Part shown: positions 1 through 40,315 of the stretch, piece by piece | Layout of the letters: each line of letters opens with the position of its first letter | Position numbering within the stretch: position 1 is the first letter of the stretch | Source of the DNA: an uncultured Clostridia bacterium | GTDB taxonomy: Bacteria > Bacillota > Clostridia > Oscillospirales > Ruminococcaceae | Assembly: GCA_945873955.1 (NCBI GenBank) | Contig: CAMCFA010000018.1 | Span: forward strand, 1-40,315 | Direction of reading: 5' to 3' | Length of the DNA stretch: 40,315 bases | The notes under the pieces: model-generated | Seen by the model: the letters and a program-made list of their open reading frames with translations, nothing else | What the model was told of the DNA's origin: nothing | Database searches by the model: none | Translations under genes and position numbers: made by a program

Positions 1-2
1 TG

Positions 3-98
3 CTGGTAGGCTTCTATTCCTCCGTATGCCTCGCAGGTCCGCTGTGGATATGGGTACAGGAGCTGCGCTCGAAGAAAAAGGCTGCAAAGGCGGCTTGA
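3..98 (+). CDS. C-terminal end of a membrane protein, possibly protein translocase subunit SecF (partial)
   Basis: Only the last 31 codons lie in the window, ending at TGA 96-98. The peptide has a hydrophobic stretch containing GFYSSVCLAGPLWIW, followed by a basic tail of the type KKKAAKAA. This resembles the last transmembrane helix and cytoplasmic tail of clostridial SecF/SecDF, where a GxYSSxxxAxPLW motif is typical. SecF is a membrane subunit that helps pull secreted proteins through the SecYEG channel. The match is from memory of the family and the fragment is short, so another RND-type membrane protein is possible. A clear intrinsic terminator follows 18 bases after the stop. Confidence 0.45.
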   Translation: MVGFYSSVCLAGPLWIWVQELRSKKKAAKAA

Positions 99-115
99 TT
101 TACTAAATGCATTTA

Positions 116-149
116 CAGCCCCGGAATTGCTCCGGGGCTGAATCTTTTT
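116..149 (+). terminator. Intrinsic terminator after the SecF-like gene
   Basis: A 9-bp stem CAGCCCCGG/CCGGGGCTG (116-124 with 132-140) with a 7-nt loop is followed by a short T-rich tail. It closes the rightward transcription unit that enters the window. Confidence 0.8.
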
Positions 150-237
150 CAAATAGCACATTCACTTCCTCCAGCTACTTTTCCGTTATCGAAACCATTA
201 TTCTGGAATAAAAGGTACCTCCTCCATAACAGCTTCC

Positions 238-333
238 TAAGGAAACACTGATTAAATGAAATTCGCCCCGCTCAAGCCCGCATACTCGTGCGGCTGAATT
301 TGATACGCTACGCTTTAATCAGCGTATCCCTAA
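238..333. repeat. Small MITE-like inverted-repeat element
   Basis: Imperfect inverted termini flank a short GC-rich hairpin core. The left end 240-256 reads AGGAAACACTGATTAAA. The right end 314-331, read on the other strand, gives AGGGATACGCTGATTAAA. The core at about 270-293 can fold (AGCC-GCA with TGC-GGCT). There is no coding potential. It lies between two convergent units, a permissive place for a miniature element. I see no second copy in this window, so its status as a dispersed repeat is inference. The rest of 150-400 holds nothing else I recognise. Confidence 0.4.
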
Positions 334-400
334 CGATCATTCAGCTCAATGTCCGCGCCTTCCTAACGACCAGAAGCAACAAGTTTGTACTATTTGTATA

Positions 401-434
401 TAAAAATTCCCCCTCCGTCACCGAAGGGGGAAAA
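401..434 (-). terminator. Terminator of the ribosomal superoperon (after rplQ)
   Basis: On the minus strand, TTCCCCCT/AGGGGGAA (pairs 425-432 with 407-414) forms an 8-bp stem with a 10-nt loop and is followed by a run of T. It lies just past the rplQ stop and ends the leftward transcription unit. Confidence 0.85.
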
Positions 435-447
435 CTATTGCTATGGA

Positions 448-789
448 TTAAACAAGCTCAATGATAGCCATCTCAGCAGCGTCGCCGCGGCGAGGACCGA
501 TCTTGTAGATTCTTGTGTAACCGCCGTTCTTGTCAGCGTACTTGGGAGCGATCTCGTCGAAAACCTTCTTAGCGACATCTTCCTTAGTAACGTAAGCCAG
601 AACCTGGCGCTTGGTGTGCAGAGTGTTTGCCTTACCAAGAGTGATCATTTTTTCTGCTTCTGCGCGAACTTCCTTCGCACGGGTAACGGTAGTCTCGATC
701 TTACCGTTCTCCAGCAGGAATGTAACCATGCCTCTGAGCATTGCCTTTCTGTGGTCGCTGGGTCTGCCCAGCTTTCTTGTTCCCGGCAT
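448..789 (-). CDS. rplQ: 50S ribosomal protein L17
   Basis: A 113-residue large-subunit protein that sits near the peptide exit tunnel. The N-terminus [18 protein letters not shown] is the L17 signature, and the rest ([16 protein letters not shown], then the alpha/beta core ending in AIIEL) is full length for the family. The ATG at 789 follows a ribosome binding site (GAAAGGAG on the minus strand) and leaves a 50-bp gap after rpoA, as in most Firmicutes alpha operons. It is the last gene of the superoperon and is followed at once by a terminator. Confidence 0.97.
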
Positions 790-839
790 ATTTCCATTCT
801 CCTTTCAATAGGAATTGATTATCTCGGCTAAGTGCCGAA

Positions 840-1799
840 TCAGTTGTTTTCTTCAGAGGGTGTGAGGTCGAATCCGAGAGAGTTGAGCTTAGCCTTAACC
901 TCGTCGAAGGACTTCTTACCCAGGTTTCTAACCTTCATCATGTCCTCCGGGGACTTGTTGATGAGGTCGTCTACTGTATTAATACCAGCGCGCTTGAGGC
1001 AGTTGAAGGAACGAACAGAAAGCTCCAGCTCCTCGATAGTCATTTCAAGCAGCTTATCCTTGCGGTTCTCTTCCTTTTCAACCATCAGCTCCGGCTGCTC
1101 AGAGTCGTCAGAGAGATCTGCGAACAGCTTCAGACGCTCAATGAGGATCTTAGCCGCGTAGGAAACGGCTTCCTTAGCGGAGATAGTGCCATCGGTCCAG
1201 ATCTCGATGATGAGCTTCTCGAAATCAGTTCTCTGACCAACACGGGTATTTTCAACAGTGTAGTTGCACTTCAGGACAGGAGTGTAGATACTGTCAATCG
1301 GGATAACTCCAATAACAGGCTGGAGCTGCTCTTTGTTGAGTTCAGCAGAAACATAGCCTCTGCCTCTGTCCAGCGTGATATCCATGAACAGCTTAGCACC
1401 GGCGCTCAGCGTAGCGATGTGCATACCGGGATCGAGGATCTCAACCTCACTGTCGGTCTTGATGTCGCCGGCTGTAACTTCGCCCTCGCCCTCGGCTTCG
1501 ATGTAGATAGTCTTAGGCGCCTCGCCGTACATTTTAGCTCTGAGTCCCTTGATGTTGAGGATCAGCTCAGTAACGTCCTCTTTAACGCCTGGAACAGTGG
1601 AAAATTCATGCTGAACGCCGTCGATCTTGACGGAAGTAGCAGCAACGCCGGGCAGGGAGGAGAGGAGCACTCTTCTCAGGCTGTTGCCGAGCGTATTTCC
1701 ATATCCGCTCTGAAGCGGTTCGAGAACAAACATTCCATAAGTTCCGTCTGACCTTAATTTTGAGGTTTCGATATTGAGCTTTTCGATTTTTTCAAGCAT
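840..1799 (-). CDS. rpoA: DNA-directed RNA polymerase subunit alpha
   Basis: A 319-residue alpha subunit. The N-terminal dimerisation domain (about residues 1-230) carries the conserved [15 protein letters not shown] and the insert around [13 protein letters not shown]. An acidic linker (about 235-255) leads to the C-terminal domain (about 258-315), with the helix-hairpin-helix region [16 protein letters not shown] and [13 protein letters not shown] that binds UP elements and activators. Two copies scaffold RNA polymerase assembly. The start at 1799 is followed by the usual conserved N-terminus [12 protein letters not shown]. It lies between rpsD and rplQ in the alpha operon. A 218-bp upstream gap (1800-2017) has no ORF and no structure I can name. 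Confidence 0.98.
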
Positions 1800-2017
1800 T
1801 TGGTACCCTCCACAAGTTCTCGTCTGTTAATTATCCTGTGCTTATTGCCATATTCGCTGTTAATTTTAAATCACACTCTGCCCGTGCCGCAGCTTAAAAC
1901 GGGAACACACATTGTTATGCTTATCCCTAGCATTGGCACAGCTTGGGCGGTTTAATCATCACCCGCAGACTATGAATTAAAAATAACTGCACTAAATATC
2001 TGTATGCTTCTATGCTA

Positions 2018-2614
2018 TTATTTAGAATACAGCTCGATAATTAAGTGTTCAGCGATATCGTAGTCAAGCTCCTCACGCTGGAACTGACGGAGAACCTTAG
2101 CGGTACCTGCTTCCTTATTAACTTCGAGCCACAGGGGAGTAACTCTGCCGCCTGCAACCTCTGCGATCTGCTCGAACTTCTTGCTCTTCTTGCTGTTCTC
2201 GCTGAGGGAGATAACATCGCCAACCTTAACTCTGTAAGAAGGAATGTCAACTCTCTTGCCGTTCACACAGAAATGACCGTGAGAAACCAGCTGACGAGCT
2301 TCACGTCTTGTGCATGCCATACCCATTCTGAAAACAACGTTGTCCAGACGGGACTCAAGCAGTCTGATGAGGTTCTCACCGGCGATACCCTCTTCCTTGG
2401 TAGCCAGCTCGTAGTAGTGGTAGAACTGTCTTTCAAGGACGCCGTAGATGAACTTGAGCTTCTGCTTTTCCTTGAGCTGAGAAGCGTATTCAGACTCTTT
2501 CTTTCTCTTGTTTCCGTTGGGGTTTCTGTTGGACTTCTTGTCATAGCCCAGAACTGCGGGGCTGAGGTCCAGTGCTCTGCATCTCTTTAAAATCGGGTCA
2601 CGATTAACTGCCAT
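2018..2614 (-). CDS. rpsD: 30S ribosomal protein S4
   Basis: A 198-residue primary 16S rRNA-binding protein that helps nucleate 30S assembly and, in many bacteria, represses its own operon. The S4 RNA-binding domain is plain in the middle (RLDNVVFRMGMACTRREARQL, then VSHGHFCVNGKRVDIPS). Only one Cys is near the N-terminus, so it is the zinc-free form. Length is normal for Firmicutes. It follows rpsK by 98 bases. Confidence 0.97.
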   Translation of the reverse strand: MAVNRDPILKRCRALDLSPAVLGYDKKSNRNPNGNKRKKESEYASQLKEKQKLKFIYGVLERQFYHYYELATKEEGIAGENLIRLLESRLDNVVFRMGMACTRREARQLVSHGHFCVNGKRVDIPSYRVKVGDVISLSENSKKSKKFEQIAEVAGGRVTPLWLEVNKEAGTAKVLRQFQREELDYDIAEHLIIELYSK

Positions 2615-2712
2615 TATTAGTTTCCTCCGTTATTCAATAGTAATATCGGCTGTGCTGAATAAATTCTGCTCTGCCGACGCCGAGTAAACGAACAGCTCGG
2701 TTCTGTCAGTGA

Positions 2713-3111
2713 TTAAACACGTCTTCTCTTGGGGGGACGGCATCCGTTGTGGGGGATAGGAGTAACGTCCTTGATGAGCTTAACTTCAAGACCTGCTGCC
2801 TGAAGAGCTCTGATAGCTGCCTCACGACCAGCGCCGGGGCCCTTAACGAAAACCTCGACAGTCTTGAGACCGTGCTCCATAGCTGCCTTAGCTGCAACAT
2901 CTGCTGCTGTCTGAGCTGCGAAGGGAGTGGACTTTCTGGAGCCTCTGAAGCCGAGTCCGCCTGCGCTAGCCCATGAAAGAGCGTTGCCCTGAAGGTCGGT
3001 AATAGTAACGATTGTGTTGTTGAATGTAGACTGGATATGAGCCGCACCGTTTTCAACGTTCTTGCGCTCACGGCGTCTGCGTACAACCTGCTTACCCTTG
3101 GTTGCTGCCAT
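2713..3111 (-). CDS. rpsK: 30S ribosomal protein S11
   Basis: A 132-residue platform protein of the small subunit that contacts the mRNA exit region. The conserved [20 protein letters not shown], the [19 protein letters not shown] segment and the C-terminal [18 protein letters not shown] identify it without doubt. The N-terminus is basic ([13 protein letters not shown]), as in low-GC Gram-positives. It lies 21 bases after rpsM. Confidence 0.98.
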
Positions 3112-3132
3112 TAATATACCACCTTTCTGTGA

Positions 3133-3504
3133 TTACTTCTTCTTGTTAGCGATAGTCTTCTTAGGACCCTTGCGAGTTCTAGCGTTGGTCTTGGTTCTCT
3201 GACCGCGGCAGGGAAGACCCTTGCGATGACGAGTACCGCGATAGCAGTTGATCTCGACAAGGCGCTTGATGTTAAGAGCAACGCTTCTTCTGAGGTCGCC
3301 CTCTACCACATAGCCGCCGTGGTCAATAACTTCACGGATCTTAGCTTCTTCCTCGTCAGTGAGATCCTTAACGCGGGTGTCGGGATTAACACCAGCCTTA
3401 GCCAGAATATCATTTGCAGACTTTCTGCCGATGCCGTATACATAGGTAAGACCTATTTCGATACGCTTTTCCTTGGGCAGGTCTACGCCAGCAATTCTTG
3501 CCAT
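3133..3504 (-). CDS. rpsM: 30S ribosomal protein S13
   Basis: A 123-residue head protein of the 30S subunit that contacts the P-site tRNA and bridges to the large subunit. It begins [20 protein letters not shown], the standard S13 start, and ends in the basic tail [17 protein letters not shown] that reaches the tRNA. The helix-hairpin-helix region [12 protein letters not shown] is intact. A GGAGG ribosome binding site precedes the ATG. Confidence 0.98.
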
Positions 3505-3537
3505 ACTTTTTCCTCCTCTTGAATGGGATCAGGTTTA

Positions 3538-3651
3538 TTAGCCCTGTCTCTGCTTGTGCTTAGGTTCAACACAGATAACCATAACTTTACCCTTGCGCTT
3601 GATAACCTTGCACTTGTCGCACATGGGCTTAACTGAAGGTCTAACTTTCAT
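3538..3651 (-). CDS. rpmJ: 50S ribosomal protein L36 (zinc form)
   Basis: A 37-codon gene: ATG at 3651-3649 and TAA at 3540-3538. The product begins [20 protein letters not shown] and has the four zinc ligands C11, C14, C27 and H32, so it is the zinc-binding (C+) form. L36 binds 23S rRNA near the L7/L12 stalk base. It sits between infA and rpsM, its usual place in Firmicutes. Confidence 0.96.
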
Positions 3652-3689
3652 TGAAATACCCTCCTTTAGGATAGTTTACTCTGCCGCAA

Positions 3690-3908
3690 TCACTTGGCGC
3701 GCCATGTGATTCTGCCTTTTGTGAGGTCGTAAGGCGACATTTCAACGGTCACTTTGTCACCGGGCAGGATCCTGATGAAATTCATTCTCAGCTTGCCGCT
3801 GATGTGAGCCAAAATCTTATGACCGTTTGAAAGCTCCACCTTGAACTGAGCGTTAGGCAGTGCTTCCAGAATAACGCCTTCAACTTCTAATACATCTTCT
3901 TTAGACAA
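3690..3908 (-). CDS. infA: Translation initiation factor IF-1
   Basis: A 72-residue single OB-fold protein that occupies the 30S A site during initiation. I place the start at the TTG codon 3908-3906, giving [20 protein letters not shown], which matches the canonical IF-1 N-terminus and length. A GGAGAG sequence lies 8 bases upstream of this TTG. The alternative GTG at 3917 overlaps the end of the KOW gene and would have the ribosome binding site almost touching it. The motif [19 protein letters not shown] and the end [10 protein letters not shown] are diagnostic. One base separates the start from the upstream stop, so translational coupling is likely. Confidence 0.95.
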
Positions 3909-3909
3909 G

Positions 3910-4167
3910 CTATTCACTCTCCTCGGCGATGCTCTGGCTTAAAGCACGGAGTGTGCTCCGCAGCCTTTTATCCGTCAAACCGCTGACGTCGAGCGTCAGA
4001 TCAGTTCTGCGGATATGTTTCAGGTTTTTCTTTTTCGGGGCGGAGAGCCTGCGCTCTTTACCGTCGGCGAGATAAGCAAATCTGCCGTCAGCGTCGGTGA
4101 CCACGAACCACTGTCCCTGATCATGCCCCGCGGCGCTGATAACTACCATTCCAGTTGTTATTTCCAT
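3910..4167 (-). CDS. KOW-domain RNA-binding protein (L14e-like)
   Basis: An 85-residue small basic protein. The N-terminal half ([19 protein letters not shown], then [16 protein letters not shown]) is a KOW-type beta-barrel like those of L14e/L24. The C-terminal half is a charged tail ([13 protein letters not shown]). Proteins of this kind occur between map and infA in many clostridia and are thought to bind rRNA or associate with the ribosome, but no precise role is known to me. It lies 3 bases after map and 1 base before infA, so it is translated as part of the operon. Confidence 0.85.
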
Positions 4168-4170
4168 ACA

Positions 4171-4926
4171 TCAGTGCTCCGGCTGCGTGAGAATAAGCGG
4201 CGCACCGTCTGTGATGGCAACTGTGTTCTCGAAGTGAGCGCTGAGGCTGCCGTCGGTGGTGACCACCGTCCAGCCGTCCTTGAGGATATTGACTTCCGGG
4301 AAATTCGTGTTCACCATCGGTTCGATAGCGAGCGTCATACCCTTGCATAACCTCGGACCTCTTCCGGGCCGCCCGAAATTCGGGACTTCCGGATCCTCAT
4401 GCATGTCACGTCCGATCCCGTGACCGATATACTTACGGCAAACCGCGAACCCGTTCGCTTCAACGTGGGTCTGGATAGCGTTTGAAATATCGCCGATCCG
4501 GTTTCCCGCCACCGCCTGTTCAATGCCCTTGTACAGAGCCTCCTCGGTGACTCTCAGCAGCTTTTCAGCCGCGTCGGAAACCTTTCCCACACGAAAGGTC
4601 TTGGTGTTGTCGCCCATGAAACCGTTCAGTTCAGCAACGATATCACAGGAAATGATATCACCCTCGTGAAGTATCACCTTCTTAGAGGGAATCCCGTGGA
4701 TAAGCTGCTCGTTGATAGAGAAGCAGTTATGCCCCGGAAATCCGCCATAGCCCTTACACGGCGAGGAGCCGCCATGAGACACGACGTAATCATTGACGAT
4801 CCTGTCCAGCTCCCATGTTGAGATGCCTGGAACAGCGTTCCTGCCTGCCAGCTCCAGCGCCTGCGCTGCCAGCTCACCGGCTTTGAGCATACCTTTAAGC
4901 TCTGTTGGATTTTTAATTGTTATCAT
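4171..4926 (-). CDS. map: Type I methionine aminopeptidase
   Basis: A 251-residue cytosolic metalloenzyme that removes the initiator Met from nascent proteins. The pita-bread fold motifs are all present: H77 in HGIP, the metal ligands D95 (SCDIV), D106 (GDNT), H169 (GHGIG), E202 (AIEPM) and E233 (FENTV), and the substrate-contacting H176. There is no N-terminal zinc-finger extension. It lies between adk and the KOW gene, the standard Firmicutes position, with 20 bases to adk. Confidence 0.97.
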   Translation of the reverse strand: MITIKNPTELKGMLKAGELAAQALELAGRNAVPGISTWELDRIVNDYVVSHGGSSPCKGYGGFPGHNCFSINEQLIHGIPSKKVILHEGDIISCDIVAELNGFMGDNTKTFRVGKVSDAAEKLLRVTEEALYKGIEQAVAGNRIGDISNAIQTHVEANGFAVCRKYIGHGIGRDMHEDPEVPNFGRPGRGPRLCKGMTLAIEPMVNTNFPEVNILKDGWTVVTTDGSLSAHFENTVAITDGAPLILTQPEH

Positions 4927-4946
4927 TATTTGTCACGCTTTTCTTT

Positions 4947-5579
4947 TCAGCCCTTGATAGCAGCCAGCGTCAGCTTAGAAGTCTCTTCGATCTTGTCCTG
5001 ACCCTCTACTGTGACGAGCTTACCTCTTGCAGCATAGAAATCCTTGAGGGGAGCAGTCTTTTCGTGGTAGGTCTTTAACCGGCTGATAACAGTCTCAGGC
5101 TTGTCGTCGATTCTCTGAACGACCTTTGCGCCGCAAGCGTCGCAGATACCCTCGACCTTAGTGGGCTTATACTCGATGTGATAAGAATTACCGCAGCCCT
5201 CGCAGACGCGTCTGCCGGACATTCTTGCGGTGATGGCTTCGTCGGGAACGTTTATCTCGATAACCTTATCGATATTCACGCCCATGCTCTCCAGCGCCTC
5301 AGCCTGTGCAACAGTTCTGGGGAAGCCGTCGAGAATGAAACCGTTCTTTGCGTCGTCCTCTGCGATTCTGTCCTTGAGGATCCCGATGACTACCTCGTCG
5401 GGAACAAGGTCGCCTCTGTCCATGAATTCCTTAGCAGCAAGACCGGCCTTAGTGCCGTTCTTAACAGCCTCGCGAAGCATGTTGCCAGTGGAGATAGCGG
5501 GGATATTGAGCTCTTTGCAGACAACCTCCGCCTGAGTTCCCTTACCTGCGCCCGGAGCGCCTAAAAAAATCAGATTCAT
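4947..5579 (-). CDS. adk: Adenylate kinase, zinc-binding lid form
   Basis: A 210-residue enzyme converting ATP + AMP to 2 ADP. The P-loop GAPGAGKGTQ lies at residues 7-16, the AMP-binding segment ISTGNMLR at 29-36, and DGFPRT at 84-89. The lid carries four cysteines, C126, C129, C146 and C149, the zinc-binding form typical of Gram-positive bacteria. It lies between secY and map. The 84-bp gap to secY contains no ORF. Confidence 0.98.
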   Translation of the reverse strand: MNLIFLGAPGAGKGTQAEVVCKELNIPAISTGNMLREAVKNGTKAGLAAKEFMDRGDLVPDEVVIGILKDRIAEDDAKNGFILDGFPRTVAQAEALESMGVNIDKVIEINVPDEAITARMSGRRVCEGCGNSYHIEYKPTKVEGICDACGAKVVQRIDDKPETVISRLKTYHEKTAPLKDFYAARGKLVTVEGQDKIEETSKLTLAAIKG

Positions 5580-5663
5580 GGTGTTCTCCTATTCGCATTG
5601 TGTGTCAGTGGATAAACCCTCGCCGCTTACGCAGCCGAAGCCGCGCAAGCGAAAGGGGAAAAA

Positions 5664-7001
5664 TTAATCAAGGAAGCCGGGGTGATGACGCATCATGATC
5701 TGGCTCTCAAGAGTTCTTACGGTCTCAAGTGCAACACCGACAACGATGAGGATCGTTGTACCGCCGATGTAAATACCACTGAGCGACGGAACGCACAGCG
5801 CCAGAATGATTGGGAATATCGCGATGATTCCGAGGAATATCGCGCCGATCAGCGTAATCTTGTTGAGAGAGTTGTAAATGAAGTCGGACGTAGGCTTGCC
5901 CGGACGATAACCGGGGATAGCGCCGTTGTTCTTCTTCAGATTGTTCGCGATCTCAACAGGATTGTACTGAATGGAAACGTAGAAATAGTTAAATGCAATG
6001 ATCAGCAGGAAGTAAACCACCGCATACACAGGCGTACTCTGGTTGAATACTCTCAGGAAGCCGCCCCAGAAGCCCTCGCTGTTCGCATTGATCCCACAGA
6101 AAGAGAGGATCGTCTGCGGCAGGCTGAGGATCGACATCGCGAAGATGATCGGCATAACGCCGGACATCGCGACCTTGATCGGAATATGTGTGGACTGACC
6201 GCCGTACATCTTTCTGCCGACAACGCGCTTTGCGTACTGGATCGGGATCCTGCGCTCTGCGTTGGTCATCATGATGACGAACCATACCATAGCGATGAAG
6301 ATAATGAGAGCCAGCAGCACGAAGCCGATGTTTGCGAGGTTGTCCTTGCACATTAAAATAAAGTAGTTCACTGCGTTCGGCAGACCGGAGATGATACCAG
6401 CAAACAGGATCATGGAAATACCGTTTCCGATACCCTTTTCATTGATCCTGTCGCCCAGCCAGATGATCATCGAAGCACCCGCAACGAAGCAAGCAACGAT
6501 AACGATAGCCGCGAGAACGACTGAGAATGTATCAGAGGTCGTGTCGTAGATATCGCCGTACTTGAGGATCGCAGTGTGGGTATCGTTCTCGTTCACGCCG
6601 TTTCTCAGCATGAAGTAGAAGCCGACAGCCTGAAGCACTGCAATAGCGAGCGAAGTGATCTTGGTGATAGTGTTTAACTTCCTCCTGCCTTCCTCACCCT
6701 CCTTCTGGAGCTTTTCCAGAGGCGGGATAGCGACGGCAAGAAGCTGAATGATGATCGACGCGTTGATGTAAGGCGTGATCGACATTGCAAGCAGCGTACC
6801 CTTTCCAAGCGAGCCGCCGGTCATTACGTCGAGGTAATTCAGCAGCGAAGCGTCGCCCATCATAGTGCTGATAGCATTGTTGTCAAGGAAAGGAACGAAG
6901 ATACTTGAACCTAAACGGAACAGAATGATGATGAACAGTGTGTACAAAATCTTTTTACGCAGCTGCGTGTCCATCCACGCATTACGAAAGACCTGAAACA
7001 T
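5664..7001 (-). CDS. secY: Preprotein translocase subunit SecY
   Basis: A 445-residue inner-membrane protein with about ten transmembrane helices, forming the channel for secreted and membrane proteins. The N-terminus (FRNAWMDTQLRKKILYT), the plug-region GSLGKGTLLAMSITPYINAS, the cytoplasmic loop NAERRIPIQYAKRVVGRKM and the end MMRHHPGFLD region fit SecY well. The start ATG overlaps the rplO stop (TAATG), so the two are translationally coupled. Length is close to the family norm. Confidence 0.98.
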   Translation of the reverse strand: MFQVFRNAWMDTQLRKKILYTLFIIILFRLGSSIFVPFLDNNAISTMMGDASLLNYLDVMTGGSLGKGTLLAMSITPYINASIIIQLLAVAIPPLEKLQKEGEEGRRKLNTITKITSLAIAVLQAVGFYFMLRNGVNENDTHTAILKYGDIYDTTSDTFSVVLAAIVIVACFVAGASMIIWLGDRINEKGIGNGISMILFAGIISGLPNAVNYFILMCKDNLANIGFVLLALIIFIAMVWFVIMMTNAERRIPIQYAKRVVGRKMYGGQSTHIPIKVAMSGVMPIIFAMSILSLPQTILSFCGINANSEGFWGGFLRVFNQSTPVYAVVYFLLIIAFNYFYVSIQYNPVEIANNLKKNNGAIPGYRPGKPTSDFIYNSLNKITLIGAIFLGIIAIFPIILALCVPSLSGIYIGGTTILIVVGVALETVRTLESQIMMRHHPGFLD

Positions 7002-7444
7002 TAGATCACCTCAGCCTTTCCGCCTGCCTTTTCAATTTTTTCCTGAGCGCCTGCGGTGAACTTGGCAGCCTTAACAGTAAGGCTCTTTGTGAGTTCGCCG
7101 TTGCCGAGGATCTTGATACCGTCCTTAGCGTCCTTGAGCGCACCGCTCTCAATAAGAGCAGCAGCGTCAACGACTGCACCGTTCTCAAAACGTGCTTCGA
7201 GGTCGGATACGTTTACAGTTGCATATTCAACTGCAAAGATGTTGTTAAAGCCTCTCTTAGGGATTCTTCTCTGAAGAGGCATCTGACCGCCTTCAAAGCC
7301 GGGTCTGATAGAACCGCCGGAACGAGCCTTCTGACCCTTGTGTCCCTTGCCGGCTGTCTTGCCGTTGCCGGAGCCGTGACCGCGGCCGATACGCTTAACG
7401 TCCTTTACAGAACCCTCAGCGGGCTGTAATTCGTAAAGCTTCAT
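7001..7444 (-). CDS. rplO: 50S ribosomal protein L15
   Basis: A 147-residue late-assembly protein of the large subunit. The N-terminus [20 protein letters not shown] and the glycine/basic tract [20 protein letters not shown] are diagnostic; the globular domain ends [13 protein letters not shown]. It overlaps secY by one base at the stop/start and follows rpmD by 76 bases. Confidence 0.97.
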
Positions 7445-7520
7445 AACTTTGCACCCCCTAGTAATGTGGATTAAGTGTTAATAGTATTACGGAGTCCGGA
7501 AAACCCGGATCCTTTCAGAA

Positions 7521-7697
7521 TCAAACCTCTTCTACCTTTACAAGGTGAGCGATAGTCTTGATCTTACCCTTAGTAGCCTCGTTGTCGGGCTGGGTCGTTA
7601 CAGAGTTAACCTTGCGCAGTCCAAGGGAATACGCAGTGGCGATCTGATTCTTCTTGCAGCTATTGAGAGAGCGTACAAGTGTGATTTTAAGAGCCAT
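7521..7697 (-). CDS. rpmD: 50S ribosomal protein L30
   Basis: A 58-residue protein of the large subunit. I use the ATG at 7697 because it gives the usual N-terminus MALKITLVRSLNSCKKNQIA and follows a GAAAGGAAG ribosome binding site. An upstream in-frame ATG at 7727 would add ten residues overlapping rpsE. The fold ends HLVKVEEV, as in other L30 proteins. Between rpsE and rplO, its normal place. Confidence 0.95.
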   Translation of the reverse strand: MALKITLVRSLNSCKKNQIATAYSLGLRKVNSVTTQPDNEATKGKIKTIAHLVKVEEV

Positions 7698-7719
7698 GTT
7701 ATTCTTCCTTTCGTACTGC

Positions 7720-8220
7720 TTAGCCAACGATTTCCTTAACGGTCTTGCCTCTGAGAGCAGCGACCTCCTCAGCAGTTCTGAGAGAGATCAGACCCTCCAT
7801 AGTAGCGCGAACTACGTTGCAAGGGTTGTTGGAACGCAGGGACTTTGTACGGATATTCTTTATGCCAGCCATTTCAATGACCGCACGAACGGGGCCGCCA
7901 GCGATAACGCCGGTACCCTCGGGAGCGGGACGCATGAGAACTGCGCCTGCGCCGTACTTACCTGTAACCTCATGGGGAATAGTGGTTCCCTTGAGAGCGA
8001 TCTTGTGAAGATTCTTCTTAGCGTCCTCAAGAGCCTTGCGGATAGCGTCCGGAACTTCGTTGGATTTGCCCATGCCGAAGCCTACGACGCCGTTGCCGTC
8101 GCCGACAACGACCAGAGCGGAGAACTTCATGATACGTCCGCCCTTAACGGTCTTGGAAACACGATTTAATGCTACAACCTTTTCGTTGAGCTCATAATTG
8201 CTTGCGTCTAAAAGTGCCAA
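7720..8220 (-). CDS. rpsE: 30S ribosomal protein S5
   Basis: A 166-residue protein at the back of the small subunit, part of the mRNA entry channel and important for decoding accuracy. The double-stranded RNA-binding fold is clear ([20 protein letters not shown], then [20 protein letters not shown]), and the C-terminal domain has [13 protein letters not shown] and the [14 protein letters not shown] segment. Full length. It follows rplR by 15 bases. Confidence 0.98.
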
Positions 8221-8235
8221 GTCTGTCCCTCCTTA

Positions 8236-8595
8236 TTAGAAATTAAGTCCGCCTTCTCTAGCGCCCTCAGCGAGAGCCGCAACTCTGCCGTGGTACACAT
8301 AGCCGCCTCTGTCGAAAACGACATCGGTGATACCTGCTGCCTTTGCCTTCTCGGCGATCATGAGGCCAACCTTCTTAGCAGCCTCTACATTGCCGCCGAA
8401 GCCCTCAAAGCCCTTCTCAGTGGAAGAAGCAGCCGCAAGAGTAACACCCTTTTCGTCATCAATGACCTGAGCGTAGATGTGCTGAGAAGAACGGAAAACG
8501 TTAAGACGGGGGCACTGAGCTGTGCCGGAGATCTTAGAACGAACACGCTTGTGACGGCGGATTCTGCTCTTGTTCTTGTCGATAATTTTAACCAT
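8236..8595 (-). CDS. rplR: 50S ribosomal protein L18
   Basis: A 119-residue protein that binds 5S rRNA and, with L5 and L25-type partners, anchors it to the central protuberance. The basic N-terminus ([18 protein letters not shown]) and RPRLNVFRS-like segment (here [20 protein letters not shown]) are typical, with the end [20 protein letters not shown]. Normal length. Confidence 0.98.
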
Positions 8596-8622
8596 TGATT
8601 TTCAGTCCTTTCGTTGTGGGAA

Positions 8623-9168
8623 TTACTTCTTACCCTTACCTGCTTTACCTTCCTTGCGGCGGATAACTTCGTTAGCATACTTGATGCCCTTGCCCTTATA
8701 AGGCTCAGGAGGACGCTTGCCTCTGATCTCAGAAGCGATCTGACCTACCTTCTGCTTGTCGATACCGGTAACAATAATAGTGTTGGGATCCGGAACCTGA
8801 AGCACGATATCCTCAGAGTCAGAAACAACGACCGGGTGAGAGAAGCCGAGGGTGAGGGTAACGTCCTTACCGCTCTTCTGGCATCTGTAACCAACGCCGT
8901 TGATCTTGAGCTCCTTGGAGAAGCCGTTAGTAACACCCTCAACCATGTTGTGGATAAGGGTTCTTGTCAGTCCGTGGAGGGACTTGCTGAGATTCTCATC
9001 ATTGGGGCGCTTAACGATGATCTCTGCGCCTTCCTGAGAGATCTCCATCAGGTGATTGAATTCCTTAGTAAGGGTACCCTTGGGACCCTTAACAGTTACA
9101 ACAGAGCCGTCGATTTTTACTTCCACACCTGCGGGAATAGCAACGGGCTTATTACCAATTCTAGACAT
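8623..9168 (-). CDS. rplF: 50S ribosomal protein L6
   Basis: A 181-residue protein made of two related domains, placed near the factor-binding site of the 50S subunit. It begins [20 protein letters not shown] and ends with [19 protein letters not shown] plus a basic tail, both diagnostic. The GVGYRC segment in the middle is conserved. It lies 14 bases after rpsH. Confidence 0.98.
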
Positions 9169-9182
9169 ATTACTATTCCTCC

Positions 9183-9581
9183 TTACCAGATGAACGCGAG
9201 GACTTCGCCACCGACGTTGAGCTCACGAGCCTTCTTGTCGGTCATGATGCCCTTGGAAGTGGATACGATAGCGATACCGAGTCCCTTCATTACCTTAGGC
9301 ATATCCTTGCAGTTAGAGTAGATGCGCAGACCGGGCTTGGAAACACGTCTGAGACCTGTGATTACCTGAGCCTTGGTGTCTGTGTACTTGAGATTGACTC
9401 TGATGATGCCCTGCTTCTTGTCGTCGATAACCTTGAAGCTCCTGATGTAACCCTCGTCCTGAAGGATCTGGGCGATCTGCTTCTTGAGGTTAGAGGCAGG
9501 GATATCAACAGAGGCGTGCTTCGCGGAGTTTGCGTTACGGATTCTCGTAAGCATATCAGCGATGGTATCAGTGATCTGCAT
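9183..9581 (-). CDS. rpsH: 30S ribosomal protein S8
   Basis: A 132-residue primary 16S rRNA-binding protein; in E. coli the homologue is the translational repressor of the spc operon. The N-terminus [19 protein letters not shown] and the C-terminal [20 protein letters not shown] are classic. A 169-bp gap to rpsN upstream (9582-9750) has no gene; it contains a short hairpin (GCTCC/GGAGC) near 9645-9659 that might be regulatory, but I cannot tell. Confidence 0.98.
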
Positions 9582-9750
9582 TCGTTTACCTCCTATACGA
9601 AAGCCGTTACGGACTCAAATTTGTCCGTCGTACTTACATGATTGCTCCAAATCGGAGCTGATATTTAAGCCGGGCTTTTATTGAAACAAAACCCGCCCGG
9701 CGAGGGAACAAAATGATGGAACTGATCAAAATCGGCGTTCCTGAGTGGAA

Positions 9751-9936
9751 TTACCAGCTTGCCTTCTTTACGCCAGGGATCTGGCCCTTGTAAGCAAGCT
9801 CTCTGAAGCAGATTCTGCAAATGCCGAACTTGCGGAGATACGCGTGGGGTCTTCCGCAGATCTTGCATCTGTTGTAGGCACGAGTGGAAAATTTCGGTGC
9901 TCTCTGCTGCTTAGCTATCATTGACTTCTTAGCCAT
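9751..9936 (-). CDS. rpsN: 30S ribosomal protein S14, type Z
   Basis: A 61-residue zinc-binding S14 (rpsZ form) of the 30S head. The four ligands form two CxxC pairs, CKIC at 24-27 and CRIC at 40-43. The end, [15 protein letters not shown], is the standard C-terminus of this short class, as found in Firmicutes. A zinc-free paralogue would be about 89-100 residues and is not here. Confidence 0.98.
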
Positions 9937-9956
9937 AAGTTTTCCTTCGTCCTTTC

Positions 9957-10496
9957 TTACTTCTCAAACGGAGCGCCCATCAGAGTGAGCAGCTCTCTAG
10001 CTTCCTCATCAGTCTTTGCAGTGGTAACAAAGTTGATGTCCATGCCGCGTACAGTCTCAACCTTATCGAAATCGATCTCGGGGAAGATGATCTGTTCCTT
10101 CAGACCGAAGGAATAGTTGCCTCTGCCGTCGAAGGAATTAGCGTTGATGCCTCTGAAGTCACGAACACGGGGGAGAGCGACGTTGAACAGTCTGTCGAGG
10201 AACTCGTACATTGTTTCGCCTCTGAGGGTTACTTTAACGCCGATTACCTGACCTTCTCTGAGCTTGAAGTTAGCGACTGCCTTCTTAGAACGGCACTCGA
10301 CCGGCTTCTGACCGGTGATCTGAGCCAGCTCAGACATAACGCTCTCGATTATCTTGTGGTTTTCCTTAGCCTCGCCGCACGCAACGTTAACGATGATCTT
10401 ATCGAGCTTCGGGATCTGCATAACAGACTTGTAGCCGAACTTCTTGAAAAGTGCGGGGGCAACGGTTTCCTTGTAGAAATCCTTCATTCTTGCCAT
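9957..10496 (-). CDS. rplE: 50S ribosomal protein L5
   Basis: A 179-residue protein that binds 5S rRNA and contacts the P-site tRNA. Signature segments are [36 protein letters not shown], and the C-terminal [19 protein letters not shown]. Length is exactly that of Firmicutes homologues. The 84-bp gap to rplX upstream has a 9-bp hairpin AATGCTGAG/CTCAGCATT at 10527-10552. Confidence 0.98.
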
Positions 10497-10580
10497 ATCA
10501 ATACTCCTATCTGACAGCCGGATTTTAATGCTGAGCTGAAGGACTCAGCATTCCTTGTATCCGACCGATCACAGGCAATA

Positions 10581-10901
10581 TCAGTATTTCAGCTCTGCGC
10601 CGCAGTGCTTGCAAACTCTGATCTTCTTGCCGTCCTCAATCTTGTGAGCAACTCTAGTGGGCTTGTCGCACTTGGGGCAAACGAGCTGAACCTTAGACGC
10701 ATAAAGCGCGCCCTCAGCCTGAACTCTGCCACCGAGCTGACCTGCCTGCTTGGGCTTAACGTGCTTGGTCACCATGTTCACGCCTTCAACAATAACCTTG
10801 TTCTCCTTGGCGGAAACGGAAACGACCTTGCCCTGCTTGCCCTTATCAGCGCCGCTGATTACCTGAACCTTATCACCGGTCTTAACATTTAAGCTATTCA
10901 T
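10581..10901 (-). CDS. rplX: 50S ribosomal protein L24
   Basis: A 106-residue early-assembly protein at the tunnel exit. The N-terminal KOW motif is VKTGDKVQVISGADKGKQGK. The C-terminus has two CxxC pairs (CPKC and CKHC), a zinc-ribbon-like end seen in many clostridial L24 proteins. It follows rplN by 15 bases. Confidence 0.97.
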   Translation of the reverse strand: MNSLNVKTGDKVQVISGADKGKQGKVVSVSAKENKVIVEGVNMVTKHVKPKQAGQLGGRVQAEGALYASKVQLVCPKCDKPTRVAHKIEDGKKIRVCKHCGAELKY

Positions 10902-10916
10902 ATCGGCGGGTCCTCC

Positions 10917-11285
10917 TTAAAGTACTTCGGGAGCGAGGGACAGGATCTTAGTGAAGTCCTTGTCGCGCAGCTCTCTTGCTACCGGGCCAAAAATACGAGT
11001 TCCCTTCGGATTCTTGTCCTCCTTGATAATAACCGCTGCGTTCTCATCGAAGCGGATATAAGTTCCGTCGTCGCGTCTGAGACCCTTAGCGGAGCGAACG
11101 ACAACGCACTTAACTACGTCGCCCTTCTTAACAACGCCGCCGGGTGTAGCTTTTTTAACGGAAGCAATGATCACATCGCCGATATTCGCATACTTTCTGC
11201 GGGTACCGCCGAGTACTCTGATACACATAAGCTCCTTAGCGCCGGTGTTATCGGCAACCTTGAGCAGTGTCTGCATCTGAATCAT
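10917..11285 (-). CDS. rplN: 50S ribosomal protein L14
   Basis: A 122-residue protein at the subunit interface. The sequence [20 protein letters not shown], then [20 protein letters not shown], and the end [14 protein letters not shown] are near-invariant features of L14. Start ATG at 11285 follows a GAAAGGAG ribosome binding site. Confidence 0.98.
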
Positions 11286-11328
11286 GGTTTGCTACTCCTT
11301 TCGTAGATTTACGTTTTGATCTGTGCAA

Positions 11329-11583
11329 TTACTTAGCACGCTCGATGACGTTAACAAGGCGCCATCTCTTATCCTTGGAAAGGGGGCGAGTCTCCATGAT
11401 TTCAACTCTGTCGCCTATTCCGCAAGTATTCTGTTCATCATGAGCCTTCAGCTTGATGGTGCGCTTTACGATCTTCTTGTAAAGAGGATGACGAACATTA
11501 TCCTCGATGGCAACGACGATCGTCTTGTCCATCTTGTTGCTTACTACCTTACCAATTCTGGTCTTTCTTAAAGCTCTTTCCAT
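11329..11583 (-). CDS. rpsQ: 30S ribosomal protein S17
   Basis: An 84-residue OB-fold protein that binds the 5' domain of 16S rRNA. The conserved core reads [17 protein letters not shown] and then [20 protein letters not shown], ending in a short basic tail. It lies 22 bases after rpmC. Confidence 0.98.
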
Positions 11584-11605
11584 GTTTAGTTCTTATCCTC
11601 CTTCC

Positions 11606-11806
11606 TCAATCGTTTGCCGCAAGCTGACGCTGACGCTGAATGGTCTTGATGCGAGCGATATCCTTCTTGACAGCCTTGATACGAGTGGGGTTGTCGAGCT
11701 GGTTTACGGCAAGCTGGAAGCGCAGGTTGAAGAGCTCCTGCTTGAGTTCAGTGAGCTTAGTGTCGAGCTCGGACTCCGTAAGGAATACTAAATCTTTTGT
11801 CTTCAT
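11606..11806 (-). CDS. rpmC: 50S ribosomal protein L29
   Basis: A 66-residue two-helix protein next to the tunnel exit, part of the docking site for trigger factor and SRP. The pattern [20 protein letters not shown], then [18 protein letters not shown], is diagnostic. Its start codon overlaps the stop of rplP by one base (position 11806), so coupling is likely. Confidence 0.97.
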
Positions 11807-12228
11807 TAAAGCTCACCTCCGTCTTCCTTCTTGACAAACTTGCACTTAATGGGGAGCTTGTGCATAGCAAGACGCATAGCCTCGCGAGCAGTCTCCTCGG
11901 AAACGCCGGCGATCTCGAACATAACTCTGCCGGGCTTAACAACAGCTACCCAGTATTCGGGAGCGCCCTTACCGGAACCCATTCTTACGCCAAGCGGCTT
12001 ATCAGTAACGGGCTTGTCGGGGAAGATCTTGATCCAAACCTGACCGCCACGCTTGATGTAACGAGTCATAGCGATACGGGCAGCCTCGATCTGGTTGGAC
12101 TTTATCCATGCGGCCTCAAGTGCCTGTAAACCGTACTCGCCGTTAGAAACTGTGTTGCCTCTTGTAGCGATACCGGTGCGGCGGCCTCTCTGTACTCTTC
12201 TGTACTTTACTCTCTTAGGAAGCAGCAT
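11806..12228 (-). CDS. rplP: 50S ribosomal protein L16
   Basis: A 140-residue protein near the A-site tRNA elbow, needed for peptidyl transfer competence. It begins [19 protein letters not shown] and carries the conserved [20 protein letters not shown]. It overlaps both neighbours by one base (rpsC at 12228, rpmC at 11806), a tight translationally coupled trio. Confidence 0.98.
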
Positions 12229-12986
12229 TAGTCGTTACCCCCTTCTTTTCTAGGTTCTCTGGGTCTGCGCGGACGTCTGTCATCGCGGCCCTTGCCATTG
12301 CTTCTGTCATCACGGCGGCGTCTGTCAGATCTTTCGGTCCTCTGTGCGGGGATCTCGCCCTTCAGAACTTCGCCCTTGTAGATCCAAACCTTAACGCCGA
12401 TAACGCCGTAGGTGGTGTTTGCTCTAGCTACGCCGTAGTCGATATCAGCACGGATAGTCTGGAGCGGGATAGTACCCTCGTGGTAGCTCTCGGAACGTGC
12501 GATCTCGGCACCGCCAAGACGGCCGGCAACCATGGTCTTGATACCCTTAGCGCCGCTCTTCATTGTTCTGCCGATAACGGACTTCATAGCACGTCTGAAG
12601 GAAACACGTCCTTCAAGCTGCTGAGCGATGTTCTCAGCAACGAGCTGAGCGTTCATATCCGGGTTCTTGACCTCAATGATCTTGATATCAACTTTCTTGC
12701 CGGTGAACTTCTCCATCTCAGCCTTGAGCTTGTCTACCTCAGCGCCCTTAGCGCCGATAACCATACCGGGCTTAGCGCAGGAAATGCAGATAGTAACCTT
12801 ATCGCCGCTTCTCTCGATCTCGATCGAGGGAACGCCGGCCTTGTACAGCTTCTTCTTAAGAAGCTCACGAATCTTATAGTCCTCAACAAGTGTGTCACCG
12901 AAGGTTGCTTTGCCCGCGAACCAGCGAGAATCCCAATCCTTGATTACACCCACTCTGAGACCGTGTGGATTAACCTTCTGTCCCAT
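12228..12986 (-). CDS. rpsC: 30S ribosomal protein S3 with charged C-terminal tail
   Basis: A 252-residue protein forming part of the mRNA entry channel. It starts [20 protein letters not shown]. The KH domain holds [17 protein letters not shown], and the C-terminal domain has [13 protein letters not shown]-like sequence (here [19 protein letters not shown]). After about residue 212 comes a disordered, Arg/Asp-rich tail ([11 protein letters not shown], then [15 protein letters not shown]), making it some 30 residues longer than the B. subtilis form. Such extensions occur in several clostridia. Confidence 0.98.
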
Positions 12987-13000
12987 TGTAATTCTCCTCC

Positions 13001-13336
13001 TTATTCTGCTTCTTTAACAACCAGTACGATGTTGGACGTTCTCTTGAGAATTCTGTGAGCGCGTCCGTGATCCTTCGGTCTGATACGCTTGAGGGTAACG
13101 CCTGCGCCTACGAAAGCTTCGGAAACGTAAAGGCGGCTTGTGTCCATGCTGTGATTGTTCTCTGCGTTAGCAACTGCGGACTTGAGGAGCTTTGCAAGAG
13201 GCTCACATGCGGACTTCGGGGTATTCTTGAGGATTGCGAATGCAACCTCCACAGGCTTGTTTCTGATGAGGTCGAGAACAACGCCGACCTTTCTCGGAGA
13301 AATACGAACCTGTCTGAGTTCAGCTCTAGCTTCCAT
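13001..13336 (-). CDS. rplV: 50S ribosomal protein L22
   Basis: A 111-residue protein whose beta-hairpin lines the exit tunnel. The pattern [20 protein letters not shown], then [20 protein letters not shown], and the loop [16 protein letters not shown] are typical. Slightly divergent but full length. It lies 12 bases after rpsS. Confidence 0.97.
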
Positions 13337-13348
13337 TATTTCTCCTCC

Positions 13349-13627
13349 TTACTTCTTGCCTGTGGTCTTGCTTCCTGCGTGACCCTTAAAGGTTCTGGTA
13401 GGAGCAAACTCGCCCAGCTTGTGACCAACCATATCCTCGGTAACATAAACCGGAACATGCTTTCTGCCGTCGTGGACTGCGAATGTGTGACCTACGAAGT
13501 CAGGGAAAATCGTAGAAGAACGGCTCCAAGTCTTGAGAACCTTCTTCTCGCCTGCTTCGTTCATAGCCAGAACTCTCTTGTAGAGAGCTTCCTGGACATA
13601 AGGTCCCTTTTTAATACTTCTTCCCAT
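13349..13627 (-). CDS. rpsS: 30S ribosomal protein S19
   Basis: A 92-residue head protein that contacts S13 and the A-site finger. It begins [19 protein letters not shown] and contains [20 protein letters not shown] and [16 protein letters not shown]. Normally it follows rplB closely; here 342 bases intervene, so its expression depends on transcription running through that insert. Confidence 0.98.
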
Positions 13628-13969
13628 GTCAAATAATTCCTTTCAAGTTTAGGCTGACTATGAAAGCCGTTGTGATCTGCAAAAGCGAGCAAGGTGCGTC
13701 AGATGCTAGGAAACCCGACGACGTAAGGCTGTATGCCTTACTAGGAGAGTTGACGCCGCAGATGACGTGCATTGCACGATTTTGCTCACAAAAGGATTTC
13801 AGAGGCAGCCGTTGGCTGCAAGTTAATGAGCAGCGGCAGACGCCGAAGCGATTTTACGCACAACCTTAATAATGATGTGCAACGCTGTTCTTGTTAACAA
13901 CAACTTTTGGGTTATGGTATCATGGTGCCGTCTCACCCTACGCGCGGCAGGGTGAGAGGCGAACCGGGA
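13628..13969. repeat. Hairpin-rich 342-bp insert between rplB and rpsS
   Basis: In most bacteria the rplB-rpsS gap is a few tens of bases. Here it is 342 bases with no credible gene. I count four perfect hairpins: GTAAGGC/GCCTTAC (13723-13741), CGTGC/GCACG (13766-13778), GCAGCC/GGCTGC (13805-13819) and TCTCACCCT/AGGGTGAGA (13931-13957). None has a T-run on the minus strand, so they are not simple terminators. The layout suggests an inserted palindromic repeat or a structured RNA within the S10 mRNA. I cannot decide between these from one sequence. Confidence 0.6.
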
Positions 13970-14803
13970 TTACTTAGAATTTCTTCTCTTAACGATGAAC
14001 TTGTTGGAAGCCTTCTTAGCGTTTCTAGTCTTATAGCCAAGAGCGGGCTTGCCCCACGGGGTAACAGGTCCGGGACGTCCAACAGGGGACTTACCCTCAC
14101 CACCGCCGTGCGGGTGGTCGTTCGGGTTCATAACAGAACCACGAACAGTCGGTCTGATACCGAGGTGACGGGTCTTACCAGCCTTACCGATGTTTACGTT
14201 CTCGTGGTCGAGGTTGGAAACAGTGCCGATAGAAGCCATGCAGTTAACTGCAACGTTTCTCAGCTCGCCGCTGGGAAGACGGATAAGAGCCATGCCGTTC
14301 TCCTTAGCCATGAGCTGAGCCATGTTACCAGCGGAGCGAACCATCTGTGCGCCCTTGCCGGGGTGGAGCTCAATGTTGTGGATAACAGTACCAACAGGAA
14401 TGTCAGCCAGCGGGAGAGCGTTGCCGGGCTTGATATCAGCGTCGCTGCCAGCGCGGACGGTATCGCCTACCTTAAGTCCGTCGGGAGCGATGATATATCT
14501 CTTTTCGCCGTCCTCGTAAGTAACGAGAGCGATGAAAGCGGATCTGTTAGGATCGTATTCAAGAGTGGAAACAGTAGCGTTCATGCCCTGCTTATCTCTC
14601 TTGAAGTCGATAACACGATACTTCTTTCTGTTTCCGCCGCCGATGTGTCTAACGGTGATACGACCGTAGCTGTTTCTGCCGGCGGTCTTCTTTACGGGCT
14701 CTAAAAGGCTCTTTTCAGGAGCTACTTTTGATAAGCCGCTGTAATCAGTAACAGTCATACCACGACGGCTGTTATTTACAGGCTTGTAGGTTTTAATAGC
14801 CAT
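13970..14803 (-). CDS. rplB: 50S ribosomal protein L2
   Basis: A 277-residue protein close to the peptidyl transferase centre and needed for subunit association. It begins [20 protein letters not shown] and holds [20 protein letters not shown]. The C-terminal [20 protein letters not shown] includes the catalytic-region histidine. It follows rplW by 17 bases and precedes the unusual insert. Confidence 0.98.
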
Positions 14804-14820
14804 TTCGTTTCACTCCTTAC

Positions 14821-15117
14821 TTAAATCATTCCATCGAAGAACTCGATCGTCTTGGAGCCTTCAGCGAGGGTAACGACAGCCTTCTTCCAGTCGGAAGTAT
14901 AGCCAGCGTTTCTGCCCATTCTCTTGAGCTTGCCGCGAACGCTGATGGTGTTTACCTTAGCGACCTTGACGCCCTTGAACAGAGCCTCGACAGCCTTAGC
15001 GATCTCGATCTTGTTGGCGTCCTTAGCAACCTTGAAGGTGTACTTGCCGGCAGCCAGAGCCTCCATGCTGTGCTCTGTGATGATCGGCTTGATGATGATA
15101 TCCTGAGCAGCCTTCAT
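14821..15117 (-). CDS. rplW: 50S ribosomal protein L23
   Basis: A 98-residue tunnel-exit protein that docks trigger factor and SRP. The pattern [20 protein letters not shown], then [20 protein letters not shown] and [20 protein letters not shown], is characteristic. Its ATG overlaps the stop of rplD by one base at 15117. Confidence 0.97.
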
Positions 15118-15740
15118 TATGCGTACACCTCCTCGAGCTTTTCAACAGCGCCCTTAACGATAACGAACTTGTCGCAGTTAAGGATGTCGTATACGTTGAG
15201 AGTGTTAGCCTGAGTGGTCTTTACACCCTCGATGTTTGCAGCGGACTTGATCACCTTGTTGTCAACGCTGTCGAGAACGATGAGAGTCTTCTTCTCAGCG
15301 CCGATAGCCTTGAGCATAGCGACCATTGTCTTAGTCTTGAACTCGTCGGTCTTGATGGCGTCAACTACGATCATCTCGTTTTCGCTTACCTTAGAGGAGA
15401 GCGCGGAGAGCATAGCCAGCTTCTTTACCTTCTTGTTCAGAACAAATCTGTAAGAACGGGGCTTCGGGCCAAGAGCGATACCGCCGTGTCTCCACTGGGG
15501 AGCTCTGGTGGAACCCTGTCTAGCGTTACCTGTGCCCTTCTGACGCCAGGGCTTTCTGCCGCCGCCGCTTACCTCAGTTCTGGTAAGTGTGGACTGTGTA
15601 CCCTGACGCTGATTTGCGAGATAATTCACAACAGCGGAATGCATTGCGGTCTTGTTCGGCTCAATGCCGAAAACATTTTCGTTAAGCTCAAGCTCGGAAA
15701 CGACCTTACCCGCCATATCTACTACGTTGATCTTAGGCAT
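15117..15740 (-). CDS. rplD: 50S ribosomal protein L4
   Basis: A 207-residue protein whose extended loop narrows the exit tunnel. The loop region [20 protein letters not shown], then [19 protein letters not shown], is diagnostic. In E. coli L4 is the repressor of the S10 operon through the rpsJ leader; whether that holds here is unknown. It lies 18 bases after rplC. Confidence 0.98.
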
Positions 15741-15758
15741 AATTATCGTCCTCCTCCC

Positions 15759-16391
15759 TTATGCTTTAACTGCGTTGACGATAGTAACAACGCCGCCCTT
15801 AGGGCCGGGAACCGCGCCCTTAACAGCGATGAGGTTGTTCTCAGCGTCAACCTTGACAACAACTAAGTTCTGAACTGTTACGTTCTCAGCGCCCATGTGA
15901 CCTGCCATGCCCTTGCCCTTGAAGATTCTGGACGGGCTGGAGCAAGCGCCCATAGAGCCTGCCTGTCTAGCAACAGGACCGGAACCGTGGGTCTCCTTGA
16001 GTCTGTGCTGATTGTGACGCTTGATAGCGCCGGTGAAGCCCTTACCCTTGCTTACGCCTGCAACGTCAATAACGTCGCCCTCAGCGAAAACATCGGCCTT
16101 CAGAACATCGCCAACGTTTACAGCGGAGATGTCGTCAAGACGGAATTCCTTCAGGGTCTTCTTGAACGCTACATCGTTCTTCTTGAAGTGACCAGCCTCC
16201 GGCTTGTTCACATGCTTGGGAGAAACATCTCCGAAGCCAAGCTGAACTGCCCCATAGCCGTCGTTTTCGGTTGTCTTCTTCTGTACTACAACGCAGGGAC
16301 CCGCTTCGATAACGGTAACGGGAACAACCTTGCCTGCCTCGTCGAAGACCTGCGTCATGCCGATCTTCTTGCCGATAATTGCCTTTGTCAT
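15759..16391 (-). CDS. rplC: 50S ribosomal protein L3
   Basis: A 210-residue early-assembly protein of the large subunit. I start it at ATG 16391 because this gives the standard N-terminus [20 protein letters not shown] and an AAGGAGG ribosome binding site lies about 10 bases upstream; an in-frame start at 16445 would add an unlikely 18 residues. The conserved [20 protein letters not shown] and [20 protein letters not shown] are present. Confidence 0.97.
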
Positions 16392-16511
16392 TTCGGCTTT
16401 TCCTCCTTGTTGGTTATTGGTTGAGGTTTCCCTCAACATGACCATGCGCCTTGTGGCGCGTGGTTAGTGGTTGAGCCGTAAGACCCAACATAACTCCAAT
16501 GTTCTCTATGA

Positions 16512-16820
16512 TTAGATGTCCATTGAAATCTCTACGCCAGCGGGAAGCTCCAGAGTCTGGAGAGCTTCGATCGCCTTAGCCGAGGGACGGATAACGTCGA
16601 TAAGACGCTTGTGCGTTCTCAGCTCGAACTGCTCACGAGAATCCTTGTCCTTGTGAACCGCCCTCAGGATAGTAACGACTTCCTTGTTGGTAGGAAGCGG
16701 GATCGGGCCTGCAACTCTTGCACCGTTGCGGGTAGCGGTCTCTACGATCTTCTTCGCAGCCGCGTCAACAACGCTGTGCTCATAGCCCTTGATCTTGATT
16801 CTAACCTTTTCGTTTGCCAT
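16512..16820 (-). CDS. rpsJ: 30S ribosomal protein S10
   Basis: A 102-residue head protein, also the partner of NusB in antitermination. It starts [20 protein letters not shown] and has [20 protein letters not shown], then [13 protein letters not shown], and the end [11 protein letters not shown]. It is the first gene of the superoperon. The gap to rplC (16392-16511) has no gene. Confidence 0.98.
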
Positions 16821-17121
16821 GATTTTTCAACCCCTTCTGTTAGTAGTGTGTGCTGGCAAAAGCTGTTTTGAAAAATCCACTGTGCCGTGTGTTTCTTTTA
16901 ACCGACAACCGCCCGTTAGTTATCCGGAAACTCCGGACACTTTAACAGCGTTTACGGGAAGAAGCCCACGTTTTCTGTAAATCTTCTTCCGCCGGGCTTT
17001 CTGCCCGACATACTCCGCCGAAATTACCGCAGTCGCAGGTAGATCAGACCAGTGCTGCGCAACCTCCGGCATCATCGCTATGCCTTTTAGGTGTTCAGGC
17101 TATACCTCAGTACAGCCGCCA
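16821..17121 (-). promoter_or_regulatory. Long structured leader of the S10 superoperon
   Basis: About 300 bases separate the predicted transcription start near 17121 from rpsJ. The stretch holds no convincing ORF on the minus strand but has several short palindromes, for example CGGGC/GCCCG near 17000 and TCCGGA/TCCGGA near 16922-16938. Long leaders before rpsJ carry autoregulation in some bacteria (L4 in Gammaproteobacteria). A regulatory role here is inference only. Confidence 0.4.
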
Positions 17122-17127
17122 ACAGTT

Positions 17128-17156
17128 ATTTTACCACATAACAATGCGAATTGCAA
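17128..17156 (-). promoter_or_regulatory. Sigma-A promoter for the S10-spc-alpha superoperon
   Basis: On the minus strand: -35 TTGCAA (17151-17156), a 17-bp spacer, and -10 TAAAAT (17128-17133). It faces rpsJ and is the only good promoter seen upstream of the 30-gene run. Confidence 0.75.
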
Positions 17157-17347
17157 GGATTTTCGCCCCAAAATCACAGAGAATTTTCGCCCCATTACTC
17201 CTTACTTTTTATGCATCTTGCACAAAACGTCTGTTTTCTCCGGAACTCTCCGCATAATCCGCATTGCAATCAACTATTTGTATATAAAATTCCTGTATTT
17301 TTATACTATTATATATAATACTCTCTCCAATAAACTCCAGAATATAC

Positions 17348-17381
17348 AAAACGGACAGCAGGTTTGCTCTGCTGTCCGTTT
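17348..17381. terminator. Bidirectional terminator after the M14-like gene
   Basis: A 10-bp stem CGGACAGCAG/CTGCTGTCCG (17352-17361 with 17369-17378), flanked by AAAA on the left and TTTT on the right, can terminate in both directions. It overlaps the end of the leftward M14-like gene's 3' region and shields the S10 promoter behind it. The rest of 17160-17347 is AT-rich and empty. Confidence 0.8.
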
Positions 17382-17383
17382 TC

Positions 17384-18319
17384 TCATTTGTGAAGTCTTT
17401 TTATCATCTTGAACACTATCGTGTTCTCCATGACCAGCGGACTTTCGTGCGCGAAGAACAATATCCCGTCCGCGGGGGCCTTAACCTCGCTGATGACCGC
17501 CCCCTCGTAGGGGTGGATTATCTGTGCCAGCACCTCGCCCTTCTGAACCTCGTCGCCGCTCCTGCGGAGAGTGCGGTATATCCCGGCGGCGCCGCACTTG
17601 ACGTTCATCATGTCGTCCTCGTCGATGATAGTACCCATGTATCCGCCGTGGCATTTGTACTTGATTATCCCCATTCTCGACAGGAATCTCAGCACCGCCG
17701 ACACTCCCTGCTCCGCGGACTGCTCGTCAATGCTCTCGGTCGCGTTGGTGTACACTGAGAACGCCGCCGTTCCGCCCACCTGCCAGTTGTAGTTCAGCGT
17801 AGACTGATCCATAGCCGTTGGAGTCCTCAGCACCACATATGGAAGCCCGAACAGGTTCGCAAGGCTGGTGTTTTCCTTGCAGGTTTTCATCATTCTGACG
17901 TGGGGAATGAACATTCCCGCGATATAGAAACTCGCGAACTGCACACCGTACTGATACTTGGATATTTCTTTGAAAACCCCCGCCGCGATCCTCTCGGTGG
18001 TCTCCCCGTTGGGATCGCCGGGGAACATGCGGTTGATATCCGTGTTGTCCAGACACCAGAACCGCTTGTTGATATTTGTCGCGTAGCTGTTCAGCGACGG
18101 AATGATAAGGATCTCTCTGTCGTAGGTTATGCAGCCCTTTTTCTCCAGCAGATCCAGCGCCCTGACTAGCTGACTGCACATATAAAGCTGCTGTATCTCG
18201 TTTCCTCTGAGCGACCCGATTATGCAGCAGGACTTCTCTCCCTTGCCGAAGCGATAGCCCGCCACCCGGAAATCGTCCCGATAGGGCGACGACAAACTGA
18301 AAATGATATCCTTTTTCAT
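17384..18319 (-). CDS. M14-like protein of the succinylglutamate desuccinylase/aspartoacylase family
   Basis: A 311-residue protein resembling the AstE/AspA branch of the M14 zinc-peptidase fold, with the C-terminal barrel (GDEVQKGEVLAQIIHPYEG) seen in that family. The usual first zinc motif HxxE appears as RGNE (GSLRGNEIQQ), so the ligand His is Arg. The region around residues 125-145 (GVQFASFYIAGMFIPHVRMM) has no DLH motif. I recall the same RGNE form in other clostridial members, so this looks like a subfamily trait rather than decay. The substrate is unknown and the enzyme may be inactive or use other ligands. It is the last gene of a six-gene leftward run, 22 bases after the NYN-LOTUS gene. 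Confidence 0.75.
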   Translation of the reverse strand: MKKDIIFSLSSPYRDDFRVAGYRFGKGEKSCCIIGSLRGNEIQQLYMCSQLVRALDLLEKKGCITYDREILIIPSLNSYATNINKRFWCLDNTDINRMFPGDPNGETTERIAAGVFKEISKYQYGVQFASFYIAGMFIPHVRMMKTCKENTSLANLFGLPYVVLRTPTAMDQSTLNYNWQVGGTAAFSVYTNATESIDEQSAEQGVSAVLRFLSRMGIIKYKCHGGYMGTIIDEDDMMNVKCGAAGIYRTLRRSGDEVQKGEVLAQIIHPYEGAVISEVKAPADGILFFAHESPLVMENTIVFKMIKRLHK

Positions 18320-18341
18320 TCCAAAACCTCACAAACCCGGT

Positions 18342-20432
18342 TCAATCCTCCGGACGGACGTGGTATCTTTCCGCCTTTACGCCGTCAATAGCGTTGATGA
18401 AATCGGTGAATCTCGTAAAACCATAGCTGCGGTAGTCAAAGCCCTCGAACCGCTCCTTGAGCTGTATACCAAGCGCTCTGATACTGCGGCTGCCCTCGCC
18501 GTGGGCGAATTCATTGACGAACTTCTCGATCTCCTCCGTCTGCCGCGCGAACTCATCGCTGATATACAGCTTGTTGTTCTTGACGACCGTTCCGGTAATC
18601 TCCGCCGCCAGCCTTCTCATAGAGGTGAACCCCAACTGCTTGAGGAAATCCCTGCCGTACTTCGCAGCCAGCATACCGCCCAGCCTTGAAAGACTGCCGC
18701 CGTTCTCCGCCGAAGCCACAAACTGTAAAATATCCCGCTTCACCGCGTTTATCTCCGGCTTCTCAAATTCCTCCGCAGCCGAATCTGCCGCCGGCTCCTC
18801 CGCGCCCTCTCCGGAAGTATCAGCTTCCTCCGCAGGAACTTCCACATTCTGCTCGGTAACAACTATCTCCGCCTGCTTGTCCTCCGCAGCGGACTTTCTG
18901 TTCCTGCGGGAGTTTTCCTTCTTGCCGCCGCTCTCCTCAGAGCCAACCGCCTGCTCCACATTTACGAGATTCTCCGCGCCCTCCGCAGCAGCCGTATCCT
19001 CTAAAGGCACTTTCTCTATGACCACATCAGCTTCCGGCGTTGCCGCAGCCTGCACAGGCGCAGCGGAATACGCGCGGTTCTTGCTTACTCGTATATCCGG
19101 CACAGCCGCCAGCAGCGCCTTGAAATCCCCGAACCCCAGCGCCGCGGAATAACCCTTGCCGTAAGCGCCGATAAGCTCGTTGTTGAGCTGCCCGATATTG
19201 CCGCCGTCCGGCATATTCTCCGCAGCATACTGCTGGATTCTCGCAATGACCGCCGAAAGCTCCGGCGCAGGCAGTCCCTTAGGCTTCTCCGGCTGGGACG
19301 CTCCCGCCGCCAGATACACGCGATTCCCGTCCGTCCTGACCTCGCCCACAGAGTCCAGCGCCGCCTTGAAATCGCCGAATCCCAGCGCCTTGAAGTAGTC
19401 CTTGCCGAAAATGCTCATCAAATGGTTGTTAAGCTGCCCGATATTGCCACCGTCCGGCATATTGTCGCTCGCATAAATAAGCACTTCTCTCCGGTAGCTC
19501 TCCGCAGAAAGCTCCCTCGCGGGCTTTGCCTCCGCCGGAGTAACCAGCGTACCTGTTCTGTTGAACTGCGGCAGCTTGTCAATGAACCTCGCGAATCTGC
19601 TGCTGCCGAATTTCGCGAAATCTATCTTCCCGAACCTGCTGTTGAGATAGCTCTCCATTTTCAGCATGTTGTCCTGCTCCGGCTCATGCTCCTTGAGATA
19701 CTCCGACATAGCGTCGGAGATAGCCTGCACAGTGACCTCCTCCGGCTTCTGCACCACCGGAGCGGGCTTTTCCTCCCGCTTCTTCCTGAGGGAAACAAAG
19801 GTGTTGCTGCGCCGCAGCTCCGGGAAGCTGTCGATAAAATTAGAAAATCTCTTATATCCCAGCTCGTCGAAATTAATATTGCCGAACTTTGAAGTCAGCA
19901 CCGCGAAAATTCTGGCAAGGTCGATACGCTCCCCCTGATTCTCGGTGACGAAGCTGATAACCGCCTTGCGGATAGAAGCCTCGTCCTGCGCACCCTCCGG
20001 CTCGCCTATCTGATTCAGATAGCAGAAATGGTGGCAGCTAATGGTGAACGCACGGGGAGTTTTCAGCTCACCGATACCGACCACCAGCTTTCCCGCCTCG
20101 CGAAGCCGGATAGCAAGCCGCGTGAAATCGCTGTCGCTCGTCACCAGCACAAAGCCGTCAACATTCCCGGTGTAAAGAATGTCCATAGCGTCGATTATCA
20201 TTGAGAAATCTGTGGCATTCTTTCCGGCAATGTAGCTGCACTGCTGCACCGGCATGATTGAATAGTTTATAGCGGGATTGTGCCAGCCGTTGCCGCCCTT
20301 TTCCCAGTCGCCGTACACCCGCTTGTAGGTGGGCATTCCGTACTTCTGCACCTCGTTCATGATGAACTGCGCATATTTTGCGGATACGTTATCGCTGTCG
20401 ATAAGCACCGCCAGTCGCTTTTCTTCTGACAT
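18342..20432 (-). CDS. NYN-domain (LabA/DUF88-like) protein with six LOTUS-type domains
   Basis: A 696-residue protein. Residues 5-145 form a NYN (PIN-like) nuclease domain: LAVLIDSDNV with D12, D14 and N15, D75 in NATDFSMIIDAMD, and D100/D102 in LVTSDSDFTRL. These acidic residues would bind metal for RNA cleavage. Six winged-helix OST-HTH/LOTUS-type repeats follow, at about 152-215, 233-297, 309-375, 391-457, 561-624 and 629-694, each ending in a GF/GYxxF-like core such as LGYKRFSNFI or LGFGDFKA. Repeats 3 and 4 share NMPDGGNIGQLNN and look recently duplicated. Residues 460-560 are a low-complexity acidic linker. LOTUS domains bind RNA, often G-rich, so I infer an RNA-processing factor. No partner is known. 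It lies 16 bases after the Nudix gene. Confidence 0.85.
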   Translation of the reverse strand: MSEEKRLAVLIDSDNVSAKYAQFIMNEVQKYGMPTYKRVYGDWEKGGNGWHNPAINYSIMPVQQCSYIAGKNATDFSMIIDAMDILYTGNVDGFVLVTSDSDFTRLAIRLREAGKLVVGIGELKTPRAFTISCHHFCYLNQIGEPEGAQDEASIRKAVISFVTENQGERIDLARIFAVLTSKFGNINFDELGYKRFSNFIDSFPELRRSNTFVSLRKKREEKPAPVVQKPEEVTVQAISDAMSEYLKEHEPEQDNMLKMESYLNSRFGKIDFAKFGSSRFARFIDKLPQFNRTGTLVTPAEAKPARELSAESYRREVLIYASDNMPDGGNIGQLNNHLMSIFGKDYFKALGFGDFKAALDSVGEVRTDGNRVYLAAGASQPEKPKGLPAPELSAVIARIQQYAAENMPDGGNIGQLNNELIGAYGKGYSAALGFGDFKALLAAVPDIRVSKNRAYSAAPVQAAATPEADVVIEKVPLEDTAAAEGAENLVNVEQAVGSEESGGKKENSRRNRKSAAEDKQAEIVVTEQNVEVPAEEADTSGEGAEEPAADSAAEEFEKPEINAVKRDILQFVASAENGGSLSRLGGMLAAKYGRDFLKQLGFTSMRRLAAEITGTVVKNNKLYISDEFARQTEEIEKFVNEFAHGEGSRSIRALGIQLKERFEGFDYRSYGFTRFTDFINAIDGVKAERYHVRPED

Positions 20433-20448
20433 TGTTACCTCTTATTGT

Positions 20449-20967
20449 TTATTCCTGTATAGAACCGTATTGATGTGCCGTTGCAAAAATAGTTGAAATA
20501 TAACCCTTGAAATAAGGTACGAACTTCCCCTCGTCAATAAGCGCCAGAATCTCCTCCAGCGTTGCCCACTTCACCGCCTGAACCTCCTCATATTGCAGCT
20601 TCAGCGCGCTGATATCCGGGTCGGCGAAAATGACATACCAGTCGTCGAACCCCTCGTCGTAGCTCACAGAGAAGTGCGGGCGAACTCCCTCAAAGTCGAA
20701 CTCCAGCCCTACCTCCTCGAAAAGCTCCCTGTGCGCCGCCTGTCGGCTGTTCTCACCCATGACCGCCGACCCGCCGCAGGTGACGTCCCAGAGATTCGAG
20801 AACCCTTTCTTGAACGGCTGCCGCTGCTGAATGATCATTCGCCCGTCCGAGCCTATAACGCAGACATGCACCACAAGATGAAATCCGCCCTCCGGCAGCT
20901 TCTCGCCCCGCTGAATAGTCCGCCCGGTCTTGTTCCGGTCGATATCGTAAACGTCCCAAAGCTCCAT
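20449..20967 (-). CDS. Nudix hydrolase (IPP-isomerase-like/YfcD-like)
   Basis: A 172-residue protein. The Nudix box is complete: G66-x5-E72-x7-R80-E81-L82-x-E84-E85-x-G87-L88. The N-terminus (MELWDVYDIDRNKTGRTIQR) resembles the YfcD/isopentenyl-diphosphate isomerase-like subgroup. Such enzymes cleave nucleoside diphosphates linked to another group; the substrate cannot be told here. I start it at ATG 20967, which has a GAGG 6 bases upstream and follows the thyA stop by 7 bases; a longer frame reaching 21111 would overlap thyA. Proximity to thyA hints at nucleotide metabolism or pool sanitation. Confidence 0.85.
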   Translation of the reverse strand: MELWDVYDIDRNKTGRTIQRGEKLPEGGFHLVVHVCVIGSDGRMIIQQRQPFKKGFSNLWDVTCGGSAVMGENSRQAAHRELFEEVGLEFDFEGVRPHFSVSYDEGFDDWYVIFADPDISALKLQYEEVQAVKWATLEEILALIDEGKFVPYFKGYISTIFATAHQYGSIQE

Positions 20968-20974
20968 ACTTACC

Positions 20975-21802
20975 TCAAATCGCGACGGGTATCTTATCGG
21001 TGAACTCATGATACTTATAGTCCACCGCCGTAAAGCTGTCCTTTGTGAACTTGTAGAAATCCGTGATGTCCTCCACCCGCATTTCCGGGGCAGGGAAGGG
21101 CTTCTTCTCAATGAGCCGCTTCACCGCGTCAATATGCCTGTCGTAGATGTGCGCGTCCGCAATGACGTGAACCAGTTCCCCCGGCTCCAGCCCGGACGAT
21201 TTCGCGAACATCGTGAGCAGCGCCGCATACTGGCAGACGTTCCAGTTGTTCGCGGTCAGCATATCCTGCGACCGCTGGTTCAGTATCGCATTGAGCCGAT
21301 TCCCGCTGACGTTGAACGTCATGGAGTACGCGCAGGGCGCCAGCCGCATTTCGTGCAGATCTGCATGATTATAAGTGTTCGTCATGATTCGCCGGCTGTT
21401 GGGGTTGTGTTTGAGGTCGTAAAGCACCTTGTCCACTTGGTCGAAATCGCCCTCCGGATAGTGGTGCTTCACCCCAAGCTGGTAGCCGTAAGCCTTGCCG
21501 ATAGTGCCGTTTTCGTCCGCCCAGGCGTCCCAGATATGGGAATTAAGCTCCGCCACCCGGTTGGATTTCTTCTGGTATATCCACAGTATCTCATCGATAG
21601 CCGAGCGGTAATACACCCGCCGCAGCGTCATTATCGGGAATTCTTCCTGTAAATTATAGCGATTGACGATACAGAACTTCTTTATCGTATGCGCCGGAGT
21701 GCCGTCCTCCCAGTGCGGGCGAACCTCGCACCCCTCGTCCGAAACGCCGTTCTCTATGATATCCCGGCAGTTCTGAATAAACAGCTCGTCAGCCTTGCTC
21801 AT
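20975..21802 (-). CDS. thyA: Thymidylate synthase (ThyA, B. subtilis/phi3T type)
   Basis: A 275-residue enzyme that methylates dUMP to dTMP using methylene-tetrahydrofolate. The catalytic cysteine is C157 in LAPCAYSM, and the phosphate-binding segment is NSRRIMT. The motif QRSQDMLTANNWNV replaces the E. coli-type QRSxDxxLGxPFN; this variant is known from the ThyA of B. subtilis and phage phi3T. The end (VDYKYHEFTDKIPVAI) fits. Dihydrofolate reductase is not adjacent. It is followed tightly by the Nudix gene. Confidence 0.95.
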   Translation of the reverse strand: MSKADELFIQNCRDIIENGVSDEGCEVRPHWEDGTPAHTIKKFCIVNRYNLQEEFPIMTLRRVYYRSAIDEILWIYQKKSNRVAELNSHIWDAWADENGTIGKAYGYQLGVKHHYPEGDFDQVDKVLYDLKHNPNSRRIMTNTYNHADLHEMRLAPCAYSMTFNVSGNRLNAILNQRSQDMLTANNWNVCQYAALLTMFAKSSGLEPGELVHVIADAHIYDRHIDAVKRLIEKKPFPAPEMRVEDITDFYKFTKDSFTAVDYKYHEFTDKIPVAI

Positions 21803-21861
21803 TTTTTTACTTCCGCCCTTCTTTCAGTATTTTCCGGGCGGTAAAGCCCATTATTGCCGAA

Positions 21862-23058
21862 TCACAGTCTGCTGAAAATAGAGGACGCCGACAGATCCAC
21901 CTGCTCAAACGGGATCTTCTCCAGCATAGAAAGACCCTTGGTCTCGCACATGCTGATGATCTTAGAGCCGTTGCCCTCTGCGTATCTCTTGACCTGCTCC
22001 ATAAGCTGCTTTGCACCGGCGGGGAAGTCAGCTACCTCGCCCTCGGCGGGCTTTCTGGCAGCGCCGTTTTCGTCGATATTCAGCGGAAACAGCCCGTCCC
22101 AGCCGTAGAGATATATCTCACTGAAGCCCATATACAGCGCAAGCTGTATCATAGCGTACATGGGGAACATCACCGCCGTAGCGTACTCGCTCTCAACGCT
22201 CTGGAAGCCCGGCAGCCCGTTGATAAGCCCCGCGCCCTGCCCGTTAAAGTAGCTGGGCTTCTTCTTGAACTTATCCTCGAACACCTTGATCTTTCCCTCA
22301 ACGAAGCACTCCATGCCCTCAATGTACTTACCGTTGCCGAGGTAAGCGGAGTTTTCGGTCAGCAGGAAGTATTCCGGCCGCTGTGGAGTCCTCGTGAAGA
22401 AATCGCAGAAATCGTTGCAGGCGAAAGCGTGCTCGTTCATCAGACCGTTCAGTTCGTCCAGCTTTGCGCTGTACTTGCCGAGGATAAAGCACCGCTGCCC
22501 CTTCATTCTGTCCTTGTACGCCGCCATTTGCTGCGCCGTAGCGCTCTCCATGCTGCCTGCGCGCTTTCCGTCCCCCGCAAGCCCCTTGCTGAGCTTCATG
22601 TTCGCAAGGGTCATGCCAAGACCGGAGGGCTCGTTCATCTCGCAGAAGCCGCTGTCGGTATATCCGCACTGCGCCTTGAGCGCCCCTGCGATCCCGGCAG
22701 AAGTACCCAGAACCCCCTCCATAGCCGCAAGCTGTATCTCCAGCGGAGTATACGGTGCAAGTATCAGCACATAGAAAGCCCCGGATTTGCCCTTCAGCTC
22801 ATCAATGAACCGAATATCCTGTTCCTCGTTCACATCTGCCTCAGAAACCGTGGCTCTGAACGCAATGTCCGGCACCTTTACGCCCTTGTGCTTAAGCTGC
22901 TCCATAGCCTGCTTCAGCACGCCGAATTCCTCGTCGCCGCCGATGACCACGAGTTTCTTCTGTCCTATCTCCTCAATTTTCTTGACGATATGGCTCTTGT
23001 AAGCCGAGAGCTTGCCTTTCTTCATACCGTCGTCCGCCAGATAGGTCGTGTAATCCAT
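21862..23058 (-). CDS. DUF115/MptE-like protein (motility accessory factor-like)
   Basis: A 398-residue protein. The segment AAYKDRMKGQRCFILGKYSA followed by NEHAFACNDF, and later EIYLYGWDG, resembles the DUF115 domain found in Maf flagellin glycosyltransferases and in MptE-type pterin enzymes. The glycine-rich GTGPS seen in typical DUF115 is replaced by GKYSA. The N-terminal 120 residues look like a Rossmann region (KKLVVIGGDEEFGVL). I start it at ATG 23058 because GGGGGA lies 7 bases upstream; the in-frame TTG at 23064 is less likely. A role in sugar transfer is possible but unproven. Confidence 0.5.
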   Translation of the reverse strand: MDYTTYLADDGMKKGKLSAYKSHIVKKIEEIGQKKLVVIGGDEEFGVLKQAMEQLKHKGVKVPDIAFRATVSEADVNEEQDIRFIDELKGKSGAFYVLILAPYTPLEIQLAAMEGVLGTSAGIAGALKAQCGYTDSGFCEMNEPSGLGMTLANMKLSKGLAGDGKRAGSMESATAQQMAAYKDRMKGQRCFILGKYSAKLDELNGLMNEHAFACNDFCDFFTRTPQRPEYFLLTENSAYLGNGKYIEGMECFVEGKIKVFEDKFKKKPSYFNGQGAGLINGLPGFQSVESEYATAVMFPMYAMIQLALYMGFSEIYLYGWDGLFPLNIDENGAARKPAEGEVADFPAGAKQLMEQVKRYAEGNGSKIISMCETKGLSMLEKIPFEQVDLSASSIFSRL

Positions 23059-23073
23059 TCTCAATTCCCCCTG

Positions 23074-24396
23074 TCAATCAGAAATAGTATAGCTGATTAT
23101 ATTGCTTATAGGCATATACTGCCCGTTTATCCATGCCTGTAAATACACCTTATAAGTACCCGGGTAGGAGTGCTGACAGTCGTAGGTATAGCTTCCCAGC
23201 GCGCTGTTGCAGTACAGCTCCCTGCCGTCCCGCTCAATGACCCACGAGAACATATCGTAGTCCTCTACCTCCGGGCGGTGCGCGACATAGTTTTCGTCAA
23301 GAGTTATCTCCACCTTGTTTTCGACAGTTATCTTGCTCTTTTCGCTGTCGTTCCACGAAAGCTGCTCTGCTTTCTCTCCGTTTACCGTCACCTCAGCGCA
23401 GCAGTTCTCCTTTATGGTGTGAGCGTCCCAGCCCAGCATTGCCCCGGCGTGATTTCCCGTGACCTCGCTGTGCGTTACGGTTATGTTGTAATAGCTCCCG
23501 CCGATAGCCTGCCCGGTAACCACCCCGGCATAGCCGCCGCTGACCTTTGCGCCCTCAAACCGGATATTCGACACAGCACACCCTGTTTCCCAGCCGATAA
23601 ATCCCGCGCAGCTTCCCGCCGTGTCCAGCTTTACCGTCATATTTTTTATAGTATGCCCGCCGCCGTCAACATATCCGCGGAACGGGTAATCTGCGCTTTG
23701 ATTGCCCCAGCCCATAGGCGCCCATTCGTAGCCGGAAAGGTCAATATCCGCGCTGATAGTCACCGCCAGCCTGTAAGCGTCATTCGTGTTGACATACCAG
23801 CAGCAGCTCGCAAGCTCCTCCGGCGTGCTGATAACGAAGCCGTCTTGCAGCATTCTGTCGATAATGTCCGCGTCCGCGAGGAAGGGTATATCCCCGGTGT
23901 ACATACTCTCTATCCAGCCGCCGTTGTCCGGGTATCTGCTGAACAGTTCTGCACATTCCGTTTCAAGCCGCTCATTTCGGATAAGCTCCTTGATTTGCGT
24001 CTGGTAATACTCGCTCTCCCCGGAATACAGTACGACCCCGGAGTGATTTTCGTCCACAAGCGACATATATTCCCGGTCGTACGAAATATAACAGTCATAT
24101 TTCACACCGTCTATGACCAGCACAGTCCCCCCGCGCGAAGTCCTGACGGAATACTCCCGCTTCTCTGCGTTCGTGCCGCCGACAGTCAGTACACCGTCCG
24201 GCGAAAATACCCATTCTTCCCGCAGGTCGTCGGAATTATACCACGTCCCGACCACGGAAGTATCATTGCTCTCTACGACATAATGATCCGGCATATACGG
24301 ACCGGTGGGGATATCCGCGACCTCCTCAAACAGCCTGAACCCGCTGAAAACCACGCCGTACACCACCGCTAATATCACGCTTAGAACCCGATACAC
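23074..24396 (-). CDS. Membrane-anchored surface protein with GLUG-like repeats
   Basis: A 440-residue protein with an N-terminal hydrophobic helix (VLSVILAVVYGVVFSGF, residues 4-20), so it is probably anchored in the membrane and exported. The middle (about 190-330) has GLUG-type beta-helix repeats such as GGGHTIKNMTVKLD and AGFIGWETGCAVSNIRFEG. The C-terminus (about 370-440) looks like a PKD/Ig-type module ending NIISYTISD. I choose the GTG at 24396 since AAAGGAG lies 6 bases upstream; the GTG at 24414 lies before that ribosome binding site. The function is unknown; it may be an adhesin-like protein. It heads the six-gene run. Confidence 0.6.
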   Translation of the reverse strand: MYRVLSVILAVVYGVVFSGFRLFEEVADIPTGPYMPDHYVVESNDTSVVGTWYNSDDLREEWVFSPDGVLTVGGTNAEKREYSVRTSRGGTVLVIDGVKYDCYISYDREYMSLVDENHSGVVLYSGESEYYQTQIKELIRNERLETECAELFSRYPDNGGWIESMYTGDIPFLADADIIDRMLQDGFVISTPEELASCCWYVNTNDAYRLAVTISADIDLSGYEWAPMGWGNQSADYPFRGYVDGGGHTIKNMTVKLDTAGSCAGFIGWETGCAVSNIRFEGAKVSGGYAGVVTGQAIGGSYYNITVTHSEVTGNHAGAMLGWDAHTIKENCCAEVTVNGEKAEQLSWNDSEKSKITVENKVEITLDENYVAHRPEVEDYDMFSWVIERDGRELYCNSALGSYTYDCQHSYPGTYKVYLQAWINGQYMPISNIISYTISD

Positions 24397-24519
24397 AGCA
24401 AACTCCTTTCCCACAAAAAACCAGACAATACATTACTGAAACTAAACTTAGAATATGCTAAAAGTCTTTCTGCTGACAAAGGAATAACGCCCGCCCCGCA
24501 GGACATTAACACAGCGAAA

Positions 24520-25842
24520 TCACTCGCTGAGCATGAACATATTGTAAATCACTTGAATAGCCTTCTCAAAATCCGCCGCCTCAATGCCGACGATAATGTT
24601 AAGCTCGCTGGAACCCTGGTCTATCATACGGATATTGATATTCGCGTGAGAAAGCGCCGCGAATACTCTCGTCGCAGTACCCTTTACGGATCTCATGCCT
24701 CGTCCGACTACCGCAATAAGCGCCAGCCCGTCGATTATCTCAAAGTGATCCGGCTTGACGACCTCGATAAGCCGCTCGGTGAGCTTCTCGCGCTGACCGT
24801 CCAGCTCGGAGGTGTTGACGATAACGCTCACGGTGTCGATACCGGTAGGCATGTGCTCCGGGAAAATGCCGTGGTTCTCAAGGACTTGCAGAAGTCTGCG
24901 CAGGAAGCCCTTGTTGCTGTTCATTCTGTCCTTTTCGATCGAAATAACAGAGAAATTCTTCTTGCCCGCAATACCGGTGATTATATGCTCGCCCGCCGGA
25001 GCGCCCTGAGTCGGCACGATAAGAGTGCCTGCGTCCTGCGGAGCGTTGGTGTTCTTGATGTTGATCGGGATATTAGCGCTTCTTACCGGGAAGATAGCGT
25101 CCTCGTGCAGTACGCCCGCACCCATGTAGGAAAGCTCTCTCAGCTCACTGTAAGTGATAACGTTGATACCCGCGGGATTCTCAACGATTCTGGGGTCAGC
25201 AACGAGAAAGCCGCTGACGTCCGTCCAGTTCTCGTAAAGAGAAACCCTCGCCGCCTTAGCCACAACAGAGCCTGTGAAGTCACTTCCGCCTCTGGAGAAG
25301 GTCTTGATCGTGCCGTCCGGCATAGCGCCGTAGAATCCGGGGATTACCGCCTTTGCGGTCTTGTCGAGAAGCGCTCCCAGACACGCGTCGGTGATAGCCT
25401 CGTCGAAATTGCCCTTGTTGTCGAAGAAAATAGCCTTCGCCGCGTCAATGAATTCAAAACCGAGGTACTTTGCCAGCACGATACCGTTGAGGTACTCACC
25501 ACGGCTCGCCGCATAATCACTGCCGATACCCGCACGGAAATTCTCGCCTATCTTAGCGAACTCCTCGTCCAGTGAAAGCTCAATGCCAAGCTCCGAAATA
25601 ATGCCGTTGAATCTCTCCTTGATAGGCGCAAAGCTCTCGGTGAAATCCTTGCCGTGAACTGCCACCTCGTCATAGCAGCGATACAGCATATCGGTTACTT
25701 TAGTGTCCTCCTTGAAGCGCTTGCCCGGCGCGGAGGGAACGACATAACGTCTTTCTGGGTCAGCGTGAATGATATCCGCAACCTTCTTGAACTGCTTTGC
25801 GTCGGCGAGAGAGCTTCCGCCGAACTTAACTACCTTACTCAT
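24520..25842 (-). CDS. lysC: Aspartate kinase
   Basis: A 440-residue enzyme phosphorylating L-aspartate, the first step to lysine, threonine, methionine and diaminopimelate. The kinase domain begins MSKVVKFGGSSLADAKQF and includes FSRGGSDFTGSVVAKA with ENWTDVSGFLVADPRIVENP. Two ACT domains at the C-terminus (about 300-440; FSVISIEKDRMNSNKGF and LALIAVVGRGMRSVKGT) should sense pathway end products. It has its own promoter and is divergent from thrS. The 105-123 bp to the next leftward gene has no clear terminator, so some read-through is possible. Confidence 0.95.
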   Translation of the reverse strand: MSKVVKFGGSSLADAKQFKKVADIIHADPERRYVVPSAPGKRFKEDTKVTDMLYRCYDEVAVHGKDFTESFAPIKERFNGIISELGIELSLDEEFAKIGENFRAGIGSDYAASRGEYLNGIVLAKYLGFEFIDAAKAIFFDNKGNFDEAITDACLGALLDKTAKAVIPGFYGAMPDGTIKTFSRGGSDFTGSVVAKAARVSLYENWTDVSGFLVADPRIVENPAGINVITYSELRELSYMGAGVLHEDAIFPVRSANIPINIKNTNAPQDAGTLIVPTQGAPAGEHIITGIAGKKNFSVISIEKDRMNSNKGFLRRLLQVLENHGIFPEHMPTGIDTVSVIVNTSELDGQREKLTERLIEVVKPDHFEIIDGLALIAVVGRGMRSVKGTATRVFAALSHANINIRMIDQGSSELNIIVGIEAADFEKAIQVIYNMFMLSE

Positions 25843-25904
25843 GATCTTACCCTTTCTTTTGATGTGTATTTTTAAATATACGTTTAAGCATACATATATA
25901 CTTT

Positions 25905-25933
25905 ATCATACCATATTATCGCTGAAATTTCAA
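25905..25933 (-). promoter_or_regulatory. Sigma-A promoter for lysC
   Basis: On the minus strand: -35 TTGAAA (25928-25933), 17-bp spacer, -10 TATGAT (25905-25910). The predicted leader is about 55 bases, too short for a lysine riboswitch. Confidence 0.75.
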
Positions 25934-26015
25934 GTAGCTGAGCCAAATTTTTGCGCTCCTGCGTGAAATGTTCCGTTCTTCCGCAATAACAAGCACTCTT
26001 TTTTGCCCTAAAACC

Positions 26016-26044
26016 TTGACTTTTGCCGCAAATAGTAGTACAAT
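26016..26044 (+). promoter_or_regulatory. Sigma-A promoter for thrS
   Basis: -35 TTGACT (26016-26021), 17-bp spacer, -10 TACAAT (26039-26044). The leader to the thrS start is about 88 bases and shows no T-box features. Confidence 0.8.
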
Positions 26045-26138
26045 GAGAGAATACAGCCCGTACATGTTCTTTGCGGCGCTGTAAATTACAATGAACGGCA
26101 GGGCTTTTGTTCAGCTCTGCAAGGAAAGGAAGTTCAGT

Positions 26139-28079
26139 ATGATCAAAGTAACACTGGAAAACGGCGAGATCAAGGAGTTCGACGCTCCGCTGTCTGCGTT
26201 TGACGCAGCAAGGGAGCTTGGCGCGGCAAAGACAGCCTGCGCAGCGGAGATAGACGGCAAGGTCTGCGACCTGCGAACTACCCTCACCGACGGCTGCACC
26301 GTAAAGTTCCTCACCTTTGAGGACGAACAGGGACAGAGAGCGTTCAACCACACCGCGTCTCACGTTCTGGCGCAGGCAGTAAAGCGCCTTTTCCCGAACA
26401 CCAAGCTGGCTATCGGCCCGGCTATCGAGAACGGATTCTACTATGATTTCGACACCGAGGAGCCCTTCACCACCGAAACGCTTGCGAAGATCGAAGCAGA
26501 AATGAAGAAGATCGTCAAGGAGTCTATCCGTCTTGAGCATTTCACTATGGCTCCCGACGAAGCAATAAAGTTCCTTGAGGAGCAGGGCGAGCCCTACAAG
26601 GTAGAACTGTGCAAGGAGCACGCCGACAAGGGCGAGCCTATCTCCTTCTACAAGCAAGGGGACTTCACGGACCTTTGCGCAGGCCCGCACCTTATGTCCA
26701 CCTCCCCGATCAAGGCATATAAGCTCACCTCAGTCACCGGCGCATACTGGCGCGGCAGCGAGAAGAACAAAATGCTCACCCGTATCTACGGCACGGCGTT
26801 CCCCTCAAAGGACGCCCTCAACGCTCACCTTGAAGCCCTTGAGGACGCAAAGCGCCGCGACCACAACAAGATAGGCAGAGAGCTTGAATACTTCACCACC
26901 GTTGACTACATCGGTCAGGGTCTGCCGATACTTCTGCCTAAGGGCGCTAAGGTCGTACAGATCATGCAGCGCTGGGTAGAGGACGTAGAGGCAAAGCACG
27001 GCTGTACGCTCACCAAGACCCCGTTTATGGCAAAGCGCGAGCTTTACAAGATCTCCGGTCACTGGGATCACTACCTTGACGGCATGTTCGTTCTGGGCGA
27101 CCCGGACGACGAAACAAAGGAATGCTTCGCGCTCCGTCCGATGACCTGCCCGTTCCAGTATCAGGTATTCCTCAACAGACAGCGCAGCTACCGTGACCTC
27201 CCCATGCGTCTGACCGAAACATCTACCCTGTTCCGCAACGAGGACAGCGGCGAAATGCACGGACTTATCAGAGTACGTCAGTTCACTATCTCCGAGGGTC
27301 ACTATATCCTCCGTCCCGAACAGCTTGAGGACGAGTTCAGAAACTGCCTTGAGCTTGCCAAGTACTTTCTAGGCACAGTAGGGCTGCTGGAGGACTGCAC
27401 CTTCCGCTTCTCCCAGTGGGATCCCGCAAACCCGAAGAATAAATACGAGGGTACGCCGGAGCAGTGGGAAACCGCACAGGCTACCATGAAGACTATCCTC
27501 GATGACCTCGGACTAGAATACACGATCGGTATCGACGAAGCCGCATTCTACGGTCCTAAGCTGGACGTCCAGTACAAGAACGTATTCGGCAAGGAGGACA
27601 CTCTGGTAACTATCCAGATAGACATGCTACTTGCAGAGCGCTTCGGCATGGAGTACGTTGACGTTGACGGCACAAGAAAACACCCGTATATCATTCACCG
27701 CACCAGCCTCGGCTGCTATGAAAGAACACTTGCATATCTGCTTGAAAAGTACGCCGGCGCACTCCCGCTGTGGCTGTCGCCTGAACAGGTAAGAATACTT
27801 CCTATCACCGACCGCGCAAAGGATTACGCCGAGTCTATCGCAAAGCGCTTCGACGACATGAACATCAGAGTCACCGTTGATAACCGCAACGAGAAGATAG
27901 GCTACAAGATCCGTCAGGCGCAGCTTGAAAAGATCCCCTACTTCTTCATTCTCGGCGACAAGGAAGTAGAAGACAACACCGTATCTCTGCGTTCCCGCAA
28001 GGACGGCGACCTCGGCGCTTCGCCGCTTGAGGACGTTATCGCCAAGATACTCAAGGAAAACGCAGAAAAGGCAAGATAA
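26139..28079 (+). CDS. thrS: Threonine--tRNA ligase
   Basis: A 646-residue class II synthetase. Residues 1-62 are the TGS domain. The editing domain carries H71-x3-H75 (NHTASHVLAQ) and the later GDFTDLCAGPH cysteine. The catalytic core has the Cys ligand in PMTCPFQYQVF and the motif 3 region HRTSLGCYERTLAYLLE. The stretch LIRVRQFTISEGHYI replaces the RGFTQDDAH of E. coli, a subtype I know from other anaerobes. The C-terminal anticodon-binding domain begins near LWLSPEQVRILPI. I start at ATG 26139, after AAAGGAAG, rather than at ATG 26091, because the TGS domain starts there. Confidence 0.96.
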   Translation: MIKVTLENGEIKEFDAPLSAFDAARELGAAKTACAAEIDGKVCDLRTTLTDGCTVKFLTFEDEQGQRAFNHTASHVLAQAVKRLFPNTKLAIGPAIENGFYYDFDTEEPFTTETLAKIEAEMKKIVKESIRLEHFTMAPDEAIKFLEEQGEPYKVELCKEHADKGEPISFYKQGDFTDLCAGPHLMSTSPIKAYKLTSVTGAYWRGSEKNKMLTRIYGTAFPSKDALNAHLEALEDAKRRDHNKIGRELEYFTTVDYIGQGLPILLPKGAKVVQIMQRWVEDVEAKHGCTLTKTPFMAKRELYKISGHWDHYLDGMFVLGDPDDETKECFALRPMTCPFQYQVFLNRQRSYRDLPMRLTETSTLFRNEDSGEMHGLIRVRQFTISEGHYILRPEQLEDEFRNCLELAKYFLGTVGLLEDCTFRFSQWDPANPKNKYEGTPEQWETAQATMKTILDDLGLEYTIGIDEAAFYGPKLDVQYKNVFGKEDTLVTIQIDMLLAERFGMEYVDVDGTRKHPYIIHRTSLGCYERTLAYLLEKYAGALPLWLSPEQVRILPITDRAKDYAESIAKRFDDMNIRVTVDNRNEKIGYKIRQAQLEKIPYFFILGDKEVEDNTVSLRSRKDGDLGASPLEDVIAKILKENAEKAR

Positions 28080-28099
28080 AGTCAGAGAGGTAATGAATT

Positions 28100-28603
28100 A
28101 TGGCTAATCAGCAGCTTACCCCGGAGCAGATGAAGGTATTCAACAAGGCTCTGGAGGACAGGATCACCGAAGCTAATCAGGACAAGACCAAGACCAAGTG
28201 GAAGACCGTGCTTCCCGACCTTATGGCGGCAGATGTATTCGCTGTCGCAGCAATGGGCGACAAGACCGACGCAAACGGCAACCGACTGCTCAATGTCATG
28301 ATGATGACAAATAAAGAGGGACAGCAGATCATTCCGTTCTTCACCTCTCCGGCGAGAATGTCAGTGCTTGCCACCCCGGAGCACAAGACCTTCAACTGCA
28401 TGAAGGTGAACACCGTAAGACTGTTCGACGCAATAAAGGGACGTCCCGCGGTGCTGAACCCCGGCTCTCCATGCAGCAGAGTATTCACCCCGTTCGAGAT
28501 GAACCTGCTGGTAATGGAGAACAAGGAGCTGCTCAAAACCAAGCCCGCAGCTCCGGCGAACCCGGTCGCACCTACGGACACTCTCGTAGCCGAGGACGAC
28601 TGA
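28100..28603 (+). CDS. SseB N-terminal domain protein
   Basis: A 167-residue soluble protein with the features of the SseB N-terminal domain: PDLMAADVFAVAAMGDK, a strand region around VMMMTNKEGQQIIPFFTSPA, and FNCMKVNTVRLFDAIKGRP followed by VLNPGSPCSRVFTPFEMNLL. The last 30 residues are proline/alanine-rich and disordered. The biochemical role of this domain is not known. It begins 20 bases after thrS with a GAGAGG ribosome binding site, so the two are probably cotranscribed. Confidence 0.75.
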   Translation: MANQQLTPEQMKVFNKALEDRITEANQDKTKTKWKTVLPDLMAADVFAVAAMGDKTDANGNRLLNVMMMTNKEGQQIIPFFTSPARMSVLATPEHKTFNCMKVNTVRLFDAIKGRPAVLNPGSPCSRVFTPFEMNLLVMENKELLKTKPAAPANPVAPTDTLVAEDD

Positions 28604-28734
28604 TCCGGGCAGGATCAATTTCCAGCCCCGGCATAGAAACGCTGTTAAGGCGCTGCCGATCAAGCAGTTTTGACTGCATAATAAAACTCCCTCCAAAAGG
28701 GAAGATCTCCAGCGCCCCGCGATAGTGAAAAAAC

Positions 28735-28982
28735 TAAGATCCCGACGATCCTGTCGGGATCTTCAGACCGTCGAAAAAGTCCCGTTGGGACTTTTCCGCC
28801 GAACATCCGCACTGCGCGCACGGTTTGGCGGTATTGCCGCCAAACCGCACACTTGTGCGGATAGAAGTGTTTTTTGCCCCGGCAGAGCTGGGGCAAAAAA
28901 CGGATTTCAAAAGCCCGCTTCGCGGGCAAATCTAGGTTTTTCGACAAGCTGAAGAGCCCGACGATCCTGTCGGGCTCTTGAT
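28735..28982. repeat. Cluster of at least seven palindromes (mosaic inverted-repeat element)
   Basis: The 450-bp stretch after the SseB gene has no real gene but is dense in perfect stems: AAGATCCCGAC/GTCGGGATCTT (28736-28763), AAAAGTCCC/GGGACTTTT (28775-28795), GGTTTGGCGG/CCGCCAAACC (about 28824-28848), TTTTTTGCCCC/GGGGCAAAAAA (28870-28900), GCCCGC/GCGGGC (28913-28927) and AAGAGCCCGAC/GTCGGGCTCTT (28952-28979). The first and last hairpins have the same loop, GATCCT, and differ by one compensated base pair. Outer arms CTTCAG-N3-GTCGAAAAA are also inverted around the cluster, so the whole is a nested palindrome. The last hairpin has a weak T-tail and may end thrS transcription. Bases 28604-28734 and 28983-29053 hold nothing I recognise. 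Confidence 0.7.
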
Positions 28983-29053
28983 TTTGTGGATAGAAACTGC
29001 AAAGGCGGCTCTTGCTCAAAAAGTATTTCATTTTCCAGCCGCGGGGTACGGAA

Positions 29054-30346
29054 TTATCTTTTTTTCAGAATAAGCTCCATTGAGCCGTTATATCTTCTGC
29101 TGATATCATACCGTTTTACGTCAAATCCTACTTTGTCGAGGATAGGCTTCAAGCCTTCAAATGAGAAATAGGTAAAATGGTTCACCTGATTCCACATAGG
29201 GTCGCTGAATTGCAGCATACGGGTGAACGCGCTGTTATAATTCGGCGTGGACAGCCAGAGTATGCCGTTTTCCGCCAGCAATTTATGAGCTTTTTCCAGC
29301 GCCTTCGTCGGCTGGCTGACATGTTCCAGCACATCTCCCATAATTATCAAATCATACCGTTTGCTGGTGTCAAAATCCAGAAAATCGCACCACTTGATAC
29401 CAACGCCCAGCGCGCCGGAGATGTTTTCGCAGTCCTCCTTGCATATTTCCACCGCGTCAGCTTCATATCCCATTTCCAGCGCACACGCCAGCATTTCGCC
29501 GTTGCCTACGCCTATTTCGAGGTATTTTCTGCCGTCGTTGTACATGCGTATGTTGTTAAAAATCTCGGAATATGTGGCAAGCATGTGCCGGGGGCTGAGC
29601 GTCCCGCCTTTTTTTGTGTAGTGTCCGTTTATCTCATCGCGTTGTTCAATGGGAAAGTTGTAGGCGTACAGATTACCGCAGCCCTTGCATTCCATCCACA
29701 GCTTCGCTGGGGCAAAACGGGAGTCTTTTACAAGTGCCTGATTTACGCAGTAAAAAGGCTCTGCGTTTTGGGAGCCGCATATCGGGCAGACTTCGTTTAT
29801 CGTATCATGAGAGCAGTCGGGGTCGTATTCATATTGACAGCCTGTGTACAATTTGCTGAGGATATCGGGATACTTTCGGAAGTCCTCGATTATCATGTTA
29901 TATGCCCTCATTGGGTCGGCAAGTCCCAGTCTTGCGGCTGCAAAATAATGCGCTGTCACATCGGTGAGACCTTCTCCGTCAAAGAAATCCACCAGCAGCC
30001 TGTCAAGCTCCTCGTCACTGGATCTATCGGCGTCCGGATTCGCTGTAACCAGCAGGAAGCCAACGGTCGCGGAGTGCTTCGCGGTGTTGAACCAGTCCTG
30101 AAACCGTTCGTCGTTCATCTTCTGGCAGAGGGTAAGCTCCTGCACCAGCTTTGTGGACTGTGCGCTGAACTTCTGCTGCGCTTCCTCGTCCTTGACGCTG
30201 ACGTTTGCGACGTGATCGGACGCCAGCATGATGTTTTCTGCCAGCTCCATTGCGGAATAGCTGCCGGAATTATAATCGCTGCTGATCTTATTCAGCTCCT
30301 TGATTATTGCCTTGAAATCCATTATTGCTGCTTTTTTTTCAGCCAT
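29054..30346 (-). CDS. SAM-dependent methyltransferase with zinc-binding region (likely flagellin glycan modification)
   Basis: A 430-residue protein. The N-terminal 170 residues are helical. A CxxC...CxxC region (CPIC at 187-190 and CKGC at 220-223) probably binds zinc. The class I methyltransferase domain follows: EIGVGNGEM at 277-285 as motif I and IIMGDVLEHV at 334-343, then WLSTPNYNS. I start at ATG 30346, with GGAGG 9 bases upstream. It follows the glycosyltransferase by 22 bases and faces the same way as the flagellin gene further up. C. difficile places a glycosyltransferase and methyltransferases next to fliC for filament glycan synthesis, and I infer a similar role here. Confidence 0.75.
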   Translation of the reverse strand: MAEKKAAIMDFKAIIKELNKISSDYNSGSYSAMELAENIMLASDHVANVSVKDEEAQQKFSAQSTKLVQELTLCQKMNDERFQDWFNTAKHSATVGFLLVTANPDADRSSDEELDRLLVDFFDGEGLTDVTAHYFAAARLGLADPMRAYNMIIEDFRKYPDILSKLYTGCQYEYDPDCSHDTINEVCPICGSQNAEPFYCVNQALVKDSRFAPAKLWMECKGCGNLYAYNFPIEQRDEINGHYTKKGGTLSPRHMLATYSEIFNNIRMYNDGRKYLEIGVGNGEMLACALEMGYEADAVEICKEDCENISGALGVGIKWCDFLDFDTSKRYDLIIMGDVLEHVSQPTKALEKAHKLLAENGILWLSTPNYNSAFTRMLQFSDPMWNQVNHFTYFSFEGLKPILDKVGFDVKRYDISRRYNGSMELILKKR

Positions 30347-30368
30347 ATCTATGTACCTCCAGAAGAAG

Positions 30369-32432
30369 TTACTGTGCCATCTGCCTGCGCAGGTCGGCGA
30401 TTTCCGGGTCGTTTGGCATGAGTGTGGAGTACTCGTCAAGCAGTTGTCTTGCCTGTTCAAAGTTCCCGCTTTCGATAAGGTCGGCGATGTTTTCCTTTAC
30501 CGTCTGCGCCAGTACGTCCATTTCGGTCACCTGCTTGGGTTTGTTCATTTCGGCGATCTCTTTTTGGAGCTTTTCATTCAGCGCTGAAACGATAGGTTTG
30601 GCGGCGGGATATGTTTTTAGCAGCATTTTCATTGCCGCTGCGCATATCTTATAATTCTTCTGTTTTCTGGCGATCTCGATGTTGTTCGCCATTGCTGCGC
30701 CAAGCACCTGCGCCGGGAGATCGTCGATCTGTTCAGTGCTGCACAGCTTCGCGCCTGCCTTGCCCCATTCAGCGAACACCTTCTCGATATCTTTTTCGTC
30801 CTCTGCCATGACTGACATAAACGTTTCATATACCCGCAGCGCCGACATAAGCGCTTCACGGCTCTCCAGCCTGTCGGTGGAATAGTTCCCAACGACCTCA
30901 TACATATCTTCAAACAGGTTGCGGCAGAATACCGCGGCAGCCCGCAGGTCGAAGCTGTCGGTCAGCAGTTGGTGGACGTCCTGTCCCTCTGCCAGCATGA
31001 AATACAGAAGCTCATAATATGCTCCGTACCCGTCTGCTATCATCTTTTCTGCTTGCCGGCGGCAGTCGCCGGTGCTGAAATGAACTTCCAGAGTATCCAG
31101 CAGCGCGGACATCATAGGCTCGTTTTTGTACAGCTTTTTGAAGAATTCGATAACATGCAGAGGCTCAGCGTGGGTCTCAACGCAGGAGCGGACAAACGCT
31201 TGCAGCAGGTTTTTATCGAAGTCGCCAAGCTGATTATAAAGAAGCTCTGCACGGCTGTAATCATCAATGCCGTTCATGATGATGAACTCCAGCTTGAATC
31301 TCACCTTGTCGTCATCTGTGTTGTTGTATATGTCTGAAAGGCTAAGATACTGTAATGCGTTGTTGGCTTCCTGATAATTCTCCTCGTGCATGCAGCAGGT
31401 GGTGAGTTCGCTTATCAGACCAGGCAGATTGGACGGGGTTGTTACGCTGAAACAGTATAACATCATGTCCGACGTAAGCAGTTTCTTGTCGATGATATCT
31501 TTGAGAAGCTTTATACCTTTGACGTATTCGGGGATAGCTTCTTTGTATCTTTCAAGATTGCGGAGAGCTATTGCCTTGAACGAATGTATCTCTGCGTCTG
31601 TGCCGAGTACATAGGGACGGAATGTTTTAGGGAGCGCAAAATACTCGTCTGCTGTTGCGATAAGCTCCTCCCATTTTTCTTGATTGAATAACATAGCAAC
31701 TTTTTCACCGTAAAAAGGTACAAGAACAAAATCTTTCTTTTTACGGCATTTTTCCATGCCTTCTTCAAGATAGTGGTATCTTTCGTCGGTTTTTTTGATG
31801 TTATAGCTTTGAAACAACTGGAGATACAGCAGCATGGAGGGGTCTTTTTCAGTGCGCAGACGCTCCTCCAGAAGCTCGGTATTACGCTTGAACTTTTCCT
31901 CTCTGGTTTCTTCATCGGCGTAGACATAACCGAAATGGTCGGCAATGTCGGTAAGTACCTTTGTTGGCGAAGAAAATGGCGATAACGATTCGTGAATAGG
32001 GAAGTCGAACCTTACACCTTTTCTGCGGGTCATTCGCGGTACGAGAACATCGGAATAGACTTTTAATTCCTGATCGTTATAATTTCTTACAGTATATCTT
32101 GCAGTCTGATATTTCTTGTATTCCCCGGTTTTGAAGAATCTGATTATATCATCGCAGGACTGGAATACTTCGTCTGCGTCGAGATACATGTACCACTCGC
32201 CCTTTGCCCGGTCAAGGGTGGAGTTTCGCGCGGCTGCGAAATCTTTTATCCACTCAAAATGGAACACGTTATCTGTGTATTTCTTGGCGATCTCTACGGT
32301 ATTATCGGTAGAGCCGGTATCGGCTATGATAAGCTCGCTTTCGATATTGTCAAGAATGGGTTTTATCGCCGCAAGGCAGCGGTCAAGATACTTTTCCTCG
32401 TTCTTTACTATCATTCCGATGGATAATAGCAT
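30369..32432 (-). CDS. GT2 glycosyltransferase with TPR region (candidate flagellin glycosyltransferase)
   Basis: A 687-residue cytoplasmic protein. Residues 1-100 are a GT-A family 2 core: MLLSIGMIVKNEEKYLDRCL, IADTGSTDNT, and the metal-binding DxD motif D85-A-D87 in YMYLDADEVF. The rest is helical and reads as TPR-like repeats, with a final repeat near the end (NFEQARQLLDEYSTLMPNDP). This resembles SunS-type and flagellin O-glycosyltransferases in Gram-positives. It starts at ATG 32432 with GGAGG 8 bases upstream, and the methyltransferase follows. Its position 296 bases after a flagellin gene, same strand, supports filament modification. Cell-surface or bacteriocin glycosylation is an alternative. 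Confidence 0.75.
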   Translation of the reverse strand: MLLSIGMIVKNEEKYLDRCLAAIKPILDNIESELIIADTGSTDNTVEIAKKYTDNVFHFEWIKDFAAARNSTLDRAKGEWYMYLDADEVFQSCDDIIRFFKTGEYKKYQTARYTVRNYNDQELKVYSDVLVPRMTRRKGVRFDFPIHESLSPFSSPTKVLTDIADHFGYVYADEETREEKFKRNTELLEERLRTEKDPSMLLYLQLFQSYNIKKTDERYHYLEEGMEKCRKKKDFVLVPFYGEKVAMLFNQEKWEELIATADEYFALPKTFRPYVLGTDAEIHSFKAIALRNLERYKEAIPEYVKGIKLLKDIIDKKLLTSDMMLYCFSVTTPSNLPGLISELTTCCMHEENYQEANNALQYLSLSDIYNNTDDDKVRFKLEFIIMNGIDDYSRAELLYNQLGDFDKNLLQAFVRSCVETHAEPLHVIEFFKKLYKNEPMMSALLDTLEVHFSTGDCRRQAEKMIADGYGAYYELLYFMLAEGQDVHQLLTDSFDLRAAAVFCRNLFEDMYEVVGNYSTDRLESREALMSALRVYETFMSVMAEDEKDIEKVFAEWGKAGAKLCSTEQIDDLPAQVLGAAMANNIEIARKQKNYKICAAAMKMLLKTYPAAKPIVSALNEKLQKEIAEMNKPKQVTEMDVLAQTVKENIADLIESGNFEQARQLLDEYSTLMPNDPEIADLRRQMAQ

Positions 32433-32510
32433 AGTCTTTTCCTCCGTCAGTTGTTTTTCGGTGGTTCTATATTTTGAATGTGCTGATGATCGCTCAACAC
32501 TTCAGCTTCT

Positions 32511-32577
32511 ATAAAATTAAAAAGCCTTGTCTTTGGGCGTAACGGTAAATACGCCCTCAAGCGCCCGATACAAGGCT
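32511..32577 (-). terminator. Second hairpin/terminator between flagellin and glycosyltransferase
   Basis: On the minus strand an 8-bp outer stem AGCCTTGT/ACAAGGCT (32523-32530 with 32570-32577) encloses GGGCGTA/TACGCCC (32535-32541 with 32550-32556) and ends in T5-AA-T4. A second CGCCC (32562-32566) could pair with the same GGGCG, giving mutually exclusive folds. It may be a terminator or attenuator for the glycosyltransferase. No known riboswitch class fits. Confidence 0.55.
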
Positions 32578-32634
32578 AGATGTATTATTTTAATTTGCAC
32601 TCTTTTGTGCTTTACTCTTTTTTTATAAATTATA

Positions 32635-32670
32635 ACATAAAACAGCCCCTCGGAAAACCCCAAGGGGCTG
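32635..32670 (-). terminator. Terminator of the left flagellin gene
   Basis: On the minus strand, CAGCCCCT/AGGGGCTG (32663-32670 with 32643-32650) with a 12-nt loop is followed by TTTTATGTT. It lies 60 bases after the flagellin stop. Confidence 0.8.
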
Positions 32671-32728
32671 CGCCTTATGTTGCTATGCCACATTCATCAT
32701 GCAGCTTCGATCAATTCCGGTGAAGGAA

Positions 32729-34162
32729 TTAGCCGAGGAGCTGGAGAATGGACTGCGGCTGCTGGTTTGCCTGAGCCAGCATGGACTGAGCTGCCTGCTG
32801 AAGAATGTTGTACTTGGTGTAGTTCAGCATCTCATTAGCCATATCAGTATCACGGATGCCAGACTCAGCTTCGGTCAGGTTCTCAGCGGTGGTAGTCAGG
32901 TTCTCGATCTTGTGTTCCATTCTGTTCTGGATAGAACCGAAGGTAGCACGAACCATGGAGGTCTTGTTGATAGCGTTATCGATCTTGTCGATAGCTGCGT
33001 TAGCGTCCTCCTGTGTTGCGAGGGAGAGCTGATCGGTACCAAGACCGCGAGCGGAGATATCGAGGTCAGCCTTGAGCTCGCCGATGCCGCTGGTTACATA
33101 GGAGAAGTTGAAGTCAACTGCGTCCTTAGAACGAGCGCCTACCTGAAGGGTTATGCTGTCAGCATAGGTGAGGTTAGCGGAGCCGTGCTCATAAGCGTTA
33201 GGTGTAGATACGCCCTTGTCGATGTCGATCTGACCAACTTCAGCATTAGCCTTATTCTTAACAACGCCATTTGTAACAGTGTACTTCTGCTGCATCTTGA
33301 TAGATGAAGCTGTTACGGTTACGGTAGCACCGTCAATTGTGGTTACCTTTGTACCGGTCTCATCATACAGAGTAGCAGCAGTACCGTTGGAAGCAACAGT
33401 ATAGTTCTTGCCGTTGATAGTAACGCTTGTAGTGTCAGCGTTGATAGCATACTCAGTAGTAGCAGTGATAGTACCATTAAGCTTACCAGTAGTTATCTTG
33501 AGAGATGCGGTGTAGCTTGTTCCGCCGATTGTAACTGTTGCGGGATCAAGCTTGCCTGCGTTAACCTTAAGGTTTACGCCGTCAACGTTGATAGAACCAT
33601 TTACACCTGCGTCTACAGAACCTGCAACTCTGCCTGCATAAGTCATTGTGCCAGCAGGATCTGCGTTCTGATCATAGGTGATTGAGGGATGAGCAGCAAC
33701 CTGATCCTTATTGTTTACGATAGTACCGTCAGCCATTGTACCGCCGTTCAGAGCAACTCTGCCGTTGAAGTCGGTGTCAGCGATCTGGTTCAGTTCGTCG
33801 TTGAGCTGATCGAACTCGAGCTGGATAGCATCGCGGTCGGTGGTGTTATCGTATGTACCGTTAGCGGACTCGGAAGCGAGCTCCTTCATTCTCTGAAGAA
33901 TGGAGTGGGTCTCCTGAGCAGCACCCTCGTAGGTCTGGATCATGGAGATACCGTCCTGCGCGTTTCTCTTAGCCTGGTTAAGACCACGGATCTGGGATCT
34001 CATCTTCTCAGAAATTGCCAGACCTGCTGCGTCGTCGCCTGCACGGTTGATTCTGTAACCAGAAGAAAGCTTCTCAGAAGACTTCTTCAGACCTGCAACG
34101 TTGGTGTTGAGCTTGTTGTACGCGTTGAGCGCGTTCATGTTGTGCTGTACTACCATTCCCAT
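32729..34162 (-). CDS. fliC: Flagellin A, the copy in the ON configuration
   Basis: A 477-residue filament protein. The conserved N-terminal D0/D1 region (residues 1-135) begins MGMVVQHNMNALNAYNKLNT and includes SSGYRINRAGDDAAGLAISE. The C-terminal D1/D0 region (about 385-477) includes NAAIDKIDNAINKTSMVRAT and ends QQPQSILQLLG. The middle is a variable surface domain rich in Thr/Asn/Gly. I start at ATG 34162, since AAGGAGG lies 8 bases upstream; the frame could extend to 34189 but without a ribosome binding site. A sigma-28 promoter lies 145 bases upstream. Its first 200 bases are repeated in inverted orientation at flagellin B. Confidence 0.95.
   Translation of the reverse strand: MGMVVQHNMNALNAYNKLNTNVAGLKKSSEKLSSGYRINRAGDDAAGLAISEKMRSQIRGLNQAKRNAQDGISMIQTYEGAAQETHSILQRMKELASESANGTYDNTTDRDAIQLEFDQLNDELNQIADTDFNGRVALNGGTMADGTIVNNKDQVAAHPSITYDQNADPAGTMTYAGRVAGSVDAGVNGSINVDGVNLKVNAGKLDPATVTIGGTSYTASLKITTGKLNGTITATTEYAINADTTSVTINGKNYTVASNGTAATLYDETGTKVTTIDGATVTVTASSIKMQQKYTVTNGVVKNKANAEVGQIDIDKGVSTPNAYEHGSANLTYADSITLQVGARSKDAVDFNFSYVTSGIGELKADLDISARGLGTDQLSLATQEDANAAIDKIDNAINKTSMVRATFGSIQNRMEHKIENLTTTAENLTEAESGIRDTDMANEMLNYTKYNILQQAAQSMLAQANQQPQSILQLLG
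33962..34161. repeat. Left arm of the flagellin inverted repeat
   Basis: This 200-bp stretch, read on the minus strand from base 2 of the flagellin A start codon, matches 37005-37204 on the plus strand with four mismatches that I could count: three together at codon 13 and one near codon 62. Similarity falls off beyond it and disappears upstream of the start codon. Confidence 0.9.
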
Positions 34163-34166
34163 AGTA
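34148..34166. promoter_or_regulatory. Candidate left recombination site of the flagellin switch
   Basis: On the minus strand the sequence is TACTA-TGGGAATGG-TAGTA, a short dyad centred on the second to fourth codons of flagellin A. It marks the exact edge where the two flagellin loci stop being alike. The counterpart is at 37000-37018. Assigning it as the recombinase site is inference; exact limits and crossover dinucleotide are unknown. Confidence 0.5.
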
Positions 34167-34188
34167 ATATCCTCCTTGAATTTGTACA

Positions 34189-34220
34189 CGCCTCATTGTC
34201 GGAATCATTCCTGCGAGGCG
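34189..34220 (-). promoter_or_regulatory. Hairpin in the flagellin 5' UTR
   Basis: CGCCTC/GAGGCG (34215-34220 with 34189-34194) encloses GGAAT/ATTCC (34207-34211 with 34201-34205), just upstream of the AAGGAGG ribosome binding site. With GGA triplets in the hairpin and in the ribosome binding site it recalls the CsrA target of B. subtilis hag. CsrA control is inference. The element lies inside the invertible segment. Confidence 0.4.
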
Positions 34221-34306
34221 GTTGGTTAAAGTAATAGATTTTTCCGTCCGCCGTTATGTACACTAGGGCTTCGTGGAATTTTAGCTTTTCAGCTATCACG
34301 TATATT

Positions 34307-34333
34307 ATATCGGACGGTTTTTATAAAACTTTA
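34307..34333 (-). promoter_or_regulatory. Sigma-28 (SigD/FliA) promoter of flagellin
   Basis: On the minus strand: TAAAGTTT (34326-34333), 11-bp spacer, TCCGATAT (34307-34314). This is close to the sigma-28 consensus TAAAGTTT-N11-GCCGATAA with exact spacing. It drives flagellin A in the present orientation and would drive flagellin B after inversion. The flanking 34163-34477 region is otherwise AT-rich and noncoding. Confidence 0.85.
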
Positions 34334-34431
34334 GCTTTTTTCTAAATTTTTTTGTGGATTTTTTAAATTTTTTTGATCTCTTCTGATCTGCCCTATTTAA
34401 AGGTATTTATTTTGACAGAACATCATGCTTT

Positions 34432-34460
34432 TTGACAAAAAATGAGACATTATTAATAAT
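34432..34460 (+). promoter_or_regulatory. Candidate promoter of the recombinase pair
   Basis: -35 TTGACA (34432-34437), 17-bp spacer, -10 AATAAT (34455-34460). The leader would be very short, since the AAAGGAG ribosome binding site begins at 34462. A second TTGACA stands 20 bases upstream (34412-34417), within a direct repeat TTTTGACA, and could belong to another promoter or a protein-binding site. Confidence 0.5.
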
Positions 34461-34477
34461 GAAAGGAGTGTTAATGC

Positions 34478-35674
34478 ATGGGGAAAATATGCACAACAGA
34501 AATGTCCGCGCCGCCTGCCCCGATAAAAAGAGTGGCGGCGTATGTGCGGGTATCGCTGGAAACCGACAGGCTGAAGCATTCGCTTGCGGCACAGACCAGC
34601 TATTTCAGCGAGCTTATACGCAGCAATTCCGGCTGGGAGCCGGCGGGGATCTACGCGGACAGCTTCATCAGCGGCACAGAGACCTCCCGGCGGGCGGGCT
34701 TCCAGCGGCTGATCACAGACTGCAAACAGGGGAAGATAGACATAGTCCTGTGCAAATCCATAAGCCGGTTCGCCCGGAACACCGTTGACCTGCTGGAAAC
34801 TGTCCGGCACCTGAAACAGCTTGGCGTGGAGGTGCGGTTCGAGAAAGAGAACATAAACTCTCTGTCCGCCGACGGGGAGCTTCTGCTGACTATCCTTGCC
34901 AGCTTTGCACAGGAGGAGAGCCGCTCCATTTCTGAAAACGTCAAATGGGGGATTCGCAGGCGTTTTCAGTCCGGGAGCGCCGAAATGCGCAACAAGGTGG
35001 TTTACGGCTACCGCTGGGAAGGTGGGCGGTACATTATCCAGCCGGAGGAAGCGGAGGTGGTGCGCGGAATATTCCGGGATTATATCGCAGGGATCTCCCT
35101 GCGGAGGATCGCGGAGCGGCTTGGCACTGCCGGGACAAAGACCTGCCGTGGATTCGGGTTCTGCCACAATACGATAAACTATATCGTCCACAACGAGCTT
35201 TACACGGGAACTATCGTGCTGCAAAAGACCTTTGTAAAGGACTTCATCACCCACGCGCGGTCGCAGAACCGCGGGGAACTTCCGCAGTACAGGCTGTGCG
35301 GCTGCCACGAAGCGATAATCGACGAGGAGACCTTCGCGAAAGCGCAGGAGGAGTCCCGGCGGAGAGCTGCCACAAAGCAGGTATACTGTTTCTCAAAAAA
35401 GCTGATCTGCGGGAGCTGCGGCAAGCCGTTCACGAGGCTGTCCAACAACGTGAAATACGTCTGCTGGCACTGCCGGGACTGCTGTGGTATCAAGCTGAAA
35501 GAGGACAAGCTGTTCTCCCTTTTCGGCATGAGCAGCGAGGAGATATCCGCGCGGATATCCTCTGCGGCGGTGTCGGAGGACGGGCGGCTGGAGGTCAGAT
35601 TCTGTGACGGGGGACGGAAATATGGCAGTACGAATAATGCAGATCCCTGCGACGGTGAACCGGTTCACTGCTAA
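34478..35674 (+). CDS. Serine recombinase 1 (resolvase/invertase N-terminus, recombinase domain, zinc ribbon)
   Basis: A 398-residue site-specific DNA recombinase. The catalytic domain (about 17-160) has the nucleophile S26 in YVRVS, and the conserved SISRFARN (94-101) and QEESRSISENV (145-155). The recombinase domain follows (about 173-285; KVVYGYRW, then IVHNELYTGTIVLQK), then a zinc ribbon with C311, C314, C329 and C332. It is shorter than phiC31-class integrases and lacks an obvious long coiled coil. Start ATG 34478 has AAAGGAG 9 bases upstream. It overlaps recombinase 2 by 53 bases. The two flagellin genes around it suggest its substrate; acting on a lost prophage or element is the alternative. 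Confidence 0.93.
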   Translation: MGKICTTEMSAPPAPIKRVAAYVRVSLETDRLKHSLAAQTSYFSELIRSNSGWEPAGIYADSFISGTETSRRAGFQRLITDCKQGKIDIVLCKSISRFARNTVDLLETVRHLKQLGVEVRFEKENINSLSADGELLLTILASFAQEESRSISENVKWGIRRRFQSGSAEMRNKVVYGYRWEGGRYIIQPEEAEVVRGIFRDYIAGISLRRIAERLGTAGTKTCRGFGFCHNTINYIVHNELYTGTIVLQKTFVKDFITHARSQNRGELPQYRLCGCHEAIIDEETFAKAQEESRRRAATKQVYCFSKKLICGSCGKPFTRLSNNVKYVCWHCRDCCGIKLKEDKLFSLFGMSSEEISARISSAAVSEDGRLEVRFCDGGRKYGSTNNADPCDGEPVHC

Positions 35675-36947
35675 CCCACTTGGGAGCGCTCAGCGCCGCC
35701 GCACCGCAGCCTACGCCCGGGTGTCCACCGATCACGAGGATCAGCTCACCAGCTACGCGGCGCAGGTGAGTTATTACACAGACTATATCCGCAGCCGTTC
35801 TGACCTTGAATTTGTGAACGTCTACACTGACGAGGGGATATCGGGAACTTCAACCGCGCGGCGGGAGGGCTTCCGGCAGATGATAGACGACGCGCTGGCG
35901 GGGAAGATCGACCTTATCATCACAAAATCAGTGTCCCGTTTTGCCCGGAATACCGTAGACAGTCTGACCACGATACGAAAATTAAAGGAACACAAGGTGG
36001 AGTGCTATTTCGAGAAGGAGAATATACGCACCTTCGACAACAAGGGGGAGTTGCTTCTCACAATAATGGCGAGCCTTGCGCAGGAGGAGAGCCGCTCCAT
36101 TTCAGAAAACTGCGTGTGGGGTCAGCGGAAGCGGTTTTCGGACGGAAAAGTGACGGTGCCGTTTTCAAGATTCCTAGGCTATGACCGGGGCGAGGACGGA
36201 AATCTTGTCATAAATCCGCAGGAGGCGGAAATCGTGCGGGAGATTTACCAGATGTTTCTTGACGGCGCTTCGCCCTATGCAATTGCGAAGCGGCTCACCG
36301 AGCGGGGAATTCCCAGCCCCGGCGGGAAAGACAGGTGGTACAAGGCGACTGTTACCAGTATTCTTTCAAATGAGAAATACAAGGGGGACGCGCTGCTTCA
36401 AAAGGTGTACACCACTGATTTCCTCACCAAGCGAAAAAAGCTGAACGAGGGGGAAGTCCCGCAGTATTATGTCGAGGGAAACCACGAAGCTATAATTTCC
36501 GCGGAAATATTTGAGCTTGCGCAGTCGGAGCTTGAACGCCGCAGGAAGTCCTCCGCCCCGGAGGGCAGCGGCATTTTCATGTCGAAGATCCTCTGCGGGA
36601 GCTGCGGCGGCGTATACACAGCAAAGGTGTGGCACTCAACGAACAGGTACCGGCGGGTGATCTGGCAGTGCGGCTGTGAGTGCGGCACGCCCCACCTTAT
36701 GGAAGAGGAACTGCGGCTGGTGTTTGTGCGGGCGGTGAATATGCTGCTTGCTGAAAGAGAGGAGGGATATGTGCCGCCCGGTGCAGCGCCGCCGGAGTAC
36801 AGCTCTGCACTGCAAGGGCTGGAGCAGCCGCTGGCGGGATTTGACGAGAGCCTGTGGCTGGCGCTGGTAGATCACATCACGGTTTTGGGCAGGAATGACG
36901 TTCGGGTGGCTTTCCGCGACGGTACAGAGATAAAGGTTGAACTATAA
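35622..36947 (+). CDS. Serine recombinase 2 (resolvase/invertase N-terminus, recombinase domain, zinc ribbon)
   Basis: A 441-residue recombinase, related to but clearly distinct from recombinase 1. The nucleophile is S35 in YARVSTDHEDQL. SVSRFARNTVDSL and QEESRSISENCVWGQRKRF complete the catalytic domain, followed by the recombinase domain (PFSRFLGYDRGEDGN, then NPQEAEIVREIYQMF) and a zinc ribbon (CGSC, then CGCECG). I start at ATG 35622, where GGGGGA lies 7 bases upstream, rather than the GTG at 35604. Its start lies inside the end of recombinase 1, so the pair is translationally coupled and may act together. A strong terminator follows the stop, directly before flagellin B. Confidence 0.93.
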   Translation: MAVRIMQIPATVNRFTANPLGSAQRRRTAAYARVSTDHEDQLTSYAAQVSYYTDYIRSRSDLEFVNVYTDEGISGTSTARREGFRQMIDDALAGKIDLIITKSVSRFARNTVDSLTTIRKLKEHKVECYFEKENIRTFDNKGELLLTIMASLAQEESRSISENCVWGQRKRFSDGKVTVPFSRFLGYDRGEDGNLVINPQEAEIVREIYQMFLDGASPYAIAKRLTERGIPSPGGKDRWYKATVTSILSNEKYKGDALLQKVYTTDFLTKRKKLNEGEVPQYYVEGNHEAIISAEIFELAQSELERRRKSSAPEGSGIFMSKILCGSCGGVYTAKVWHSTNRYRRVIWQCGCECGTPHLMEEELRLVFVRAVNMLLAEREEGYVPPGAAPPEYSSALQGLEQPLAGFDESLWLALVDHITVLGRNDVRVAFRDGTEIKVEL

Positions 36948-36952
36948 TGTAG

Positions 36953-36978
36953 CGCCCTGCTAAACGCAGGGCGTTTTT
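36953..36978 (+). terminator. Terminator between recombinase 2 and flagellin B
   Basis: CGCCCTGC/GCAGGGCG (36953-36960 with 36966-36973), 5-nt loop, then TTTTT. It prevents recombinase transcripts from entering flagellin B and so helps keep that gene silent. After inversion it would stand in front of flagellin A. Confidence 0.9.
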
Positions 36979-36999
36979 CTGCGTTAAGAATTGGGTCAA

Positions 37000-37018
37000 T
37001 ACATTGGGAATGGTAGTA
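37000..37018. promoter_or_regulatory. Candidate right recombination site of the flagellin switch
   Basis: TACAT-TGGGAATGG-TAGTA on the plus strand, the counterpart of 34148-34166 in inverted orientation. The left half keeps TAC but differs at the next two bases; the core and right half are identical. As at the left, this is where the homology between the loci begins. Site assignment is inference. Confidence 0.5.
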
Positions 37019-38722
37019 CAGCACAACATGAACGCGCTTTCCGCGTACAACAAGCTCAACACCAACGTTGCAGGTCTGAAGAAGTCTTCTGAGAAGCTTT
37101 CTTCTGGTTACAGAATCAACCGTGCAGGCGACGACGCAGCAGGTCTGGCAATTTCTGAGAAGATGAGATCCCAGATCCGTGGTCTGAACCAGGCTAAGAG
37201 AAACTCTCAGGACGGTATCTCCATGATCCAGACCTTTGAGGGCGCTCTGCAGGAGTCCCACTCCATTCTTCAGAGAATGAAGGAACTGGCTGCTGAGTCC
37301 GCTAACGGTACATATAAGACTGAGGTTGACCGCGACGCTATCCAGCTCGAATTCAACCAGCTCAACGACGAACTCGACCAGATCGCTGATACCGACTTCA
37401 ACGGTACTGTAATGCTCAACGGCGGCGAAATGGCTGATGGTCTTAAGGCTACCAACGGCAAGTTCGATTACGCAAATGCTGTCCGTGACGCACAGCAGAT
37501 CGGTTCTGCAGGTGGATTTATCAAGGGCGTTGATACCGGTGCATACGCTGGTACAAACACCGAAACCGTAACATTCACCTATGCTCAGAAGGCAGACGGT
37601 ACTTTTGAGTGGAACACTGATGCTTCTCCTGACGCTAAGGGTACAGTAACATCTAATGATAACGGTGGTTTCTCTTATGATGGCGCTGTATTTGCTATTG
37701 ATACTAGCAACCTTGTAAATGGCGACACTATCACTGTTGACTTTACCAAGACAACTGCTGCTGTTGGTAAGACTGCTGTGACAACCGGTTATAACATTGA
37801 CGGCGGTGACACCGGCGTTGTTAAGCTTGATAAGACACCGTTAAAGATTGATATTGCTGATGCCGCTATTACATCTGAAAAGATTGCAAATGCAGTAAAC
37901 GCTCTTAATGGTCTGAGCATTTCCTATACCGCTACTGCTGGTGCAACAACATTAACAACAACGAAAATAAACAATGTTGCAATACCTGGTGATACAAGCA
38001 CTCCTACAATTGCTAAGATCAGCGACAATGAATCCTTGACAATTGATAAGGATTCTAAAATCTATTATGTTGATGCAAGCGGCACTTCAACTCAGATTGG
38101 CTCTCTGCAAACGGTAGCGGCAAGCGCTAATGCTGCTAAGGCTGGCAATGTTACCGTTGAGGTGAATGTTGCTGATGCAACATATACTCCGGCAACTCCT
38201 AATGCCGTTAAGGTTAAGGAGCCGGAAGCAACTGTTTCTCAGGCTAACTCCAACAATGCTGCAACTGCTCCTCTGACCTACACCGACCACCTGGTACTCC
38301 AGACCGGCGCTAGAACTAAGGACAGCGTTGACTTCACATTCGCTTACAAGACCGATGGTATGGGCACTCTCAAGGCTAACCTTGATGTATCTTCCAGAAC
38401 CAATGGTCTTGGCACTAAGGATCTGTCCCTGAACACTCAGGAAGACGCTAACGCTGCGATCGACAAGATTGACAACGCTATCAACAAGGTTTCCATGGTT
38501 CGTGCTACATTCGGTGCTACACAGAACAGACTGGAACACAAGGTTGAGAACCTGACCACAACCGCTGAAAACCTGACCGAAGCTGAGTCTGGTATCCGTG
38601 ATACCGATATGGCTCAGGAAATGCTGAACTACACCAAGTTCAACGTTCTTCAGCAGGCAGCTCAGTCCATGCTGGCTCAGGCAAATCAGCAGCCGCAGTC
38701 CATTCTCCAGCTCCTCGGCTGA
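37004..38722 (+). CDS. fliC: Flagellin B, predicted silent copy in this orientation
   Basis: A 572-residue flagellin. N-terminal D0/D1 (residues 1-135) is almost identical to flagellin A for the first 65 residues; C-terminal D1/D0 (about 480-572) is also close, ending QQPQSILQLLG. The central surface domain is about 100 residues longer and different, so it would give another antigenic type. The frame begins with TTG at 37004 where flagellin A has ATG. No Shine-Dalgarno precedes it, no promoter is visible, and a terminator lies 26 bases upstream. The frame is fully open, which argues for use after inversion rather than decay. An internal ATG at 37010 also lacks a proper ribosome binding site. 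Confidence 0.9.
   Translation: MGMVVQHNMNALSAYNKLNTNVAGLKKSSEKLSSGYRINRAGDDAAGLAISEKMRSQIRGLNQAKRNSQDGISMIQTFEGALQESHSILQRMKELAAESANGTYKTEVDRDAIQLEFNQLNDELDQIADTDFNGTVMLNGGEMADGLKATNGKFDYANAVRDAQQIGSAGGFIKGVDTGAYAGTNTETVTFTYAQKADGTFEWNTDASPDAKGTVTSNDNGGFSYDGAVFAIDTSNLVNGDTITVDFTKTTAAVGKTAVTTGYNIDGGDTGVVKLDKTPLKIDIADAAITSEKIANAVNALNGLSISYTATAGATTLTTTKINNVAIPGDTSTPTIAKISDNESLTIDKDSKIYYVDASGTSTQIGSLQTVAASANAAKAGNVTVEVNVADATYTPATPNAVKVKEPEATVSQANSNNAATAPLTYTDHLVLQTGARTKDSVDFTFAYKTDGMGTLKANLDVSSRTNGLGTKDLSLNTQEDANAAIDKIDNAINKVSMVRATFGATQNRLEHKVENLTTTAENLTEAESGIRDTDMAQEMLNYTKFNVLQQAAQSMLAQANQQPQSILQLLG
37005..37204. repeat. Right arm of the flagellin inverted repeat
   Basis: Matches the complement of 33962-34161 over 200 bases with four mismatches. 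It begins one base after the first base of the flagellin B TTG codon. Upstream of it the two loci share nothing. Confidence 0.9.
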
Positions 38723-38772
38723 TTACCGTAAGGAACGGAATGGCAGCATAGCTGCTTGATCCACCTATGATC

Positions 38773-38807
38773 AATACCCTGCATAGCATTTGCTGTGCAG
38801 GGTATTT
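38773..38807 (+). terminator. Terminator of flagellin B
   Basis: AATACCCTGCA/TGCAGGGTATT (38773-38783 with 38796-38806) with an inner AGCA/TGCT stem, followed by a weak T-rich tail. It lies 50 bases after the stop. Confidence 0.7.
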
Positions 38808-38900
38808 GTATACTTTGAAAACGCTGCACCGGTCAGAAATATATCTGAATTATACTATATCGCTGCGGCGCTTGTCAACTGCTCCCCACAAATTATCTAT

Positions 38901-38929
38901 TTGACAATCCCGCCAACCTATGATATAAT
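38901..38929 (+). promoter_or_regulatory. Perfect-consensus sigma-A promoter of the GH5 gene
   Basis: -35 TTGACA (38901-38906), 17-bp spacer, -10 TATAAT (38924-38929), 12 of 12 consensus bases. Transcription should start near 38936, about 27 bases ahead of the likely translation start. Confidence 0.9.
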
Positions 38930-38962
38930 TGAACTGTGATTTTTACGAAAGGGGGTAATTCT

Positions 38963-40210
38963 CTGAAAAGAGCGATAATATTGCTTCTTGCGGCGGTGCT
39001 TTTGCTTACCGGCTGCTCCGGGAGCAGCAACAGCAGCGTATCTTCCGGGAATCTGACCCCCGACGATATTTTTTCCGGCGGAAAGCCAGATGTTGACGGC
39101 TACGAAGTACCCTCCGCTATGGTTGATATCACTTCGCAGAGATTAGTGTCGAATATTCGTATCGGGTGGAATCTTGGGTACTCGCTGGAAGCGTGTATTT
39201 CTGATTTAGACGGCAATACTCTGCCGGACGCTACCCCCCCTACCGGGAAAGTCCCGGACGAAACGCTGTGGGGGAATCCTCCTGCCAGCGAACAGCTTTT
39301 CAATGCGCTGGTGGACAGCGGCATAAACGCCGTTCGGATTCCGATAACATGGCGGGGTCACGTTGACAGGGAATTCAACATCAATGAGGACTGGCTCAAC
39401 CGTGTGAAACAGGTGGTGGATTACGCCTACAACTGCGGAATGTATGCCATTATCACGGTTTATCACGACGGCGCGTTTGATGACGACTACGGTGCGTGGA
39501 TTCGCAATGTCGCTAAAGAGCCGGATATCACGATAGAACATTATAAATATCTCTGGGAGCAGATCGCTGATAAATTCCACGCATACAATGAGCGCCTGCT
39601 GTATGAAAGCATGAACGAGGTGGAGTTCTACGGCTATCCGGAAGCGGAGGCTTACGACCTGTTCAACCGTCTGAATCAAGAGTTTGTGAATACGATACGC
39701 AGCTCCAACGGGAATAACCTCAGGCGGCATTTGGTGATCGCGGGGTATAACGCGGACATCAATTCTACTTGCAGCTCGCGGTTTGTTATGCCGGACGATC
39801 CTGCAAATAAGTGTATCCTGTCGGTACATTATTATACGCCGATCACATTCTGCCGGGAGTCTATACGCAATTACTGGGGTATCCCAAGTGAACAGCGCTG
39901 GATGGAGCAGCAGATAGATACGCTGAAAACACAGTTTGTTGACAAGGGTATTCCGGTGATGATCACTGAATACGGCGCTAAGGGCAGCGACGCCGCCAGC
40001 CGGGTGTTTTTCTGTGAGAAACTGGTGAAACTCTGCCGGGACAGCAATATAGCGGCATTCCTGTGGGACGACGGCAGTGAGCTTGACCGGACTACGTTCG
40101 AGTGGCGCACGCCAGAGCTTATTGAGGCGCTAAAACGTGCTTCCAGCGGTGAGGATTACACGCCGAAGAAGCTGTACAAAGAGCCTGTTCAAGACGCTGA
40201 TGATTTTTAA
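38963..40210 (+). CDS. Secreted GH5-family glucanase lipoprotein, probable CTG start
   Basis: A 415-residue glycoside hydrolase. Read from the CTG at 38963 it begins as a textbook lipoprotein signal: MKR, a hydrophobic core, then LLTGC with the lipidated Cys at 18. A Ser/Asn/Gly linker leads to the GH5 barrel (about 55-395): IRIGWNLGYSLEA, NAVRIPITWRGH, the acid/base E219 in ESMNEVEF and the nucleophile E336 in MITEYGAKG. It should cleave beta-1,4-glucans such as cellulose or related hemicelluloses, tethered outside the cell. GGGGG lies 7 bases upstream of the CTG. The in-frame GTG at 38936 coincides with the predicted transcription start and has no ribosome binding site. Bases 40211-40315 show no gene. 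Confidence 0.88.
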   Translation: MKRAIILLLAAVLLLTGCSGSSNSSVSSGNLTPDDIFSGGKPDVDGYEVPSAMVDITSQRLVSNIRIGWNLGYSLEACISDLDGNTLPDATPPTGKVPDETLWGNPPASEQLFNALVDSGINAVRIPITWRGHVDREFNINEDWLNRVKQVVDYAYNCGMYAIITVYHDGAFDDDYGAWIRNVAKEPDITIEHYKYLWEQIADKFHAYNERLLYESMNEVEFYGYPEAEAYDLFNRLNQEFVNTIRSSNGNNLRRHLVIAGYNADINSTCSSRFVMPDDPANKCILSVHYYTPITFCRESIRNYWGIPSEQRWMEQQIDTLKTQFVDKGIPVMITEYGAKGSDAASRVFFCEKLVKLCRDSNIAAFLWDDGSELDRTTFEWRTPELIEALKRASSGEDYTPKKLYKEPVQDADDF

Positions 40211-40315
40211 TTATGGGGCGGATTTTGATATTATAAATTGTAATTTAACGGCGCACAAACGGCGCGTCACTCTCTCGCCGAAGTGCGTGATATCAGTGAA
40301 GTGACCTAAGGCGAC

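Follow-up and report, generated by a model that had tools for sequence, protein, structure and literature searches.

A putative inversion switch that carries its own pair of large serine recombinases between two flagellin genes in an uncultured Clostridia bacterium

Results and discussion

In a 40,315-nucleotide stretch of DNA from an uncultured Clostridia bacterium (hereafter the window), two flagellin genes face away from a 2.84-kb segment whose inversion, we propose, switches between them. It is probable, in our judgement, that site-specific inversion switches flagellins in this group, between two states in the window and among multiple cassettes in its relatives, with switching in the present strain inferred from sequence comparison. 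We directly observed the anatomy of such a module, conserved active and silent half-sites, co-occurrence of these sites with large serine recombinases (LSRs), and a block whose orientation differs between sister species. In the proposed mechanism the site would lie at codons 4-8 of each flagellin gene (AGTACAGCACAAC...), its two copies being recombined by the paired LSRs. With each inversion the only sigma-D promoter would move to the other flagellin body, together with the leader, the ribosome site and the first codons, leaving one flagellin on and the other off each time. As every flagellin would supply the same right half-site, the products would again be one active and one silent site, so that no directionality factor should be needed for the reaction to run both ways. 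The window would thereby be the self-contained two-state form, and in relatives one expression site would be supplied by several silent flagellins located elsewhere.

Anatomy of the flagellin module

The left flagellin FL (477 aa; 32729..34162, minus strand) and the right flagellin FR (572 aa; 37004..38722, plus strand) both match Flagellin_N and Flagellin_C and point outward from the central segment. The near-perfect inverted repeat that the initial annotation had described at their starts is indeed present, the arm at 33852..34166 (minus) pairing with that at 37000..37314 (plus) over 315 nt with 94% complementarity, an extent that rules out a chance match. Over the first 200 bases the genes differ at 5 positions (1, 36, 37, 38 and 183) rather than the 4 given initially, and the 100 bases upstream of the starts are unrelated, as had been said (30/100 identical, ungapped). 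A further inverted repeat, absent from the initial annotation, links the 3' ends of the two genes (32727..33046, minus, with 38405..38724, plus; 320 nt, 88%).

FL is the gene currently joined to expression signals. Its ATG start is preceded by the ribosome-binding site AAGGAGGA (34170..34177, minus; read from the sequence and the start context) and by a sigma-D-type promoter, TAAA..TCCGATA, at 34308..34333 (minus; from a motif scan, the position being worked out from the sequence), which sits inside the putative invertible segment. FR begins with TTG, no ribosome-binding site being seen in its start context, and motif and promoter scans revealed no sigma-D promoter within 350 bp upstream. The claim that promoter and ribosome site serve the left flagellin only therefore holds, and the outcome of the search for a promoter belonging to FR favours a switch. 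The same division was found among relatives, where the sigma-D motif occurs within 350 bp of 18/24 starts bearing a ribosome site versus 0/28 flagellin starts without one (background, 292/20000 windows), all of the relatives' tested silent starts lacking both elements as FR does. Two of the six misses among ribosome-site-bearing starts are one base off, and the other 4 all belong to a single genome, G040.

Ahead of the first recombinase gene is a sigma-A-type promoter-like site with 11/12 matches (34432..34460, plus), which is weak by itself because 8 such sites occur in the region against 6.8 expected. After the second, a terminator-like hairpin and T run can be read at 36953..36978 (plus); the terminator noted initially beside the right flagellin thus has a counterpart in the sequence, but the terminator scan did not list it. 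Flipping the segment in silico kept both flagellin frames, as had been expected. Its initial limits of 34163-37003 are about right, except that the crossover would probably fall a few codons inside the flagellin genes. Rfam gave 0 matches on 32000-38900. Two genes that the initial annotation left unmentioned lie downstream of FL and co-oriented with it, namely a glycosyltransferase with a GT2 domain (30369..32432, minus) and next to it a methyltransferase (29054..30460, minus).

The recombinase pair

The only genes identified on the recombinase strand of the segment are recA (398 aa; 34478..35674, plus) and recB (447 aa; 35604..36947, plus), whose reading frames overlap by 71 bases; no repressor gene is among them. 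These are working names, and recA is not the RecA of homologous recombination. Both proteins are full-length, with a Resolvase N-terminal domain followed by a Recombinase domain, each above curated cut-offs, and together with their placement in a tree (and, for RecB, an alignment) this bears out the two serine recombinases recorded earlier, although their type is LSR and not Hin-type invertase. The CcrB, CcrC and CcrA models are among their best NCBIfam matches, with CcrB scores of 137.9 and 138.8 bits against a cut-off of 900, and the sole DNA-invertase model among the matches listed is that of the Mpi family (26.8 bits versus a cut-off of 272). In the tree, flagellin-linked LSRs do not form one clade, which counts against the proposed switch.

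RecB has invariant cysteines at 331, 334, 356 and 360 (11 sequences) in a region predicted to be zinc-ribbon-like, and RecA carries a similar set. The coiled-coil insert of about 100 residues is absent from flagellin-clade RecB (12/12 aligned) and present in 7/10 other relatives; we treat it as a lost subdomain, which is no ground for exclusion from the LSR family. Counting against the proposed switch, excerpts of one report state that without the coiled coil the activity of a Listeria integrase is down to about 2%, and that of phiC31 is abolished (PMC10754689). The loss in RecB fits the reversibility that we infer for the switch, and the two LSRs would, to judge by their sequences, catalyse the inversion.

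Recombination sites

A shared right half-site is found at active FL (34130..34151, minus) and at silent FR (37015..37036, plus); even when up to 3 mismatches are allowed, the genome has no further copy. Adjoining the copy at FR is the silent-type left half-site AATTGGGTCAATACATTGGGAATGGT (36989..37014, plus), which is common to two relatives, G021 and G032, and sits in a different upstream setting in G032. More generally, conservation of the silent half-site spans non-coding positions from about -28 to -11 and holds across upstream settings that otherwise differ, whereas little is conserved farther upstream. The relatives' sequences would place the crossover within about the first 13 bases of the right half-site. 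A crossover within the ten bases before AGTACA in relatives was considered and rejected, since no consistent dinucleotide is common to active and silent sites and the active leaders all keep their own letters. Recombinase-adjacent sites also contain a dyad, TGTACT..AGTACA, the centre of which is off the inferred crossover.

Silent flagellins across the genus

The silent half-site was found at promoterless flagellin starts in 25 places in 11/43 genomes of the genus, and a reversed pattern, used as control, gave 0 matches. Seven of these 11 genomes have exactly one active start and 4 have none, gaps at contig ends being possible: draft assemblies underlie all comparisons, and 20/56 sites lie no more than 150 bp from a contig end. 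Silent sites are present in 14/14 genomes with a flagellin-clade LSR pair versus 1-3/29 others (the species are not independent), and in 8/8 contigs bearing both, the pair is divergent from the silent site at a distance of 215-558 bp. As points against the switch, a degenerate silent site persists in G020, a genome that has no LSR pair of the clade, and the promoterless starts of G014 and G040 are odd. Relatives carry up to seven silent flagellin starts (in G034), and their cassettes are spread over several contigs; thus, while anatomy and relatives agree with the direct, mutually exclusive switch initially put forward, its two-gene picture is too narrow.

The strict silent-site pattern was found in 0/389 family genomes from other genera, the 2 matches among 396 family genomes both falling within the 7 genus members of that draw. 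Two site patterns searched in viral contigs gave 0 matches each. In a scan of genome contigs, which kept 80 LSR loci of 500 relatives, 1/80 had a flagellin start, this being L181, which is G032. The name FliB for a protein beside sites in G009 and G022 was dropped, as it rested on recall and Pfam returned 0 families for both proteins.

We lean slightly towards a broader reading, namely genus-wide antigenic variation of flagellin in which an LSR pair, undirected through loss of the RecB coiled coil, moves one expression site among many silent cassettes scattered over the chromosome, with the window as the minimal two-cassette form. LSRs are usually known as one-way integrases. If this reading is true, they would here serve as a reversible switch of a major target of immunity and of phages, by a simple site design that dispenses with a directionality factor, and a natural bidirectional LSR pair would be available for testing. 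It would also explain how unrelated flagellins come to stand at the same promoter in close species whose flanks are about 94% identical, and the flagellin type in draft genomes of the genus may then capture just one state of the switch.

Comparisons among relatives and alternative explanations

The window module was not seen in flipped form in any of the genomes compared. Among relatives that have this module the nearest is G021, and its promoter has the same orientation as in the window's genome (G000); comparison of orientations had been advised initially, and these two snapshots are weak evidence either way. Their agreement would suit a frozen arrangement, with FR as a pseudo-silent duplicate beside a segment that flipped in ancestors but no longer does so in this lineage. 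However, FR is intact (572 codons), the recombinases each retain their full length and both domains, and between the two genomes the segment reaches about 99% identity against 88-93% in the flanks, which suggests recent transfer or strong constraint and not decay, so we hold a frozen state to be quite unlikely. That both flagellins are expressed with no switch at all, FR being served by a promoter that escaped detection or by transcription running on from the recombinase genes, strikes us as highly improbable: initiation at the TTG or at the inner ATG of GGAATG is possible from the sequence, but FR is without ribosome site and nearby sigma-D promoter, a hairpin and T run stand between the recombinase genes and FR, and the relatives' tested silent starts lack the same elements (0/28).

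Apparent inversion from site to site was seen in one comparison of sister species, G009 and G024, none being seen within one strain and G021 being unflipped. The flanks of these sisters are 94-95% identical in direct orientation, and the stretch between their convergent active and silent flagellins aligns inverted, with 348 identities and 16 gap positions versus 280 and 104 when direct; the inverted alignment persists with 100 nt trimmed from each end (z of 18.7 versus 1.6 direct). Just upstream of the active site 59/60 bases are identical and just downstream 353/420, and the central domains are only 37% identical. The active central domain of G009 is 77% identical to one silent in G034, five other comparisons giving 34-40%. 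Next to the inverted stretch the flagellin bodies have centres that are not orthologous (33-37%), so that further exchange must be assumed. In addition, the leader's upstream neighbours differ between G009 and G034, a difference for which inversion at the sites does not account.

Homologous recombination between the gene-start repeats could have produced the G009/G024 inversion. Extended to all cases, with inversions arising between long flagellin repeats and the LSR pair being a mobile-element remnant or acting elsewhere, this explanation draws on the 315- and 320-nt repeats, on an inversion by which G000 and G021 differ and whose breakpoints lie at the flagellin 3' ends, away from the sites and with no known site there, and on how common LSRs of the same family are without flagellins. 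On the other hand, it does not sit well with a silent half-site conserved in non-coding DNA across differing settings, with LSR pairs that keep close to silent sites and co-occur with them, or with the identity between G009 and G024, which drops at the site and does not fall gradually along the repeat. We regard it as unlikely, while giving it some weight, and favour site-specific inversion by the LSRs.

Relation to known inversion systems

A direct flagellin switch by LSRs would be a variant of inversion switches that are already known, in a host genus that is little known. The Hin recombinase is a small invertase, and in Salmonella a repressor mediates control of the second flagellin. Staphylococcal CcrAB is encoded by two adjacent LSR genes. 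The window shares that gene pairing, whereas its recombinases score far below the Ccr family cut-offs and no mobile cassette was identified in it. From excerpts of the literature, the Salmonella system (fljBA / fliC) resembles the window in having a serine recombinase gene and a promoter in an invertible segment that governs flagellin choice (PMC11868660). Unlike Hin, the window has two LSRs with Recombinase domains (398 and 447 aa), and it would join both flagellin bodies directly to one leader in a segment without a repressor gene.

Within titles and the starts of abstracts, including few subscription papers or preprints, we found no LSR-driven flagellin switching, and we do not claim its absence from print; the available portion of PMC11892184 contains no mention of flagell, serine recombinase or motility. 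In the gut commensal Flavonifractor plautii (hin / csrA-tldR) an inverted FliA-type promoter stretch is likewise tied to flagellar regulation, but the inversion covers about 120 bp of promoter with a hin-type gene, and the excerpt describes no flagellin cassette exchange (PMC13418256). The RecV switch of another clostridium, Clostridioides difficile, is also a site-specific inversion affecting flagella, although in the parts available it turns the flgB operon on or off with no choice between flagellins (PMC8890394, PMC7446863).

Closer in logic, excerpts on Lactobacillus acidophilus slpA/slpB describe an expressed and a promoterless silent gene swapped by inversion of a 6 kb segment, there for an S-layer protein and not a flagellin (PMC6015585). 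In the vpma, vsp and vsa systems of Mycoplasma, again in extract, one promoter is joined to several silent genes by site-specific inversions, and in vsa the promoter takes the first 714 coding bases along with it (PMC2268961). Those systems encode lipoproteins and use the Xer-type recombinase Xer1 (same source), in contrast to the LSRs and flagellins found here, and the cassettes of the window's relatives, unlike theirs, lie on several contigs. The pattern of an expression site of the slp, vpma and vsa kind is nevertheless present, with one promoter-bearing copy, promoterless intact copies and a common 5' stretch.

Two divergent flagellin genes flank a recombinase pair

The window spans the whole of contig C18, from a draft assembly with 172 contigs totalling 3.47 Mb, and the initial annotation had described in it two flagellin genes diverging from a central segment (34163-37003) that holds two serine recombinase genes. 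This architecture was borne out: the left flagellin FL (32729-34162, minus strand) and the right flagellin FR (37004-38722, plus strand) both match Flagellin_N and Flagellin_C, and the genes between them, named RecA (34478-35674) and RecB (35604-36947, both plus strand) after gene order only, are large serine recombinases (LSRs), since each matches the Resolvase and Recombinase domains. Direct comparison of the two starts agreed with the claim that sequence upstream of the repeat is unrelated, a sigma-D-type promoter, leader and ribosome site were confirmed for FL only, and the segment could be flipped in silico with both reading frames preserved, as proposed. FR has a TTG start, upstream of which no sigma-D-type promoter, leader or ribosome site was found. 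The near-perfect inverted repeat over the gene starts also stands (315 nt, 94%), but its first 200 bases hold 5 mismatches and not the 4 reported. With up to 3 mismatches allowed, the site common to both starts occurs at only these 2 places genome-wide.

The module is best read as a flagellin switch that works by inversion, which we judge quite probable; that this strain switches and that the pair is the catalyst are predictions from sequence. Such a switch would share its working principle with the slp, vpma and vsa expression-site switches and serve the same end as Hin, but it has a paired LSR and would directly exchange flagellin bodies (the coding part downstream of the site).

Downstream of FL, in the same orientation, lie a GT2 glycosyltransferase and a methyltransferase (29054-32432). 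In several relatives, contigs with flagellin genes also carry homologues of the glycosyltransferase, and in the related genome G021 the pair of enzyme genes adjoins the other flagellin; a flagellin may switch jointly with its modifying enzyme. The window's genome also has a 1722-aa open frame whose N and C termini resemble those of flagellin (G000:C21:27801; loci L003, L159), and similar long frames occur in G018, G026, G028 and G035.

Silent and active flagellin starts across the genus

In the 43 genus genomes a second type of flagellin start recurs, composed of TGTRYTATTTTCAG, ten variable bases and AGTACARCAYAACATGAACGC without a ribosome site (silent, as opposed to active, starts). The search pattern TTTTCWG, ten bases and AGTWCARCAYAAC gave 25 matches in 11 of the 43 genomes, the reversed-pattern control gave none in the same 43, and the active-start pattern matched in 23. 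Exactly one active start was present in 7 of these 11 genomes, and none in the assembly in 4. A variant silent half-site is found in the window, G021, G032 and G023. Among the fetched loci, a subset of the genus sites, 18 of 24 starts bearing a ribosome site had a sigma-D motif no more than 350 bp away, against 0 of 29 starts lacking one, 1 of the 29 belonging to a gene other than flagellin; the background rate was 292 of 20000 windows. Two of the six motif-less starts miss the motif by one base, and the other four belong to G040 (L170 and L171, contigs C13 and C15), where they share an upstream stretch with a ribosome-like AGGAGG and no ATG; on these contigs the four starts lack the sigma-D motif and no active start was found.

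Contig ends lie within 150 bp of 20 of the 56 flagellin sites, which fits population variants and also simple repeats. The short contigs L161 (G022:C99, 3544 bp) and L165 (G019:C49, 4304 bp) hold other genes, including a sugar-phosphate mutase in L161, and each has an active flagellin start at one end and a silent one at the other, both facing outward.

Inverted DNA between related genomes

In the sister species G009 and G024, the DNA on either side of two convergent flagellins runs in the same direction at 94-95% identity, with insertions or deletions closer to the sites. Between the ends of the flagellins lies an intergenic stretch that aligns inverted with 348 identities and 16 gap positions, versus 280 and 104 in direct alignment; with its palindromic ends trimmed by 100 nt, z was 18.7 inverted versus 1.6 direct. 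The bodies adjoining this stretch have non-orthologous centres. At the active site 59 of 60 upstream and 353 of 420 downstream bases are common, and the active central domains are 37% identical. The G009 active domain shares 77% identity with the centre of one silent G034 body, against 34-40% in its other five comparisons, and the upstream neighbours of the flagellin leader differ between G009 and G034. The mismatch-free stretch common to the active and silent sites of G024, AGTACAACACAAC, would limit the crossover position if the exchange was recent. Within the inverted intergenic DNA (L083 4576-5014, L080 5349-5795) is a short open frame that includes a hydrophobic stretch and perhaps encodes a type I toxin peptide.

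In G021, the nearest relative having the module, the promoter is the same way round as in the window, with no flip. Relative to the glycosyltransferase flank, the entire 6-kb module has been turned round in G021, and the breakpoints at the flagellin 3' ends point to homologous recombination between 3' repeats. Both points complicate the reading as a switch, as do the non-orthologous bodies, the differing leader neighbours and the sites close to contig ends. The recombinase segment (window 34201-36900) is ~99% identical to G021:C70, the flanks of these two species being 88-93% identical, which may reflect either recent transfer or strong constraint.

Linkage and proposed mechanism of the recombinase pair

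In a tree of 57 sequences, including RecB relatives among the matches listed, the RecA and RecB branches each contain two flagellin-linked clades (window type, 4 genomes; other type, 10). Because LSR pairs without flagellins separate these clades, two recruitments of the pair to flagellins, or losses, are possible. The pair starts 215-558 bp from a silent site on all 8 contigs holding both, and silent sites are present in 14 of 14 genomes of the flagellin-linked clades (members among the matches listed); of the remaining 29, G020 has a degenerate silent site and G014 and G040 odd promoterless starts. Fisher p for this co-occurrence was 1.9e-10 to 8.7e-9, with kinship ignored and clade membership taken among the matches listed. 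Both LSR types are found close to thrS in several genomes (window, G021, G009, G042, G024). A RecB-alignment scan of genome_contigs, keeping 80 loci of 500 relatives, placed a flagellin start at 1 of the 80, L181, which is a G032 contig; the family is therefore widespread, and among the loci kept the flagellin link was seen only in this genus.

In LSR integrases a coiled coil helps to make recombination unidirectional. The ~100-residue coiled-coil insert is missing from 12 of 12 aligned RecB sequences of the flagellin clades, and 7 of 10 other aligned relatives possess it. One study (PMC10754689) reports that a Listeria integrase stripped of its coiled coil kept a low activity, similar for the two site pairings, and that phiC31 integrase became inactive. 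Since every flagellin has the same right half-site, active-by-silent recombination would regenerate one site of each type, and we infer that the switch may therefore need no directionality factor.

More LSR genes, some of the switch-pair family, lie on short contigs of the window's genome (G000:C150, C156, C157 and C158).
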